This document shows positions 1 to 64,000 of a stretch of DNA of 64,000 nucleotides, one piece after another; positions within the stretch are counted from its first letter, which is position 1; each line of letters opens with the position of its first letter. Under the pieces are notes generated by a model. The model worked only from the letters and a program-made list of their open reading frames with translations. It did no database searches and was not told where the DNA came from. The stretch covers positions 1 to 64,000 of the forward strand of contig JAUYAO010000059.1 of NCBI GenBank assembly GCA_030692565.1. The letters run 5' to 3'. The translations under genes and the position numbers were made by a program. The stretch is from Nitrospira sp. (lineage in GTDB: Bacteria; Nitrospirota; Nitrospiria; Nitrospirales; Nitrospiraceae).

Positions 1-306
1 GAGGCGGAGCAGGACGACCCACGCTTACAAGCGGCCTGTGGAGACCGAAGGGGAGACGGTCTGTCATGCTCCGTCAGGTGATGACTTGTAGTATGCATCA
101 CGGCCTCCTCTAAGATACAAGGGGAGGCGAGGAGGGGTAGAGACTTGTGGTGGCTGCCGCAGCAATATCGGCTCACCGACCCGCCGCAGATGCAGAAAGA
201 CTCGACCTCCCCTGCCCCTCCTTACGAAGGAGGGGAAAGATGGAAGGGGGCGCACCCCCTTCGAATCCCCCGCAGTTCGCCCGTTCAATGATTTGAGAAG
301 AAGGGA
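1..306. other. non-coding left edge with palindromic repeat
   Basis: I recognise no gene here. The stretch contains purine/pyrimidine-skewed blocks and a perfect 9-bp inverted repeat with a 3-base spacer at 215-235 (CCCCTCCTT ... AAGGAGGGG), plus a related degenerate block around 104-140. This looks like a small interspersed palindromic repeat rather than protein-coding DNA. Short open frames over it have no family features. Confidence 0.5.
215..235. repeat. short palindromic repeat
   Basis: Perfect 9-bp inverted repeat around ACG, able to form a hairpin on either strand. It is about 70 bases beyond the 3' end of the tRNA-Thr gene and could act as its terminator, but no T-run follows the stem on the minus strand. 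A REP-like element is equally possible. Confidence 0.5.
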
Positions 307-382
307 TGGAGCCGACGACCCGGATTGAACGGGCGACCTGCTGTTTACGAAACAGCTGCTCTACCAACTGAGCTACGTCGGC
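307..382 (-). tRNA. tRNA-Thr (anticodon CGU)
   Basis: The minus strand folds as a complete cloverleaf. The acceptor stem GCCGACG pairs with CGTCGGC, the D arm contains GCTCAGTTGGTAGAGC, the anticodon loop is TTCGTAA with anticodon CGT (reads ACG, Thr), and the T arm contains GTTCAATCC. The discriminator is U and the CCA end is encoded (bases 309-307). The anticodon assignment comes directly from the loop sequence. Confidence 0.95.
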
Positions 383-496
383 GATCCTGACATGTGGCGA
401 ATGGCTCGGGCATCCTGTACGCTGTCCCGCGAGCCCGACGCAATGATAGCGGCGCAGCCTGCGGCCTGTCAACGAAGGAGCGCTGCTCCGTCACAT

Positions 497-2563
497 TTAC
501 TGCCCTGGCCCGACCCCCGCCGGCGACGAGCCGGGAATCTCTCCCGGTCCGGGAACTTCTTTCTTGACCGGCACCACCGGCTTCGGATTGTTCCCTTTCG
601 CCATGGGCTGGATCCGAACCAATGCCCCTTGGCCGGGAGCCGGCAAACAGACCGGCTGTTGACTACTCCCGATCTGCTCACTCGTCATGCGGGCGACTTC
701 GCCGCGGGCGAACGCGCAGAGTTCACCCGCCGCCACCGTCCCGTCGCGATCGAGATCGGCCGGTCCCTGCAGGCCCCGGAGCAGCTGATAGGTAAACAGT
801 CCGTGCCGGCCTGGTTCAAAGGCCTGGGATTCTTGAAGTCCATTGTTTCCGATCATCCACATCATCTTGGCGCTCGCGTCCGTCGCACCGACCTCCCACA
901 CCGGAGCCGCGCCGGTGGCCGGATCGGCTCCTGCCGCATGTTCCAAAGAGACATCGAACATGAGGATGGCCCGCTGGATCGGCAGGCGCCCCAGCGCTTC
1001 TTGCAAGCGGCGGATGGAATACAGGCGGCCCGTCGACGCGGTCGTGCCGTCGTACGGCACCAGCGCCACCGCGCCGGTGACCCCGTCGACCAGTGCCCGT
1101 CCGGCGACATAGACATACACCACCGTGCTGGGATCGACACGCTTCGGCAGCCATTCATCGAACGTCTCGGCCAGATCCTGTTTGAGCCCATGCCCGTCGG
1201 TCAACACCCGCACGCGGTCGGCCGGCAGCCCTGCGATGGATTGCAGGTAGGCGGCCATGACCTCGGCATCCCGGGCCGCAAATTTCACAGACGGCACCTG
1301 GGCATCGCGGAAGCGGCCCACGCCGACCGCCACGACGACCGCTTTCTGCTGCTTGAGCGCCGCCGTTCCCTTCGGCGGCTGATCGACGTCCATCGCCGCC
1401 TGAGTTCCGTCTGCCGGACTCGGCTTGATCAGGATGGTGAATTTCTTGACCGGCGGGATCTGGGCCAGGGGCGAGACGGATCGAAGTCCGAACAGCAATT
1501 CCCCGCGCAGTGATTCTTTCGCGCTAGTCATCGGTTTCGTCACGGTCACACGCTTGATTTCTCCCGGCAGGACATCGCCGACGGCGATGGTTGACGGGAG
1601 CTGGGCGGTCAGGACTCCGGTCCCTTCCACCAGGACCTCGACGCCTTGCGCCTCGGTACGCCCTTCATTCTTCACTTCCACATCAACGGTCAGAGGCTCA
1701 TCCGGCTGAAGAATGTGATCCCGGTTGTCATCCCGAAGGATGACCCGGAACGTGAGCATCGCCGAGGCCTCCCCCGCTTGATTCGACGGGATTTCGGCAG
1801 CGCTCTGGACAACCGGCAGCCTCTCACGGGATGCCTGCGCCGACGGCTCCACCGGCCGGGCAGACACAGCCGCGACATCGGATACGGTAGCGGGCTGCAT
1901 GGCGGAAACCGGTGCGAGGGCCGGCCCGCGGCTCGGTTTGGCTCCGGCATATTCACGAATCTTGATCGAGTCGCTGATCTGTTTCGCCGCGCCTTCGGCC
2001 ACCAGATCGATCGCTTCTTTGACGACGGATTCCAGCCCCGTCACGTCGCACGACGTTTCCTGCACCTCGACCTCGCCGAGACCGGAACTTTGGAGCTTCT
2101 TCGTCCACAACGTCGAGCCATCGCCGGCCAGATACGCGACGTCGAGGCCGACGGTGACGGTGACCGGATAGGATTTCTTGATACGCCGGGGAATCGCCAG
2201 ATCGATCTGCTTCAAGCCGACGGCCGCCTCAATGACGCCGTCCGACGATACGGCTTGATCCGTCACCACATGCTGAAATACCCGGCCCATCTTTTGTTGG
2301 AGCGCAGCGACTAAGGGACTGCCGATAGGCACTGTGGCTGCCGCTCCGCAGGCGTTTTGGTAGGCAATGGTCGACGTGGCCATCGAGGGGGGCACCCGCA
2401 AAACCGGCGAGAGCGCGATGGGCGCGATCCCCGCCAAGCCGTCGGCTCGCTTGAACCACGAGCAGGCCGTCCCCGTGGTCAGCGCAATCCCCATGAGCAA
2501 GAGCCCGATGGAAGCACGGAACCAACCCGTCTGATGTCGTCGTAGCATCACTCGTTGCACCAC
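497..2563 (-). CDS. lipoprotein-like protein with degenerate caspase (C14) domain
   Basis: The 688-residue frame opens with GTG; an ATG at 2548 is an equally good start and leaves an N-terminal hydrophobic segment ending in Cys, a possible but non-ideal lipobox. Residues about 65-205 form an uncharacterised domain. A CARDB-like beta domain follows at about 268-380, then a caspase-like fold at about 405-625. Where active caspases carry SGHG and DACHSG, this protein has Ala-Gly-Arg (His to Arg489) and Asp-Val-Ser (Cys to Ser539), so the catalytic dyad appears lost. Two EF-hand-like loops are visible: residues 278-289, and a canonical one at 603-614 with Asp at 1, 3 and 5, Gly at 6 and Glu at 12. 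It is probably periplasmic and non-proteolytic, perhaps a Ca-dependent scaffold. The function is unknown. It is divergent from the ubiA-like gene. Confidence 0.75.
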   Translation of the reverse strand: MVQRVMLRRHQTGWFRASIGLLLMGIALTTGTACSWFKRADGLAGIAPIALSPVLRVPPSMATSTIAYQNACGAAATVPIGSPLVAALQQKMGRVFQHVVTDQAVSSDGVIEAAVGLKQIDLAIPRRIKKSYPVTVTVGLDVAYLAGDGSTLWTKKLQSSGLGEVEVQETSCDVTGLESVVKEAIDLVAEGAAKQISDSIKIREYAGAKPSRGPALAPVSAMQPATVSDVAAVSARPVEPSAQASRERLPVVQSAAEIPSNQAGEASAMLTFRVILRDDNRDHILQPDEPLTVDVEVKNEGRTEAQGVEVLVEGTGVLTAQLPSTIAVGDVLPGEIKRVTVTKPMTSAKESLRGELLFGLRSVSPLAQIPPVKKFTILIKPSPADGTQAAMDVDQPPKGTAALKQQKAVVVAVGVGRFRDAQVPSVKFAARDAEVMAAYLQSIAGLPADRVRVLTDGHGLKQDLAETFDEWLPKRVDPSTVVYVYVAGRALVDGVTGAVALVPYDGTTASTGRLYSIRRLQEALGRLPIQRAILMFDVSLEHAAGADPATGAAPVWEVGATDASAKMMWMIGNNGLQESQAFEPGRHGLFTYQLLRGLQGPADLDRDGTVAAGELCAFARGEVARMTSEQIGSSQQPVCLPAPGQGALVRIQPMAKGNNPKPVVPVKKEVPGPGEIPGSSPAGVGPGQ

Positions 2564-2645
2564 TGTTTTATACAGAAATCGCAGGACCGTTCACAACTCA
2601 GATCACAAATTGACAGCTATTCCGTCCTCGGCTAAGGTCCCGCCC

Positions 2646-3539
2646 ATGCCTGATCAACCGCAAGAGGTCCCCGCGATCCAAGCCTCGGCCCCCTGGGAAT
2701 CCGGGCTGCGCTTGATTCGTTTCTACAATCAAACCGGCACCGCCCTCTTATTACTGCCGACCTGCTGGGCTCTGGCCCTAGCGGAACACGGAATCCCCTC
2801 GTTGCGCCTGCTCGCGATTTTCTCCGCCGGCTCATTTCTGATGCGCAGCGCCGGCGTCGTGCTGAACGATCTGGCCGATCAATCATTCGATCGCCGAGTC
2901 GCGAGAACGAAAACCCGCCCGCTGGCCTCAGGAGAATTGACGAGACGGCAGGCCTTCGTCGTCCTCGCGATGCTCTTCGTCCCCGCTGCCGGTCTCTTGT
3001 GGCTGCTCAATCCGCTCACCCTGTGGCTCTCACCGATAGCCCTGCTCTTGGCCGCGCTGTACCCATTTTCAAAGCGCGTCCTGCATATTCCTCAGGCGAT
3101 GCTCGGCCTGGCGTTCGGCTGGGGCACGATCATGGCCTGGTCGGCCGCCAGAGGAACGCTTGAACCGACTGCGTGGACTGTCTTTGCCGCCACCATCGTC
3201 TGGGCGATCGCCTACGACACTATTTATGCCATTCAAGATCTGGAGGATGACCGGCGCATCGGCGTGAAATCGTCCGCGCTCTTCTTTGGCTCATTTCTCT
3301 GGCTCGCGGTCGGTCTGATGCTGGGCGTGATGCTGGTGCTCTTAATCGCAGCAGGCCTGCAGACCGGAATCGGCTGGCCCTACTTTCTGATGCTGGGCGC
3401 TGTGAGTGTATTTTTTGCGATGCAGACCAGAATCCTGCGCGGGGCGGTAACCCCGTCGCAGGCATTCCGAATGTTTCAGGCTCACGTGTGGGTCGGACTG
3501 GCGATTTTCGCCGGACTGATCGCCGGATTCATCTGGTAA
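2646..3539 (+). CDS. ubiA: UbiA-family prenyltransferase
   Basis: Integral membrane prenyltransferase of about 297 residues from the ATG at 2646; an upstream frame from 2610 is possible. It carries the two Asp-rich motifs of the family: NDLADQSFD followed by RTKTRPL, and YDTIYAIQDLEDD. These bind Mg-diphosphate of the prenyl donor. It has about eight hydrophobic helices. The motifs and length match 4-hydroxybenzoate octaprenyltransferases, which attach a polyprenyl chain to an aromatic ring. The true acceptor is uncertain, since no other ubiquinone or menaquinone gene is in the window. It is transcribed divergently from the pseudo-caspase gene and convergently with the respiratory operon, 7 bases from the dihaem cytochrome stop. 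Confidence 0.8.
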   Translation: MPDQPQEVPAIQASAPWESGLRLIRFYNQTGTALLLLPTCWALALAEHGIPSLRLLAIFSAGSFLMRSAGVVLNDLADQSFDRRVARTKTRPLASGELTRRQAFVVLAMLFVPAAGLLWLLNPLTLWLSPIALLLAALYPFSKRVLHIPQAMLGLAFGWGTIMAWSAARGTLEPTAWTVFAATIVWAIAYDTIYAIQDLEDDRRIGVKSSALFFGSFLWLAVGLMLGVMLVLLIAAGLQTGIGWPYFLMLGAVSVFFAMQTRILRGAVTPSQAFRMFQAHVWVGLAIFAGLIAGFIW

Positions 3540-3546
3540 GCGCGGC

Positions 3547-4566
3547 TCAGCTCGCCGGCTTCTCTGCGACCGGTTCTTCGGCTTTGGGCGCGCGCATCGT
3601 GTTCAAGTACATGCTCACCGCTTTGGCATCTGCGTCGCTGAGGCCCAGAGCCGGCATCCTGGTTTCGGCCTTCATGGCCTGCGGGTTCTTCAACCAGCGA
3701 TACACCCAGGTCGAATTGAGCCGGAAGCCCGCGCGGTCCAGAGCCGGACCCACTTTGCCGCCTTCGCCCGCCAAGCTGTGGCAACCGTTGCAACCATACT
3801 TGTTCTGATAGAGACGCTTGCCCAGTTCGGCCTGCTGCGTGGCTTGCTCAGGCGTCATCGTCATGTCCGGGCGCGTGATATTCAGGCCTTTGCCTGGGCG
3901 AGTCCCGAAATTATTGAGCATACCCTGCGCAGTATCGAGCGCCTTCTTGGCGGCAACCATCACAGCCTGCTCTTTCGCATAGGACGCTTCATCCACTTCC
4001 ACGTCCTTCTTCGTGGCTTCGCTCTTTTTCTCGGCTTCCTCGCTGGCCTTCTTCTCGGCCGCTTCATAGGCCTGCTTGGACTGATCGAAACTGTCCTGGG
4101 CCGTCTTCAGCGCATCGGTCAATTCTTTCTTGCGCTCTTCAACCTTGAACTCCAGCTTCATCCCGTGCAGCGTCCGCACATACCCGACGATCGCCCAGAT
4201 TTCATCCTCGGACAATGTGTACTTGAAGGTGGGCATCGTCGGCACGGCGAAGTCGTCGTCGCCGATCTTATCTCCACCCGGGCTGGTGTCCTTCATGTCG
4301 CGAGAGATCGTATTGAAAATATCCTCGTCTTTGAAGGTGCTCATTTCTGATTTATTCGAAAGATCTTTCGGCTTGGGATCCGGCATGGATGACCAGTTGA
4401 AGCCTTCGTTCTGCCGTCCGCTCTCGCCGTGACAATGCATGCAGTAGTGGGTATAGAGTTCGTGCCCCTTCTTCTGCTGCTCACTGGCACAGCCGCCTGC
4501 GGTCATGGCCCAGATTCCAATCAGGCCGGCGACCGCGCCTATGACTTGTAGCCTTGCCGCCTTCAT
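3547..4566 (-). CDS. dihaem cytochrome c lipoprotein
   Basis: 339 residues from the ATG at 4566, which overlaps the stop of the upstream gene as ATGA, so the two are translationally coupled. The N-terminus is a signal segment ending in AGGC, a plausible lipobox. Two class-I c-haem motifs are present, CMHCH near residue 37 and CNGCH near residue 260, separated by a long Lys/Glu/Ala-rich helical, probably coiled-coil, segment (about 130-215). It would be a periplasmic, membrane-tethered electron carrier. It is the last gene of the eleven-gene respiratory operon. A frame open further upstream, to 4971, is only out-of-frame overlap with the neighbouring gene and is not used. Confidence 0.85.
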   Translation of the reverse strand: MKAARLQVIGAVAGLIGIWAMTAGGCASEQQKKGHELYTHYCMHCHGESGRQNEGFNWSSMPDPKPKDLSNKSEMSTFKDEDIFNTISRDMKDTSPGGDKIGDDDFAVPTMPTFKYTLSEDEIWAIVGYVRTLHGMKLEFKVEERKKELTDALKTAQDSFDQSKQAYEAAEKKASEEAEKKSEATKKDVEVDEASYAKEQAVMVAAKKALDTAQGMLNNFGTRPGKGLNITRPDMTMTPEQATQQAELGKRLYQNKYGCNGCHSLAGEGGKVGPALDRAGFRLNSTWVYRWLKNPQAMKAETRMPALGLSDADAKAVSMYLNTMRAPKAEEPVAEKPAS

Positions 4567-5402
4567 GCTGCCTGTCCTTTCTTCAATTTTCTGATCAGGA
4601 CAAACTGGAACCCCAGCGCCAGGGCCGCCGCGAAGGCCGCGTAGTAGTAGCCGGAATAATCCGGCGGCGCTTCTGCACGGAAATACCACCAGGAAGACAC
4701 GGCCTTCTGTGACCCCTTCTCGACCAGGTCGCCTGATCCGTCTTTCCGTCCATCCCAGACCGCGAATGCGATATTGATAAATCCGCCGAGAGCAAGCTGG
4801 GTATCTTCGGCCGAATGCTCGGTCGCCAACGGCCTCGTGAAGACCACTTTCCAGGTCCCGGTCGAGAACGCTCCGATGGCTTTCACGTCTTGATGTGTTT
4901 GGACCTTCAGCGTCCCAAATCCCTGGGCGTTCATATCCACGCCCTTCTTGTCCTTGTTCTTCCAATACCAAATGTTGACCGGGCCGCCTTCGACTTGCGA
5001 CATCGGCTGACCATGGGCGAAGTGGGCCTTCTTGTCGCCGACCATAAATTCGATCGCGGCGGCGTCATCAGGGTCCTCCGTCGGATCGGCATATTCCAAC
5101 AATATCGCCACTTGCGTGCCATCATGCAACGCGCGGACAGAGACATCCTTCACGGTGGTTTCCAAAATACGGTTCGGCCAATGGACCTGCGGGGACATCG
5201 GGAATTTCGCCGGCTTGGCCGTGCTCCAGATAGCCGCATTGGGATCGTCAACGGGAAGGGTTCCCTTGACCATCGGCGCGCTCACAGACACACTCTCGCT
5301 TTCCTGCGCCAAGCCTGGAGCCGCTCCCGACAGAACGAGGGCCGTCACTGCGACCGCTCCGACTCCGTTCACCCATTGTCTGATCTGATTCGCCGATTTC
5401 AT
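4563..5402 (-). CDS. ethylbenzene-dehydrogenase-gamma-like haem protein, membrane anchored
   Basis: 279 residues. An N-terminal signal peptide (cleavage near GLAQE) is followed by a beta-rich domain of about 190 residues resembling the b-haem-binding gamma subunits of type II DMSO-reductase-family enzymes (ethylbenzene, DMS and selenate/chlorate types). A C-terminal transmembrane helix near residues 250-270 ends in a Lys-rich tail. No CxxCH motif is present, so any haem would be b-type. Similar proteins are proposed as gamma/anchor subunits of periplasmic nitrite oxidoreductase in Nitrospira, but no NXR alpha or beta gene lies in this window. It sits between two cytochrome c genes in the operon. 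The family call is from motif and fold resemblance only. Confidence 0.65.
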   Translation of the reverse strand: MKSANQIRQWVNGVGAVAVTALVLSGAAPGLAQESESVSVSAPMVKGTLPVDDPNAAIWSTAKPAKFPMSPQVHWPNRILETTVKDVSVRALHDGTQVAILLEYADPTEDPDDAAAIEFMVGDKKAHFAHGQPMSQVEGGPVNIWYWKNKDKKGVDMNAQGFGTLKVQTHQDVKAIGAFSTGTWKVVFTRPLATEHSAEDTQLALGGFINIAFAVWDGRKDGSGDLVEKGSQKAVSSWWYFRAEAPPDYSGYYYAAFAAALALGFQFVLIRKLKKGQAA

Positions 5403-5454
5403 ACGGGCCTCGTATTCGATTCACAGAAGGACAACGACCGATCGTCGCTTCGCA

Positions 5455-6174
5455 TTATTCCCACGTTCTCGGTGACTGATGGGCGCCATCGTACTCGCCC
5501 ATGATGATCTTCCAGATCCACTCGTCCGGCAACTCCACTTCCCATCGCGGCATCGCCGACTTCCAGGGCATACCTTCGATCGGGAGGCCGACGCCGCCCT
5601 TCTTGATCCGCCAGAAGAGATAGCTCTCCTGGAGCATGGCGATCGTAGTGGGATCGGAGAAATTCGCGGGTGGAGGATTGAAGCCGCGGGCCGCCGGCCC
5701 TTTGCCGTCAAACTTGCCGCCGTGGCATGGCGAACAGAACGCGGCGTAGAAGCCTTTCCCCTGCATAATGTTTTCAGGCGTCTTCGAGACCGGGTTCGAG
5801 AGCCCGGTGTACTCTCCCGGAGGCGCCGGATGGATGGTGCGGTTTTCCGCGGGAGGCGCATCGCTCGTCGCGGTGCTCCCGTAGGTTTGCCATCCGACCA
5901 GCAACGGGAAGAGGATCAGGAAGCCGTAGCGGGCCGCCTGCATCGCCCCGATGTTTTCGCCTGTGAGAAAATTCAGGATCGGAGCGAAGAAGGCATCCTT
6001 CGACTCGCGGCTCAGGGTCGCGAAAATGACGATGCCCGTCGTCGTCAGCATGAGGTACAGAAAAATCAGGCTGGACGGCAAGGGGGCGGAGCCCGGAATA
6101 TTGGGCACCACAAACTTCAAAAACACATACATCGAGAGAATCAGAAGCACTGGCCTTACGAGGGAGCCGCCCAT
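5455..6174 (-). CDS. membrane-anchored monohaem cytochrome c
   Basis: 239 residues. Three hydrophobic segments occupy the N-terminal half (about 7-25, 33-52 and 80-97), followed by a periplasmic cytochrome c domain with one CSPCH motif near residue 147 and later Met residues that could be the sixth ligand. The start has a strong GGAGG ribosome binding site. The stop of the upstream cytochrome lies 9 bases before. The architecture, several helices plus a C-terminal c-haem, fits a subunit of a membrane-bound quinol/cytochrome complex rather than a soluble carrier. Confidence 0.85.
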   Translation of the reverse strand: MGGSLVRPVLLILSMYVFLKFVVPNIPGSAPLPSSLIFLYLMLTTTGIVIFATLSRESKDAFFAPILNFLTGENIGAMQAARYGFLILFPLLVGWQTYGSTATSDAPPAENRTIHPAPPGEYTGLSNPVSKTPENIMQGKGFYAAFCSPCHGGKFDGKGPAARGFNPPPANFSDPTTIAMLQESYLFWRIKKGGVGLPIEGMPWKSAMPRWEVELPDEWIWKIIMGEYDGAHQSPRTWE

Positions 6175-6183
6175 ATCCCCTCC

Positions 6184-6807
6184 TTACTTCGCTTGCGCGA
6201 CAGTCACGGTTTCAGCTTGAGCCGACTTCACGGGAGCCGCCGGAGCCGCCCCGGGCATTTCCAGTTCAGACGGATTCACCGAGATCGGTTCGCCGCTCAT
6301 CTGCTGCAGGAACGCGATCACGGAGAGAATTTCATTCTTCGATAATCCGATGGGATTCTTATTGATGTAGGGCATCCTGGCCGGATATTCCTTCGGCAGC
6401 CCCTCGTGGCGATAGTCCAGATAGATGTAGGCCTGAGGCTGGGTCAAACTTTCGAAGATGAATTCGCGGCTCAGTTTTGCCCCGATGCCCTTGAGATCGG
6501 GACAGCGGGCGGACTCGCTCGGGCCGATAGTATGGCAGAGCGCGCATTGGCCCTTGCTGAAGAAAATCTTCTGGCCGATCGACGCCATATCGGCCGGCGT
6601 CTTGATACTGGCGATATCGATGCTCTCTTCCGCCGGCGGCAATGAGGCCATCTGCGGTACGGCCAAGGCGACCAACGAGAAGAGGCCGAGGACGATGGCC
6701 ACAAACCCGATGACCCGCAAAAACTGCGAGCGGATAAAGAGCAGAATGAGCACGCCGCTCCCGATGACCGAGAGACCAATCAACTGTAATTTGACGACTT
6801 CACTCAT
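6184..6807 (-). CDS. membrane-anchored monohaem cytochrome c
   Basis: 207 residues. Two closely spaced N-terminal transmembrane helices (about 6-24 and 30-50) are followed by a cytochrome c domain with CALCH near residue 90 and a likely Met ligand in RMPYINKNP. The C-terminus is Ala/Pro/Val rich. It is encoded 27 bases after the bd-like B gene and 9 bases before the next cytochrome, so it is clearly in the same operon. It probably passes electrons between the membrane core and the periplasmic cytochromes. Confidence 0.85.
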   Translation of the reverse strand: MSEVVKLQLIGLSVIGSGVLILLFIRSQFLRVIGFVAIVLGLFSLVALAVPQMASLPPAEESIDIASIKTPADMASIGQKIFFSKGQCALCHTIGPSESARCPDLKGIGAKLSREFIFESLTQPQAYIYLDYRHEGLPKEYPARMPYINKNPIGLSKNEILSVIAFLQQMSGEPISVNPSELEMPGAAPAAPVKSAQAETVTVAQAK

Positions 6808-6834
6808 AGGACTCCTCTGAGCAAGACGATCCGG

Positions 6835-8691
6835 TTAGATCTGCTTGTCCAATGTTTGAGAGCCACCCGCCATAGCCGGCAATGCCCCATGGCCGTCGCC
6901 ACTCTTTTCTTTGCCGCCATGCGCATTCTTCGCTTTATCGCCCATGGTCGCCACCCAGAAGATGAACGCCACGATCATGCAGAACATGAAGGTGTTGGCG
7001 GCCATCAGCGCGGCGGCATAACCCAAGGCCGGTGAGAAGGCGTATTGCGAAGAGTCGCGCATGACGCCGTACACATGCCAATGGACCCGTGAAGACGATC
7101 GCGCGTACCCCATCAAGGTCATCAAGAGAATGACCATAATGGCGTTGAGAACCAGCGAATACCCGGCGCGCGGCGGCATTTTCCCCCACACCATCTCGGT
7201 CGTGGTTTTCGCGCTCTTCAGGAGCAACGCCGTCAACGGCGTGATGGTGACCATGACGAAGATGACGAGCAACACCTGCGAGGTCGAGAAGTAGTTGATG
7301 CGAACGATCGCCGGGACGAAGTAACCCCAGACGCCCAACACGACCACCACGATACCGGCAATGATGAGAACTCCGCCCATCACGGCATTCGCCAACTTCG
7401 CCCAGGTGGCGGTGTCTTCCTTGCCCGCGCGCCAGTACATGATGAAGCTCATGAAGGTCACGAGAATCATGAGGTTCGACACGGTCATTTTGGCCGACAT
7501 GACGCCGAAGACGCCCAGCAGAGGATGGTGTGTTCCACCCATCTTTCTGGCCTCTTCCAGACTCGCCACCAGCGAGTGGGGCGTCATCCAGACCCCAAGA
7601 CAGAGCAAGAGGATGATCAACATGGCCAGAATCGGCTTGCGATAACGCAGCTCCGACCCGGGAATGCGATGTGTGATGCCCATCCAGAAGTAATAATTGG
7701 AGCCGAGAAACAGCACCCCGATCAACATGGCCTGAAGGATGAACAGCCAGGAGAGGAATCCACCCATGAGGGTGATGCCCATCTGCTGGTTGTACTGGTA
7801 GATTTCGCGCATCAGCCAATAGCCGGCGAAGGGCAACGGGAGAAGACCGAACACGCCGATGAAATTTCCGACGTAGCCCATCCAATCATAATGCTCGCGC
7901 TCTTCCGGGGTCCGCGCGGAGAGATACCGGATACCGGCGTAGGCACCGCAAATATAGCCGCCGAGCACCACGTTGGCGATCAGCCGGTGAATATTGACCG
8001 GCCACCATGTGGGGTTCCATGTCGCCGCCCAGGCCCGCGCCATATCCGACCCTTCGGCAATGACGACCGGACTCGCTTGGAACGTGGCCCAGGAGTTGGG
8101 GATGATCATGATGAAGAAGGCGAAGACATTCAGGAGGAAACCCAGCACCAAGTGAAAGACCTTGCTGCGGCCTTCCGACATGGCATCCCACCCGTACCAA
8201 TACATGTAGAGCGTCGCGGTCTCGAGCAGGAAGAGTGCGCAATAGACCATGAACGACGGGAAGAAGATGTCGCTGAGATAGGCCATCAGCTTGGGATAGG
8301 CGCCGATGAGGATGAACAACAGAATGCCGCCGAACAGGGCGGTGGTCGAATAGGCGGAACTCAGCAGCTTGGTAAATTCTTTGGCCAGCTTGTCGTAGCG
8401 CTTTTCGCCGCTCTTCCAGCCCACCACTTCGCACAACCACGCAAAAATCGGTACGCCGAGCACAAAGCCCGCGAGCAAGAGATGCAGTTGCGCGACGATC
8501 CACACCAGGTTCCGGCTGCCGATTCCGGGCACGTCGCGATAGGCCACGGCCGATGCGCCGCCGGAATCCGCCGCCAGCCCGACGACGGGAGCGGCAAGCA
8601 CTCCCAGGGTCGCCACGAAGGCAGCCACCGCAGCAGGCGATTCGGTAAAGAACCGAATGAGCCGTTCAATCATTCCAGGCCGTTGCATCAT
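6835..8691 (-). CDS. cytochrome bd-like oxidase subunit I homologue (bd-like B)
   Basis: About 618 residues from the ATG at 8691, chosen because GGAGAGG lies 8 bases upstream; a GTG at 8700 would place the ribosome site against the start. The N-terminal half resembles CydA: a His in VAQLHLLLAG matches the position of the haem ligand of the first helix, and NIHRLIANVVLGG resembles the segment around the second haem ligand. It has many more hydrophobic helices than a normal CydA and no clear CydA Q-loop. No cydB-like gene follows. It is the second such protein in the operon and paralogous to the gene at 12662-14365. Oxygen reduction is therefore not assured; it may be a haem-bearing quinone or proton module of a hybrid complex. 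Confidence 0.8.
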   Translation of the reverse strand: MMQRPGMIERLIRFFTESPAAVAAFVATLGVLAAPVVGLAADSGGASAVAYRDVPGIGSRNLVWIVAQLHLLLAGFVLGVPIFAWLCEVVGWKSGEKRYDKLAKEFTKLLSSAYSTTALFGGILLFILIGAYPKLMAYLSDIFFPSFMVYCALFLLETATLYMYWYGWDAMSEGRSKVFHLVLGFLLNVFAFFIMIIPNSWATFQASPVVIAEGSDMARAWAATWNPTWWPVNIHRLIANVVLGGYICGAYAGIRYLSARTPEEREHYDWMGYVGNFIGVFGLLPLPFAGYWLMREIYQYNQQMGITLMGGFLSWLFILQAMLIGVLFLGSNYYFWMGITHRIPGSELRYRKPILAMLIILLLCLGVWMTPHSLVASLEEARKMGGTHHPLLGVFGVMSAKMTVSNLMILVTFMSFIMYWRAGKEDTATWAKLANAVMGGVLIIAGIVVVVLGVWGYFVPAIVRINYFSTSQVLLVIFVMVTITPLTALLLKSAKTTTEMVWGKMPPRAGYSLVLNAIMVILLMTLMGYARSSSRVHWHVYGVMRDSSQYAFSPALGYAAALMAANTFMFCMIVAFIFWVATMGDKAKNAHGGKEKSGDGHGALPAMAGGSQTLDKQI

Positions 8692-8717
8692 GGATTTCAC
8701 CTCTCCGTCGCCCAGTC

Positions 8718-9737
8718 TTAGGGTGTTGCTGGAGCCTTCACCGGTGCCTTGGCATCAGCGGGCTTGGCCTTGCCGGCCTTCCCCTTGTCTTTATCTTTCG
8801 CTGCCTCTTCTTCGGCTTTCTGCTTTTCGATCGCCTCAACCTGCGCTGTGAGCTGAGCCACATGCTTCTCGGCCTTGTTGAGGGTATCAACGGGCTTGTA
8901 CAGCGGCGCGGCTTTGACTTCCGGCTTTTTGCAGCATTCATGCGGATGGGGCGTACTGACCGGCAGTCCGGCCCAAAACAGCATCGAGAGCACGAGGCCC
9001 ACCAGCGTGGTGGCCGTCAGCATCAGCCCTTGATCGGCCGGCACACGCATCAAATCCCACCGCGTGACCAACGCTTGATAATCTCCTGATGCGGGTCCCG
9101 CACTCTGCGCCGCGCTCCGGATCACACGACCGACGAGAGACACGCCCAGCAGCATCATGACGATCAGGACGGTGGTAGAGACGCCGCCCCAGAGGGTGAG
9201 TTCGATCCCGATCTTTTCGGCGACGGGAACCGCTTTCAGCATCTCTGTTTCAAAGAGGCTGTGCGACAATTCGATGGCCGTCTGCGTGGCGAATCCCACC
9301 ACCAGCCACAAGATCGGCATAAAGAGCGCGCCCACGAGGGCGGTCTTGAGCCACAGCGATAATCCAAGTCCATCCGGCGGTTCTTTGCTGAGTTTTTCAA
9401 GAAACAACGTTCTGGCCACGACACCGGTCGCCCAAATGTCGATGGGGATACAAATCAGGAAGAGCAGCGCAATCCCCGCGCCCTCGCCGAGATGCGGCTC
9501 GGCCACCATGGCAAGAATCGGCATGGCGAACACGGTCACGGGACTGGCGAGATACATCAGGAACGCCAGGCCGATGCGGGTCTCAAAGTGAATGAGTCCC
9601 AGCGCCAGGAACAGGAGGCAAATTCCAATTTTGATTGGGAACCCGGTCCAACAAGTGGACCAGAGGACGTTCAATCCAAGCTTGACAGGGGACGGTAATT
9701 CTCGCTCGGTCATAGTTTCATCTGGGGCGCGGTTCAC
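8718..9737 (-). CDS. multi-pass membrane protein of unknown function in the bc/bd operon
   Basis: 339 residues from a GTG; an ATG at 9713 is an alternative and neither start has a clear ribosome site. About seven hydrophobic helices occupy residues 20-255. A short His/Cys-containing segment (HPHECCKK) follows, then a Lys/Ala/Glu-rich, helical and probably coiled-coil C-terminal tail of about 70 residues. I do not recognise the family. Its position between cytochrome b and bd-like B, with gaps of 14 and 17 bases, argues for a structural subunit of the same complex. The adjacent Cys pair with nearby His residues could bind a metal. Confidence 0.7.
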   Translation of the reverse strand: MNRAPDETMTERELPSPVKLGLNVLWSTCWTGFPIKIGICLLFLALGLIHFETRIGLAFLMYLASPVTVFAMPILAMVAEPHLGEGAGIALLFLICIPIDIWATGVVARTLFLEKLSKEPPDGLGLSLWLKTALVGALFMPILWLVVGFATQTAIELSHSLFETEMLKAVPVAEKIGIELTLWGGVSTTVLIVMMLLGVSLVGRVIRSAAQSAGPASGDYQALVTRWDLMRVPADQGLMLTATTLVGLVLSMLFWAGLPVSTPHPHECCKKPEVKAAPLYKPVDTLNKAEKHVAQLTAQVEAIEKQKAEEEAAKDKDKGKAGKAKPADAKAPVKAPATP

Positions 9738-9751
9738 GTCGCCCCGCTCAA

Positions 9752-10864
9752 CTAGTCCAAAAATTCCCGGTTGATAATGGCAGCCACGGTAAAGAGCAGA
9801 ATCATCGCCATCACGACAATCCAGCCGATCAGTGCGATGGGGCGCTTGAAAATATTCCGCTCCGGATCCTTATCGATAAAGGGCAACGCGGCCAGCAGGG
9901 CCATGAACGCGCCAGGCAAGGCGATGGCGCCCAGAAACTGACCGAACTCGCCACCGAACATTTTGAGCCGCAGCAATTGGAACAGGAACAGAAAATACCA
10001 CTCCGGCTCAGGATGATAGTCACCAGGATCCGGCGTCGCTTCCTCAAGGAGCACCACCGGCTCCCAGAACGCCAACGCGCAGATGGTGAAGAACACCGTG
10101 ATCATCCCGACGATATCTTTCCAGATTTGGCGCGGGAAGAAATAGTCGGTCTTCGCCTTGATCTCCTCCGGGGTGCCACGGAACGGCCCGGCTGGACCTG
10201 CGGCCCTAAACAAGAAAATATGCAACCCGGCAAGACCCATCAAGGCCGCCGGCAAAATCATCACGTGGATGACAAAAAAGCGGCTGAGCGTCATTTGTCC
10301 GGGAATCGCCCCGCCCTTGAGGAAACGGGCCATGAAATCTCCGATGACCGGAGTCTTGTCCATGATCTCGACGCCGACCGTCGTCGCCCAATAGGCGCGC
10401 TGGTCCCATGGAAGCAAATAACCGGTAAACCCGAAGCCCATGACGATTCCGAAAAGGGCCAGACCGACCAGCCAGATCAATTCGCGAGGACTTTTGTAGG
10501 CGCCCCAGAGAAAGACCTGCGACATATGCGCGAACACACAGACCACCATCGCGGTCGAACCCCAGAAATGGTAACTGAGGAGGAACCACCCGTAGTCGAC
10601 TTCGTGAATGATGTATTGCGTGCTGGCAAATGCGTGGTCGGCGGTGGGCACATAGTAGAACATCAGCAGAATGCCGGTGACGGCCTGCATGATGAAGATG
10701 AACAACAGAATGGAGCCGAATACGTAAGCCCAGCGCGAGCCACCGGGAACCGGCTCATTGAGCATCTTCGCTTGAATCGTCTTAAGGCCGACCCGCTCGT
10801 CGACAAAGGCAATGACCTTTTCGAGTGTGGTAAGCTCAGTTGAAGAGGACGGTGTCTGTTGCAT
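9752..10864 (-). CDS. petB: cytochrome b, bc1/b6f type, single-chain
   Basis: 370 residues. It carries the two haem-b His pairs in b6-like spacing: H99/H113 (13 residues between) and H200/H215 (14 between). The quinol-site PEWY motif is at 287-290. The C-terminal third corresponds to subunit IV, so b6 and subunit IV are joined in one chain. It oxidises or reduces quinol in the membrane together with the Rieske protein encoded 5 bases upstream. It belongs to the eleven-gene operon where bd-like proteins and several cytochromes c replace a classic cytochrome c1 or f. The gene symbol reflects the family only. Confidence 0.93.
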   Translation of the reverse strand: MQQTPSSSTELTTLEKVIAFVDERVGLKTIQAKMLNEPVPGGSRWAYVFGSILLFIFIMQAVTGILLMFYYVPTADHAFASTQYIIHEVDYGWFLLSYHFWGSTAMVVCVFAHMSQVFLWGAYKSPRELIWLVGLALFGIVMGFGFTGYLLPWDQRAYWATTVGVEIMDKTPVIGDFMARFLKGGAIPGQMTLSRFFVIHVMILPAALMGLAGLHIFLFRAAGPAGPFRGTPEEIKAKTDYFFPRQIWKDIVGMITVFFTICALAFWEPVVLLEEATPDPGDYHPEPEWYFLFLFQLLRLKMFGGEFGQFLGAIALPGAFMALLAALPFIDKDPERNIFKRPIALIGWIVVMAMILLFTVAAIINREFLD

Positions 10865-10869
10865 AGTGA

Positions 10870-11805
10870 TCAGATGATCCGGATTTGAGTTTTAGTACCG
10901 GCCTTGAATTCCATATCGATGATTTCGACCTCGCCCGTCGCAGACACCTTAATGGGAAGGGCGTCGAGCGCACGCGGCGCCGGTCCGTCGAGCACTTTCC
11001 CTGACGCGTCATAGATGCTCAAATGGCAGGGACACAGAAACACCTGCCCCAACACTTTGTGTTGCCGCCACTTATACCCGCACCCGAGGTGCGGACATTT
11101 CCCGGAAAACGCGACGAAGGGGAAATCTTTCTTATTGGTCCAGACGGTCTTGCCGAAGGCATCCTTAAACTCCATGTCCTTGCCCTGATACACCTTATCC
11201 AGGACCGCAGGAGTCACCTTCAACACCCAGACGTTTTTCTCGATCTCAGACTCGGGCATGTAGGCTTCTTTGACTTTGCGCTTATACTTGAACTGGACAC
11301 CGATATCGTCCCGCTTGATCTTGCTGACATTGCCGATCTTAAGCCATCCGTTGTCGAACGGAGAATACATGGGCTTCATGAGATAGCGCAGAACCGGAAA
11401 GGCAATCGGGAGGCCGATCAGGAATCCAATGACGTGCGTGAAGTTCATGAAGAACGTACGGCGCTTGACGCTCTTCTCCAACTCAGGGAAGGGAACCAGC
11501 ACCTCACCCGGCGTGACATGCACACGCTCTTCTAGATGGGCAATCTCGACTTCATGCGTCGTCACATAGTCATCACGCTTGAACGGGGGCAGTTCGAGAA
11601 TGTCGCCGGCTGCCGCGCGCAGCTCAACGAGATTCTCACTGACCGACTGCACGAACGTCATGGCGACTTGCCGCTCCCCGCTGCCATTCATCGATACAAC
11701 GATATGGCTGATCTCATGGGAGAGAGGGTCGACGATGACCTTCGAGACTTCCCCGATTTCGCGGTCCGTCACGCGGACTTTTGATTTGAGTTTCGGCTGC
11801 ATCAT
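10870..11805 (-). CDS. petC: Rieske iron-sulfur protein with N-terminal PRC-barrel-like domain
   Basis: 311 residues. Residues 1-105 resemble a PRC-barrel (for example DREIGEVSKVIVDP followed by a short beta barrel). A single transmembrane helix is at about 118-140, followed by a Rieske domain with CPHLGC (C237, H239, C242) and CPCH (C258, C260, H261), giving all four cluster ligands and the disulfide pair. Rieske proteins normally begin just before the anchor helix, so the extra cytoplasmic barrel is unusual. The start overlaps the stop of the upstream cytochrome by one base (TAATG). It transfers electrons from quinol at cytochrome b to a c-type cytochrome. An ATG one codon downstream is possible. 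Confidence 0.92.
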   Translation of the reverse strand: MMQPKLKSKVRVTDREIGEVSKVIVDPLSHEISHIVVSMNGSGERQVAMTFVQSVSENLVELRAAAGDILELPPFKRDDYVTTHEVEIAHLEERVHVTPGEVLVPFPELEKSVKRRTFFMNFTHVIGFLIGLPIAFPVLRYLMKPMYSPFDNGWLKIGNVSKIKRDDIGVQFKYKRKVKEAYMPESEIEKNVWVLKVTPAVLDKVYQGKDMEFKDAFGKTVWTNKKDFPFVAFSGKCPHLGCGYKWRQHKVLGQVFLCPCHLSIYDASGKVLDGPAPRALDALPIKVSATGEVEIIDMEFKAGTKTQIRII

Positions 11806-12611
11806 TACTTCATCTTGATAGGTTTCGGTGTATTGACGGACGTATTCTTGAACGTCGAGAGCCAGGCAGCTAAGGCCTGCACATCCTTGAGCTCCATCAG
11901 ATCCTTATATTTGTCCGGCATCTTGCCCTTGTCATACTCGGCATCAAAGCCTTCGGCCTTGTAGGACTTGGGATCAAGAATCTTCTTGGTGATTTCTTCC
12001 TGCGGCAAGAGCGTCCCGATGTTATCGAGTTCAGGTCCGCGCTTCTTTCCACCCTCGCCCTTCAACTTGTGGCAGTTATAACATTCCTGCAGCTGCCATT
12101 GTTCTTCGCCGATTTTCAGGACATCGCCGCCAGAGGCTGCCGCAGAAGCAGGAACCGCCGCAGCCGCGCCGGCATCTTGACCGGCTGAACCCTGCGCCGC
12201 TCCCAACGCCTTAATCCGTTCCGTTAATTCCTTGGCCTTGAGATCCAGCTCCTTGGTGCGCGCAATGACTTCGTCCGCCTTCCAGGGATCGAGAATGTTG
12301 GGCTTGCCCTTCAGAATCTTGACGATCTTCCCCTTTTCATCTTCCGGATCGTATTGCGGCCAGAGGGACGCGCCGGAGATGAACACCGTGCAAAGAATGG
12401 CATAGAAGACCAGAAGGGACACGAGCGCCTTGCCGCCGCTCATCACCTTCATGGTCGGGGCATCGAGAATCAAAAAGACGACGGTGCCGAGCACCGCATA
12501 CCCAAAGAACAGCCATCGGAAAACAGGCGGAAAATCGAACGTCATTGTGGCCACCCACAGCCCGGCCCCGATCACTAATCCGACGATGATCTTCATGATT
12601 GCCTTGCCCAT
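11805..12611 (-). CDS. membrane cytochrome c (three helices plus monohaem domain)
   Basis: 268 residues. Three N-terminal hydrophobic helices (about 7-26, 31-51 and 62-82) are followed by a charged helical linker, an Ala-rich stretch and a cytochrome c domain with CYNCH near residue 180. A Met-containing segment (KGKMPDKYKDL) near residue 230 probably holds the sixth haem ligand. The gene overlaps the Rieske gene by one base. It is a candidate functional replacement for cytochrome c1 or f in the complex. Confidence 0.85.
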   Translation of the reverse strand: MGKAIMKIIVGLVIGAGLWVATMTFDFPPVFRWLFFGYAVLGTVVFLILDAPTMKVMSGGKALVSLLVFYAILCTVFISGASLWPQYDPEDEKGKIVKILKGKPNILDPWKADEVIARTKELDLKAKELTERIKALGAAQGSAGQDAGAAAAVPASAAASGGDVLKIGEEQWQLQECYNCHKLKGEGGKKRGPELDNIGTLLPQEEITKKILDPKSYKAEGFDAEYDKGKMPDKYKDLMELKDVQALAAWLSTFKNTSVNTPKPIKMK

Positions 12612-12661
12612 AGTGCTCCTCGTACTAAGTCGCTATGAATGCACCGGGATAAATCTGAACC

Positions 12662-14365
12662 CTACTTCGCCCCAGCCGGAACCGGGCTGCCCTCAGACGC
12701 ATGCTCCTTCGGATGCGAGGCGCGGAGCGTCACCAGAATCGCAAAACTCACCACCGCATAGAACACCACAGTAATCCCCGTGATGTACCAAGCTGAATAG
12801 GCCAGCGTCGGCGTAAAGGACTCCGCCGTAAAGTCCGGCAGCAGGTTGTACGTGTGAAAGTATTTCCGCAGGAGCGAGCGAACCGCCCCCATCAGCCCCA
12901 TCGTCCAGATCGCGCTGAAGGCCAGGAAAATCAGAACGAACTGGGAAGCATAATCGATCTTGCCCCAGACGATCGTCCCCTGAGTCACGGCCCGATTGTA
13001 GATGATGTAATTGACCACCGTGACGAAGACGAGCGTGAAGGCCGCTGAATTCTTCGCCGGCATCAGGGCCAGGAAGTTCCAATCGGACGGCAATTCCAAC
13101 TCTGCGACCAGTTTGGCTCCGGTCGGAGCAAACCCGTGCGGCGTGAGCCAGATCGCGTTGCCCACCACCACCATCAGGAAGCCGATCTTGATCACCGTCC
13201 GCGAGGAGACCGTGATCGGAATAAAGCGACCGAGAATGGCCGGCGCCAGCAACATCGGCAAGAGAAACATCAGCGACTTGGGATCGGGAGCCGGGTAATC
13301 CGTCAACACCTTCGTCATGACCAGGGGAAGCGCGATCATCACGATCGGGGCAATAATGGTCATACGGACCTTCTCGACGCCCTCGATGCGCTTCATACTG
13401 AGCCAGATGTAATAGTTACTGGCCAGGAAGATGAGCCCGATCATCGCCCCCTGCATCTCAAAGAACATCGACAACTGGTCCGCCATCATATAGGGGCAGA
13501 TGGACGCATCGTAGTCGCACAGCTCATAGGCCAACAGATAGCCCATGAACGGGAGGAACAAGAGCGCACCCACACCGATCATATTGCCGACGAAGCCCAT
13601 CCAATCGTAATAGGCCCGCTCTTCGTCCTTCGTCGACCCCATGTACATGTACGCGGCGATCAGGCCGGCCACAAAGCCGCCGAACGTCACATTTCCAACC
13701 AGCCGGTGCATATTGAGCGGCATCCAACTGTAGTTGAACATCTTGTCCCAGATGCTGGCAGTCGCCAGGAACTCAACGGGAGAGACACCCTCGGCTTTCA
13801 CCGGCGTGTTCATGAAGGAGGTAGGGCCGTCGATGACAAAGAGCGTAATCGATCCGATCAAATTCAAGAGCACTCCGAGCGCGATATGCCGCGCCTTCTT
13901 ATTTCCCTTCCAGGCATCCCACGTATAGAAATACAGGTAGAGGACGAATGTCTCGCCGATGAATAACAGGGGATAGATCACGGCGAAGACGATAAAGAAG
14001 TGATTGATCAGCCACGTCGTGAATTGCGGATAGGTCGCCAGCAACACGAAAATGAACAGACCACCGGTCAACGCGGTCATACTGTACAGAATGACCGTGA
14101 CCTTCGTGACCTCTTTTGCCAATCGATCGTAACGGGGATCCTGCTTCCGGTATCCCAGCCACTCCGAGATGACCACGAAAATGGGCGCCCCGAGAATGAA
14201 TCCTGCGAACAGGATGTGGAGCTGAGCGACGATCCAGACAGCTGTCCGATTCCCGGTATAAGGGAATTCAACCGGCGGCGTGCCCGGCGCCTGTGCGTAG
14301 GCCGTCCCGCCGAACAGCGCTAGAAGCGCAATGAGAGCCATGAGACTGCGCTGCCATGTTTTCAT
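12662..14365 (-). CDS. cytochrome bd-like oxidase subunit I homologue (bd-like A)
   Basis: 567 residues with a cleavable-looking N-terminus (ending near GTAYAQA) and about 13 hydrophobic helices. It is paralogous to bd-like B: both share VAQLH in the first core helix, an E-T-x-x-LY helix followed by a WDAW/WDAM segment, and NMHRLVGNVTFGG in the region of the second haem ligand. It is longer than a typical CydA plus no partner CydB is encoded, and the usual quinone loop is not apparent. It is the second gene of the operon, 35 bases after the first cytochrome. It may carry b/d-type haems in a hybrid complex; oxidase activity is unproven. Confidence 0.8.
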   Translation of the reverse strand: MKTWQRSLMALIALLALFGGTAYAQAPGTPPVEFPYTGNRTAVWIVAQLHILFAGFILGAPIFVVISEWLGYRKQDPRYDRLAKEVTKVTVILYSMTALTGGLFIFVLLATYPQFTTWLINHFFIVFAVIYPLLFIGETFVLYLYFYTWDAWKGNKKARHIALGVLLNLIGSITLFVIDGPTSFMNTPVKAEGVSPVEFLATASIWDKMFNYSWMPLNMHRLVGNVTFGGFVAGLIAAYMYMGSTKDEERAYYDWMGFVGNMIGVGALLFLPFMGYLLAYELCDYDASICPYMMADQLSMFFEMQGAMIGLIFLASNYYIWLSMKRIEGVEKVRMTIIAPIVMIALPLVMTKVLTDYPAPDPKSLMFLLPMLLAPAILGRFIPITVSSRTVIKIGFLMVVVGNAIWLTPHGFAPTGAKLVAELELPSDWNFLALMPAKNSAAFTLVFVTVVNYIIYNRAVTQGTIVWGKIDYASQFVLIFLAFSAIWTMGLMGAVRSLLRKYFHTYNLLPDFTAESFTPTLAYSAWYITGITVVFYAVVSFAILVTLRASHPKEHASEGSPVPAGAK

Positions 14366-14400
14366 GATGCCTCGCCGCTCCTCCTCACTAGAGTGAAATC

Positions 14401-14955
14401 TTACTTGCCTGCCGGAGCCGGGGCAGCCGGCGCTGCTTCAGGTGCCGCCGCTGGCGCTGCCGCCGCAGGAGCCGCCGACACGGCCGCCGCATCGACCCAC
14501 GCCTTCTTACCTTCATCCCAACCCTTGCCGGCCAATCCGAAGTTGCGCTCATACAATACGAGCTTCCAACGATCTTCGTCCGACAATTTGCTCTTCCAGG
14601 CCTTCATCTTGGTGTTCGGCACGCCTTCCGAAATGCGCCAGAACCACACCGCATCCGAATACAGCTTCATCCGGTCGCCGACGCGGAAATCGCGGGCGCC
14701 CGCCTTGACCGGCTTGCCGTCCTTGCCATGGCAGCTGGCGCAATTCACGTCAGGATTCGTCTCGCCGATGAAGAGCTTCCGCCCTTCTTCGAGCTTGGCC
14801 GCATCCGCCCACCAGCCGGCAGGCATGTGCTTATCGGCATACTCGGCAGGGGCAGGAGGAGGAGGAACCACCGGGCCTTCGCCCTCACCACCACCACAGC
14901 CTGCGATCGCCAAGCCCATTCCCAACACCATCATCAGATGCCACGACATTTTCAT
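14401..14955 (-). CDS. monohaem cytochrome c lipoprotein, first gene of the respiratory operon
   Basis: 184 residues. A signal peptide with lipobox IAGC (Cys near residue 20) is followed by a Gly/Pro-rich linker, a cytochrome c domain with CASCH near residue 75, and an Ala/Pro-rich C-terminal tail. A strong ribosome site (GGAGG, about 6 bases before the ATG) is present. A 208-base gap separates it from the next upstream gene, so it probably opens the operon and the promoter should lie in that gap. It is expected to be a lipid-anchored periplasmic electron carrier. Confidence 0.87.
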   Translation of the reverse strand: MKMSWHLMMVLGMGLAIAGCGGGEGEGPVVPPPPAPAEYADKHMPAGWWADAAKLEEGRKLFIGETNPDVNCASCHGKDGKPVKAGARDFRVGDRMKLYSDAVWFWRISEGVPNTKMKAWKSKLSDEDRWKLVLYERNFGLAGKGWDEGKKAWVDAAAVSAAPAAAAPAAAPEAAPAAPAPAGK

Positions 14956-15163
14956 ATGATTTCCTCCACTCCCTTTCTACGCCCCACAATGCTTTTCATT
15001 ACCGACCCATCCATCTTCAAGGCAGAAAAAAACGCCTCCGCAAGGGGCCGACCCTTACAAAAGCGCTACTCTGCGTTCACCAAAACAACCACAGCTGCAC
15101 ATGCCCCATCATCTCTGGCCTTCCACTCCGGCGAGCGCCCCACTCCGCTCCCGGACCGGCCGA

Positions 15164-15709
15164 TTACTTTTTCCGCTTACCCTGCCCCTTCTCTCGCCTT
15201 CCGTCCTGCTTGCGCTGAGACCGAACGACTTTCACGCCAACCAAGAGAGCCACCAACCCGCCGACCACCCCAAGCACCACCCACAACCATGTTGGAGGCG
15301 CCGAACGATCATGAACACAACCGGATCCGAAATTGACCTGGATCCTTCGCTCACTCTCAAGATCCTTCGGATCGAACTGAATCTTATGGTGCTGCTGCTC
15401 GCCCTTTACCTCAACCAGAAGCGGATCACCCAGGTTGTCATTATGCAGGTGAAACGCTGCCTTATAGTACCCTCCGTCATCCGTTGTGACGGTCTGCCCA
15501 TAAGAAATTCTCGTATCCTTGACTAAGACTTCAGTATTGGCGCTCGGCGTCCCATCGGCTTTACACACGAACCCTTCGACCGTATACCGATGGTCGGCTT
15601 CATGGGTAGCGTACAGAATGGTTGGATGTGTGACGAAGACGCAGATGCCGGCCGTGGCGACCACGATGATCCACCGAAAGCCAGACTTCCTTCTTGGTTT
15701 CCACTCCAC
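15164..15709 (-). CDS. membrane protein with carboxypeptidase-regulatory-like (transthyretin-like) domain
   Basis: 181 residues. It has an N-terminal hydrophobic segment (about 11-33), a periplasmic beta-sandwich of about 75 residues of the type seen in carboxypeptidase regulatory or CarboxypepD-like domains (pattern EGFVCKADGTP ... DDGGYYKAAFHLH), a second transmembrane helix near 140-160 and a highly basic tail of Lys/Arg. It is His-rich around residue 105. I cannot assign a function. It lies upstream of the respiratory operon on the same strand but 208 bases away. Confidence 0.65.
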   Translation of the reverse strand: MEWKPRRKSGFRWIIVVATAGICVFVTHPTILYATHEADHRYTVEGFVCKADGTPSANTEVLVKDTRISYGQTVTTDDGGYYKAAFHLHNDNLGDPLLVEVKGEQQHHKIQFDPKDLESERRIQVNFGSGCVHDRSAPPTWLWVVLGVVGGLVALLVGVKVVRSQRKQDGRREKGQGKRKK

Positions 15710-15968
15710 TCGTCCGTGCCAATCCCCTTATTCCGGATCATCCCATGACACGCGACGACTTGCAGAGTATCGTCGAATGCGCCAGCCAATTTTAAGGCCG
15801 ATTCTTGTAGCATAGCCCCTATTCTTTGTCAATTGCGATGGAAGGAAGAAAGGCCCTGAACAAGAGGGGAACGCGTGTTTTGGTACGCTCAAACGAAGAG
15901 GATATTTTCAGAGGAGGCGCGGGGGGAAATGTCCGCGCTGGAAGGGATGAAAACACAACGGCGCGAGC

Positions 15969-16364
15969 CTAGAGATGCCCGCGGGCGCGGGCATCCTGTG
16001 CGATCCGGTCAGCCTCGGCTTTCCGCTCCGACTCTTTTTTCGCAACCCAGCTCTCCCAGGAATTGCCTGACGCCGTGTCTTCTCCGGAAAAGGCCACCGA
16101 TACGACATCTGCATACCGAATCACCTGCACTCCAGAATCACCCTCGGGAAACACTTCAAACGTCGAGTCCTGCCCCTTCACCGTCCGATTGAAAAGATAA
16201 CCGGTCACGTGCTGGCCCGATCGAAGCGTCACCGTCACATCTCCGCGATAGTCGAACGCCAACTCAATCGCCTCTGCCAGCTCTGCAAACGAGTGCGGAG
16301 CAAACTGTCGCCCCTGCAAGGAGCTGGCGGCTCCCGAGGCACTGTGATTCTTCGTATCAGTCAT
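15969..16364 (-). CDS. small conserved-looking protein next to hpnH, possible Sm-like fold
   Basis: 131 residues, cytoplasmic, no signal peptide. The centre (about 35-95) reads as a five-stranded small barrel: VTVTLRSGQHVTGYLF, then a polar turn, then IRYADVVSVAFSGEDTASG, which resembles the Sm/Hfq strand order. A charged helical C-terminus follows (WESWVAKKESERKAEADR). It is encoded 19 bases after hpnH on the same strand, so it is probably co-transcribed and functionally linked to hopanoid side-chain synthesis. The fold suggestion is my reading of the pattern only. Confidence 0.55.
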   Translation of the reverse strand: MTDTKNHSASGAASSLQGRQFAPHSFAELAEAIELAFDYRGDVTVTLRSGQHVTGYLFNRTVKGQDSTFEVFPEGDSGVQVIRYADVVSVAFSGEDTASGNSWESWVAKKESERKAEADRIAQDARARGHL

Positions 16365-16383
16365 GCGACTCGCACTCCTCTGT

Positions 16384-17400
16384 TCAGCGACTGGTAGGCA
16401 AGAGGGTCAATTTCACGGTTCGCCCGAACCCGGACACCGTCCCGAAGGTATCTTCGACCGCCGAGGCTTCGTATCCGCAATGCACCATGCAGTCTGCGCA
16501 CTTTTCGTTCCGACCGGTTCCGTACTGATCCCATGCCGTGTCTGCCATCAACTCGCGGAAGCTCTTTGTGTAGCCTTCTTGCAGCAAGTAACAGGGCTTC
16601 TGCCACCCGAACACGTTATACGTGGGATTGCCCCACGGAGTGCATTGGTACTCCCGCTTTCCCATCAGAAAGTCCAGGAACAGCGGCGATTGATTGAACT
16701 GCCAGCCCCGCTTGGGGCTGCCGAGAATACGAGAAAAGAGCTCTCGCGTACGTTCACGCTTGAGGAAGTGCTGCTGATCAGGCGCTTTTTGATAGCTGTA
16801 GCCCGGGGAAATCATCATCCCTTCGACCCCCAGCGTCATCATTTCATCGAAAAACTTCCGGACACGCTCGGGATTGGCATCATCGAATAATGTCGTATTG
16901 GTCGTGACGCGATGGCCGCGCTTCAACGCTTCCTTGATGGCCCGCACCGCAACGTCATAGACCCCGTCGCGACACACCGCCAAATCGTGTTCGTCCTTCA
17001 ATCCGTCCATGTGCACACTGAAGGTCAGAAACTTCGATGGCTTGTATTCATCCAGCTTCCGTTCCATCAAAATGGCGTTCGTGCAGAGATACACATACCG
17101 CTCCTGCGCCACCAATCCCTCGACAATCTTGGCCATCTTGGGATGGATGAGCGGCTCCCCGCCTGGGATACTGACGATCGGCGCCCCGCATTCCTCGGCC
17201 GCCGCCCAGCATTGCTCGGGGGTCAAATGCTTATCGAGCACATGATCGGGATATTGGATTTTCCCGCACCCGGCACAGGCCAAGTTGCAGCGAAACAACG
17301 GCTCCAGCATGAGGACGAGCGGATAGCGCTTCACGCGCTTCACCTTCTGCGTGAGCACATACTTCGTGACTGTATACATCTGGGACAGCGGTACGGCCAT
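16384..17400 (-). CDS. hpnH: adenosyl-hopene transferase HpnH (radical SAM)
   Basis: 338 residues. The radical SAM cluster motif CxxxCxxC is at C38, C42 and C45 (RCNLACAGCGK), and a PGGEPLIHP motif follows near residue 98. The Cys-rich C-terminus (near CADCMVHCGYE) matches the HpnH family. HpnH adds the 5'-deoxyadenosyl group to diploptene, giving adenosylhopane, the first step to C35 extended hopanoids. Shc and hpnG in this window are the preceding and following steps. It stands apart from the shc operon, separated by ispG and dxs, and is followed by the small partner gene. Confidence 0.93.
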   Translation of the reverse strand: MAVPLSQMYTVTKYVLTQKVKRVKRYPLVLMLEPLFRCNLACAGCGKIQYPDHVLDKHLTPEQCWAAAEECGAPIVSIPGGEPLIHPKMAKIVEGLVAQERYVYLCTNAILMERKLDEYKPSKFLTFSVHMDGLKDEHDLAVCRDGVYDVAVRAIKEALKRGHRVTTNTTLFDDANPERVRKFFDEMMTLGVEGMMISPGYSYQKAPDQQHFLKRERTRELFSRILGSPKRGWQFNQSPLFLDFLMGKREYQCTPWGNPTYNVFGWQKPCYLLQEGYTKSFRELMADTAWDQYGTGRNEKCADCMVHCGYEASAVEDTFGTVSGFGRTVKLTLLPTSR

Positions 17401-17611
17401 TCCCTGCTCCTTCCGATGAAGTTATATAGTGGACGGCTGGTGATTGCAGCCGGACATGGAGGCATCCAAAAACTCAACGAATTCTAACACCTGCAAAAAA
17501 CTCAGTCAATTTCGGCCCAGCCAGAGCGCCATGCGGGCCCTCACTCGACTGACAGACGCTGTAACACCGTACCGGGTACACGCGACAAAACTGAATGGAC
17601 AGGTGTGAAAT

Positions 17612-17686
17612 TGGAGGCGCCGAGCGGGTTCGAACCGCTGCATCGCAGTTTTGCAGACTGCTCCCTTACCACTTGGGTACGGCGCC
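17612..17686 (-). tRNA. tRNA-Cys (anticodon GCA)
   Basis: A complete cloverleaf on the minus strand. The acceptor stem GGCGCCG pairs with CGGCGCC, the anticodon loop contains GCA between CAGTCT and AAACTG, and the T arm contains GGTTCGAACC. The discriminator is U and the CCA end is encoded at 17614-17612. It lies between ispG and hpnH on the same strand. Confidence 0.95.
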
Positions 17687-17776
17687 TCACGAAGGTGCGC
17701 ATTATAGCGGCCCTTCATCCGGTATCTCAACAACCGTTTTAGAAGGAGATCGTTGCCGGGGCGTGCAAAAATCGCC

Positions 17777-18961
17777 CTAGCGATTAGGCAGGACGGGAAT
17801 CTCTTTACCCAGCGTCGTCGATTGCGAGGGATCCGGCCCCAACGACTCCCATCCCTCGTTAGAAGAGGAAGCGACAACCTCCCCGCTCGCCTCAGCCTCT
17901 TTTTCTTTTGCGAGAAGCTCCACTTCTTCGATCAGCGTATCCATCAGCTCTTCGATAGGAACCTTGCGAACGAGCTTGCCCTTCTTAAACAGAATTCCTT
18001 TGCCTTCGCCGCCGGCCACCCCGATATCCGCTTCCTTGCCTTCGCCGATTCCATTCACGACGCACCCGAGTACCGACACATTGAGCGGTGTCTTGATATG
18101 GCCAAGTTTCTTTTCGAGTTCGTTGGCCATCTTCACCACATCGATCTCGACGCGGCCGCAGGTCGGACAGGCGATCACATTGATGCCGCGATGACGGAGC
18201 TCCAGCGATTTCAAAATCTCAAAACCGACTTTGACTTCCTCGACAGGATCCGCCGCGAGGGACACCCGCAACGTATCGCCGATGCCTTGCGAGAGCAGAT
18301 AACCAAGCCCCATGGCCGACTTGACGGCACCGGTCATCGCCGTCCCGGCTTCGGTGATGCCGATATGAAGCGGATAATCGGATTGATGGGCAAACAGCCA
18401 GTAGGCATCAATGGCGTGATGCACATCGGAGGCCTTCAGCGACACTTTCATGTTGGTGAAGCCGACGTCCTCCAACGCATGGACCGCATTCAGTGCAGAC
18501 TCAGCGAGAGCTTCCGGCGAAGGCCAGCCATACTTGTCGAGCAGATGGCGCTCCAACGAGCCGCCGTTGACCCCGACACGCAACGGAATGCCTCGCTCAT
18601 TCACGGCCTTGATGACTTCTTCGACTTTCCACCAGGCCCCGATGTTCCCCGGATTGATGCGCACGCAATCGACGACTTCTGCGGCCTTGAGTGCCAGCCG
18701 GTGATCGAAGTGAATGTCGGCGATCAACGGAACGGTCATCGCCGCCTTGATCTTCGGGAGAGCCGCAGCCGCCTCATCATCCGGCACCGCGACACGAATC
18801 ACTTCACAGCCGGCCGTTTCAAGCTGACGAATTTGCTCAACCGTCGCCGCGACATCGCGGGTGTCGGTCGAACACATCGACTGGACAGACACCGGTGCGT
18901 CCCCGCCGACCTTGAGGGAACCGACCTTGATCTGCCTGGTTTTTCGTCTGGCTATATGCAT
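17777..18961 (-). CDS. ispG: 4-hydroxy-3-methylbut-2-enyl diphosphate synthase IspG (GcpE)
   Basis: 394 residues. It converts methylerythritol cyclodiphosphate to HMBPP in the MEP pathway using a [4Fe-4S] cluster. The N-terminal TIM-barrel begins with RRKTRQIKVG and contains ADIHFDHRLAL. The C-terminal cluster domain has CPTCGR and, further on, GCVVNGIGEGK, which supply the three cluster Cys residues. The last 40 residues are a low-complexity extension. It is encoded 13 bases after dxs and so is co-transcribed with the first MEP enzyme. Together with ispH in this window it supplies isoprenoid precursors, including those for hopanoids. Confidence 0.95.
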   Translation of the reverse strand: MHIARRKTRQIKVGSLKVGGDAPVSVQSMCSTDTRDVAATVEQIRQLETAGCEVIRVAVPDDEAAAALPKIKAAMTVPLIADIHFDHRLALKAAEVVDCVRINPGNIGAWWKVEEVIKAVNERGIPLRVGVNGGSLERHLLDKYGWPSPEALAESALNAVHALEDVGFTNMKVSLKASDVHHAIDAYWLFAHQSDYPLHIGITEAGTAMTGAVKSAMGLGYLLSQGIGDTLRVSLAADPVEEVKVGFEILKSLELRHRGINVIACPTCGRVEIDVVKMANELEKKLGHIKTPLNVSVLGCVVNGIGEGKEADIGVAGGEGKGILFKKGKLVRKVPIEELMDTLIEEVELLAKEKEAEASGEVVASSSNEGWESLGPDPSQSTTLGKEIPVLPNR

Positions 18962-18974
18962 GGTGTGAGGTCGC

Positions 18975-20924
18975 TCAGCTCCCCTGCTCGTCCCCGTGCG
19001 GGAGATGATCGATCGACGCGCCGACCGCGAACCGATCTTGCTTCGTGACCGGAGCCTTCCCGACGAGTTCCTTCACGCTTTGATAAATACCTTCCGCCGT
19101 GAGCCCATACCGCTCCCGCAAGAAATCCTGGGGCCCTTGCTCAATATACCAATCCGGAAGCCCGAGCACCTTGGTCGTTACGTCGGTGATGCGGGCATCG
19201 GACAACGCTTCGAGCACTGCGGAGCCGAAGCCCCCCATCTTGCAGCCCTCTTCTACCGTCACCACATATCGCACCCGCTTCGCCACATCGACGATCAGCT
19301 CCTGATCGAGCGGCTTTACGAATCGCGCGTTCACCACGGCGGTTGAAATACCCTCTTTGGTGAGCCGTTCGGCCGCTTGCATCGCCTGCCAGACCGAGAC
19401 TCCGATGGCCATGATTGCGACATCGGATCCGTCCTTCATCAACTCACCCTTCCCGATCGGGAGTGCGGCAGGAGCGGCATCCATCGGAACCCCGAGGCTG
19501 ACCCCGCGCGGATAACGGAGCGAGACCGGTCCATCATGCTGGATGCAGGTCTTCATCATGTGCTGCAGTTCGTTCTCATCCTTCGGCGCCATCACCACCA
19601 TATTCGGGGCATGCCGCAGATAGGCGTAGTCGAACGCCCCGTGGTGCGTGGTGCCGTCTTCCGCAACGAGACCACCGCGATCGATACAGAAAACGACGGG
19701 GAGATTCTGCGTGGCCACATCGTGCACCACCTGATCGTAGGCGCGCTGCAAGAAGGTCGAGTACATGGCCACCACAGGTTTCAGGCCCTGTGTCGCAAGT
19801 CCGGCTGCGAACGTCACGGCATGCTGCTCAGCAATCCCCACATCGTACAAGCGATCGGAGAATTCTTTTTCGAACCCGGTGAGACCGGTGCCTTCGCACA
19901 TGGCCGCCGTTATGGCGACAATCCGCTTATCCTCACGAGCCAGCTTCACCAGCGAGTCCATGGCAATTTGGGTATAAGAGGGGCGCGCGGCCTTTTTCGC
20001 CGGCACACCGGTCTCGCGCACGAAGGGCGGACAGGCATGGAACCAGACCGGGTTATTGATGGCCGGTTCATACCCGAGACCCTTCTTCGTAATCACGTGC
20101 AGTAAGACCGGCCCCTTCATCCTCAGCACATTCTCCAAGGTCGGAAGCAAATGCTCAAAGTTGTGGCCATCGATCGGCCCGCAATACTGGAAACCCAGTT
20201 CTTCGAACAGCAATCCGGGAAGAATGGCTCCCTTCGCCAGCTCTTCGGCCCGGCGAGCCAGCTTCTGCATGTCCTCCCCGATGTGAGGAATCTTTCGCAG
20301 GAGTTGGCCGGTTTCCTCACGCATCTTCCCGTAAAATTCACCGGTAATGGTTCGACTCAGGTAGGCGGAAATTGCGCCGACGTTCTTCGAAATCGACATT
20401 TGATTGTCGTTCAAGATCACCAGGAAATCTTTGCCCATCCCGCCGGCATGATGCAGACCCTCCAGAGTCATCCCGGCGGTCATCGCGCCGTCCCCGACGA
20501 CACAGACAACTTTATTTTTCTGTCGCAATTGCTCGCGCGCTTCAACGAGTCCGAATGCCGCCGACACGCCCGTACCGGCATGCCCGGCATTGAAGGAATC
20601 GTATTCGCTTTCTTCTCTTTTACAAAATCCGCTGAGCCCGCCGTACTGACGTAGCGTATGGAACTGTTCACGACGGCCCGTGAGCAACTTGTGCGTATAG
20701 GCCTGATTGCTGGTATCCCAGACGATCTTGTCGGCCGGCGTTTTCAGCAGGTAGTGCAATGCCACCGTGAGTTCCACCACGCCGAGATTCGACGCCAAGT
20801 GCCCCCCCACGCTGGATACGGTACCAATGATCTGTTCACGGATTTCTTCGCACAGCGCGGGCAATTGGCTCTGCGACACCCGCTTGAGATCTGCCGGACT
20901 TTGAATGGTCTTGAGGATCGACAT
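18975..20924 (-). CDS. dxs: 1-deoxy-D-xylulose-5-phosphate synthase Dxs
   Basis: 649 residues, the usual size for Dxs. The thiamine-diphosphate motif starts at GDGAMTAGM, with the following LNDNQMSISKN segment. The substrate-binding transketolase central domain begins near residue 320 and a C-terminal transketolase domain completes the protein. It condenses pyruvate and glyceraldehyde-3-phosphate, the entry step of the MEP pathway. It heads a dxs-ispG transcription unit. A hairpin-plus-T terminator of the preceding operon lies just upstream (20988-21009), so dxs probably has its own promoter in the remaining gap. Confidence 0.95.
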   Translation of the reverse strand: MSILKTIQSPADLKRVSQSQLPALCEEIREQIIGTVSSVGGHLASNLGVVELTVALHYLLKTPADKIVWDTSNQAYTHKLLTGRREQFHTLRQYGGLSGFCKREESEYDSFNAGHAGTGVSAAFGLVEAREQLRQKNKVVCVVGDGAMTAGMTLEGLHHAGGMGKDFLVILNDNQMSISKNVGAISAYLSRTITGEFYGKMREETGQLLRKIPHIGEDMQKLARRAEELAKGAILPGLLFEELGFQYCGPIDGHNFEHLLPTLENVLRMKGPVLLHVITKKGLGYEPAINNPVWFHACPPFVRETGVPAKKAARPSYTQIAMDSLVKLAREDKRIVAITAAMCEGTGLTGFEKEFSDRLYDVGIAEQHAVTFAAGLATQGLKPVVAMYSTFLQRAYDQVVHDVATQNLPVVFCIDRGGLVAEDGTTHHGAFDYAYLRHAPNMVVMAPKDENELQHMMKTCIQHDGPVSLRYPRGVSLGVPMDAAPAALPIGKGELMKDGSDVAIMAIGVSVWQAMQAAERLTKEGISTAVVNARFVKPLDQELIVDVAKRVRYVVTVEEGCKMGGFGSAVLEALSDARITDVTTKVLGLPDWYIEQGPQDFLRERYGLTAEGIYQSVKELVGKAPVTKQDRFAVGASIDHLPHGDEQGS

Positions 20925-20987
20925 AGGATGGTCTCCCTTGAATCGTATCTCAGCTATTCTGCTTGGTTTTCATGCACGAGGAGGCAG

Positions 20988-21009
20988 AAAAACGGATGCA
21001 ACCGCATCC
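20988..21009 (-). terminator. terminator of the shc-hpnG-mla operon
   Basis: On the minus strand the stem GGATGC/GCATCC with a 4-base loop is followed after one base by TTTTT. It lies about 90 bases after the DUF3187 gene stop and about 65 bases before the dxs start, marking the boundary between the two units. Confidence 0.65.
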
Positions 21010-21100
21010 CCGTCAATTAAGATGGAATTGCTCGTCAGTTTCACACAAAGGTCCTTTGCTGTCAAGCAGTTAGAGACGCCGCCTATCGAGTTATCACTCT

Positions 21101-22114
21101 TCATGACCCAAATTGAAACGTCACCACTGTGGAGAGGGTAAAATCGGCGGCACTCCCGACAATGAAATCGAGATTTTCCACCGCGTACACCTGCCAGAGC
21201 AGCTGCGGGCGCAAGCGATAGCTAAAACCGAGCACGCCTTCCGTGACTCCCTTGTCGAACACATGCGTGCCGGTTCCGTACAGCGGCGACGAGAAATAGT
21301 CGAAATGTCCCACGATGGAGAAATTCTCCGACCAGAGATACTCCACTGCCACCAGGGCAGAGACGACCGGCTGCAACCCGAATCCTGCAATGTGACCAGT
21401 CGGAATCACCCCATTGAGATTCGCATACACCATCCAGTCCTTGGCCACATGTTTCTCCAGGGCCAAGCCAAACCCGTAATCCGGACTGCCGCTTCCCAAG
21501 AGGTGCGATTCATCTCCCGTAGGAAGTTTTACCGCAGCACGAAGAGACAAGGCCGGCGATGAACTCGTCTCAGTCAACACCTGATACTTGCCCATAACCG
21601 AGGCATCGCCCAATCCAACGACACCCTCCCGTGCGTTAACCACGGTACGTCCGCCCGATGTCACCTGGTAGGCGTACCCTGTTCCCTTGAGCGCCCTTCG
21701 ATCAGGGGCCAGGCCGGTCGTCGCCCGCTCAACCGCCGAGATCATGCCGTCCATGATGCCCCGATAGCGGTTCACTATCGGTACTTCCACGGCCATCTCC
21801 AGCCGCTCGGTCACTCCATAGCGGAGAAACAATCCTGACCGGATACTCTCAAACTTCATCGTGACTGACGTCTGCGGGGTAGCATCGGAAAAGATGTTGG
21901 CGGTATTGGCGAGTTCGATACGGAGATCGAGGGATCCTGGCTTCAAGACCGCCGCGCGATCGCCGGGCATTCCAAGCACTAATTGGTACACCGGCTGAAA
22001 ATTTCTCACGGGGAACGGTCCAAACCCCTCAGCCAACACAAGCTGAGGGCTCACCCCACCAGTCAGCGCAATACTCGCGAACAGGATGGCGAATAGAATC
22101 TGGCCCCACGACAT
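21101..22114 (-). CDS. DUF3187-family outer membrane protein
   Basis: 337 residues. A signal peptide (to about residue 28, ending near VLAEG) is followed by GPFPVRNFQPVYQLVLGMP and a series of alternating amphipathic strands ending in Phe-Gly-Ser, as expected for an outer-membrane beta barrel. The N-terminal pattern matches DUF3187, whose role is unknown. It is the last gene of the operon that starts with shc and runs through the Mla-type genes, placed 15 bases after the barrel gene. It may form part of the outer-membrane end of lipid transport, but this is inferred from position only. Confidence 0.7.
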   Translation of the reverse strand: MSWGQILFAILFASIALTGGVSPQLVLAEGFGPFPVRNFQPVYQLVLGMPGDRAAVLKPGSLDLRIELANTANIFSDATPQTSVTMKFESIRSGLFLRYGVTERLEMAVEVPIVNRYRGIMDGMISAVERATTGLAPDRRALKGTGYAYQVTSGGRTVVNAREGVVGLGDASVMGKYQVLTETSSSPALSLRAAVKLPTGDESHLLGSGSPDYGFGLALEKHVAKDWMVYANLNGVIPTGHIAGFGLQPVVSALVAVEYLWSENFSIVGHFDYFSSPLYGTGTHVFDKGVTEGVLGFSYRLRPQLLWQVYAVENLDFIVGSAADFTLSTVVTFQFGS

Positions 22115-22129
22115 CCTGCAACTCGCTTC

Positions 22130-23332
22130 CTAGTAGGGAAAATCAAGACCGGCGAAAATCGCACCGCCTTCACGACTGAATCCATAATCGAGGCGACCCA
22201 CGACATTCGGCCGTACAATACCGCGGATGCCGAGCCCCGGAGTCATCCGGTAATCTTTGACACTGACATCTTTGAAATTCCCGAAGACCTGACCTGTATC
22301 AAGGAACGGGGCCAATTCAAAATCCGCCATGACACCCGCCAGTCTGGTGCGGGCGATATGGATCCGCTCTTCGATGCTCACGGAGATCAGATGCTTGTCG
22401 ATGTAACGGTCGACGCCGAAGCCGCGGAGATTGTTCTGCCCGCCCAGCGAGCTTTGTTCGAAGAATGGCACCTGCGTGCCGATCGTGGCCTGCAAATTTG
22501 CCCGCACGACAAGAATGGCCCGCTTGGATTCGCTGGGAAACAGCTTCTTGATGTCGAGTTCATAACGCGAATACACCGGATGCTCACCGTTCCTCACATT
22601 CTGATTCAACTCCGCATACGCGGTTACGGCCATCCCATCCGTCGGTGTCACCAGATTGTTGCGCGTGTCATAGTGAAAACTAACACGGTGCCCGACGATC
22701 GTCGATTGCCCCTTGACACCGTCCACATCCCCGAACCGCTCACCGGTAAACGGAAGGTTGGTGGCCCCGCGCTGAAGCTGCACATCACGAACACGCTGAG
22801 CCAGCGCAATCTGCGTCACCTCGTTCATATAGACGCCGAACCGCCAGTTTGCCCGTATTTCCCGGGCAGTGTAATTGGTCTCATTGCCTTCGATGGAATC
22901 CTGCCCGGGGCCGAAAAACCGGGACGTGGCGTTCTTGAAAAACGACCCGCCGAACTGCAGAAAGTACCGCCCGTTGCTGAAGGCGGGATCCAGATAGTTA
23001 AACACGAGCTTGCGCTCGATCTTCTCCGTGAACGAGCCGATAAACTGAATTTGCCGCCCGCCCGGCTCGTACTGAAAGAAATTGAAGGCCCCTCTGGTTC
23101 CGACAATCGAATTCCGAATCACCATGGGGGCCATCAAATACTTCAGTTCCCCGTCAGGGTCGGTGATCAAAATCGGCATGATCAGCCCGAGATCGTTGCC
23201 GTCGTTGCGCGTCGTAGAGACCGACGGAACGGGGATGACTTGCGTGTCGGCCCAGGCGGACACGAGACACACCGCGGCCGTCCCTGCCCACAGGCAGACG
23301 ATCAAACTAACAAGTCGACGCAGGGAGGACAT
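22130..23332 (-). CDS. BamA/D15-type outer membrane beta-barrel protein (no POTRA domains)
   Basis: 400 residues. After a signal peptide (ending near SAWADT) the chain is beta-rich throughout and ends in an aromatic residue. The second half has the bacterial surface antigen pattern, including VSFHYDTRNN, GGQNNLRGFG and DTGQVFGNF. There is no room for POTRA repeats, so it is unlike BamA itself and resembles the short D15 barrels. It follows mlaC by 21 bases in the shc-hpnG-mla operon, so it may act as the outer-membrane partner of the transporter. The alternative is an unrelated adhesin or esterase-like barrel. Confidence 0.75.
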   Translation of the reverse strand: MSSLRRLVSLIVCLWAGTAAVCLVSAWADTQVIPVPSVSTTRNDGNDLGLIMPILITDPDGELKYLMAPMVIRNSIVGTRGAFNFFQYEPGGRQIQFIGSFTEKIERKLVFNYLDPAFSNGRYFLQFGGSFFKNATSRFFGPGQDSIEGNETNYTAREIRANWRFGVYMNEVTQIALAQRVRDVQLQRGATNLPFTGERFGDVDGVKGQSTIVGHRVSFHYDTRNNLVTPTDGMAVTAYAELNQNVRNGEHPVYSRYELDIKKLFPSESKRAILVVRANLQATIGTQVPFFEQSSLGGQNNLRGFGVDRYIDKHLISVSIEERIHIARTRLAGVMADFELAPFLDTGQVFGNFKDVSVKDYRMTPGLGIRGIVRPNVVGRLDYGFSREGGAIFAGLDFPY

Positions 23333-23353
23333 GAACAGGCTGCCTGACTGGTC

Positions 23354-24010
23354 TTACGGAGATTTGAGCTTATCGGATTTTTTCCGGAGCTGATCGACAA
23401 GATCGGGGTAGGACGACGCACGAAGGATCTTGGTAAATTGCCCGCGATAGTTGTTCACCAAACTCACACCATCGACCACGACATCGTACACCCGCCAGTC
23501 CGTGCCCCGGTTGATGAGACGATAGTCGAGCGGGATTTCCGTTTTCCCCGAGAGGATCTTGGTCCGCACTTCGGCATAGTCTTTTTCGGTTCGTTCATTC
23601 AGATACTGCACGCCTTCACCGGAATAGGACTCCACTTTTTCTGCGTACGAACTGGTCAGGAGCGTCTGAAACAGGGACACGAATTCCTGCTTATCTTGAT
23701 CTGAAAGCTGGTTCCAGGGGGCTCCGAGCGCCCGGCGCGACATTTCCTGATAATCAAACCGCTCGGCCACCACTTTCTCCAGCAACGATCGCCGCTCTTC
23801 AGCCTTGGCCGTCTGCTTCAAATCCTTATCGCGAATGATGCGCAGCACCTCGTCGATCGTGCCCTTCATCGAATCCGTCGGAGGCCCGGCAAGGGCCTGC
23901 GATAATTCAACCCCGAGAGAAAGGCAGATCCCCACCAGACCGACCGCGGCCAACCGGCCGACCGGTCGCATTACCGACCCCGCTCGCCCCAATGCATTGT
24001 GCGTCACCAT
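23354..24010 (-). CDS. mlaC: MlaC/Ttg2D-type periplasmic lipid carrier
   Basis: 218 residues from the ATG at 24010, preferred because AGGAG sits 6 bases upstream; a start at 24034 is also open. A signal sequence ends near QALAGP. The mature part has the MlaC pattern: FDYQEMSRRALG, then FVSLFQTLLTSSYAEKVESY, then DWRVYDVVVDGVSLVNNYR. MlaC proteins shuttle a lipid across the periplasm between the MlaFED complex and an outer-membrane partner. Here the operon also makes hopanoids, so hopanoids are a candidate cargo. Confidence 0.88.
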   Translation of the reverse strand: MVTHNALGRAGSVMRPVGRLAAVGLVGICLSLGVELSQALAGPPTDSMKGTIDEVLRIIRDKDLKQTAKAEERRSLLEKVVAERFDYQEMSRRALGAPWNQLSDQDKQEFVSLFQTLLTSSYAEKVESYSGEGVQYLNERTEKDYAEVRTKILSGKTEIPLDYRLINRGTDWRVYDVVVDGVSLVNNYRGQFTKILRASSYPDLVDQLRKKSDKLKSP

Positions 24011-24066
24011 ACGACACTCCTGTATATACATCACGCCACGAAATTCCCCAGGGGAAATCGAAGCAA

Positions 24067-24516
24067 TCAGTTCACCTTACCATGGACATATTGACTCACC
24101 AACTCTTCAAGGTCCAAGCCGGACTCAGTATCTCGAATGGTGTCGCCGGGTTTCAAGGGATCGCCGCCGCCGCCCGGCGACAACGCCAAAAACTTCTCCC
24201 CGATAATTCCTCTCGTCTTGATCGACGCAATGGTATCCGTATAGAGCTTCACCCCGTTGCCGACGGCGAGCGTGACGATCGCGCGATCCTCTTTGAGCGC
24301 AATGCCCCTGACACGCCCCACCTCCACGCCGGCAATTTCAATGGTCGCGCCAGACTTCAAGCCGGTCGCGGTATTGAACAGCGCGGTCACTTCATATAGG
24401 TCGCCGCCGATCACCTCCAGCTTGCCCAGCTTGATGGAGAGATAGCCCAGACACAAAATCCCGACCAGGACAAACGCGCCGACCACCAGTTCGAGCTTGG
24501 TATTTTCCATCGCCAT
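24067..24516 (-). CDS. mlaD: MlaD-type MCE-domain protein
   Basis: 149 residues. One N-terminal transmembrane helix (about 8-28) is followed by a single MCE domain: YEVTALFNTATGLKSGATIEIAGVEVGRV is diagnostic. The second ATG at 24510 is better spaced from its GGGAG ribosome site than the first. MlaD forms a hexameric ring on the periplasmic side of the MlaFE transporter and binds lipid. It is encoded directly after mlaF and has the length of a typical single-MCE protein. Confidence 0.9.
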   Translation of the reverse strand: MAMENTKLELVVGAFVLVGILCLGYLSIKLGKLEVIGGDLYEVTALFNTATGLKSGATIEIAGVEVGRVRGIALKEDRAIVTLAVGNGVKLYTDTIASIKTRGIIGEKFLALSPGGGGDPLKPGDTIRDTESGLDLEELVSQYVHGKVN

Positions 24517-24523
24517 ACTCCCG

Positions 24524-25282
24524 TTACGAGCTTGCAGCGGCGCCGGACAGCACGACCGGCCCCCCGACTGAAATAAATTCCTGAATCTCCGGATCTGTCG
24601 TTCGAATGAATTCGGCAGGCGGGGCCATCACCGCAATCCGTCCCTGTTTCAAGATGGCGACATAATCGGACAGGAAGAAAATCTCCGGGATCTCATGACT
24701 GACCATGACCGCCGTAAATCCGAAGGTCCGCTGCGTCGCCGTAATCAACTCATGAATGGCCTTCGCCATCAACGGATCCAGTCCCGTGGTCGGCTCATCG
24801 AACAAGACAATCTCAGGCCGCATCACTAAGGCGCGGGCCAAGCCGGCGCGCTTCCGCATTCCTCCGCTGAGCTCTGCCGGAAATTTGTGCCCCATGCCGG
24901 CCAATCCGACCTGTTCGAGCATCTCGTTCACCCGCGCCGCCACTTCCGGCCCCTTCATGCGCAGCTTTTCTTTCAATGGAAAGGCCACGTTCTCAAAAAC
25001 GGACATCGAGTCGAACAGCGCCGCCCCCTGAAACAACATCGAAAACCGCTTCCGCACTTCATTCAACGGCTGGCCGCGCAGGCGGGAAATATCGACATCG
25101 CCGACCCAGACCTGTCCCTCGTCCGGTTGCAGCAGCCCGATCATGTGCTTCAACAGCACACTCTTCCCCTCACCGCTGCGTCCGATAATGGTCGTCAACT
25201 TCCCGGCCGGAATCGTCAGGTCAACTCCCCGCAACACGGGCTGGGTTCCCAACGTTTTTTTCACACCGACAAGCTTGAGCAT
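24524..25282 (-). CDS. mlaF: MlaF-type ABC transporter ATPase
   Basis: 252 residues from the ATG at 25282, which sits 2 bases after the mlaE stop; a longer frame to 25477 only overlaps mlaE and is rejected. Walker A is GRSGEGKS (34-41), the signature is LSGGMRKRAGLARAL, and Walker B is IVLFDEPTTGLDP. It powers lipid transport through MlaE. No MlaB (STAS) gene is present beside it, unlike in E. coli. Confidence 0.92.
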   Translation of the reverse strand: MLKLVGVKKTLGTQPVLRGVDLTIPAGKLTTIIGRSGEGKSVLLKHMIGLLQPDEGQVWVGDVDISRLRGQPLNEVRKRFSMLFQGAALFDSMSVFENVAFPLKEKLRMKGPEVAARVNEMLEQVGLAGMGHKFPAELSGGMRKRAGLARALVMRPEIVLFDEPTTGLDPLMAKAIHELITATQRTFGFTAVMVSHEIPEIFFLSDYVAILKQGRIAVMAPPAEFIRTTDPEIQEFISVGGPVVLSGAAASS

Positions 25283-25284
25283 GC

Positions 25285-26052
25285 TTACAACAAGATCGAC
25301 GTCAGAAAATAATCCCACACCAGGATCACCACAGAAGACAACACCACCGCCTCCGTCGTCGCCGAGCCCAATCCCTCGGCACTCATACGGGTATAGAAGC
25401 CCTTGTAGCAACAGACCCAGCTGATGATCAATCCGAAGCTGATGGATTTGAGAATTCCGCCGTAGACATCTTTCCATTCGACGGCAGACTCGATCGACGT
25501 CCAGTAGGATCCGGCATTCACGCCGAGGAGATCCACGCCGACCAGATACCCACCGTAGATTCCGACGACGTCGAAGAGGGCCACCAGCAACGGGACTCCG
25601 ATCAACCCTCCGACCACCTTCGGCGCAATGAGATACTGGAGCGGATTGATGGCCATGGTGTCGAGGGCATCGATCTGTTCCGTGATGCGCATGATGCCGA
25701 TTTCAGCGGTCATGGCCGAACCGGCCCGAGCCGTCACCATCAACGCCGCCAACACCGGTCCGAGCTCTCGAATCATGCTCAACGCAACGGCCGACCCGAG
25801 CAATCCCTCGGAGCCGAACTTCCGCAAGGTGTAATAACCTTGAAGGGCGAGTACCATGCCGGTGAATCCGGCCGTCAACACGACGACAAAGGTGGATTTA
25901 TATCCGATGAAGTGCAGCTGTTTGACGAACTGGATGAACCGGAATGGCGGTCGCACCAGCCACCCGAACGATGACACGAGGAAAATGAGCATGCGGCCCA
26001 TTTCCCGGACATACTTCAAGACCAGCCGCCCTATCGCTTCGAGCATCGTCAT
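25285..26052 (-). CDS. mlaE: MlaE-type ABC transporter permease
   Basis: 255 residues with five to six hydrophobic helices. It shows the family pattern GMVLALQGYYTLRKFG, RELGPVLAALMVTARAGSAMTAEIG and MRITEQIDALDTMAINP. It forms the membrane part of the MlaFED lipid transporter. Its ATG overlaps the hpnG stop by four bases (ATGA), which ties translation of the transporter to a hopanoid biosynthesis gene. Confidence 0.93.
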   Translation of the reverse strand: MTMLEAIGRLVLKYVREMGRMLIFLVSSFGWLVRPPFRFIQFVKQLHFIGYKSTFVVVLTAGFTGMVLALQGYYTLRKFGSEGLLGSAVALSMIRELGPVLAALMVTARAGSAMTAEIGIMRITEQIDALDTMAINPLQYLIAPKVVGGLIGVPLLVALFDVVGIYGGYLVGVDLLGVNAGSYWTSIESAVEWKDVYGGILKSISFGLIISWVCCYKGFYTRMSAEGLGSATTEAVVLSSVVILVWDYFLTSILL

Positions 26053-26891
26053 GGCGTCATCGTCATGTGTGAATCCGGCCTGACTCCGAAACGAGCATGG
26101 ACTACGATCCGCAGACTATTCGTGAGCGCCGCCGCCGCGATGGCACTCTGTTTCCGCAACCGGTTGAGCCCCAGCAGACTCGACGGATGCGCAAGCAAAG
26201 CCCCTACGCCTTTTACCCACCCAGTGGGCCTGAGAAAGAGATTGAAGTCAAGAGGCAGTTCTTCCATCAATAAATCCGATACCGACCGCACGATGAGAAA
26301 TGGCACCTGAGCCGCCTTCGCCTCACTCGCTATCGCCGCGCTCTCCATATCCAGCCCCGTCGCGCGCGTTTGTTCTGCCAAGGCCACTTTCTCCGCAGCA
26401 CGGTGGACGATGCGATCCGCAGAAATGAAACAGCCGAAGGTGGCACGCGCAAGCGCCTCGCTCCCGCTCAACATGGCGCACCACCGTTGCCGTTCGTCCC
26501 CCGCCACCTCAAGATAGTCGAGCGCCTCTCCGTCACGAATCGTCGCCGCGCGAGTTCCAATCAGGATATCGCCGATGGCGGCCTGCGTCAGCGCGCAGGC
26601 GAATCCGCTCGAGAGGGCCAAGGCGAATGTCTGTTGCGACAGGACCTCCCGCGCGGCGGCATGCGCCTTCTGCGGACCCACCCCGGTCTGAATCACCCAG
26701 CACTCCCCCACGCCCGCCGACGCGCAATACCGCGGTCGCCCCTGCACCCTGTCCATGCGACCGCCGGGAACGGCGGCCCGCACTGCGGCAAACTCCCAGA
26801 CCGTGGCGACGAATATCACAATGCGGATGAGGACCAGAGGAGCGACAGGAGAAGAAACCGGCACCGTCGTGAGAACGTGCGCGTCCGTCAA
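26049..26891 (-). CDS. hpnG: HpnG-like adenosylhopane nucleosidase/phosphorylase
   Basis: 280 residues of the MTA/SAH nucleosidase (PNP/UDP phosphorylase) family. It shows QTGVGPQKAHAAA, SSGFACALT and the conserved ATGLDMESAAIASEA with the catalytic-region Glu, followed by RSVSD. In hopanoid clusters HpnG removes adenine from adenosylhopane, giving the ribosylhopane precursor of bacteriohopanetetrol. It overlaps the shc stop and the mlaE start by four bases each. The N-terminal 40 residues are weakly conserved and a later start is possible. The family is clear; the hopanoid role comes from the Shc linkage and the presence of hpnH. Confidence 0.85.
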   Translation of the reverse strand: MTDAHVLTTVPVSSPVAPLVLIRIVIFVATVWEFAAVRAAVPGGRMDRVQGRPRYCASAGVGECWVIQTGVGPQKAHAAAREVLSQQTFALALSSGFACALTQAAIGDILIGTRAATIRDGEALDYLEVAGDERQRWCAMLSGSEALARATFGCFISADRIVHRAAEKVALAEQTRATGLDMESAAIASEAKAAQVPFLIVRSVSDLLMEELPLDFNLFLRPTGWVKGVGALLAHPSSLLGLNRLRKQSAIAAAALTNSLRIVVHARFGVRPDSHMTMTP

Positions 26892-29062
26892 CGATCAAAC
26901 CGATAGCATCCGGAAGACTCGACGTGCTCCCGAAGCTCTTCGGCTCGCATGCGTCCCCGTGACCGGAGATTGCGATACATCGCGAGCGCCCACAGAGGGA
27001 AATACTGACAGTACCAGTGGTAGCGAAGATAGAACACGCGCGGGAATCCCGTGCCGGTATGCATGACTTCTTCCCAGGAGCCGTCCTTGAGCTGATGCCT
27101 GAGCAGATACTGCACGCCACGGGCGATGCTCAACGATTCCGTCACCCCGGCGGACATCAACGCCATCAAGGCCCAGGCTGTTTGCGAAGGGGTGCTCTGG
27201 CCTTTGCCGCTATGCGCGTCCTCCGCATAGGAGAGACAGGCCTCACCCCATCCGCCATCGGGATTCTGCTTGGACTCAAGCCAGGACACGGCCCGGCGAA
27301 TGTAGGGAGACGAGACGTCTTCTCCGATCGCGCGAAGGCCCGCCAGCACCGACCACGTGCCGTAAATGTAATTCACGCCCCAGCGGCCATACCAACTCCC
27401 GTCCGCCTCCTGTTGCTTCTTGAGAAACGCCAGCGCCGGCTGCACCGCCGGATGGGACCGGTCGTAACCTAAGGCGCCCAGCATTTCTAGACAGCGCCCG
27501 GCGAGATCCGCCGTGCTCGGATCGAGTAACGCCTTATGGTCCGCGAACGGGATGTAGTTAAAGACAACCCGATTATTATCCTTGTCGTACGCGCCCCACC
27601 CGCCGTCGGAACTCTGCATGGCCAGCACCCATTGCATCCCACGGCGAATGGATTCCCGCAGGTCGGCCGGCTCCGGCATCTTGAGCTTCGCGAGCGCCAT
27701 CAACACGACGGCCGAGTCGTCCACATCGGGATATAGCTCGTTTTCAAATTGGAAATACCACCCGCCCGGCTCGGCCTGCGGTGAAGAAATCGTCCAATCA
27801 CCGACCGTTTTCGTCTGCCGGGACATAAGATAGCCACCCGCCTTCACCAGCGCCGGATGGTCTTGCGGCATGCCCGCTTCGATCAACGCATTCATGAGCA
27901 AGGCCGTATCCCAAATCGGAGAATGGCAGGGCTGCAGATGTAAGGTCGGGACACGCTGGCCATCCACCGTCGCGGTTTCGTGCACTTCCAGATCTTCAAT
28001 CTCGCGAAGGGCTTTCTGCACCAGCGGGTCATCCATCTCATAGCCTAAGCACCGGAGCGCCAGCACGGAATTCGCCATCGCCGGATAAATCGCGCCCAGC
28101 CCGCCCTTCCCTTTGAGGTGATCCAACATCCACGTGGCAGCCTTGTGCATCGCCTTCTCGCGCAACCACAGGAGGGGCATCCGGTCATAGAGCTTGAGCA
28201 CCGCATCGAGCATGACGAAGAAATTATGCGGCGTGAACCAGGCTTGATCTTTGTTGAAGGGCGGATACTTCCAGTACGGCACCTGCCCGCGTGGAACGAG
28301 ATACAGCTCCTCGATACCCTGCTCTCGCGGAATCCGGCACACCGGTTGATGCGCAAACACGATCAGCAACGGAATGAGCACGGCGCGGGACCAATAGGAA
28401 ATTGCGTAGATGCTGAAATAAAACCGCTTCGGCAGCAGCATGATCTCGACCGGCATGTGGGGCACGCCTTCCCAGTCGTACTGATCGAACAACGCCAAGG
28501 CAATTTTCGTGAAGACGTTCGCCTGCACGACTCCGCCCATGGTCATGATGCACTCACGCGCACGCAGCAAGCAGGGATCGGACGCAGGGATTCCGCTGAG
28601 CTTCAGCGCGAAGTAGGCCTTCACGGAGGCGCTGATTTCCGCGGGCCCACCGTAATAGATCGGCCAGCCGCCGTCGGGCAACTGCATGGACTTTAAATAC
28701 CGGACGGCGCGTTCTTCCTTGACGGGATCGACGCAATCGAGAAACCTCCGCAACATCAGGTATTCCGACGTCAGCGTGGTATCGGCCTCGAGTTCAGCGA
28801 CCCAGAACCCCTCGGCAGGATCCTGCTTGGATAAAAACCAGCTTTGACTCCGACGGATCGCGTCGTCGATCGCGTCCGGTTGACTCACGGTGTGAGCCGA
28901 TGGGCGGCGCGATGAATCGGTGGCCGCCGACGGAGCCACTTTATCTGAGACCAGCCTGAGCGGAGGTGTTTGCGCATATTCGACCGCCGGATTGTATTTC
29001 CCCGGAATCGTCGCGAGCCAACTACTGGAGATCCGGTCAAACAGTGTGCGAAAGAGCTTCAT
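26888..29062 (-). CDS. shc: squalene-hopene cyclase Shc (HpnF)
   Basis: 724 residues, slightly longer than the usual 630-680 because of a variable N-terminus. The catalytic DVDD motif is at 446-449. Repeated QW motifs such as QNPDGGWGEA and QEADGSWYGRWG run along the chain, and the C-terminal GTGFPRVFYLRYHWY is typical. It cyclises squalene to hopene/diplopterol as a monotopic membrane enzyme. It is the first gene of an operon with a good promoter at 29168-29196 and about 105 bases of leader. The squalene synthesis genes themselves (hpnC, D, E) are not in the window. Confidence 0.95.
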   Translation of the reverse strand: MKLFRTLFDRISSSWLATIPGKYNPAVEYAQTPPLRLVSDKVAPSAATDSSRRPSAHTVSQPDAIDDAIRRSQSWFLSKQDPAEGFWVAELEADTTLTSEYLMLRRFLDCVDPVKEERAVRYLKSMQLPDGGWPIYYGGPAEISASVKAYFALKLSGIPASDPCLLRARECIMTMGGVVQANVFTKIALALFDQYDWEGVPHMPVEIMLLPKRFYFSIYAISYWSRAVLIPLLIVFAHQPVCRIPREQGIEELYLVPRGQVPYWKYPPFNKDQAWFTPHNFFVMLDAVLKLYDRMPLLWLREKAMHKAATWMLDHLKGKGGLGAIYPAMANSVLALRCLGYEMDDPLVQKALREIEDLEVHETATVDGQRVPTLHLQPCHSPIWDTALLMNALIEAGMPQDHPALVKAGGYLMSRQTKTVGDWTISSPQAEPGGWYFQFENELYPDVDDSAVVLMALAKLKMPEPADLRESIRRGMQWVLAMQSSDGGWGAYDKDNNRVVFNYIPFADHKALLDPSTADLAGRCLEMLGALGYDRSHPAVQPALAFLKKQQEADGSWYGRWGVNYIYGTWSVLAGLRAIGEDVSSPYIRRAVSWLESKQNPDGGWGEACLSYAEDAHSGKGQSTPSQTAWALMALMSAGVTESLSIARGVQYLLRHQLKDGSWEEVMHTGTGFPRVFYLRYHWYCQYFPLWALAMYRNLRSRGRMRAEELREHVESSGCYRFDR

Positions 29063-29167
29063 GGAATCCTAGTGAACGCATGGAGATGGGGGGATAGACG
29101 TGACGGCGTGCCACATGGCCCTGGAGACGCCGACCCACCAGAGCGCGAGAGCCGCCCATCGGTGGGG

Positions 29168-29196
29168 GATATAACAGACACCCCTACGTGAGTCAA
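29168..29196 (-). promoter_or_regulatory. sigma-70-type promoter for shc operon
   Basis: On the minus strand TTGACT and TATATC are separated by exactly 17 bases, about 105 bases before the shc start. This places the hopanoid/Mla operon under its own promoter rather than read-through from smc. It was found by eye and is not experimentally supported. Confidence 0.55.
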
Positions 29197-29245
29197 GCAA
29201 CGAGAACGGAAAGTTCTCTGCGATATCCGAGCCTTGCAGCTTGCC

Positions 29246-32200
29246 TCAGGCCGGCTGGAGATCGCCCAACCGCACCGACACCAGCTTGGACACGCCCGGC
29301 TGTTCCATCGTCACACCGAACAACGAATCGGCAATCGCCATGGTGCGCTTATTATGGGTAATGACGAGGAACTGCGCGTTCTTCGACATCTCCCGAAGCA
29401 CGCTGGTGAAACGCCCGATATTTTCCTCATCGAGCGGGGCATCGATTTCGTCGAGCAGACAAAACGGCGTCGGCCGGATCAAGAAACTGGCGAAGAGGAG
29501 CGCCATCGCGGTCAAGGTCTTCTCTCCTCCGGACAGCATCGTGATGCTCTTTAAACGCTTCCCCGGAGGCTGCGCCACGATATCCACACCCGGCTCTTGA
29601 TTCCCTGCGCCTTCTCCGTTTTCGCCGACCGGCTCATCGACCAACAGCAGCTCCGCACGTCCCCCGGGGAAAAACTGGCCGAAGACTTCAGTGAACTTCT
29701 GCTGAAGCTCGGCGAAGGTGGTCACGAACATGTCCTTCGTCGTTTTGTTGATCCGCTGAATAATTTCCTTGAGGGAGTTGATCGACGTGGCAAGATCCTG
29801 CTCCTGAGTGGTGAGAAAGGTATAGCGCTGGTCGAGTTCCTGATGCTCGCTGATCGCGGCGAGATTGATCGGCCCCATGCGGTCGAGCCGTTCGCGCAGT
29901 TTTTGCAGTTGTTCCTTTAGATCAGCCTGTGGCGCCTGAGCCAATGGATTCGGAACCGCCTCAGCAGCGCCCTCGCTCCCGGCATCCGCGACAGCCTCGG
30001 GACCGGGTACCGCACCGCCGCTGGCGAGCGCAACCGGATCCATCTGATACGTTCCCGACAAGGTGCTTTCGACCGCGCTCAACTGCGTGCGCAGTTCAGC
30101 CCGCCGGACCTCCACCGCCATACGCGCATCCCGCACCGCCGACATGTCGCGACGCACCACGTCCAGACTGGCCTCTAACGACTGTCCGAGAGCCATCTCT
30201 TGAGCCTGCTGTTCTTGCGCGGCAATCAACTGCGCCTTAATCCTTGCCGCGGCCTCGCCGAATTCCTGGCACAACAGTTCCTGGCGGCTGCGTTCTTCCT
30301 GGCTGTGTTGAATGTCACGGTCCAATCCCTCAAGGTGACTCTGCAGGGCCTGCCGACGTTGTTCGCTTTCGACTTGCTGCTGCCTGATTCGCAAACGATT
30401 CGCCTGCTCATGCCCTTGTTTGGCACGCAGACTTTCGGACAGCAGTCGGGCTTCCGTCACCCGTTCTTGAAACACCCGGCCTTCTTGATCGATGGCCGTC
30501 AGCCGCTCCCGCACACGCCCTAAACTGGCCTCTTGCCCGGCCTTTTCGCTGAGCCACTGCCCTAACTGAGCCTGCGCTGAACGCGCCTCCTGTTCGAACC
30601 GCTGCCGGTCGACGATCCCTTTTTGTATCTCGGCGGCGATCCCGGCCAGACGCACGTCGAGATCCGCCATAAATTGCCGGAGGTTTTCTTCGTCCTTCCG
30701 TAAGGACAAATCCTGCATTTCCGTATCCCTTAGGGATTCGGCCAACTGCCGAATCTGCAAGGTCAAACTCTGCCCGAGCCCCTGCAACTCAAGACGCCGC
30801 TGTTTGTCGGACTCGACCGCTGCGGTGAGCTCGCTCCGCTTGGCCTCCAGGCTGACGACCTCGCGCCGACGCTCCAACAACCCTTGCCCCGCATGGGCAT
30901 GGCCGCCGCTGATGACGCCGGAGGCATCCATTACTTCGCCCCCCAAGGTGACCAAGATCGGTCCCTCAGCCCCGGCCCAGAGCTGTCGTTCCCACAATCG
31001 CACCGCATGGTCCAACGACTCCACAATCACCACCCGATCGAACAGACAGTCTTTCGCCGCCGTGCGAGCCTCGTCCGCTTGAATCAAGTCGACCGCTCTG
31101 CCCACCACACCGGCCTGATCGGCGAGCGCCTGCCACCAGACCTGAGACCCTGATCCGGCGCGTTCCCAACGCGGCTGTTGCGGGATAAACGTCCCGCGCC
31201 CCAGTTCTTTCTCCCGAAGAAAACTAATCGCGCGCTGCGCCACCGACGGTTCATCGACAAACCACCCGTGCACACGCTCTCCTAAGACCGCTTCGACCGC
31301 CCGGTCCATGCCGGGAGGGATCACGAGCCATTCGGCGATCGCATCGCGAACTCCCTCGCAGGATTTGAGCGCCGTGCCTTCATCCTGGCCTTCCCGCCCG
31401 TACCCCATTTCTTCCCGCACGACGCCTTGCAGCGCCTGCAACCGTGAATCGACGGCCGCCAACTCTTCCGACCGCTGGAGGATGACACGATCGAGCTCCT
31501 GCTGTTCAGCCGCCACGTTGGACGCCTCAGTTTGAACGCTCTCTTGCTGCGCGCGAATCGTGGCGACCATGCGCCCGGCCTCGCCATACTCCTGTCTCAA
31601 GGCTTCATGGCGCGTCAACGCCGTCGATCGATGACCTTCCAGCTCTTCTTGCTCCGCGGCCAGCTTGGTCCCCCGATCGGAGACTTCGCCCATTCTGGCA
31701 ATCAACTGCGCCACCGTCTGCTCGGTATTCGCCACCAGAACCGCCAGCTGCATAATGTCGAGACGCCCGCGCTCTTCCTCCGCCACGGCAGAAGCTCGCT
31801 GATGCAGGAGGCGCTCCATATCTTGATCCAGCGCGGCGAAGGCCTGCTCGCGCGACAGCAACTCCTCTTCAAGCGAGACCAGCGACGCTTCGATGGTTTC
31901 CAGCGAGTGCGCCAACTCCTCCTGGGCGTTCGCCAGACTTTCCAACTCATGGGACTCTTGCTGTTGCTGCTGTTCGAACAATTGGCTCCGGTTCCGCTCG
32001 ACTTCGGCCGCCGTCAGCGCCTGCGCCTGCTGATGCTCGATCCGGCCCAGTTCCTCGCGGATCTTACCGGTCGACTCACCGATTTCAATCGCCCGCAAAC
32101 GGGATTGCTCCAAATCCGTCGCGAACCGCGCCTGCCCGGCGGCCTTTTCGGACTCTTGTTGATCGAGACTCAGCACCTCGGCTTCGACGTCCTTCAAGCC

Positions 32201-32950
32201 CGTCCGTAACGCGACAAACTCCCTGGTCAGCAGTTCGATCTCGACCGAACGCGCTTCCTGTTGCAACGTCTGGTAGGTGCGCGCCTGCCGCGCCTGCCGC
32301 TCCAGGGAATTCAGCTGTTTCTTCACTTCCGCGATGATGTCACGGACGCGCAACATGTTTTGCTGGGTCGCGTCGAGCTTGCGAAGGGCTTCGGCCTTCT
32401 GCTTTTTGTACCGGACGATCCCGGCCGTCTCTTCAATCAATTCGCGCCGGTCTTGAGGCGATGCGTTCAGGATCTGATCGATCTGGCCCTGGGCAATGAC
32501 CGTATGTCCCTTGCTGCCGGCACGCGTATCCATGAGCAGCGTCCGGATATCTTTGAGCCGGCAGGCCGTCTTGTTGATGAGGTATTCGCTGTCCCCGTTC
32601 CGGTAGAGCCGCCGCGTGATCATGAGTTCTTGGAACTCGGTCAACTCGCTCGGCAATCCCGACCCACCTTCCTGCGGCAGGGCCGTGTGATCGAGTCCGC
32701 CGATGATGAGCGAGACCTCCGCCATCCCGAGGGGCTTGCGCAATTCGGTGCCGTTAAAAATCACATCTTCCATTTTCTCGCTTCGCAACGTCTTGGTGCT
32801 CTGCTCGCCCAACACCCAGAGAATGGCGTCTACCACGTTGCTCTTGCCGCTGCCGTTGGGGCCGACGATAGCCGTCACCCCTTGCGGGAACTCGATCCTC
32901 GATTCGGCAAATGACTTGAACCCCAGCATATCGAGCGATTTCAAATACAT
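29246..32950 (-). CDS. smc: chromosome segregation ATPase SMC
   Basis: 1234 residues from the ATG at 32950, preceded by AAGGGTGA; the frame stays open to 33013 but the N-terminal family motif begins at MYLKSL. Walker A is GPNGSGKS (30-37). Two long coiled-coil arms flank a hinge near residues 520-660 ([10 protein letters not shown] ... DASGVISGG). The C-terminal head holds the signature [15 protein letters not shown] and Walker [13 protein letters not shown]. It organises and condenses the chromosome with ScpA/ScpB, which are not in the window. An Ala/Pro/Glu-rich insert lies just before the C-terminal arm. Confidence 0.95.
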
Positions 32951-33048
32951 CGATTCACCCTTGGTTGAGCAGCCGGATTGGCGAGCGAAAAAATAGCTCG
33001 GCCCTTGTAGCATAGGGCCAAAAGGAAATCAAAATAAAATACCGCGGG

Positions 33049-33076
33049 TAGTAGGGGGCCGTTCAGCCCCCTACTA
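33049..33076 (-). terminator. hairpin between ispH and smc
   Basis: Perfect 11-bp stem (TAGTAGGGGGC / GCCCCCTACTA) with a 6-base loop, about 30 bases after the ispH stop. The minus strand then runs into an A/T-rich stretch with a TTTTATTTTG run about 10 bases past the stem. It probably ends ispH transcription. Confidence 0.55.
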
Positions 33077-33104
33077 GATATATGAATTTCTCAGAGTGAG
33101 ACGA

Positions 33105-34067
33105 TTATCTGGCGGCGCCCGCAGCGGGCTTACTGGCGGATTCGATCTGAACGAGTTCTTTGGGCAGGAGAAATTCGACGTCTTCTTCAATCACGGTCAG
33201 CTCTTCCACCTCTGATGGGCCAGAGCTCTTGAGGAACGCCACGACTTCCGTCACCAGGACTTCCGGAGCTGATGCGCCGGCAGCGATCCCGACCGCCTTG
33301 GCCGACTTCAACCAATCCGGGTGAATATCACTGGCGGAATCGATCAGATAGGACGGGATCCCGCATTGCTCCCCTAACTCGCGCAGGCGGTTGGAGTTCG
33401 AACTATTCGGCGATCCAATGACCAGGATGACATCCACCAAGCGGGATAATTCTTTCACCGCATTTTGCCGGTTTTGCGTCGCGTAGCAAATGTCTTCCTG
33501 GTGCGGGCCCTTGATGTTCGGGAACCGCTTATTGAGCGCGCCGACGATGTCCCGGCACTCATCCACGCTGAGCGTCGTCTGCGTCACATAGGAAAGATTC
33601 AGCGTGTTATCCACATGGAGCTTCTCCACGTCTTGGACCGAGGAGACCAGGTGGAACTTATCGGGAATCTGCCCCAGCGTCCCAATCACCTCGGGGTGTC
33701 CGGCATGGCCGATGAGAATCAACTCATAGCCCTGCGTGTATTCCCGATTCACTTCATTGTGAACCTTGATGACCAGCGGACAAGTGGCATCGATGACGTG
33801 TAGCCGGCGCTGATTCGCCTCCGCCCACACCGACTTCGCGACGCCATGCGCGCTGAAAATCACCACCGATCCTTCCGGCACTTCACTGAGCTCTTCCACG
33901 AACACGGCGCCCTTGTGGCGAAGCGAATTGACGACGTGGCGGCTGTGGACGATTTCATGGCGAACATAAATAGGGGCGCCGTACTTTTTGAGCGACAGAT
34001 CTACGATATCGATCGCTCGATCGACCCCGGCACAAAATCCCCGCGGATTGGCAAGGTATATCTTCAT
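33105..34067 (-). CDS. ispH: 4-hydroxy-3-methylbut-2-enyl diphosphate reductase IspH (LytB)
   Basis: 320 residues. The three cluster cysteines occur in GFCAGV (C12), DATCPLV and [10 protein letters not shown]. The THVTQTTLS-like segment appears as [10 protein letters not shown], and SNSNRL substrate contacts are conserved. It reduces HMBPP to IPP and DMAPP, the last MEP step. Dxs and IspG are also in the window, so three of the seven MEP enzymes are here. The C-terminal 30 residues are an acidic, Ala-rich extension. It is divergent from the response regulator gene. Confidence 0.95.
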
Positions 34068-34249
34068 AAGGCTTCAGGCTCCTTCAATGGTTGACGAGAC
34101 CAGACCGACCCCGGTCGGCTCACCGCACGCGTTTCACCTTACGTCAGATCGTCCAATGTCGTCAACAGATTCACTCCGTCGACCGGCCCCTTCCGTGCCC
34201 CGGCCGCTTGACAGGACATCCCCTCCCCCGTAGGCTGAGACCCGCCATT

Positions 34250-34960
34250 ATGAGTACCGCGTCCATCAAAAAAGTCCTCATCGTCGAAGACGAGAAAGAC
34301 ATCCTTCAACTCGTTAAGCTCTACCTGGAGAAGGAAGGGTATCGGACCGTCACGGCCTCGACGGGATCGGAAGGGCTGGCCCAGGTTCGCACGGAAAAAC
34401 CCGACCTCGTCGTCCTCGACTTGATGCTCCCCGAAATCGACGGGCTCGAAATCTGTAAACGCCTTCGCTCAGCCCCCGATACCGCAATGCTGCCGATCAT
34501 CATGCTCACGGCCAAGGCCGAGGAATCAGATACGATCATCGGCCTCGAGTTAGGGGCCGACGATTATGTGACCAAGCCGTTCAGCCCGAAAACGCTGGTC
34601 GCGCGAGTGAAAGCGCTGTTCCGCCGGCTCGAACGGAAACCGGAGGACGGCCCGACCCGTTTCACCTACGGCCCGCTGATCCTGGATCTCACTCGCCATG
34701 AAGTCACGATAAAAGGGAAAGAAGTCCCCCTCACGGCGAAAGAGTTTGGGCTGCTCGAACATCTGCTCCGCCATCCCGGACGAGTACTGACGCGCGATGT
34801 CCTGCTCAACGCCGTCTGGGGCTATGAGTACTACGGAACCACCCGAACCGTCGATGTGCATATCCGTCGGCTCAAACAAAAGCTCCCGTTGCTGGATGAC
34901 GCCATTCTCTCCGTGAAATCGCTCGGCTATAAGCTCAAAGAAGCGGACGGGTCCGGATGA
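34250..34960 (+). CDS. PhoB/OmpR-type response regulator
   Basis: 236 residues from the ATG at 34250; the frame is open from 34091 but the receiver domain begins right after this ATG. Receiver residues: the acidic pair in VEDEKD, phospho-acceptor D57 in VVLDLMLP, Thr in MLTAKAE, and Lys in TKPFSP. The C-terminal winged helix includes LTAKEFGLLEHLLRHPGRV and TVDVHIRRLKQKL. It is most similar to PhoB/PhoP regulators. It overlaps the kinase gene by four bases (ATGA). The phosphate role is suggested by the neighbouring PiT system, not proven. Confidence 0.9.
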   Translation: MSTASIKKVLIVEDEKDILQLVKLYLEKEGYRTVTASTGSEGLAQVRTEKPDLVVLDLMLPEIDGLEICKRLRSAPDTAMLPIIMLTAKAEESDTIIGLELGADDYVTKPFSPKTLVARVKALFRRLERKPEDGPTRFTYGPLILDLTRHEVTIKGKEVPLTAKEFGLLEHLLRHPGRVLTRDVLLNAVWGYEYYGTTRTVDVHIRRLKQKLPLLDDAILSVKSLGYKLKEADGSG

Positions 34961-36792
34961 GATTGTCCATCCGCTGGAAGGTGACCCTCGGCAGCCTCCT
35001 CGCCGTCACCTGCGGGCTTGCAGTCGCCGGCCTGCTGGCCATGCAATCGCTCGAGCAACAAGAGATCACACAACTCAACGACATGCTGGACGCCAGAACC
35101 AACCTGGTGGAATACAGCCTCCGGTCGGCGTTCCCCGCGCCGCGATCCCAGGAACAACAGACGCACCTGAGAGACGTCGTCCGTCAGCTGGGAGCGAGAG
35201 CGCTGGCTCGGGTGACGCTGGTCACTGCAGACGGCACCGTCATCGCCGATAGCGCCGTGGACGACGCGGGACTCTCGGCAGTCGAAAATCACCTCTCGCG
35301 GCCGGAGGTTCAACAAGCGCTCGCGACCGGCCAGGGACGAGATATACGCGCCAGCCGCACGACCGGCGCTCGTACTATGTATCGCGCGCTCCGAACGGAG
35401 TTGCGCCATGGAGGCAAGTCGGTTGTCCTGCGCGTCGGCCTGCCGATGACGATGCTGGAGCGGGAGACGGCCACACTCCAACGCAATCTGGCCATCGCGC
35501 TCGGGGTCGCCTTTCTGATGGCCCTCCTGCTCAGCCTCTGGATGGCCCGCAATATTACGAAGCCGCTCTCGGACATCGCCAGCGTGGCTCGCCGGCTTTC
35601 GGCGGGCGATGCGACGATTCGCATCCAGGTTCACTCCCAAGATGAGGTCGGCCTGCTGGGCGAAACCCTCAATCATATGACCGACCAGCTCCGCACGAAG
35701 ATCGACGAACTCTCGGAAGACCGCGCTCAACTCCTCGCCATGTTGACCTCAATGGTCGAGGGCGTCATGGTCTTGGACTGCCGAGGGCGCATTCTCCAGA
35801 TCAATCCGGCACTCGAGCGCATGTTCGATGTCCGCCGCACTGAAATTCGCGGGCAGATCAGCACGGAGGTGTTGGCCCATCCGGAACTCAACAGCCTGAT
35901 CACGACCATCCTCACGAATCGGGCCGGCCAGGAAGCGGAGATTACCCTCACGCCAGGGGGGCGCTGTCTCCATATCGAAACCTCGGTGGCGGGATGCGAA
36001 CGGGAAAACGAAGCTTGCGCCGTGCTGGTCTTTCACGACATCACCGAACTGCGCCGCCTGGAAAAAATTCGCAAAGACTTCGTGGCCAATGTGTCGCATG
36101 AATTGCGCACCCCTCTGACGTCGATTAAAGGCTATGTGGAGGCGCTATTGGATGGAGGGAAAGACGATCCGGACACCGCCGTCAGCTTTCTCACGATCAT
36201 CCTGAAACAGAGCGACCGGCTCAACCTGATCTTGGAAGACCTGCTGGAGTTGTCCAAAATCGAGTCGGGAAGAGTGTCATTTAAAGAAGACCCTCTCGAT
36301 CTCCGTAGTTTGATCGAACGGACCCTCTCGATGATCAAACCCCTGGCCGACAAAAAAGGGCACCGGCTCGTCTCCCGCATCGACGACCGGATTCCGCCCA
36401 TCGCCGGGGACGAAGGTCGCCTCGCGCAAGTCCTAACCAACCTCCTCGACAACGCCGTGAAATACACCCCCGAGCGGGGGACGATTACCGTGACAGCCAG
36501 AAATGTGCCCGACCAGGCAATAGAACTTACCGTGAGCGATACAGGCCTCGGGATACCTGAGCAGGATCGCCCGCGCGTCTTCGAGCGCTTCTACCGGGTC
36601 GATAAAGCCCGCTCACGCGAACTGGGAGGAACCGGACTCGGCCTCGCCATCGTGAAGCATATTGTGGAAGGACATGGGGGACAGGTGTGGGTAGAGGCTC
36701 ACGCCCCGCAGGGAAGCCGCTTCGTGGTCCGTCTGCCGATCACTCGCCAGACGAGAGGGCCTCTTCACGCAAAAGAGGACAAAATCATATAG
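34957..36792 (+). CDS. PhoR-type sensor histidine kinase
   Basis: 611 residues. TM1 is at about 9-29, followed by a periplasmic sensor domain (30-175), TM2 (176-196), HAMP (196-250), PAS (about 262-360), HisKA with H381 in NVSHELRTPL, and HATPase with the N box (NLLDNAVKYTPE), DTGLGIPEQD and GGTGLGLAIVKHI. It phosphorylates the co-encoded regulator. The gene ends 28 bases inside the oppositely oriented PiT gene, so the last nine codons of each overlap. The architecture matches PhoR-like kinases; the signal is not identified. Confidence 0.92.
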   Translation: MRLSIRWKVTLGSLLAVTCGLAVAGLLAMQSLEQQEITQLNDMLDARTNLVEYSLRSAFPAPRSQEQQTHLRDVVRQLGARALARVTLVTADGTVIADSAVDDAGLSAVENHLSRPEVQQALATGQGRDIRASRTTGARTMYRALRTELRHGGKSVVLRVGLPMTMLERETATLQRNLAIALGVAFLMALLLSLWMARNITKPLSDIASVARRLSAGDATIRIQVHSQDEVGLLGETLNHMTDQLRTKIDELSEDRAQLLAMLTSMVEGVMVLDCRGRILQINPALERMFDVRRTEIRGQISTEVLAHPELNSLITTILTNRAGQEAEITLTPGGRCLHIETSVAGCERENEACAVLVFHDITELRRLEKIRKDFVANVSHELRTPLTSIKGYVEALLDGGKDDPDTAVSFLTIILKQSDRLNLILEDLLELSKIESGRVSFKEDPLDLRSLIERTLSMIKPLADKKGHRLVSRIDDRIPPIAGDEGRLAQVLTNLLDNAVKYTPERGTITVTARNVPDQAIELTVSDTGLGIPEQDRPRVFERFYRVDKARSRELGGTGLGLAIVKHIVEGHGGQVWVEAHAPQGSRFVVRLPITRQTRGPLHAKEDKII

Positions 36793-37757
36793 ACGAGGGC
36801 GCCCAGGGCTCCCGCCCCCGGCATGGTAAAAATCCAGGCGGAGAGAATCTTCGTCGTCACACCCCACCGCACCGCGGAGAGACGTTTGGTCGCTCCGACC
36901 CCAAGGATCGACGAGGTGATCGTGTGCGTCGTACTCACGGGCAGACCAAAGTGCGCCGTGAACAAGAGAACACTGGCCGCGCCGGTCTCGGCGGCGAATC
37001 CATGCACCGGATCCAGCTTGACGATCCGCATACCGAGCGTACGCATGATCCGCCGGCCCCCGACCATCGTGCCCGCGCCCATCGCCAGCGCACAGGACAC
37101 CACGACCCATGTCGGCACCTCCGACGAGGTCAGCTGGCCGGATGACACCAGCGCCAGCGTGATAATCCCCATCGCCTTTTGCGCGTCATTGGACCCATGG
37201 CTGAAGGCCATAAAACTCGCCGACAGTAACTGCAACCGGCTGAAGACTTTCTGCGCCACGCCCCGCGGCACCTTGAAGAACGACCAGCTGACCGCCACCA
37301 TAATCAGCAATCCCATCAAGAACCCGAACAACGGAGAGAAAATCATCGCCTCAAGAATCGCCCGCAACCCTTTGAACTGCACCACCGACCAGCCCCCGTG
37401 CGCCACGGCCGATCCGACTAAGGCGCCGATCAAGGCATGCGATGAACTCGTCGGCAAGCCCAGAATCAGCGTGACGAGATTCCACAGAATCGCGCCGGCC
37501 AGCGCGGCCCCCACCACCACACTGGTGATGGCCTCGGGGAAGACGATTCCGCCGCCGATCATCTTCGCCACGGCGGTGGAGAAAAACGCGCCGGCCACAT
37601 TCAGCACACCGGCCCACATGACGGCCGCCAAGGGGCTCATCACCCTGGTCGACACCACGGTCGCCACCGCGTTCGCGCAATCGTGCCAGCCGTTCGAAAA
37701 ATCGAACAGCAGCGCCAGCACAACGGTCAGCAATAAAAACCCCGTCAAATCAGGCAT
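36765..37757 (-). CDS. pit: PiT-family inorganic phosphate transporter
   Basis: 330 residues with about ten hydrophobic helices. The duplicated family signature is present: FSNGWHDCANAVATVVSTR near the N-terminus and SFMAFSHGSNDAQKAMGI near residue 185. The GLPTSSSHALIG and GLPVSTTHTITSSILG segments are the paired substrate loops. It imports phosphate (probably as metal phosphate) with protons. It is transcribed after its DUF47 partner and converges on the kinase gene with a 28-base overlap. Confidence 0.93.
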   Translation of the reverse strand: MPDLTGFLLLTVVLALLFDFSNGWHDCANAVATVVSTRVMSPLAAVMWAGVLNVAGAFFSTAVAKMIGGGIVFPEAITSVVVGAALAGAILWNLVTLILGLPTSSSHALIGALVGSAVAHGGWSVVQFKGLRAILEAMIFSPLFGFLMGLLIMVAVSWSFFKVPRGVAQKVFSRLQLLSASFMAFSHGSNDAQKAMGIITLALVSSGQLTSSEVPTWVVVSCALAMGAGTMVGGRRIMRTLGMRIVKLDPVHGFAAETGAASVLLFTAHFGLPVSTTHTITSSILGVGATKRLSAVRWGVTTKILSAWIFTMPGAGALGALVYMILSSFA

Positions 37758-37785
37758 GATTGTCCAATACTAAGGCGGGCCCCCG

Positions 37786-38403
37786 TCAGTTATGCTTCAA
37801 GACGATCCGCTCGAGAATGTTGGCGACGTCTTCACATCGATCGGTTCCCGCCTCGAACGTCTCGTAAATCTCTTTCCACTTAATGACGGAAATCGGATCG
37901 GTCTCTTTCTCAAACAGGCCGGAGATGGCATCGCGCGACACACGGTCGGCTTCATTCTCCAGGCTGTTCACTTTCACACTGCATTCGTTGATCTGCGCAT
38001 GCGACATCCCTACACGATCGACCGCCTGGCCGACCGCGACCGAGGCTTGATAGAGAATATCGGCCAGGCGAATCGCCGACTCGGTCGGCTTGGTAATTTT
38101 ATAGATGACAAACCGGTCCGCCACGGCTTCCACGGCATCGAGAATATCGTCCAGCGCGCTGGACAGGTCGTGAATGTCTTCACGATCGATGGGCGTAATG
38201 AAGGTCTGATTGAGCTTGGTCGCGATGTCGTGCGTGATGCCGTCGCCGATATGCTCGACATCTTTAATGTGCTTCGCCTGCGCCGCAGGATCGCCAAACT
38301 GATCCATCATGTTTTTCAGCAGGCGGCTCCCCTCGATCATATTGTGGGCGGCCTTCTTAAACATGTCGAAAAAGGCGTCTTCTTTGGGTATGAGACTAAA
38401 CAT
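37786..38403 (-). CDS. DUF47/PhoU-like partner of PiT
   Basis: 205 residues, all alpha-helical, with PhoU-like repeats. FFDMFKKAAHNMIEGSRLLKN begins the first bundle, and the conserved E/D-rich helix reads DVEHIGDGITHDIATKLN. Proteins of this family (TIGR00153) are encoded immediately upstream of PiT transporters and are thought to modulate them. The gap to pit is 28 bases. It has no signal peptide and should be cytoplasmic. Confidence 0.9.
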   Translation of the reverse strand: MFSLIPKEDAFFDMFKKAAHNMIEGSRLLKNMMDQFGDPAAQAKHIKDVEHIGDGITHDIATKLNQTFITPIDREDIHDLSSALDDILDAVEAVADRFVIYKITKPTESAIRLADILYQASVAVGQAVDRVGMSHAQINECSVKVNSLENEADRVSRDAISGLFEKETDPISVIKWKEIYETFEAGTDRCEDVANILERIVLKHN

Positions 38404-38496
38404 CGCAGTCCGCGCTCCTGAATGGTGAATTGCTGCCCGTGATCGTGTCCGCGAGCAATGTGACGCACGCCTTCCCTGCCTGCACGGTTTCCCCGG

Positions 38497-39489
38497 CTAC
38501 CACCGCAGTAAGCCTGTCGCCCAGGTCAGGCCGCCCCCGAAGCTTCCTAACAGCACCACATCGTCCGTTCGAATCTTTCCCGCCCGGACTGCCGCATCGA
38601 GCGCAATGGGGACGGACGCCGAGGAGGTATTCCCGTACCGGTCGATCACAGACATCAGCCGATCAGCCGGAATGCCCAGCCGGTCCGCCACATTCGAGAG
38701 AATCCGGCCGTTGGCCTGATGGAGTACGACCTGACTGAGTTCATCGATCCGGACACCAAATTCTTTGAGAAGGTCCTGCACCGCCTGCTCGACCCGCCTG
38801 ACGGCGATGCGAAATAGCGACGCACCTTGCATCCGCAACACATGTTCATGATGCGCTACGGTCTCCGCCGACGCCGGCACCCGTGATCCGCCGGCGGGCA
38901 CGCGGATCAGATCATGTTTCGACCCATCCGAATGGAGCCGAATCCCGAGTACTCCGCGGCCCTTCGGTCCCTGATTGTCCTCACCCCGCACCACGACAGC
39001 CCCGGCACCATCACCGAATAAAACCGCGGTCGCCGCATCGGTCGGATCCAAAAATCTCGACTTCACTTCAGCCGCCACGACCAGGCAGGTTGTTGCCTGC
39101 CCGCTCAAAATCATGGCATTGGCCATCGACAACCCATAGAGGAACCCCGAGCAGGACGCAGACACATCGAATGCGGCCACTCCGCGACAGCCTAACCCTC
39201 GCTGAACAAAGCAGGCAGTCGAGGGGAATGCCATATCCGGCGAGGTGGTCGACAGGATAATCGCATCCACCTCTCCTGCTGAACATCCGGCTGCCTGGAG
39301 GGCGTGACGGCTCGCCTCCATCGCCAGATCCGAAGAAGCCTGGCCCTCAGCCGCCCACCGCCGCTCGCGGATACCCGTCAGCCGCTCGATCCTGGCCGGC
39401 GACAGTCCCAGAGAGCCCGCGATCTCGCTATTGGCGACGATTCGCTCAGGGAGATAACTGCCGGTTCCTATGACACGCATTCGTTTCAT
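38497..39489 (-). CDS. fabH: 3-oxoacyl-ACP synthase III (FabH-like)
   Basis: 330 residues from the ATG at 39489; the frame is open to 39585 but the family starts at MRVIGTGSYLPE. The Cys-His-Asn triad is C113 (SASCSGF), H257 (LHQAN) and N287 (DRYGNTSS). It starts fatty acid synthesis by condensing an acyl-CoA with malonyl-ACP. The gene stands alone, with no other fab gene next to it, so a specialised ketosynthase-III role cannot be excluded. It is divergent from the BamD-like gene. Confidence 0.9.
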   Translation of the reverse strand: MKRMRVIGTGSYLPERIVANSEIAGSLGLSPARIERLTGIRERRWAAEGQASSDLAMEASRHALQAAGCSAGEVDAIILSTTSPDMAFPSTACFVQRGLGCRGVAAFDVSASCSGFLYGLSMANAMILSGQATTCLVVAAEVKSRFLDPTDAATAVLFGDGAGAVVVRGEDNQGPKGRGVLGIRLHSDGSKHDLIRVPAGGSRVPASAETVAHHEHVLRMQGASLFRIAVRRVEQAVQDLLKEFGVRIDELSQVVLHQANGRILSNVADRLGIPADRLMSVIDRYGNTSSASVPIALDAAVRAGKIRTDDVVLLGSFGGGLTWATGLLRW

Positions 39490-39597
39490 GGCAATTGACC
39501 ACTCTCGGCGCGGCGAGGCCATCCATATTGGTTTTATTTGATGCGCGGCGGGATTATAGGGGGCAGCGGGGAGCCGGTCAACCAATCAGGCGTGCCA

Positions 39598-39626
39598 TTG
39601 CTTTTAGGCCCGGTTCTTGTTATCAA
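39598..39626 (+). promoter_or_regulatory. possible promoter for BamD-like gene
   Basis: TTGCTT and TATCAA are separated by 17 bases, about 30 bases before the TTG start codon at 39656. The match to consensus is moderate. Confidence 0.3.
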
Positions 39627-39655
39627 TTTAGCGGTCCAGGAAAGGAATCGACCAG

Positions 39656-40588
39656 TTGCCACGCATCCAGAAGAACCACCATCGTCAGTCCCGCATTCTG
39701 ACCAGCGGCCTTCTGCTCATTTCATTGCTGGCCATTGGATGTTCCAGTACGCCCAAAGAGCCGGCCGTTGCGGCAGGGGCCAAGGCTGTCGGCGGCACCG
39801 ATGAGCAGATCTTCCTCGGCGACACGATCGAGAAGAACTACGATCCGAACGTCATCATGAAGCGCGGCGAGGCCTTTTTCGACAAGGAAGAATACGCCGA
39901 AGCGCTCGTCGAATATAACCACTTCCTCGACCTGCATAAAAGTCATGTGCTCGCCCCCTACGCCGCTTTTAAGATAGGCGAGTCCCATTTCAAAATGGCA
40001 AAGTCCATCGATCGGGACCCTGAACCGCTGACCAAAGCCATCACGGCACTCGAGCGCATGCGCAAGGACTTTCCCGGCAGTCGATACGATGCCCAGGCGC
40101 AACAAAAGATCCAGGAATGCCACGAGTGGCTCGCCCAGATGCACCTCTTCGTCGGGCAGTTCTACTACCGCCGCGAGTCGTATTTAGCCGCCGCTCATCG
40201 ATTCGAACAGATCATGAAGATCTATCCGGATAAACCGGTAGCCCCCGATGCCCTCTATTTCCTGGCTTTGAGTTATCATGAACTGGGGGCAGACGATTGG
40301 GCGGCCGACAACTTGACCTTACTGGCTGAAAAATATCCCACCAGCAAAGTGGCCGCCGACGGAAAGTCGTTGATGGCCAAGCTCGGTGGCAAGAAATCAG
40401 ATACTCTGATCGCCAAAGACCCAAGCGCCACGCCTTTTTCGGATGCCCGCCCCTATGCCTCCCCAAGCGACAGATCCGATCTTCCCAACATCCCCAGTGC
40501 GGCCTCTGCATTCGGCGCACTCAAGCTACCCTCAGCCAATGCCCTGGGCCAATCCTTCACCGCCTGCCGTCTCGGCGCCTGGTGCTGA
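39656..40588 (+). CDS. bamD: BamD/YfiO-like outer membrane assembly lipoprotein
   Basis: 310 residues starting at a TTG, with AGGAAAGG about 10 bases upstream. Signal peptide with lipobox LAIGC (Cys near residue 29). TPR-like helices follow: YDPNVIMKRGEAFFDKEEYAEALVEYNHFL, then further repeats to about residue 240. This is the BamD arrangement for assembling outer-membrane beta-barrels. The C-terminal 60 residues are low-complexity Pro/Ser/Ala sequence not expected in BamD. Alternatives are a general TPR lipoprotein such as CpoB-like, but the spacing of repeats favours BamD. Confidence 0.8.
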   Translation: MPRIQKNHHRQSRILTSGLLLISLLAIGCSSTPKEPAVAAGAKAVGGTDEQIFLGDTIEKNYDPNVIMKRGEAFFDKEEYAEALVEYNHFLDLHKSHVLAPYAAFKIGESHFKMAKSIDRDPEPLTKAITALERMRKDFPGSRYDAQAQQKIQECHEWLAQMHLFVGQFYYRRESYLAAAHRFEQIMKIYPDKPVAPDALYFLALSYHELGADDWAADNLTLLAEKYPTSKVAADGKSLMAKLGGKKSDTLIAKDPSATPFSDARPYASPSDRSDLPNIPSAASAFGALKLPSANALGQSFTACRLGAWC

Positions 40589-40672
40589 AAACCAGCAACC
40601 GGGGAAACTTTAATTTCCGGAAAAAGCTATCGTTTCTTAGCGGATCGGACTACGAGAGTCGCCAAGGTTGTT

Positions 40673-40865
40673 GCGGGATGTTCAAAACGATCTTCCGGCA
40701 AGGCCGCAGGTGAGGGCAGGACCGAGGAGGTACATACCAAGCTTCGCTTGATCCGCTCGCTTCGATCAACTGCGAGCGGGTAGGTACTTTGCCTCCGGTA
40801 GGCTCTGTACGTTGAGGGACTGAACGAGCCGAGAACGACGCTGGAAGTCGTTTTCAACGTCCCGC
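40673..40865. repeat. long inverted-repeat element, copy A
   Basis: An element of about 193 bases whose ends form a nearly perfect 16-bp inverted repeat (GCGGGATGTTCAAAAC against GTTTTCAACGTCCCGC), extended inward by further pairing. Its left interior (GGCAAGGCCGCAG) and right interior (ACGTTGAG ... GAGAACG) match copy B at 42834. Its last base falls in the stop codon of ccdA. I see no coding potential. It looks like a MITE- or REP-like unit. Confidence 0.75.
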
Positions 40866-41611
40866 TACTGGCTGAGGTACCAGCCGATGCCATACCGTTC
40901 AAGGAAGCTGGTGATCATCGTGAGGGAATTGGCGTAGATCATGACGCCCACCACAATGAGCAGCACGCCGCTCACCGTTGACACGCCCCAGAGATAGGCG
41001 CGCACCTCTTTAAAATAGGCCAGGAAACGGTCGACTCCCAGCGCCGTGAGAAACAGCGGCAAGCCCAACCCCAGGGAGTAGCACGCCAACAAGACCACCC
41101 CGCTCCAGAGCGAATCGGTCGTGCTGGCGTAAAGCAGAATCGTACCCAACACCGGGCCGACGCAGGGCGTCCATCCGGCAGCAAACGCCACTCCGATGAA
41201 GAACGACCCCAAATAGCCGGCCGGACGATTGCGGAACTGATACCGGTGCTCCACCTTCAAGAAGTTGAGATTCAGAATACCCAGCAGATAGAGCCCGAAC
41301 ACAATGATCATCACGCCGCCGATCCGGCGAATGTGATCCTGATAGGTGATCAGGATTTGCCCGAGAAAGCTGGCAGAGGCGCCGAACGCGATGAATACCG
41401 TCGAAAACCCGCCGATGAACAGGAGCGCATTGAGAATGATGGCGGATTTGAACTTGTTCCGTTCGCTCGCATCCGTCAGTTGTTCGACCGAGAGCCCGGT
41501 GATGTAGGAAATGTACGATGGCACGAGCGGCAGCACGCACGGCGATACGAAGGACAGCAGACCGGCTGAGAACGCGGCGAGCAGAGAGATCTGTGGCATG
41601 GATTGCATCAT
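40865..41611 (-). CDS. ccdA: CcdA-type thiol-disulfide transmembrane transporter
   Basis: 248 residues with six hydrophobic helices. The N-terminal SPCVLPLVPSY carries the first redox Cys and WTPCVGPVLG carries the second, matching CcdA/DsbD-beta. It passes reducing equivalents from cytoplasmic thioredoxin to periplasmic thioredoxin-like proteins that keep apocytochrome CxxCH cysteines reduced. The two ResA-like genes directly upstream are the expected partners. Its stop codon coincides with the end of repeat copy A. Confidence 0.92.
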   Translation of the reverse strand: MMQSMPQISLLAAFSAGLLSFVSPCVLPLVPSYISYITGLSVEQLTDASERNKFKSAIILNALLFIGGFSTVFIAFGASASFLGQILITYQDHIRRIGGVMIIVFGLYLLGILNLNFLKVEHRYQFRNRPAGYLGSFFIGVAFAAGWTPCVGPVLGTILLYASTTDSLWSGVVLLACYSLGLGLPLFLTALGVDRFLAYFKEVRAYLWGVSTVSGVLLIVVGVMIYANSLTMITSFLERYGIGWYLSQ

Positions 41612-41613
41612 CG

Positions 41614-42171
41614 TCAGGATTTCATGAGGGCCTGAATCAGTGCGCGCGCATCAGGGCCGCCCCAATCACGGGCGCCCGGCACCTTCTGCCTGACAATGCC
41701 GTTGCGATCGACCATGAACGTCATAGGCAAACTCCGCGCGCCGTACATCAACCCGACGCGATACTCGGCATCGTGCAGGATCGGGAAGGTGAATCCCATT
41801 TCCTGTTGAAAGGGCCGAGTCACCGCCGCGCCCTGTGGATCGGTAGAGACGGCGAGAATCTCGAAGTCTTTGCGCGAGTAGCTCCGATACAACTGCTCCA
41901 TCGCCGGCATTTCGATCCGACAGGGCCCGCACCAGGTCGCCCAGAAATTCACAAGCACCACTTTCCCGCGCAACTGGGCAAGCGACACGACGTTCCCATC
42001 CAGATCACGCAGCTGAAAATTGGGGGCTTCGTCGCCCACCTTGACGACCCCGCGATCGGCAACCGGCAGAGCGCGCGCGCCGGCCTCTCCATGAGTCCAG
42101 GCCGATACTCCGGTAGACGTATCCAGCAGACCGAAACTGCTCAACAGCAACGCGACCCATACCCGCTTCAT
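41614..42171 (-). CDS. resA: ResA/TlpA-like thioredoxin, periplasmic
   Basis: 185 residues. A cleavable signal peptide (ending near GVSAWT) precedes a thioredoxin fold with the active site WCGPC (NFWATWCGPCRIEM). The cis-Pro region is in SLPMTFMVD. It reduces haem-binding cysteines of apocytochromes or relays electrons from CcdA. Its ATG overlaps the stop of the other ResA-like gene (ATGA) and its stop lies 2 bases before ccdA. Two tandem paralogues suggest division of labour. Confidence 0.88.
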   Translation of the reverse strand: MKRVWVALLLSSFGLLDTSTGVSAWTHGEAGARALPVADRGVVKVGDEAPNFQLRDLDGNVVSLAQLRGKVVLVNFWATWCGPCRIEMPAMEQLYRSYSRKDFEILAVSTDPQGAAVTRPFQQEMGFTFPILHDAEYRVGLMYGARSLPMTFMVDRNGIVRQKVPGARDWGGPDARALIQALMKS

Positions 42172-42812
42172 AATGCCCCTTCAGAACTTCCAGGCTTCAT
42201 CGTACCACGGCCCTGGGGAAATGCGGGTTGGGGGGTCACATTCAGCAAGGTCGCAAGCGTCTTGAGGTTGTCGATCCTCGTCCAGTCTTTCGGACCAATG
42301 ATGATCTCTCGCACGATGCCCTGCTGATCGATGATGAAGGTCTCAGGTACTCCCAGCCGTTTATAGGGCTTGTCCGTGATGCCCCACGAATCGATAAGCA
42401 CCGGGAAAGTCAGGTTCAGGCTCTTGACGAACGGAGGAATATCCTTCGTGGTCGTCACCCGATCGATACTCACGGCGAGTACGACCAACCCGTCTTTCTC
42501 AAAGCTCTTATTGAGGACCTCCATCGAAGGCATTTCCTCCCGGCAGGGAGCGCACCACGTGGCCCAGAAATTCAAAAAGACCACTTTCCCGCGAAAGTCG
42601 GAGAGCCGATGGGGCTTGTCGTTTAGATCGATCAGAGAGAAATCCGGCGCCGCCTTCCCAACCACCAGCGGCTCATACTTCGAACTCTGCAGCCAGACAA
42701 TGGCAAACGTCACGACGAGCACCACTGCGCCGGCGGCCAGGATAAACAACCGCGAACCGCCCTTCGGCCGTTCCTGATTGGTGGGTTGAGAAGAAGTTAC
42801 CTGATCAGCCAA
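42168..42812 (-). CDS. resA: ResA/TlpA-like thioredoxin, membrane anchored
   Basis: 214 residues. An uncleaved-looking N-terminal helix (about 24-44) anchors a periplasmic thioredoxin domain with the active site WCAPC (NFWATWCAPCREEM). It is about as similar to its neighbour as expected for old paralogues, and the two differ in active-site dipeptide (AP against GP) and anchoring. It follows the CcsB gene but is separated from it by repeat copy B. Confidence 0.88.
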   Translation of the reverse strand: MADQVTSSQPTNQERPKGGSRLFILAAGAVVLVVTFAIVWLQSSKYEPLVVGKAAPDFSLIDLNDKPHRLSDFRGKVVFLNFWATWCAPCREEMPSMEVLNKSFEKDGLVVLAVSIDRVTTTKDIPPFVKSLNLTFPVLIDSWGITDKPYKRLGVPETFIIDQQGIVREIIIGPKDWTRIDNLKTLATLLNVTPQPAFPQGRGTMKPGSSEGAL

Positions 42813-42833
42813 GACAAATCTCCCGTACAGTTT

Positions 42834-42958
42834 GCAGGATGCTCAAAATGGCCGTTCAGCAAGGCCGCAGCGAGTGAAGAGGCGAAGGCGTACGCTCTGG
42901 TACGTTGAGCCTCTGAGCGACGCGAGAACGCCGCTGACGGACTTTTTCAGCATCCTGC
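42834..42958. repeat. long inverted-repeat element, copy B
   Basis: A 125-base element with perfect 10-bp terminal inverted repeats (GCAGGATGCT / AGCATCCTGC). The pairing continues inward through AAAA/TTTT and GCCGTTCAGC/GCTGACGG-like segments, so the whole unit could fold into one long hairpin. Its right end lies one base from the ccsB stop codon. It shares orientation and several blocks with copy A at 40673. It has no coding potential and could serve as a transcript terminator or processing site. Confidence 0.8.
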
Positions 42959-42959
42959 T

Positions 42960-43877
42960 CTAGGCGTAGGCGTGCAAGCCGGAAAGCAAGAAATTCACAC
43001 CCCAGAAACAGAAAATCACCATCAAGAATCCGAACACCGCGTAGATCGCCGCCTTATGGCCTTCCCAGCCACGGGTCATCCGGGCATGGATGTAGGCGCC
43101 GTAAATCAGCCAGACGATCAGCGACCAGGTTTCTTTAGGATCCCAGCTCCAATAGCCGCCCCACGCATAATTCGCCCACATGGCGCCGAGAATAATCCCG
43201 AAGGCCAGCATCGGAAACCCGACGGTAATGGCTTTATACCCTAACTCATCAATCGTTTCGAGATCGGGAAATGCGGCATAGAAGCCGGTTGTTTTCCCGA
43301 GACGCTCCGCCCGCTCCTTGAAGAGATACATCACGCCAAGCCCCCCCGCTGTCGCAAATGCGGCGTAGCTCGTCAACGTCACGGACACATGGATGTAAAT
43401 CCAATAGCTGTTGAGCGCCGGCACCAACGGTTCCGCCGTCTGATAGCGGTAGGGCAGGAGCGATGCGGCCCCCATAGCAATGAATCCGATGCCAACGACG
43501 AAAGCCCCAATCGCCTTAATCTTGTACCGCATCTCCAGGAGCACATAGCTGAGAATAATCGCCCAGGAAACATAGGCCATTGCTTCGAATTGATTCGACC
43601 AGGGCGCGAAGGTACCGGAGTGTTCCATCCGCTCGAATGCCCGGGTGAAGAGCGCGCCGGTGTTCAGCATCCATCCGAAGATGGTCACGAGCGTCGCGAC
43701 TTGGCCAAGCTGCGTCGCCCACACGCCGTCACGCTCATCGAAACTATCCGGGAGATGCCCTGCCGGGGCGAGCGCCATCGACGGGCGCCGGGCGAACAAA
43801 TACCCGATGTACAACACCAACGCGGCCAGATACAGCCAGAAGGTCATATCGAACAGAAACAATGACTTCATCATCAC
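42960..43877 (-). CDS. ccsB: CcsB/ResC haem-handling cytochrome c synthase subunit
   Basis: 305 residues with about eight helices. It carries the tryptophan-rich haem-binding signature WGGYWSWDPKETWSL near residues 245-259 and conserved His residues flanking it. With ResB it forms the System II synthase that exports haem and attaches it to CxxCH motifs in the periplasm. It is encoded 76 bases after resB. The symbol ccsB follows common bacterial annotation; the same protein is ResC in Bacillus and CcsA in plastids. Confidence 0.92.
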   Translation of the reverse strand: MMMKSLFLFDMTFWLYLAALVLYIGYLFARRPSMALAPAGHLPDSFDERDGVWATQLGQVATLVTIFGWMLNTGALFTRAFERMEHSGTFAPWSNQFEAMAYVSWAIILSYVLLEMRYKIKAIGAFVVGIGFIAMGAASLLPYRYQTAEPLVPALNSYWIYIHVSVTLTSYAAFATAGGLGVMYLFKERAERLGKTTGFYAAFPDLETIDELGYKAITVGFPMLAFGIILGAMWANYAWGGYWSWDPKETWSLIVWLIYGAYIHARMTRGWEGHKAAIYAVFGFLMVIFCFWGVNFLLSGLHAYA

Positions 43878-43953
43878 ATATCCTCCGTCTATCGACTGCG
43901 CAGCGTCCTGCGCCCCGGCATCATACCCAAGGACAAGGCCGGTCGCTACCGGC

Positions 43954-45387
43954 TCACGCCTTGAACGTCTGGATCTTTTCCGTCAGCTTCCGGAATTCTT
44001 TTTGAAAATCGATCTGGCTTTTATGAGTCGTCCCGCCGAGATGGACCGTCACCCCCGTCTGACCCGGCACAATCTTGGCCCAGAGACGGCGATGGAAGAT
44101 GAACGACGAAAGCGTAATGCCCACGACGATCATGGTACACCCCGTCCACACAATATTGATCCCGGGATTCTTCGCGATCTGGAGCCCGGTGAACTTCCTC
44201 GGCTTATACCCGACCAGTTCGAATTGGTACTTGGAGTCTTTGATATTGAAGAGGTCGGGAAATTGTTGAAAGAGCCACGGCGTGGCCTGCACGGAATCCC
44301 GTTCATTGATCACCAGCTTCACCGCAGGATTCGCATGCTCGATGGTCTTGGAATAGACCTTCTTTTCCGTGGAATTGAAGGCAAAATCTGCCACGAAATC
44401 CGTGATCGATAGTTTCACATTGAGGTCGGGCAGTGCCTGTTCCTTCTGCCATTCGAGATCGACCGTCTTCAATACCTTGTCAGTCTCTTTATCCTTGATG
44501 TTGACCCGCGCGACTTCGACCTGGTCCCACGCGTCGCCATAGCTGGATTGATAAAACCAGATCCCCTTGTAGACCAGCGGATCATTCACCGAAATCGTCT
44601 TGGTGACCACCGACTGCCCGCCGTCCACCACGGTTAAGGTGCTGTTGTACGATTTGACCGACCCGTTCTCGTGATAGTCGATCCAGAATTTATCGACCTT
44701 CAAGTCGAAGTTGCCTCGAGGGATATGATAGGTCTGGCCTTCCAGGCACACGCCGAACTCCTGAAACCCATAATAGGTCCCAAGCAACCCGCCGAAGATA
44801 ATGACGGTCGCGCTCAAATGGGCCATGTGGGCGCCGACACGTCCCATTACCCCTTTGGTGGCGTAGACCGTCACTTCTCCCGGCTCATTTTTCGCGAGAA
44901 CCCGGTACCCCTTCGTTACAAAATGATGCACCATCTGCTGGGCCACCGCTTCTTTGGTGTTGTCGAGGGGAATTTCCGCTTGCTGTTTCATGTTCTTGAT
45001 GAACGCCATCGTGACGCCCACCTTGTCCTGCTTCATGGAGCGCCAGACGGAAGGGAACCGCTTATAAAAACAGGTCAGCGAATTGACGCAGAGCAGGCCG
45101 AGCAGACTCGTGAACCACCAGGTGTGATAGACATCTGTAAACCCCAGGCGAAGAAACCACCGGTACGCGTTCTCCCCGTACTCCTGAACATAGACCTCTG
45201 CCCGTTCACCTTGCTGGATCACCGTCCCGATCGTCGCGGTGATCGCAATAAACAGAAACAGGAAGATCGCGAGCTTGACGGAAGCAAAGAATTCAACGAG
45301 TTCACGCGAGAACTCCTCCCAGCCTAAACCGGGAGTCGACGGACGGATTGAGGGCTCTTTGGGGAGGGCGTCAGGTTGGCTATTCAT
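43954..45387 (-). CDS. resB: ResB-type cytochrome c biogenesis protein
   Basis: 477 residues. The first helix pair includes LAIFLFLFIAITATIGTVIQ, followed by helices near 75-95 and 165-190, a large periplasmic domain of about 220 residues and a final helix near 410-430. It is the second subunit of the System II synthase. As first gene of the operon it lies 371 bases from the divergent metK, where its promoter should be. The many multi-haem-rich operons in this genome fit a dedicated maturation system. Confidence 0.92.
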   Translation of the reverse strand: MNSQPDALPKEPSIRPSTPGLGWEEFSRELVEFFASVKLAIFLFLFIAITATIGTVIQQGERAEVYVQEYGENAYRWFLRLGFTDVYHTWWFTSLLGLLCVNSLTCFYKRFPSVWRSMKQDKVGVTMAFIKNMKQQAEIPLDNTKEAVAQQMVHHFVTKGYRVLAKNEPGEVTVYATKGVMGRVGAHMAHLSATVIIFGGLLGTYYGFQEFGVCLEGQTYHIPRGNFDLKVDKFWIDYHENGSVKSYNSTLTVVDGGQSVVTKTISVNDPLVYKGIWFYQSSYGDAWDQVEVARVNIKDKETDKVLKTVDLEWQKEQALPDLNVKLSITDFVADFAFNSTEKKVYSKTIEHANPAVKLVINERDSVQATPWLFQQFPDLFNIKDSKYQFELVGYKPRKFTGLQIAKNPGINIVWTGCTMIVVGITLSSFIFHRRLWAKIVPGQTGVTVHLGGTTHKSQIDFQKEFRKLTEKIQTFKA

Positions 45388-45758
45388 GCAGCTCTATATT
45401 CGTCTTCGGCCCGGGCAATACTCACTCGTACGGAGAATTTTGGATGATCCCCAAAACAATCTGTTGCCGATTCTCTCGGCATCTCCGCTGAGTCTACGTC
45501 CCGGCCGAAGCTTTGGATTGCCAAAAGCGCTTCTAAGTGCGCGAAAATTTTGTCATCTTACAAGTGGATTTTGCCGAGTGTCAAGCAACGCCAGCGCGCC
45601 CAGGAAAGCGTGCCCCTACTATCGAATAAATAGACAAAAGAGCCTTAGTCCGCTAAGATTCAGCCAATTCTACAGAAACGAACCCGTCGCGGGCACAGTG
45701 CTCACCTGGCCAGACACCACACAGACGGTTTTCGACAACCAGAAACTAGAGGGGGTTC
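45388..45758. other. divergent intergenic region resB/metK
   Basis: 371 bases without a gene. It holds a candidate metK promoter (45631-45659) and a small hairpin, CTTAG-TCCG-CTAAG, overlapping it. I searched by eye for SAM or SAH riboswitch cores in the metK leader and saw none. A resB promoter should also lie here but I cannot place it. Confidence 0.5.
45631..45659 (+). promoter_or_regulatory. candidate promoter for metK
   Basis: TAGACA and TAAGAT are separated by exactly 17 bases, about 100 bases before the metK ATG. A CTTAG/CTAAG inverted repeat covers the -10 side and could be a regulator site. Confidence 0.45.
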
Positions 45759-46907
<1,149 letters not shown>

Positions 46908-46934
46908 ATTGAGATAGTCCCTGACCGATACGGT

Positions 46935-46972
46935 AAGAGGGGGCAGGCACGTAACACCTGCCCCCTCTTTTT
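46935..46972 (+). terminator. rho-independent terminator of metK
   Basis: Perfect 13-bp stem (AAGAGGGGGCAGG / CCTGCCCCCTCTT), 9-base loop, followed directly by a T-run. Confidence 0.9.
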
Positions 46973-46993
46973 CTGACGTTTCTTTACCAATGA

Positions 46994-48280
<1,287 letters not shown>

Positions 48281-48309
48281 GACCGTCTCAGACACGCGCG
48301 AGTAAATGA

Positions 48310-48343
48310 AAAGGCCGCCTCAAATGAGGCGGCCTTTCTTTTC
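48310..48343 (+). terminator. rho-independent terminator of ahcY
   Basis: 12-bp stem (AAAGGCCGCCTC / GAGGCGGCCTTT) with a 4-base loop, followed by TCTTTTC. Confidence 0.88.
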
Positions 48344-48523
48344 TTCAGACCACACGGACAAACCTTTCGATCAACTCCCGCGGACTAAAACTCAGCGGAG
48401 CGCCGAAGGCTCATGACTCTACGCGCTGCCATTGGAATTCTCACAACCTCGAGCTAAATCATATTCAAACCCAGTATGATAGAGTGTCAGCAGAAGCTGA
48501 GGTCCTACCGATCGGAGTCTCTT

Positions 48524-49726
48524 ATGAGACCGACGAACGTCACTCCTCTCGACCTCTCCAATTACAGCATTTCCCCCACACAAGGGTTTCTTCCGCCAGA
48601 TCCGCTTGAACAGCTGCCGGATTCGCCGATGCTCAATCATCTTGGGCAGGAATTGCCGAAGTTGCTCAGCGCACGGATGATCCGACAATTCATCGACGGG
48701 CAGCGACAACTCCTTCCGGCTATCCCTGCAACGTGGCGGGATCAGGACTATCGGACTGCGATGCGGATTCTCTCGTTCGCCGGTCATGCCTATGTGTGGG
48801 AAGTGCCTGACCAGCCGGCTGCGACGCTGCCGTCACAACTTGCACAACCCTGGCACGACGTCGCGCTGAAGCTGGGCCGACCCCCGGTGCTCTCCTACTC
48901 GTCTTATGCCCTCGATAACTGGCGAAGACTGGATCCTGCCAAGCCTATCCAACTCGACAATATTGTGCTGCTCCAGAACTTTCTCGGCGGTCTGGATGAA
49001 GAGTGGTTTGTGGTCATCCACGTTCAAATCGAGCGGCAGGCAGGGCCGGGGTTAGCCGGGCTTATTCAGGCCATGAACGGAGCCGCCGGCGACAAGCCCG
49101 ACGAAGTACTCGCCGGACTTCGATCGCTCGCTGCCGCCCAAACCGCGATGCGTGACACGCTGCTGCGCATGAAAGAGCGGTGCGATCCCTATATGTATTA
49201 CAACCGCGTACGTCCCTACATTCATGCCTGGAAGAACAACCCTACACTCCCCCATGGCCTCGTCTATGAAAGCGTGGCGGCCTATGCAGAACAGCCGCAA
49301 CAGTTCCGCGGGGAAACCGGCGCGCAGAGTTCCATCGTGCCCTGCCTCGATGCCGGACTCGGAGTCACTCACGCACCAGACCCGCTGACTGTGTATTTGC
49401 AGGAAATGCGGGAGTACATGCCTCCACGACACCAGGCCTTTCTCCGCGCGATCGAGCAGACGACTGATGAGAAAGGCAGGCCGCTGCTGTCAGGCTATGT
49501 CCGCAACCGGAGATCGCACAATCCAGACCTTTGGAGGAGCTATTGTATCTGCGTGGATCTGCTGGCGCAGTTTCGCGACATCCATGTCGGATACGCCGAT
49601 AGCTACATCCATCGCCAACACCAAATCCATGCCAGCAACCCCAGCGCCGTAGGGACTGGTGGCACCCCTTTCATGGCCTATCTCCAGAAGCACTTGGACG
49701 AAACCAGGCGCGCGATCGCTGACTAG
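48524..49726 (+). CDS. indoleamine 2,3-dioxygenase family haem protein
   Basis: 400 residues from the ATG at 48524, chosen because GGAG lies 6 bases upstream; the frame is open from 48476. The C-terminal half closely follows animal IDO: the GLVYES ... FRGETGAQSS segment, then CLDAGLGV, then EMREYMPPRHQAFLRAIE, then a helix with FRDIHVGYADSYI, in which H354 matches the proximal haem ligand. R230 and Y225 align with the distal Arg and Phe of human IDO1. It should insert dioxygen into L-tryptophan or a related indole, making N-formylkynurenine. No kynurenine-pathway gene is adjacent, so the physiological substrate is open. Confidence 0.88.
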   Translation: MRPTNVTPLDLSNYSISPTQGFLPPDPLEQLPDSPMLNHLGQELPKLLSARMIRQFIDGQRQLLPAIPATWRDQDYRTAMRILSFAGHAYVWEVPDQPAATLPSQLAQPWHDVALKLGRPPVLSYSSYALDNWRRLDPAKPIQLDNIVLLQNFLGGLDEEWFVVIHVQIERQAGPGLAGLIQAMNGAAGDKPDEVLAGLRSLAAAQTAMRDTLLRMKERCDPYMYYNRVRPYIHAWKNNPTLPHGLVYESVAAYAEQPQQFRGETGAQSSIVPCLDAGLGVTHAPDPLTVYLQEMREYMPPRHQAFLRAIEQTTDEKGRPLLSGYVRNRRSHNPDLWRSYCICVDLLAQFRDIHVGYADSYIHRQHQIHASNPSAVGTGGTPFMAYLQKHLDETRRAIAD

Positions 49727-49893
49727 ATCTACTAACCGACATGTCGTTTTGCATGACCCGCGATGCGTTGCGTTCACCATGCATCTGGTCGACAAAACAA
49801 GAAGTACTAAGTGGGGATGTGCGTGCCATCGTTAACGGGCATCCATAATTGATTCGGCTGGCCTCTGGCCGGATCTGGGACGGACATAGAAAA

Positions 49894-49917
49894 GGGGGCG
49901 ACAAAGGTCGCCCCCCC
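49894..49917 (-). terminator. terminator of the DUF3365 cytochrome gene
   Basis: 9-bp perfect stem (GGGGGCGAC / GTCGCCCCC) with a 4-base loop, about 27 bases after the stop. On the minus strand it is followed by TTTTC. Confidence 0.75.
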
Positions 49918-49943
49918 ATATACCGCGATTTTGAAAGATCTCT

Positions 49944-50687
49944 CTATTTGGCAGGAAGCTTGACGCTGACGGCACCTCCCAGGTCACCTTCGTTCGCGCC
50001 CTCTTTCTTGTAGCCGGAGACATCCGTCTCGCCTTTTGGCCCACCGTGGCAGCCCATGCAACCTTTGCCGTAAAACAACGGCAGCATCACTCGAACATCT
50101 CCGCCGACGGGCTCACTCATGATCTTGTCTCCCTGGCGTGGATAGCCGGGATCGCCGAGCTTTTTCATCATTCCGGCTTCAAAGGCATCTGCCTTATTCT
50201 TTGGGTTTCGGAGCAAGGTATCGGTCGTCGTCTGCTTCATGTAGATGCTCGTCTTGGCGCTGAACCCTGCAGCTGTCTGCGTTCCAAAGTGCGCCGGTGT
50301 AAACCCCTTGTATCCCACACCAGGCTTGTTGATGGTCGCTTGATTATCTGCGACCGTTTGTTTTGCGGCTGCGACGAGTTCCGGAAGAAGTTTCTGCGCC
50401 GATCCAGGAACACCGCTTGTTTTCAAATTACCTAAATCCACTCCAGTTCGCGCCTTGAATTTCTCCGCAAGCTGTTGGGCGAATACATCAGGTGTAAACC
50501 CCTTGTCCCCTTTGCTCGCATCATTGATCAACGGCTGATTGGCCGCAACGGCGCCACGCCCGGCGTCCAGCAGGATGGCCAGAAGGCGACCGGTTTCAAC
50601 CGCGTCATCCCCCGCAAAGACCGACAGTGGGCCAAGCACCGAAGCGAGAAACACTCCGAGTGCCGGAAGTAATCTTCGTCGGATCAT
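49944..50687 (-). CDS. c-type haem protein with duplicated DUF3365 (Tll0287-like) segment
   Basis: 247 residues. A signal peptide (ending near VFAGD) precedes a Tll0287/DUF3365 domain whose central motif occurs twice: about 46-85 (ANQPLIND ... KGFTPDVFAQQLAEKFKARTG) and 111-150 (DNQATINK ... KGFTPAHFGTQTAAGFSAKT). The C-terminal part has the family's PL-FYGKGCMGCHG with one CxxCH haem site (210-214). At DNA level the two copies share a 16-base identical stretch. It is a periplasmic monohaem protein, possibly a redox or signal-sensing protein. The gene is a single unit with its own terminator. Confidence 0.82.
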   Translation of the reverse strand: MIRRRLLPALGVFLASVLGPLSVFAGDDAVETGRLLAILLDAGRGAVAANQPLINDASKGDKGFTPDVFAQQLAEKFKARTGVDLGNLKTSGVPGSAQKLLPELVAAAKQTVADNQATINKPGVGYKGFTPAHFGTQTAAGFSAKTSIYMKQTTTDTLLRNPKNKADAFEAGMMKKLGDPGYPRQGDKIMSEPVGGDVRVMLPLFYGKGCMGCHGGPKGETDVSGYKKEGANEGDLGGAVSVKLPAK

Positions 50688-51041
50688 AGATCCTCCTCGA
50701 TTGACAGGTTGGACTGACTGAGTGCCAGGAAACAGATAGGTCCGAGAAAAGAAGATGAAGCGAATGAAAGAATGACGTTCACTATACGCCGACTACACTG
50801 GCAACACTAGAGCTATTCGGTCGTGGCAGTGAAGGATTGGCTCTATTATATTAATTGAGTTCTCACGACTTCAATGCATCCTCCAGCGAGGATCTCGGAA
50901 ATCAGATCACTTCTCGAAGATCATGTCGTGGGCAGCCCCATCAACAAGAGGAGAAGGCCCCCTTTTCATTCTATGACCATTGACTGAACTGAACACCTGG
51001 CGTATCGTTTCACACACTCAACTTACCTCTGAGGTCTCACC
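50688..51041. other. intergenic region, DUF3365 gene / iron transporter
   Basis: 354 bases with divergent flanking genes. It includes an A/T-rich centre (TCTATTATATTAATTGAG near 50840-50860), the likely location of one or both promoters. GAGG 7 bases before the ATG is the ribosome site of the downstream gene. I see no gene or structured RNA. Confidence 0.4.
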
Positions 51042-52004
51042 ATGCAGGCTGCTTCAGCCTATGACCCTCGCCTCGCACGGGATCTGATCCTCGACGAGCT
51101 ATTCGATCTTTCCCTCTACAAAGCCCTTCGAGGTGTGACTGAACCGGACGTCCATGACACGCTGGATGAATTGATCAAGGTTGAAACCGCGCATCTCGCC
51201 TTCTGGCAGCGATTCTTCAATCTCAAACTGGAGCAGCTCGACCTCGGACGGCGTATCAAATTATCCGTCATGATGCTGGTCTGCCGGCTCTTCGGCTCGA
51301 CGGCCGTCCACCTGGTCCTCGAAGCGATCGAAGTGCACGGGGTGCGGAAGTACCTGGCCCTCTGGCGGGCCTACCAGGGCAAACCGCTGGCCGAGGCCTT
51401 GCGCGGAATTCTCATGGATGAATTCAAGCATGAAGACGTGCTCGTCACGGCACTCACGCAGCGAAAGATCAATCCTGAGAAGATCCGCAATATTTTCCTT
51501 GGACTGAATGACGGCCTGGTGGAGATTCTTGGCGCGGTGAGCGGATTCTTCGGAGCCTTCGGCAGCACGACGATGGTGCTGATCGCCGCTTCGACCACGG
51601 CCGTCGCGGGGGCCCTGTCGATGGCCGCCGGTGCATTCCTGGCGCTTAATTCTGAGAAAGAAGTGAAATCGACCGAAGTCGCAAAGAAGCTTTTTCTAGG
51701 CGAGGAATCTGAATTTACCCCGATGGAAGAACAACCGCTGTCATCGGCGCTGGTGGTCGGCTCAGCCTACCTGCTGGGCGCCATCGTCCCGGTGTTCCCC
51801 GTGCTGATCGGCGCCACCGATGCGCTGTTTTCCATCCTGACGGCCGGCCTCATGGTGGTGCTCGTCTCGACGATTCTATCGTTCCTGTCCGGCATGGACA
51901 TCAAACGACGCATCGTGCTCAACCTGGTGATCATCACCGTGGCGGTCAGCATCAGCTATGGGATCGGAATCGTTGCAAAAAACTACTGGGGGATTGCGCT
52001 GTAG
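51042..52004 (+). CDS. ferritin-like/VIT1 fusion membrane protein (MbfA-type iron transporter)
   Basis: 320 residues. The N-terminal 145 residues form a ferritin-like (rubrerythrin/Erv1) domain with metal-ligand candidates E19, E48xxH51, E94/E97 and E127xxH130. The C-terminal part is a VIT1/CCC1 transporter with five helices, starting at LGLNDGLVEILGAVSGFFGA. The same order occurs in MbfA, which exports iron across the inner membrane in Bradyrhizobium and Agrobacterium. It probably protects against iron overload, relevant to a haem- and iron-rich cell. No Fur box was recognised with confidence upstream. Confidence 0.85.
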   Translation: MQAASAYDPRLARDLILDELFDLSLYKALRGVTEPDVHDTLDELIKVETAHLAFWQRFFNLKLEQLDLGRRIKLSVMMLVCRLFGSTAVHLVLEAIEVHGVRKYLALWRAYQGKPLAEALRGILMDEFKHEDVLVTALTQRKINPEKIRNIFLGLNDGLVEILGAVSGFFGAFGSTTMVLIAASTTAVAGALSMAAGAFLALNSEKEVKSTEVAKKLFLGEESEFTPMEEQPLSSALVVGSAYLLGAIVPVFPVLIGATDALFSILTAGLMVVLVSTILSFLSGMDIKRRIVLNLVIITVAVSISYGIGIVAKNYWGIAL

Positions 52005-52007
52005 GTT

Positions 52008-53666
52008 CTATCGTGCGGAAAACATAGGAAGCTCGCGTGATCCTTCCGCCTCTCGTTGAATACGCTCCCGTTCAGCCCGGGAGGCTTCCAGCACATCGTG
52101 CAGCATCTCATCCGTCATTTGCGTCATCTGCGCCGCCGCATCTTTCATGTCGGCGTGCTCGACCGCGCGCGAGAGCACTTCTGATTTGGTCGCGCCCTTT
52201 TTCTGACCCATAAAGGGTTTGGTAATCAGAAATACCACGTCACGCACCGGCATGAACCGCAAAAATCGACGGAGCAAACGAATCGTCTGGATCGGGTAAC
52301 AGAAGAGCTTGTACATGAACAACTTCTGCAACCCCTTCTGCCGCACACGATTGATGGTTTCTCCCGGCAGACAGGTCGGATCGATTTCAGAGCACTTGAA
52401 GTACTTGTACCAATCAGTCGATTCCTGCACCAGCCCGCGCTTCACATATTCCTGCCACAGCGGAGTCCCGCGGTAGACACAGAGCCGGTTGAAGCCGAAT
52501 GTATCCAGCGGCAGCTTGGCGGCGAAGTCAAACGTGGCCTTCATATCTTCGACGGTTTCGTCTGGATTGCCGACGGTGAAGAATCCGTGCACGATCTCGA
52601 TGCCGGCCTTCTTGGCGTTCTTGACCGCCGTCGTCACTTCCGCCAGCGTCTGCTCTTTCTTCAACCGGTCGAGGATCTTCTGACTGCCGCTCTCGATCCC
52701 GAACATAACCGTGCGGCAATGGGCCTTGGCCATCGCGGGAAAGAGATGCTGGGCGACGGAATCGACCCGCCCTTCAATGCCCCACTGAATGGTCAGCTTC
52801 TCATCCATCGCCCCTTGGCAAATGGCCTCGATCCGCTTCGGCTGAAGCAGAAAATGATCGTCCACGAAATAGACCGAGCCATAGCCATGCTCTTCGAGAT
52901 ACTTGAGCTCGGCGACCACATGCGCAGGCGTTCGTGCCCGCCACTTGCCCTCGTTGAAAATCGGAATGTCGCAAAATACGCAAGGCCAGGGGCAGCCGCG
53001 CGAGGTCTGCATCGTCGTAAATCGTTCCATCGACAGCACCGCCGGCACATCCAACGGCATCGACTCAATGAAGTCGAGTTTCAAGCTCTCTCGATCAGGG
53101 AAGGGCCACTGGTCCAAATGGCGTTCCATCGGACGGTTTGGATTGTGCACGACTTTCCCGTCCTTCATCCACGTCAAGCTGGCCACGGCTTCCGGGCTGT
53201 CAAAATTCGCGAGCAGATCAAGCAACAGCTGCTCACCGTCGCCACGACAAACATAATCGACTTCGGGGCACTGCAATTTGACCAGCGGGGCATTGAGACT
53301 GGCAAAGACGCCGCCGAAGGCCAGTTTTACTTTTGGATTGGTCGCGCGAATCTGCCGTGCAAGAATTTTGGCGTAGGGATAACTGGTCGTACTCAGGAAG
53401 CTCAGGCCGACGAGGTCCGGCTGCTCGCGATTGATCTGATCAATGATGACGTCGTTCGGCGTGTCGGGATTCGCCTGATCGAACATCACGCACTCGTGCC
53501 CGGCCTGCTTCACAACGGACGAGAGCGACATGATACCGATGGGCGGGAAACCCATGACACGGATATTGCCGTTTTTCGCGCGGGTTTTCGCCGGAAGCGC
53601 GTAGAACTGGGGATCGCGGACGTGGATGAGAAAAACTCGCAGACAGACTCCTTGGTTCGACTTCAA
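52008..53666 (-). CDS. B12-binding-domain radical SAM protein
   Basis: About 552 residues from a TTG; no closer ATG precedes the B12-binding domain, so the start is uncertain. Residues 10-150 are a Rossmann-like cobalamin-binding domain (GHECVMFDQANPDTPNDVI, LVGLSFLSTTS, FGGVFASL). The radical SAM core has CPWPCVFC (CxxxCxxC) near residue 226. A helical C-terminal region of about 150 residues follows. This class B architecture includes methylases such as the hopanoid C-2 methylase HpnP and the HpnJ type. The hopanoid genes are about 25 kb away, so that role is only a guess. It stops 3 bases from the convergent iron transporter. Confidence 0.8.
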   Translation of the reverse strand: MKSNQGVCLRVFLIHVRDPQFYALPAKTRAKNGNIRVMGFPPIGIMSLSSVVKQAGHECVMFDQANPDTPNDVIIDQINREQPDLVGLSFLSTTSYPYAKILARQIRATNPKVKLAFGGVFASLNAPLVKLQCPEVDYVCRGDGEQLLLDLLANFDSPEAVASLTWMKDGKVVHNPNRPMERHLDQWPFPDRESLKLDFIESMPLDVPAVLSMERFTTMQTSRGCPWPCVFCDIPIFNEGKWRARTPAHVVAELKYLEEHGYGSVYFVDDHFLLQPKRIEAICQGAMDEKLTIQWGIEGRVDSVAQHLFPAMAKAHCRTVMFGIESGSQKILDRLKKEQTLAEVTTAVKNAKKAGIEIVHGFFTVGNPDETVEDMKATFDFAAKLPLDTFGFNRLCVYRGTPLWQEYVKRGLVQESTDWYKYFKCSEIDPTCLPGETINRVRQKGLQKLFMYKLFCYPIQTIRLLRRFLRFMPVRDVVFLITKPFMGQKKGATKSEVLSRAVEHADMKDAAAQMTQMTDEMLHDVLEASRAERERIQREAEGSRELPMFSAR

Positions 53667-53843
53667 CTACCACTGAGTGCGCGGACACCGGAAGGATGCG
53701 GCAGAAAGAGCAGGGGTTACAATCAACAGGTGCAATCCCTAGCGTGAGACTAACACGATATCAGGTTGGGGGAAAGCGGATATTTCTCTTGAAGACTCCG
53801 CTGGAGCGATGCCCTGCGAGTGCGGAAGATAGGGACTGAAACA

Positions 53844-53880
53844 GATCGGGGGTGCTGAGCGACGCTCGGCACCCCCGATC
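53844..53880 (-). terminator. hairpin downstream of sucD
   Basis: 17-bp stem with a single G-T-type mismatch and a 3-base loop (GATCGGGGGTGC ... GCACCCCCGATC). It lies about 20 bases after the sucD stop. No clear T-run follows, so it may be a terminator or an mRNA-stabilising hairpin. Confidence 0.6.
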
Positions 53881-53901
53881 ACCACACACCGATAGAAATG
53901 A

Positions 53902-54774
53902 TTAGCGGCCCAACGCGAGCTTGATGGCGTTGCCGATCTCTGCCGGATTCTTCACGACCTTCACACCGGCTGACTCGAGCGTCTTCATCTTTTCAGCTGC
54001 CGTGCCCTTACCGCCGGAGACGATGGCACCGGCGTGGCCCATGCGGCGGCCTGGAGGAGCCGTGATGCCGGCGATAAAACTCACGACCGGCTTCTTCACA
54101 TTCTTCTTGATGAACTCAGCGGCTTTCTCTTCGGCATCGCCACCGATTTCACCGATCATCACGATCCCCTGGGTCTCGGGATCTTTCTCGAACAACGCTA
54201 ATACATCGACGAAGCCGGTTCCATTGACCGGATCGCCCCCGATCCCCACGCAGGTAGTTTCGCCAAGACCTAAGGTCGACAGCTGGTGCACCGCTTCATA
54301 GGTGAGGGTCCCGCTGCGCGAGACGACACCGACGATGCCCTTCTTATGGATAAATCCTGGCATGATCCCGATCTTCGCTTCATCGACCGTAATCACGCCC
54401 GGGCAATTCGGCCCGATCAATCGCACATCGCGGCCATGTAACGCTCGCTTCACCTTCACCATGTCGTTCACCGGAATACCTTCGGTGATACAGATGATCA
54501 GCTTCACCCCGGCATCGGCGGCTTCCAGAATCGCATCGGCGCAGAAAGGCGGCGGCACGAAAATCAGCGATGTGTCACAGCCCTCTTTCTTGACCGCATC
54601 CCGTACTGTATTGAACACGGGAATGCCTTCAACTTCCTGTCCCGCCTTCCCGGGAGTGACACCGGCAACGACCTTCGTGCCATACGCCTTGCATTGCGTC
54701 GCATGGAACGAGCCTTCCTTGCCCGTGATCCCCTGCACTACCACTCGCGTGTTTTTATTAACGAGAATTGACAT
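53902..54774 (-). CDS. sucD: succinyl-CoA synthetase alpha subunit
   Basis: 290 residues. The CoA-binding Rossmann opening is [20 protein letters not shown], the domain junction GPNCPGVI is present, and the phospho-histidine is in [18 protein letters not shown]. It interconverts succinate and succinyl-CoA; in a reductive TCA cycle it runs toward succinyl-CoA. It is normally adjacent to sucC, but here two lipoprotein genes and a sucC fragment intervene. Confidence 0.96.
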
Positions 54775-54803
54775 AGATTGATCCTTCTTTTCGTTTTACT
54801 GCT

Positions 54804-55406
54804 CTAGAAGATGCCTTTTGCGTGAGATTCATCAATCGTCAGACGGTGCAGATCATAATGCGCACTCTTTACAACGTCTTCGGGTTCATCCGAAAAGGGC
54901 ATAGCAAAAATCAGGAATATTTGAATCCAGAATCCCAACTCTTCCTTTTTGTCAATATTCGCAAGCACCTTCTGATCTCGACCCTTATACACGGTCTTGG
55001 TGATCAAGTCCTCTGACGCGTATCCGGGAATCATGCCAAAGGTAAATCCGGAGATAAAGCCAGAGAGAAACGCCAGCCCTTCACTCCCCTCCTCGACAAT
55101 AGAAATATCCGCCCTGATATCGGCCGACTCACCTTCCACAGACACTGAAGAAAACAATCCGGATTCTGTGTATGCTTTCGCAGCCTGTTCTCGAAACAGC
55201 TTTGCAGTAGCCTGTGTGGTTTCTGGGATCGTCCCATCAGAATCTGCACCTCTACTCACATTCAAGCTGATGGACTTCTTCCCCAATGATGGCGGTTGAG
55301 GAGGCCATTGAGCAGGTGGCTTCAGATCCCCCTCCCGAACCATAAGGCATCCCGACAGGCTCAAGATGAGAAAGACTATTGGGAGGATCTTTCGAAAACT
55401 TCTCAC
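54804..55406 (-). CDS. lipoprotein, paralogue B
   Basis: 200 residues starting at GTG, which overlaps the TGA of the sucC remnant (GTGA). Signal peptide with lipobox LSGC (Cys at 20), then a Pro-rich linker, a domain of about 120 residues, and a C-terminal hydrophobic segment FWIQIFLIFAMPF followed by YDLHRLTIDESHAKGIF. It is clearly paralogous to the next gene upstream, sharing SGLFSSV, IPGY, GFWIQ-FL-FAMPF and the KGIF end. The family is not recognised. It is located 29 bases before sucD in the operon, and is probably an outer-membrane or periplasmic-leaflet lipoprotein. Confidence 0.7.
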   Translation of the reverse strand: MRSFRKILPIVFLILSLSGCLMVREGDLKPPAQWPPQPPSLGKKSISLNVSRGADSDGTIPETTQATAKLFREQAAKAYTESGLFSSVSVEGESADIRADISIVEEGSEGLAFLSGFISGFTFGMIPGYASEDLITKTVYKGRDQKVLANIDKKEELGFWIQIFLIFAMPFSDEPEDVVKSAHYDLHRLTIDESHAKGIF

Positions 55407-55522
55407 GCTGCTTTTCCCGTCAGCTTCACAATCTTTCGCGCCGCTTCCTACAAGTCGTTGGGTATCTCCAATTTCAAGCCGGACTCCGCCAACAGTTTGC
55501 GGCCTTCTTCCTGGTTCGCCCC
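55403..55522 (-). pseudogene. sucC 3' remnant
   Basis: 120 bases align without gaps to the last 120 bases of sucC (56189-56308) with about 82% identity by hand. In frame, 33 or so of 38 residues match (for example EEGRKLLAESGLKLE, and KIVKLTGKAA then stop), but one Trp codon is TAG. Many of the differences are silent. It lies between the two lipoprotein genes and its stop overlaps the GTG of lipoprotein B. Confidence 0.85.
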
Positions 55523-55539
55523 TTCACAGACTCCCGTTT

Positions 55540-56112
55540 CTAAAAAAGGCCCTTCTGGTGCGCATCCTCAATGGTGGCTCGGTGCATGTCATACTGCGCA
55601 GCACTCAGCTTTGCCGCAGGACTGTCAGCAAACGGCATAGCAAACAGCAAGAAGAACTGAATCCAAAACCCCATCCCTTGGCGCTGCTCGATCGTCCCGA
55701 CCTCTTTCGACTGGCGATCTCTATAACTCGTTCGCGTCGCGAGATCTTGAGCAACATACCCGGGTATCATGGTAAACGTAATCGCGGATACGGCCGCGGA
55801 CCAGGAAAGACCCTCGTCTCCCGCCTCGATCACTGCAATGTCTGCATGCAAATCCGCGGGCGCACCGTTCATGATAACGGAAGAAAACACACCGGAATCA
55901 AGATAGGCCTTGACCGCCTGCTCACGGGAATCGCCGAGCCCTTCCTTCCCCTGAGGACCGATTCCGGCGACATGGAGCGCAATGGACTTTTTCGCCGGCT
56001 GAACCGACTGCGGTGCGTGCTGCCCCGACACCGATGACGCCCCATCCCGGACCATGAGGCATCCGGAAGCGCTCAACGACAGGAGGACAAATGTGATGAT
56101 GACCCAGGGCAT
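55540..56112 (-). CDS. lipoprotein, paralogue A
   Basis: 190 residues. Signal peptide with lipobox SASGC (Cys at 18) followed by LMVRDG. A linker and a domain of about 120 residues follow. It shares SGVFSSV, ADLHADIAVIE, MIPGY, GFWIQFFLLFAMPF and QKGLF with paralogue B, at about 40-45% identity overall. It is encoded 76 bases after sucC. No function is recognised. Its presence inside a central-carbon operon may simply reflect insertion rather than a shared role. Confidence 0.7.
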   Translation of the reverse strand: MPWVIITFVLLSLSASGCLMVRDGASSVSGQHAPQSVQPAKKSIALHVAGIGPQGKEGLGDSREQAVKAYLDSGVFSSVIMNGAPADLHADIAVIEAGDEGLSWSAAVSAITFTMIPGYVAQDLATRTSYRDRQSKEVGTIEQRQGMGFWIQFFLLFAMPFADSPAAKLSAAQYDMHRATIEDAHQKGLF

Positions 56113-56188
56113 TTTCTACACACAACCTTCCACGCACGCGCCGGCCCATGAACCGAAACTTTCTCACAGAAATAAATGCAGGCCCCGC

Positions 56189-57367
56189 CTACGCCGCTTT
56201 TCCGGTCAGCTTCACAATCTTCTGCGCCGCTTCCCACAAGTCGTTGGCCACTTCGAGTTTCAAGCCGGACTCAGCCAATAGCTTGCGACCTTCTTCCGCA
56301 TTCGTTCCCTGCAAGCGAACCACCAGCGGCACCGTGATCTTCACTTCCTTGGCCGCTTCGATCACGCCGTTGGCAATGCGCTCGCAGCGCACGATGCCGC
56401 CGAAAATGTTGATGAAGATGCCCTTGACGTTCGGATCCTTGAGGAGAATCCGGAATCCGGCTGCCACCGTCTCTTTGGTCGCGCCGCCGCCGACATCCAG
56501 AAAGTTCGCCGGCTCGCTGCCCGCCAGCTTGATCACATCCATCGTCGCCATGGCCAGACCCGCGCCGTTGACCATGCAACCGATGTTGCCGTCCAGCTTG
56601 ACGTAATTCAGATTGCTCGCACCGGCTTCGATTTCCAGCGGCTCTTCTTCGTTGAGATCGCGCATCTGCTGAACATCGGCATGCTTGAACAGCGCGTTGT
56701 CGTCGAAGGACACTTTGCCGTCGAGGGCGACGATCGTCTTTTCTTTGGTGATGATGAGCGGGTTGATCTCGACCATCGCCGCGTGCTTTTCCATAAACAT
56801 GCGATAGAGATTCCCCATCATCTGGATGAAGGGATTCATCACGGCCGGTTCGATCGTATTGAGACCGAGGGCAAACGCCACGTTGCGTCCGTTGTAGCCC
56901 TGGAATCCCACGGCGGGATCGATCAATTCCTTGATGATCTTTTCGGGTGTCTTTTCCGCGACCTCTTCGATTTCCATCCCGCCTTCGGTGCTGGCGATGA
57001 AGACGGGCCAACCGGAATCGCGATCCACCAGGATGCTCAAATACAATTCCTTGCTGATGTTCGCGCCTTCTTCGAGCAGGAGCCGATGGACCTGACGGCC
57101 TTTGGGACCGGTCTGGTGAGTCACCAGCGTCTTGCCGATCAGCTCCTTGGCCAGGCCTGCCACCGCCGCCTTATCCTTGGTGATCTTGACGCCGCCCGCC
57201 TTGCCGCGGCCGCCCGCATGGATCTGCGCCTTCACGACGAATACGGGCGTGTTCAGCTCGTTGGCCCAGGCCGTCGCCGCTTCCGGAGATGTCACTTCTT
57301 TTCCGCGTGGGACCGGCACCCCGAACTGCGCAAACAACTGCTTCGCCTGAAACTCATGCACATTCAT
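56189..57367 (-). CDS. sucC: succinyl-CoA synthetase beta subunit
   Basis: 392 residues. It opens with MNVHEFQAKQLFAQFGVPVPRG, the ATP-grasp domain has VVKAQIHAGGRGKAGGVK, and the C-terminal CoA-ligase domain contains GGIVRCERIANGV. It pairs with SucD to form the ADP/GDP-dependent succinyl-CoA synthetase. The gene lies 12 bases after frdA. Its 3' end is the source, or a homologue of the source, of the remnant at 55403-55522. Confidence 0.96.
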   Translation of the reverse strand: MNVHEFQAKQLFAQFGVPVPRGKEVTSPEAATAWANELNTPVFVVKAQIHAGGRGKAGGVKITKDKAAVAGLAKELIGKTLVTHQTGPKGRQVHRLLLEEGANISKELYLSILVDRDSGWPVFIASTEGGMEIEEVAEKTPEKIIKELIDPAVGFQGYNGRNVAFALGLNTIEPAVMNPFIQMMGNLYRMFMEKHAAMVEINPLIITKEKTIVALDGKVSFDDNALFKHADVQQMRDLNEEEPLEIEAGASNLNYVKLDGNIGCMVNGAGLAMATMDVIKLAGSEPANFLDVGGGATKETVAAGFRILLKDPNVKGIFINIFGGIVRCERIANGVIEAAKEVKITVPLVVRLQGTNAEEGRKLLAESGLKLEVANDLWEAAQKIVKLTGKAA

Positions 57368-57379
57368 GCTGTACTCCTC

Positions 57380-58981
57380 TTAGCTCTCTTTTCTGGTGTA
57401 GGCCGGGAGGACCATGGGCGAGATCACATTGCTCAGATTGCCGTGCTTTTTCGCATCGGCCCGGAACCGCTGCAGATGCTGCACGGTGAGCTTCCCCTGC
57501 TTCATCGAGCCGGCCCGCCCGGCGGCCGTCAATCCCGAGCGCTTGCCGAAGACCATCAGGTCGAGCAACGAATTCCCCATCAATCGATTGCGTCCGTGGA
57601 GGCCTCCGGAGGCTTCGCCGGCCACGAACAAATTCTTCACGTTGGTTTCAGAATTCGTATCGATCTTCACGCCGCCGTTCTGATAGTGCAGCGTCGGATA
57701 GATCAACACCGGATCTTTGCTGATATCGATGCCGAACCGGTCGAACTGCATCAGCATCGCCGGGAAGTGTTTCTCAACAGTGCCGGGTCCGTGCTCTACA
57801 TCAAGCAGCGGCGTGTCCAGCCAGACACCCACCCGGCCCGACATCGTACGAATACCGCGGCCCTCTTCGCACTCGCGGATGATGGAGGACGAGACGACGT
57901 CGCGGGTGTCGAGCTCGTTCACGAACCGTTCGCCCTTGGCATTGACCAGATGACCGCCTTCGGAACGAATTCCTTCGGTCACCAACTGTCCCACCAACTG
58001 CTCGGGGAAAACCGCGCCGGAGGGGTGATATTGGAACGTATCGATGTGCGCCAGCTTGGCACCCATGCGGTAAGAGAGACAGAGCCCGTCGCCGGTCGCA
58101 CCGTAGTGATTGCTGGTCGGGAATCCTTGGATGTGGAGACGGCCGATCCCGCCGGTCGCGAGGATCACCGACTTTGCGGCCACGACGACATACCGGTGAT
58201 TGTCCAAATCCTTGAAAATGGCGCCGCTGCACTGACCGTTCTCATCGCTGAGCAACTCCACCGCTGCGCAGAATTCCAACATCTGGATTTTTTGATTCAG
58301 CACTTCGTCCTTGAGCACCCGCATGATCTCCAGACCGGTATAGTCCGAGCAGGTCAGAAGCCGCGGCTTGGAGCTGCCGCCGCCTTTTTTTACATGCAGA
58401 TTTCCATCGGCTTGGCGATCGAACAACACCCCCAGTTCGATGAGCCACTTGGCGATCGCAGGTCCGTCATCCACCATGGTCTTCAACAGATCATGGTCGT
58501 TGTGCATGTGGCCGCCCTTGAGGGTATCGAGGAAATGCGTGACCGGAGAATCCTCCGGCGCCACGGAGATCTGCATCCCGCCCTGCGCCATCACGCTATT
58601 GGAATCGCCCAGTCTGAGCTTGGTGGCCAGAATGACTTTTGCGCCGGCTCCGTGCGCGTGCAGCGCCGCAGCGCAACCGGCCCCGCCGCCGCCGATCACT
58701 AACACATCGGTGGTGTAGTCCGGAGTCAGATCCACATCGTCCTGGATCAGGCTGTCTCCTTCGAGCAACGTCGCCAACTCGACGACCGTCTTCTCGTCGA
58801 TATTGGGACCGAACCGGATCGGACGATAGGCACTCGCCCGATAGTCCGGGTGATACTTGTGAATCAGCTGATCGCGATCGGCAGGAGAAAACTTGGGAAG
58901 GGTTTGCTTCCGGCGAGCATCCCGAGTTTTGTGCACAATCTGTTGGAGCGCGTGAATATCCATCTCGGGTAGCCTCGGCAA
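57380..58981 (-). CDS. frdA: fumarate reductase / succinate dehydrogenase flavoprotein subunit
   Basis: 533 residues. FAD-binding GGGGAGCAAALHAHGAG near residue 97 is preceded by an unusual N-terminal extension of about 85 residues. Conserved catalytic segments include FQYHPSGAVFPEQL, TEGIRSEGGHLVN and GGLHGRNRLMGNSLLDLMVFGKRSG. It catalyses fumarate/succinate interconversion with FrdB, encoded 5 bases upstream. In a reductive TCA cycle it would act as fumarate reductase. No membrane anchor gene is in the cluster, unlike canonical SDH/FRD. Confidence 0.88.
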   Translation of the reverse strand: MPRLPEMDIHALQQIVHKTRDARRKQTLPKFSPADRDQLIHKYHPDYRASAYRPIRFGPNIDEKTVVELATLLEGDSLIQDDVDLTPDYTTDVLVIGGGGAGCAAALHAHGAGAKVILATKLRLGDSNSVMAQGGMQISVAPEDSPVTHFLDTLKGGHMHNDHDLLKTMVDDGPAIAKWLIELGVLFDRQADGNLHVKKGGGSSKPRLLTCSDYTGLEIMRVLKDEVLNQKIQMLEFCAAVELLSDENGQCSGAIFKDLDNHRYVVVAAKSVILATGGIGRLHIQGFPTSNHYGATGDGLCLSYRMGAKLAHIDTFQYHPSGAVFPEQLVGQLVTEGIRSEGGHLVNAKGERFVNELDTRDVVSSSIIRECEEGRGIRTMSGRVGVWLDTPLLDVEHGPGTVEKHFPAMLMQFDRFGIDISKDPVLIYPTLHYQNGGVKIDTNSETNVKNLFVAGEASGGLHGRNRLMGNSLLDLMVFGKRSGLTAAGRAGSMKQGKLTVQHLQRFRADAKKHGNLSNVISPMVLPAYTRKES

Positions 58982-58986
58982 TAAAA

Positions 58987-59697
58987 CTATTTTACGGTCG
59001 CACAGTGGTCGGCGAGTTCCTTCTCACTCATGGCAAGAACCTTCTTCCACTCATCGTTGAATCGTCCGTCCTGAATTTCTTTAATGCGGGTCTCCAGCCC
59101 TTGGGCCTTTTCCGTAAAATGCGCCCCCTGCGCACGGCTCACATAGAGCGCCACCAGATTGGGCGCAATGTCGGCGATGCAAACCGGTGTGCACATACCG
59201 CACATGACACAGTCCATAAACATCTCGGACACGCTCTTGAAGTCTCCGAAGACGGCTTTCCAGACGCCTTCGCGGACATCGATCTTCTGGGGACAGGCTT
59301 CGGTGCAGGCGTTACAATTCCGGCAGAGCGGGGCTTCAGGATAAAGATTGAACAGGTCCTGTTTGGGATCTTTGAGCGTTTGGATGTCGTAGGTCGCCTT
59401 CCGCGCGGGAAACGGCGGCATGATCGTGAACGACATCCCGTCCTGCACCGCCATCTGGCAGGCCAGGCATGTCCGTACCTTGGGATCGTCCTTCGTTCGA
59501 TAGTAGGTCGCACAGGCGCCGCAGAACCCGCCGAGACAACCGGCCCCCCGCACCACTTCCTGCCCCGTGTACCACAGAGCCTTGATGACGGTGATGCCCC
59601 CCGGCACCTCATACTTCTTGCCGGAGATTTCGATCGAGACCATCCGGGGCTTCATCACCTCAGGCTGATCGATTACGTTGCTGTCTTCTTGTGCCAT
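58987..59697 (-). CDS. frdB: fumarate reductase / succinate dehydrogenase iron-sulfur subunit
   Basis: 236 residues. The N-terminal plant-type 2Fe-2S domain has GCLGGFCGACATYYR and a distal CLAC. The C-terminal ferredoxin-like domain has CRNCNACTEACP and CVMCGMCTPVC for one or two further clusters. It passes electrons between FrdA and its redox partner. The second motif has the spacing of a full cluster site, so whether it holds a 3Fe-4S or 4Fe-4S cluster is open. The partner could be a soluble carrier, since no anchor subunit is encoded. Confidence 0.87.
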   Translation of the reverse strand: MAQEDSNVIDQPEVMKPRMVSIEISGKKYEVPGGITVIKALWYTGQEVVRGAGCLGGFCGACATYYRTKDDPKVRTCLACQMAVQDGMSFTIMPPFPARKATYDIQTLKDPKQDLFNLYPEAPLCRNCNACTEACPQKIDVREGVWKAVFGDFKSVSEMFMDCVMCGMCTPVCIADIAPNLVALYVSRAQGAHFTEKAQGLETRIKEIQDGRFNDEWKKVLAMSEKELADHCATVK

Positions 59698-59711
59698 GCT
59701 TCCTCAAACTG

Positions 59712-59770
59712 GTAAGGGGTGAAGGGTGAGGGGCAGGCGCAAACCAGGCCCCTCACTGCTTACCCCTTAC
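59712..59770 (-). terminator. long hairpin between icd and frdB
   Basis: Two 23-base arms (GTAAGGGGTGAAGG ... against CCCCTTAC) pair at about 20 of 23 positions around a 13-base loop. It lies 15 bases after the icd stop and just before the frdB start. It may attenuate or process the operon transcript, or be a REP-like insertion. No T-run is present. Confidence 0.55.
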
Positions 59771-59785
59771 TCCTTACTCGTGCCG

Positions 59786-64000
<4,215 letters not shown>

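Follow-up and report, generated by a model that had tools for sequence, protein, structure and literature searches.

Systems close to the locus considered here have already been described. In Nitrospira moscoviensis, a gene cluster encodes bd-like_1, bd-like_2, CIII_1 and alt_nxrC_1 (PMC6606698); the part of that report devoted to the cluster describes its strong transcription and already proposes a III-IV supercomplex, with no role given there to bd-like_1. For Nitrospinota and Nitrospirales, a CydAA' heterodimer of OR-N1 and OR-N2 has been proposed as an O2 reductase (PMC10839748, PMC12342949); by the account given in the relevant sections of these papers, the heterodimer is unproven, and the subunit composition and function of the OR-N type still await experimental confirmation. 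Where a 2013 description of a Nitrospina bd-like protein deals with topology, it gives the protein 14 helices, with helices in place of the Q-loop. Finally, TO_2 of Candidatus Manganitrophaceae consists of a bd-like protein encoded beside two Mrp/NuoM-like subunits, and is reported, in the section that introduces it, as limited to Manganitrophaceae (PMC9040806). The current candidate for the main terminal oxidase in Nitrospira is the bd-like pair.

The window (the whole 64,000-nucleotide stretch of Nitrospira DNA that was analysed) carries such a pair within the operon listed in Table 1. This combination of bd1, bd2 and a complex III operon is already known: it is the Nitrospira cluster described in print with bd-like_1, bd-like_2 and complex III. 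Gene content and order are the same as those published for N. moscoviensis, with no difference of substance, and at the N. moscoviensis locus (L012) bd1 is 94% and bd2 87% identical to the window proteins. Gene order and identity agree likewise for N. defluvii (L054), and the same two measures match the window locus to that of the NIDE0901-like or bd-like_2 gene, called OR-N2 in print. The 11-gene set recurs in identical order and strand in 54 of the 80 loci compared, the remaining 26 having a partial arrangement, mostly because of contig ends, so that the arrangement is not due to chance. As far as the published outline of the CydAA' reductase goes, the window has in common with it membership of the CydA superfamily, the lack of CydB and two paralogues per genome; a cytochrome c, the likely donor there, may be the donor in the window too. 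The window itself is thus known, while the genome comparison presented below refines the published hypothesis, revealing either partner alone and a fusion of bd2 to cytochrome c.

Table 1. Genes of the operon, with positions in the window
Feature	Position	Strand	Description	Evidence
cytc_d	3547..4554	-	c-type cytochrome, two CxxCH motifs	ORF; start picked within a longer listed ORF
Alternative NxrC-like haem-b protein	4563..5402	-	ethylbenzene dehydrogenase / DMSO reductase type II gamma	PF09459, TIGR03477; position is that of alt_nxrC_1 in the published cluster
cytc_b	5455..6174	-	membrane c-type cytochrome (Cytochrome_CBB3)	
cytc_a	6184..6807	-	c-type cytochrome, hydrophobic N-terminal segments	PF00034; homology to fused bd2 tails
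bd2	6835..8700	-	CydA-like, OR-N2 / bd-like_2 type, 621 aa, 12 hydrophobic segments	ORF, PF01654, tree, fold match to CydA
unk	8718..9737	-	membrane protein, 339 aa, 6 hydrophobic segments	no Pfam/NCBIfam family
Cytochrome b	9752..10864	-	b6/petB type plus C-terminal part	PF00033/PF00032
Rieske protein	10870..11805	-	[2Fe-2S] protein	PF00355
Cytochrome c of bc module	11805..12611	-	membrane c-type cytochrome	PF00034
bd1	12662..14365	-	CydA-like, OR-N1 / bd-like_1 type, 567 aa, 13 hydrophobic segments	ORF, PF01654, tree, residue table
First gene of operon	14401..14955	-	c-type cytochrome	PF13442

The initial annotation had recognized two paralogous bd-like subunit I proteins in one operon, and both reading frames are indeed intact, with 34% identity between their products over 571 columns (254 bits). 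The shared VAQLH and N-(I/M)HRL segments that it listed are real and occur in both proteins, the first containing the residue aligned to H19 of E. coli CydA and the second the residue aligned to H186; the extra helices are likewise evident from the hydrophobic segments counted on a simple hydrophobicity scale. Both proteins score above the Pfam cut-off of 26.2 bits for Cyt_bd_oxida_I (PF01654), bd2 with 48.9 bits and bd1 with 78, and neither matches PF00115 (COX1 family), as a haem-copper oxidase would. Profile comparison of OR-N with CydA gave a probability of 97.7% (E 2.2e-12). In the tree, two CydA-superfamily clades, bd1 (11 rows, 99/98) and bd2 (15 rows, 100/100), stand separate from canonical CydA (8 rows, 100/100). 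A structure model of bd2, used for fold family only at its modest confidence (pLDDT 62), matched ten CydA entries with Z scores of 19.6-22.8, the next best match reaching 16.4. A C-terminal domain swap in bd1 outside Nitrospirales was suspected where matches ended near residue 335 in frames of about 505 aa; direct comparison revealed the same protein minus about 60 residues, with no different domain.

How far, then, does the likeness to canonical CydAB extend? The bd-like pair shares with it the CydA fold and the N-terminal haem bundle with H19, E107, H126 and H186, but differs in having extra helices and no CydB, no E99, E445 or M393, and no recognisable quinol loop. These residues were compared in an alignment of 34 bd-like rows, including both window proteins, with 8 canonical CydA rows (residues of canonical CydA in E. 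coli numbering). Equivalents of H19 and H186, haem ligands of E. coli CydA, are kept in 32 and 34 of the bd-like rows, respectively, along with H126 in all 34 and E107 in 31; the haem-ligand conservation that remained to be checked against CydA therefore holds for H19 and H186 in both bd1 and bd2. E99 and E445 occur in none of the 34 rows and M393 is unconserved there, whereas all three are present in 8/8 canonical rows. Because they are unmatched in either copy, a second high-spin haem site is unproven in bd1 and bd2. Of K252 and E257, the quinol-binding residues of the CydA Q-loop, the first is faced by arginine in 34/34 rows and the second by glutamate in 23/34, in a region where the alignment is unsure behind a long insert; the arginine behind this insert makes an altered quinone site possible. 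A histidine, H392, is found in all 23 rows of bd2/3/4 type and in none of the 11 bd1 rows, and H542 is a candidate ligand only.

The absence of CydB, also claimed at the outset, extends to the whole genome (4.17 Mb, 100% complete), in which PF02322 has no match; the same profile was positive in 10 of 14 control genomes. The genome also encodes a COX1-family protein, in a 1108-aa frame, so that bd2 is not necessarily the main oxidase there.

Twelve bd2 orthologues from 10 other Nitrospirota genomes carry a fused C-terminal cytochrome c (CxxCH) domain (L017 and L124 are one locus and were counted once), and the best match of this domain among the window proteins is cytc_a, with 45-64% identity. 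The five fused proteins placed in the tree all fall within the bd2 clade (100/100). These fusions point to bd2 plus cytc_a as a working unit, with cytc_a as a candidate electron donor to bd2. Taken across genomes, the comparison suggests that one bd-like protein is probably fed by a c-type cytochrome attached to it and does not require the other copy. A read-through frame at L050, encoding a triple unk-bd2-cytc_a fusion of 1077 aa, was left out of the 12; it comes from a single metagenome-assembled genome, where lost stops and an assembly error look alike.

Distribution bears on the same question. Among 295 Nitrospirota genomes drawn evenly across the phylum (completeness at least 80%), with orthologues assigned by identity and score from at most four first-look candidates per genome, 109 have both genes, 9 have bd2 only and 4 have bd1 only. 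When the 13 one-partner genomes were rechecked by family profile with every candidate scored, a bd1-type split match was found in G289, G044, G184 and G012 only. The pair is not obligate. The nine bd2-only genomes all lack PF02322, and eight of them lack the haem-copper subunit I family PF00115; they also carry bd3/bd4-type members, which might provide bd2 with an alternative partner. In the Nitrospira at L017/L124, bd1 is 88% identical to that of the window and the fused bd2 only 59%, which argues for separate histories of the two genes.

The reading that we favour, with moderate confidence, is that the operon codes for a bd-like O2 reductase fed by cytochrome c, together with a complex III-like cytochrome bc module. 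Here bd2, which keeps the haem-binding N-terminal bundle of CydA and has no clear quinol site, would be the catalytic subunit, and cytc_a, the membrane cytochrome c encoded directly downstream, would pass electrons to it within the same complex. The paralogue bd1, which has lost the H392 of bd2-type proteins, would belong with the bc module (14955-9752). In Nitrospirales the two copies probably associate, yet bd2 should work without bd1. This path of electrons, the catalysis and the assembly are what we infer from sequences, gene order, fusions, distribution and residues.

The occurrence of both genes together in 109 genomes counts against the bd2 plus cytc_a explanation and suits a heterodimer. 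The initial annotation had suggested a heterodimeric core in which one copy may have replaced CydB; the idea is not new, since the same CydAA' is in print for Nitrospinota and Nitrospirales, at least in outline (PMC10839748, PMC12342949). Co-conservation and the missing CydB uphold it in part, and bd1, lacking H392, looks as a less catalytic copy might. An obligate heterodimer, with bd1 (OR-N1) in the place of CydB beside bd2 (OR-N2) in one oxidase, nevertheless seems unlikely to us: either gene can occur alone, the two have separate histories at L017/L124, the N-terminal haem ligands are the same in bd1 as in bd2, neither copy having lost them as a substitute for CydB might, and the fusions elsewhere join cytochrome c to bd2, not bd1. 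With the fusions and the one-partner genomes, the published proposal becomes one of two alternatives that experiment can decide between.

A bolder version of our favoured reading, which we put forward only tentatively, is that bd2 and its own cytochrome c, whether as a fusion or as a pair, make a complete bd-derived cytochrome c oxidase that requires no CydB and no further copy of CydA. Several Nitrospirota lineages, one Nitrospira among them, would have combined it with two Mrp/NuoM-like subunits to give a redox-driven ion pump, and bd1 would be a subunit without H392 that couples the bc complex to bd2. Two Mrp/NuoM-like (PF00361-like antiporter-family) genes adjoin 11 of the 12 fused bd2 genes, compared with no such gene in the regions inspected near 97 unfused bd2 rows (these regions vary in length, some records possibly come from the same genome, and the rows L003 and L087 both represent the window). 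The fused loci L127, L128 and L144-L150 resemble TO_2 in gene set, and we infer that they may be TO_2 and that some may belong to Manganitrophaceae. The Nitrospira at L017/L124 has its antiporter-like pair within this operon, in contrast to the reported restriction of TO_2. Perhaps bd2 acts as such a pump wherever the two antiporter-like subunits join it, and the window holds the same machine in an antiporter-less form. This is rather doubtful, even though the published TO_2, so far as its description extends, includes two MrpD-like subunits (PMC9040806): unlike TO_2, the window has an unfused bd2 with no antiporter-like gene beside it, the ten PF00361 matches of its genome all lie on other contigs, and gene adjacency is not coupling. 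Multi-helix neighbours of fused bd2, of about 500 aa, were considered as a second CydA partner and turned out to be these PF00361 antiporter-like proteins; another candidate partner, L139:2214-3842, turned out to be UbiA.

Might the bd-like proteins not be oxidases at all, but carry out electron exchange between quinones and c-type cytochromes, for example in reverse electron transport? Such a role has been suggested in print for a bd-like protein of the NXR region, the canonical E445 and E99 sites are missing, and the fold matches that follow CydA are membrane subunits of alternative complex III and polysulfide reductase (Z 13.1-16.4). We consider it improbable. The published suggestion, in the passage that makes it, refers to a protein encoded in a different cluster; CydA leads all other fold matches by over 3 Z units; and in eight of the nine bd2-only genomes, which have neither haem-copper subunit I nor CydB, the OR-N proteins are the sole candidates among the families searched, if these organisms respire O2.

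That unk is a strongly diverged CydB, as its fitting size, several helices and place between bd1 and bd2 might suggest, is hardly credible, given negligible matches to CydB by profile comparison (probability 0.3%, E 0.22) and Foldseek (best CydB chain E 8.2) beside a strong OR-N/CydA control profile, and a slot that, outside Nitrospirales, is either vacant or taken up by a short ORF (110-172 aa). The rows that VIA-align displayed for unk include no CydB chain, which proves nothing alone. Among the loci read, unk occurs only in Nitrospirales, and past its last helix it has a conserved TPHPHECCKK consensus.

The gene content of the window is already published, and the comparison across genomes of bd2, bd1 and cytc_a, the cytochrome c gene that follows bd2, is a refinement of that picture which concerns nitrifier bioenergetics. 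In N. moscoviensis, the same cluster comprises complex III_1 together with bd-like_1, bd-like_2 and alt_nxrC_1, and is strongly transcribed, and bd-like_2 is separated from alt_nxrC_1 by two cytochrome c genes; a III-IV supercomplex was put forward as possible (PMC6606698). Because bd2 precedes two cytochromes c and an NxrC-like gene, it corresponds to bd-like_2, and its paralogue bd1 to bd-like_1. A CydAA' composed of OR-N2 (bd2-type) and OR-N1 (bd1-type) proteins has been proposed (PMC10839748; PMC12342949), with a NIDE0901-like protein as the OR-N2 partner (PMC12342949); cytochrome c was named as the likely donor, and the composition of CydAA' was described as still lacking proof (PMC10839748). 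In 2013, a bd-like protein of Nitrospina was described as lacking quinol residues and as having helices where the Q-loop would be (PMC3578206).

The window comes from a 4.17 Mb, 100% complete Nitrospira genome (G000), and its bd1 is 94% identical to that of N. moscoviensis, the closest named relatives being Nitrospira records. Both bd1 and bd2 exceed the Pfam cut-off for PF01654, and they share 34% identity. Two further PF01654-type proteins of G000, bd3 and bd4, are encoded near each other on one contig, and closely spaced extra bd-like genes have also been described for other Nitrospira. A whole-genome search of G000 found no CydB (PF02322). The haem-copper subunit I profile (PF00115) has two matches there, one spanning nearly the whole profile inside a 1108-aa frame; this frame adjoins an NhaA-like gene and is probably a fused cbb3-type oxidase, as described in other nitrite oxidisers.

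Features discussed, with the operon genes in their minus-strand order
Feature	Location	Strand	Remarks
Operon	14955 to 3547	-	11 genes
Cytochrome c		-	
bd1	12662-14365	-	567 aa
Cytochrome c		-	
Rieske		-	
Cytochrome b		-	
unk	8718-9737	-	membrane protein
bd2	6835-8700	-	621 aa
cytc_a	6184-6807	-	c-type cytochrome
cytc_b	5455-6174	-	c-type cytochrome
NxrC-like protein		-	haem b
Cytochrome c		-	two haem motifs
bd3, bd4	G000:C1:23768-29987		CydA-like; L002, L004
COX1-family match	G000:C31:84162-85421		L005; within the 1108-aa frame
bd1 orthologue	L126:2838-4739		633 aa
Operon with fused bd2	L017:4106-16324		Nitrospira; same as L124
unk-bd2-cytc_a frame	L050:7122-10355		1077 aa

Aligned together with 8 canonical CydA, the 34 bd-like proteins have histidine at the H19 position in 32/34 cases, glutamate at E107 in 31/34, and histidine at H126 and H186 in all 34, while E99 and E445 are found in none and M393 has no counterpart among them. 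Since bd1 and bd2 show the same pattern, neither copy has degenerated at its N-terminal ligands. Newly seen invariant residues, R534 and H542 (bd2 numbering), occur in both, and position 392 is histidine in 23/23 bd2/bd3/bd4-type rows and leucine in 11/11 bd1 rows; H392 and H542 are candidate ligands. A structure model of bd2 (52 sequences, pLDDT 62.4) matches ten CydA entries (Z 19.6-22.8, rmsd 3.9-4.6 over 337-359 residues), followed by subunits of alternative complex III and polysulfide reductase (Z 13.1-16.4), and profile comparison agrees with the CydA fold (97.7%, E 2.2e-12; CydB, 0.3%). The bd1 orthologue at L126 has a long internal insert that splits the conserved halves. Bd-like proteins next to cytochromes c (L137 and L138, genomes G092 and G246), with methionine at the H19 and arginine at the H375 equivalents, represent a divergent branch of the family.

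The initial annotation suggested that bd1 and bd2 form a heterodimeric core in which one copy may have replaced CydB. Among 295 Nitrospirota genomes, bd1 occurs in 105/105 Nitrospirales and bd2 in 104/105, and in this order, where both genes occur with one exception, the proposed heterodimer may hold. The remaining 17 genomes of the class divide into five with both, nine with bd2 only and three with neither; outside the class, three genomes have bd1 only. A second search of the nine bd2-only genomes by family profile gave no bd1-type match and found other family members (two of them read), taken for bd3/bd4-type. Pairing with bd1 cannot be something that bd2 needs everywhere, unless bd3/bd4-type proteins take its place. 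PF00115 is absent from eight of the nine (G164 has one match) and PF02322 from all nine. Within the class, CydB varies independently, with matches in 65/146 genomes (63 above cut-off). One operon (L136, genome G289, contig C7) has bd1, bc genes and a cytc_a-like gene without bd2, in a genome with no PF00115 or PF02322 match.

Among the loci read, 12 bd2 orthologues in 10 genomes are 775-831 aa long, versus the usual ~620 aa, and each tail carries one CxxCH motif. The best match of every tail among the window's proteins is cytc_a (12/12, 45-64% identity), and the five fused genes included in the tree all fall inside the bd2 clade. Genes that are separate in one place and fused elsewhere usually encode two parts of one complex, and for this reason bd2 and cytc_a are proposed as the working unit, a putative cytochrome c:O2 reductase; bd1, linked to the bc genes, would often accompany this unit without being needed. 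No published mention of the fusion was found in the literature listings or in the passages on TO_2 and OR-N oxidases that were consulted.

Eleven of the 12 fused genes adjoin two genes of the PF00361 proton-antiporter family or their homologues, assigned by Pfam for six of these proteins and by BLAST for the rest; the other (L129) lies on a short contig piece. Antiporter homologues are missing from the stretches read around all 97 unfused bd2 rows. In gene set, the fused loci can be likened to TO_2, in which two MrpD-like subunits accompany a bd-like protein and which is stated to be restricted to Manganitrophaceae (PMC9040806). In a Nitrospira (L017) and in genome G245, a bd1-bc module is followed downstream by an exchanged cassette of fused bd2 and antiporters. 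At L017, the window's bd1, bc genes and unk have counterparts 69-88% identical to them, and the fusion and two antiporter-like genes replace bd2 and the genes read downstream.

The middle membrane protein, unk, was ruled out as CydB, with no CydB similarity by structure search or profile comparison, and it has no family among Pfam and NCBIfam. Few parts of the operon are less conserved than unk (33-100% identity across loci), and outside Nitrospirales its slot is a gap or a short ORF in the loci read. It has six helices, and past the last one a TPHPHECCKK consensus is conserved (55 aligned rows), possibly a metal-binding tail. At L050, unk, bd2 and cytc_a lie in a single uninterrupted open frame, either a fusion or an assembly error.

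Follow-up and report, generated by a model that had tools for sequence, protein, structure and literature searches.

A degenerate sucC end between two lipoprotein genes of a Nitrospira genome as the probable scar of a recent import by recombination

The sucC-sucD interval and its degenerate sucC copy

The window (the whole 64,000-nucleotide stretch of Nitrospira sp. DNA that was analysed) carries on its minus strand, in this order, sucC, a lipoprotein gene (lipA), a degenerate piece of sucC (the remnant), a second lipoprotein gene (lipB), and sucD. The resident sucC (56189-57367), for the beta subunit of succinyl-CoA ligase, contains the Pfam domains ATP-grasp_2 and Ligase_CoA and shares 98.4% DNA identity with its counterpart in the sister genome G068; sucD (53902-54774), for the alpha subunit, contains CoA_binding and Ligase_CoA, is 97.9% identical to that of G068, and appears to be resident from about base 16, its first 15 bases (54760-54774) being a probable donor tract. 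The resident lipA (55540-56112) occupies the same place between the two ligase genes in seven further genomes of the genus, with 81-98% protein identity. The putatively imported lipB (54804-55406) has a GC content of 48%, as compared to 57-58% in its neighbours, and a GC3 of 51% as compared to 65-78%. Pfam gave no family for either lipoprotein, and a structure prediction for lipB from a three-sequence input was of poor quality (mean pLDDT 43). Two further parts of the interval are spacers: at 55520-55539 (AAACGGGAGTCTGTGAAGGG), the stretch of resident lipA-sucD spacer that reaches to the left joint, ends in the microhomology AGGG, and is identical in G068; and a donor-type spacer before sucD (54775-54803, AGCAGTAAAACGAAAAGAAGGATCAATCT), which is unlike the GGGACGAGACT spacer of every other lipA genome.

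The remnant (55403-55522) corresponds to the last 120 bases of sucC (56189-56308) in degenerate form, with 98 of 120 positions identical (82%) and a single stop change (Trp377 to TAG), as a sequence-only reading of this DNA had described it. The two copies form a 114-nt direct repeat with 84% identity (55405-55518 and 56191-56304). A whole-genome BLAST search found the remnant as the sole second copy of the sucC tail (E = 6.5e-30), a value that excludes a chance match. Its final bases carry the start region of lipB, whose GTG (55406-55404) does overlap the TGA stop of the remnant, as had been noted. Elsewhere in the window there is an 88-nt direct repeat (80% identical, 41896-41983 and 42519-42606, 623 bases apart), which probably reflects tandem paralogous genes.

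Comparison of the remnant to the resident tail revealed 5, 4, and 13 differences at codon positions 1, 2, and 3, with dS of ~0.59, dN of ~0.10, and dN/dS of about 0.17-0.23 (0.20 when the remnant is compared with G070), whereas the resident tail shows no amino acid changes relative to G070 (dN/dS 0). The earlier description of many of the differences as silent holds, but six of the 39 codons (354, 356, 372, 373, 377, and 381) carry amino acid or stop changes where 117-118 of 118 functional tails have one and the same residue. Likewise, the claim that the copy diverged like a functional gene is right for the dS, which would come from the donor, but not for the raised dN, which points to later decay. 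The pattern fits silent differences that were already present in a functional donor gene, and decay free of constraint after that. We count ~7 amino-acid-level changes in the remnant, somewhat above the ~3-4 that we estimate to be expected since the split from G068 (sister dS 0.07-0.08), so part of the decay may be older than the import.

Empty sites, joints, and origin of the segment

We examined 79 genomes of the genus and 175 of the family, the latter with 130 sucC-sucD intervals. Most of the 79 genomes have sucD directly beside sucC or a short spacer away from it; lipA lies between the two in eight, including the window's genome, which alone among the eight has a second lipoprotein gene and a sucC remnant. 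The sister G068 has the order sucC-lipA-sucD with an intact spacer (an empty site), and the site is likewise empty in the six further relatives with lipA; in all seven the lipA-sucD spacer reads GAG[TC]CTGTGAAGGGACGAGACT-ATG, and the foreign segment is thus missing from the recipient lineage. Around this interval, the window shares 97% identity with G068 across 5.6 kb upstream and 95% across the nearest 2.9 kb downstream. Between the resident sucC tail and that of G068, 119 of 120 positions agree, whereas the remnant differs from the resident tail at 22, so the remnant cannot have been copied after the two strains split; and since it is nevertheless absent from the sister and the other relatives, it must have come from outside. 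The comparison of this interval in relatives, which the sequence-only reading had proposed, therefore bears out two of its suggestions, namely that the remnant descends from an imported allele and that recombination brought in a junction of sucC′ with lipB; its other suggestion, an old resident sucC duplicate, does not agree with a genome holding no other copy and with a remnant found in 0 of 7 other lipA relatives. Separately, a segment of ~1.27 kb in the window (49728-50993), including a 247-aa ORF at 49944-50687 with a c-type haem motif (CMGCH), is absent from G068, where its flanks are nearly contiguous.

At the left joint, the spacer reads on as ACGAGACT-ATG(sucD) in G068 and as GCGAACCAGG, which is sucC sequence, in the window. 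The joint itself reads GTGAAGGG and, past the junction, GCGAACC; the recipient (AAGGGACGA) and sucC (CAGGGAACGA) have AGGGA in common, and the resident spacer is broken at a microhomology of 3-5 bases (AGGG/A), with little or no homology beyond these few bases. The right end of the segment lies within the conserved sucD. The window's sucD differs from that of G068 at positions 10, 12, and 15, then at 48, 81, and from 132 onward: 3 of the 18 differences cluster in 15 of 870 bases, and the donor-like ones are confined to bases 10-15. The visible donor tract is at most ~15-20 bases long, so the homology used there may have been short, and both ends could be short joins.

The sucC tail nearest to the remnant (102/120) is that of G070, a close relative lacking the lipoprotein gene. 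Two sucC trees group them at modest UFBoot values of 83 and 75 (from 120 bases; the second tree left out eight out-of-register rows that had absurd branch lengths in the first), suggesting weakly that the remnant belongs with G070 and not with the resident sucC. The lipoproteins are far more diverged than the remnant, as claimed earlier, sharing 46% identity (the earlier estimate was about 40-45%). In the lipoprotein tree, lipB branches off outside the group formed by the sucC-sucD lipoproteins of genera g1, g15, and g17 (support for the others 99/97), and the g11 lipoprotein (G091) is far off on a very long branch. We found no close relative of lipB in other genomes of the family (best identity about 51-52%), and no donor with the order sucC-lipB-sucD in the 79 genus genomes, the 175 family genomes, genome_contigs, or viral_contigs. 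Since the remnant groups with G070 and lipB branches outside its group's sucC-sucD lipoproteins, lipA and lipB are, as judged from these trees, xenologues. The sucC trees also place the sucC genes of two g14 genomes, G114 (L171) and G123 (L184), next to or within the g1 lipA clade; these share 97% protein identity with the window's sucC, which suggests that sucC has been exchanged between g14 and g1.

Half-gene scars and variable cargo across the family

A lipoprotein of the window's kind is present in 20 of the 130 family intervals, in genera g1, g11, g15, and g17; the 20 genomes are related, and their number is not a number of independent events. All 20 have a sucD that starts with ATGTC[A/C], as compared to none of the 110 lipoprotein-free intervals, where sucD starts with [A/G]TGAG[C/T] or GTGGCG. 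Given this complete linkage, and given that g1 and g17 each contain both lipoprotein-bearing and lipoprotein-free states, the lipoprotein gene and the head of sucD appear to move together, as would be expected of exchange through flanking homology.

Half-gene scars recur in the family: besides the event in the window there are at least three others, which brings the number of independent events to four or more. In G150, for example, GGGAAGGC marks the fusion of a resident sucD head (19 codons) with a donor sucC tip (GCGGCGTAA), after which come the lipoprotein gene and a second sucD of the ATGTCA type, a mirror image of the scar in the window; G149 and G135 contain decayed forms of this arrangement. 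G116 has a sucD head ahead of a YafQ-type toxin and its likely antitoxin, and G164 and G165 have partial sucC tails within the interval. The G116 interval (L190, 1562 bp) holds two cargos, a 177-aa ORF and then the YafQ-type toxin with its likely antitoxin, on either side of the sucD-head remnant. We left out of the scar count a second sucC tail and partial sucD in G135 (L188, contig C26), because they lie at a contig end and may come from a strain mixture; the second tail may be that or a real second copy.

The cargo between sucC and sucD varies: the lipoprotein gene, an Mrr_N-like gene (below the Pfam cut-off), the YafQ toxin-antitoxin pair, unknown ORFs, or none. In the cargo-bearing intervals that we read, some of them Pfam-scanned, and in the window's own interval, no ORF was recognised as an integrase or transposase. 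Many of the lipoprotein-free genomes (L045, L046, L062, and others) have a long hairpin element in a sucC-sucD spacer of about 125-200 nt (for the L045 spacer, -73.8 kcal/mol, z = -6.3); its core, GGTGCTCG..GNATGCGCGCAGT, occurs in 2-7 copies per genome in six genomes (reversed-pattern control, 0), and Rfam gave no match for the hairpin.

Proposed mechanism, alternatives, and relation to known systems

We propose, with a probability of roughly 80%, that recombination recently brought a relative's sucC-lipoprotein-sucD segment into the genome and that the 120-base remnant is the scar of this event. The ancestral state would have been sucC-lipA-sucD, as still kept in G068, and the incoming fragment, probably linear DNA that entered by natural transformation or another uptake route, would have come from a cell of a related member of the Nitrospiraceae in which the order was sucC-lipB-sucD. 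On one side, homologous recombination would have taken place in the 5′ end of sucD, and on the other the donor sucC would have been joined to the resident lipA-sucD spacer at the microhomology AGGG/A, without real homology. The outcome would be that lipB was added behind lipA, and that the last 120 bases of the donor sucC were left behind and then decayed (Trp to stop, and five further amino acid changes); lipB may still be expressed, with the last bases of the remnant as its leader. This course of events would account for the joint, the 120-base scar, the position of lipB, and the donor-like sucD head. We infer that the form of the event was homology-facilitated illegitimate recombination (HFIR), with the anchor placed in sucD because the right end lies exactly at the sucD head, the linkage of lipoprotein and sucD head is perfect, and the G150 scar has the same polarity.

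A different reading is that the segment was imported without one-sided homology, through short microhomologies at both ends or by way of an intermediate merodiploid or tandem array that was later trimmed. The very short donor tract seen in sucD (3 clustered differences in 15 bases) favours that reading, but the precise position of the right end at the sucD head, the perfect linkage across genera, and the shared polarity of G150 make it unlikely. We regard as slightly less probable still an ancient tandem duplication of a unit made of the sucC 3′ end and a lipoprotein gene, with one unit later lost in all relatives. The order sucC-lip-sucC′-lip does resemble a tandem unit, and a neutral copy could drift to 82% identity given time. 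However, the seven other genomes with lipA, the 98%-identical sister among them, all have the same short intact spacer, so repeated precise losses would be needed; lipB stands outside the clade of lipA and the g15 and g17 lipoproteins, so the duplication would have to predate those genera; and the remnant sits with G070 in the trees, not with the resident sucC.

Much less credence goes to a mobile element that targets and restores the 3′ end of sucC, with the remnant as the displaced end. Some phages target and restore the 3′ end of a gene, for example at icd, and a diverged 3′ gene end beside inserted DNA is a classic sign of such integration, which is what is seen at 55403-55522. But no gene for an integrase or another recombinase was seen between the two genes in the examined intervals, the tail of the resident sucC has not been replaced but is still that of the sister (119/120), and the scars include sucD heads as well as sucC tails; we therefore rejected such an element. 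A recent local duplication within the strain would explain why both copies share locus and orientation, but it is refuted by a sucC tail that is 1 base from the sister's and 22 from the remnant, and by lipoproteins merely 46% identical, and it retains next to no probability.

The import that we propose has counterparts in known systems. HFIR was described in Acinetobacter, Streptococcus pneumoniae, and Pseudomonas stutzeri (PMC3240628): one end of the incoming DNA is joined by homology and the other illegitimately, so that foreign DNA is gained without an integrase, as proposed for the window. Those cases are known from laboratory selection, whereas for Nitrospiraceae the evidence is a scar in a natural genome. 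An HFIR-like mechanism has also been proposed for the stacked arrays of type VI immunity genes in Vibrio cholerae (PMC5361080), where, similarly, successive imports are anchored in a conserved flank, the older allele is shifted, and pieces of genes are left; but at sucC-sucD the anchor is sucD, a gene of core metabolism, the cargo consists of small genes, the lipoprotein gene or others, and what remains as scars are core-gene ends instead of orphan immunity genes. Integrase-free hotspots, which diversify by recombination at flanking core genes (PMC5635113), share with our locus variable cargo between core genes, a lack of mobile-element genes, and, probably, exchange via the flanks; the sucC-sucD spot differs in splitting the operon of a two-subunit enzyme across several genera, and in having half-gene scars that record one-sided exchanges. 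“Hotspot” is for sucC-sucD a descriptive word, not a measured excess over other core-gene pairs.

The scar in the window is a new instance of a known mechanism and ordinary in kind. We consider it of moderate interest because scars are repeated at the same locus across genera; their recurrence at one core operon, along with the perfect linkage of lipoprotein and sucD head, provides a clean data set on recombination-driven gene gain. We would give even odds to a broader reading, in which the junction between sucC and sucD serves the Nitrospiraceae as a standing gene-capture site that is free of integrases. Small cargo (the lipoprotein family, toxin-antitoxin, and other small genes) would spread between genera by exchange through both halves of this core operon for a TCA-cycle enzyme, and one-sided events would stack cargo and leave datable half-gene scars. 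The window offers a natural, recent, and well-bounded case in which a second, diverged version of a gene was acquired without a mobile element. It also cautions that neighbouring “paralogues” can be xenologues that arrived separately; and with scars across the family, the process becomes countable in organisms that are hard to grow.
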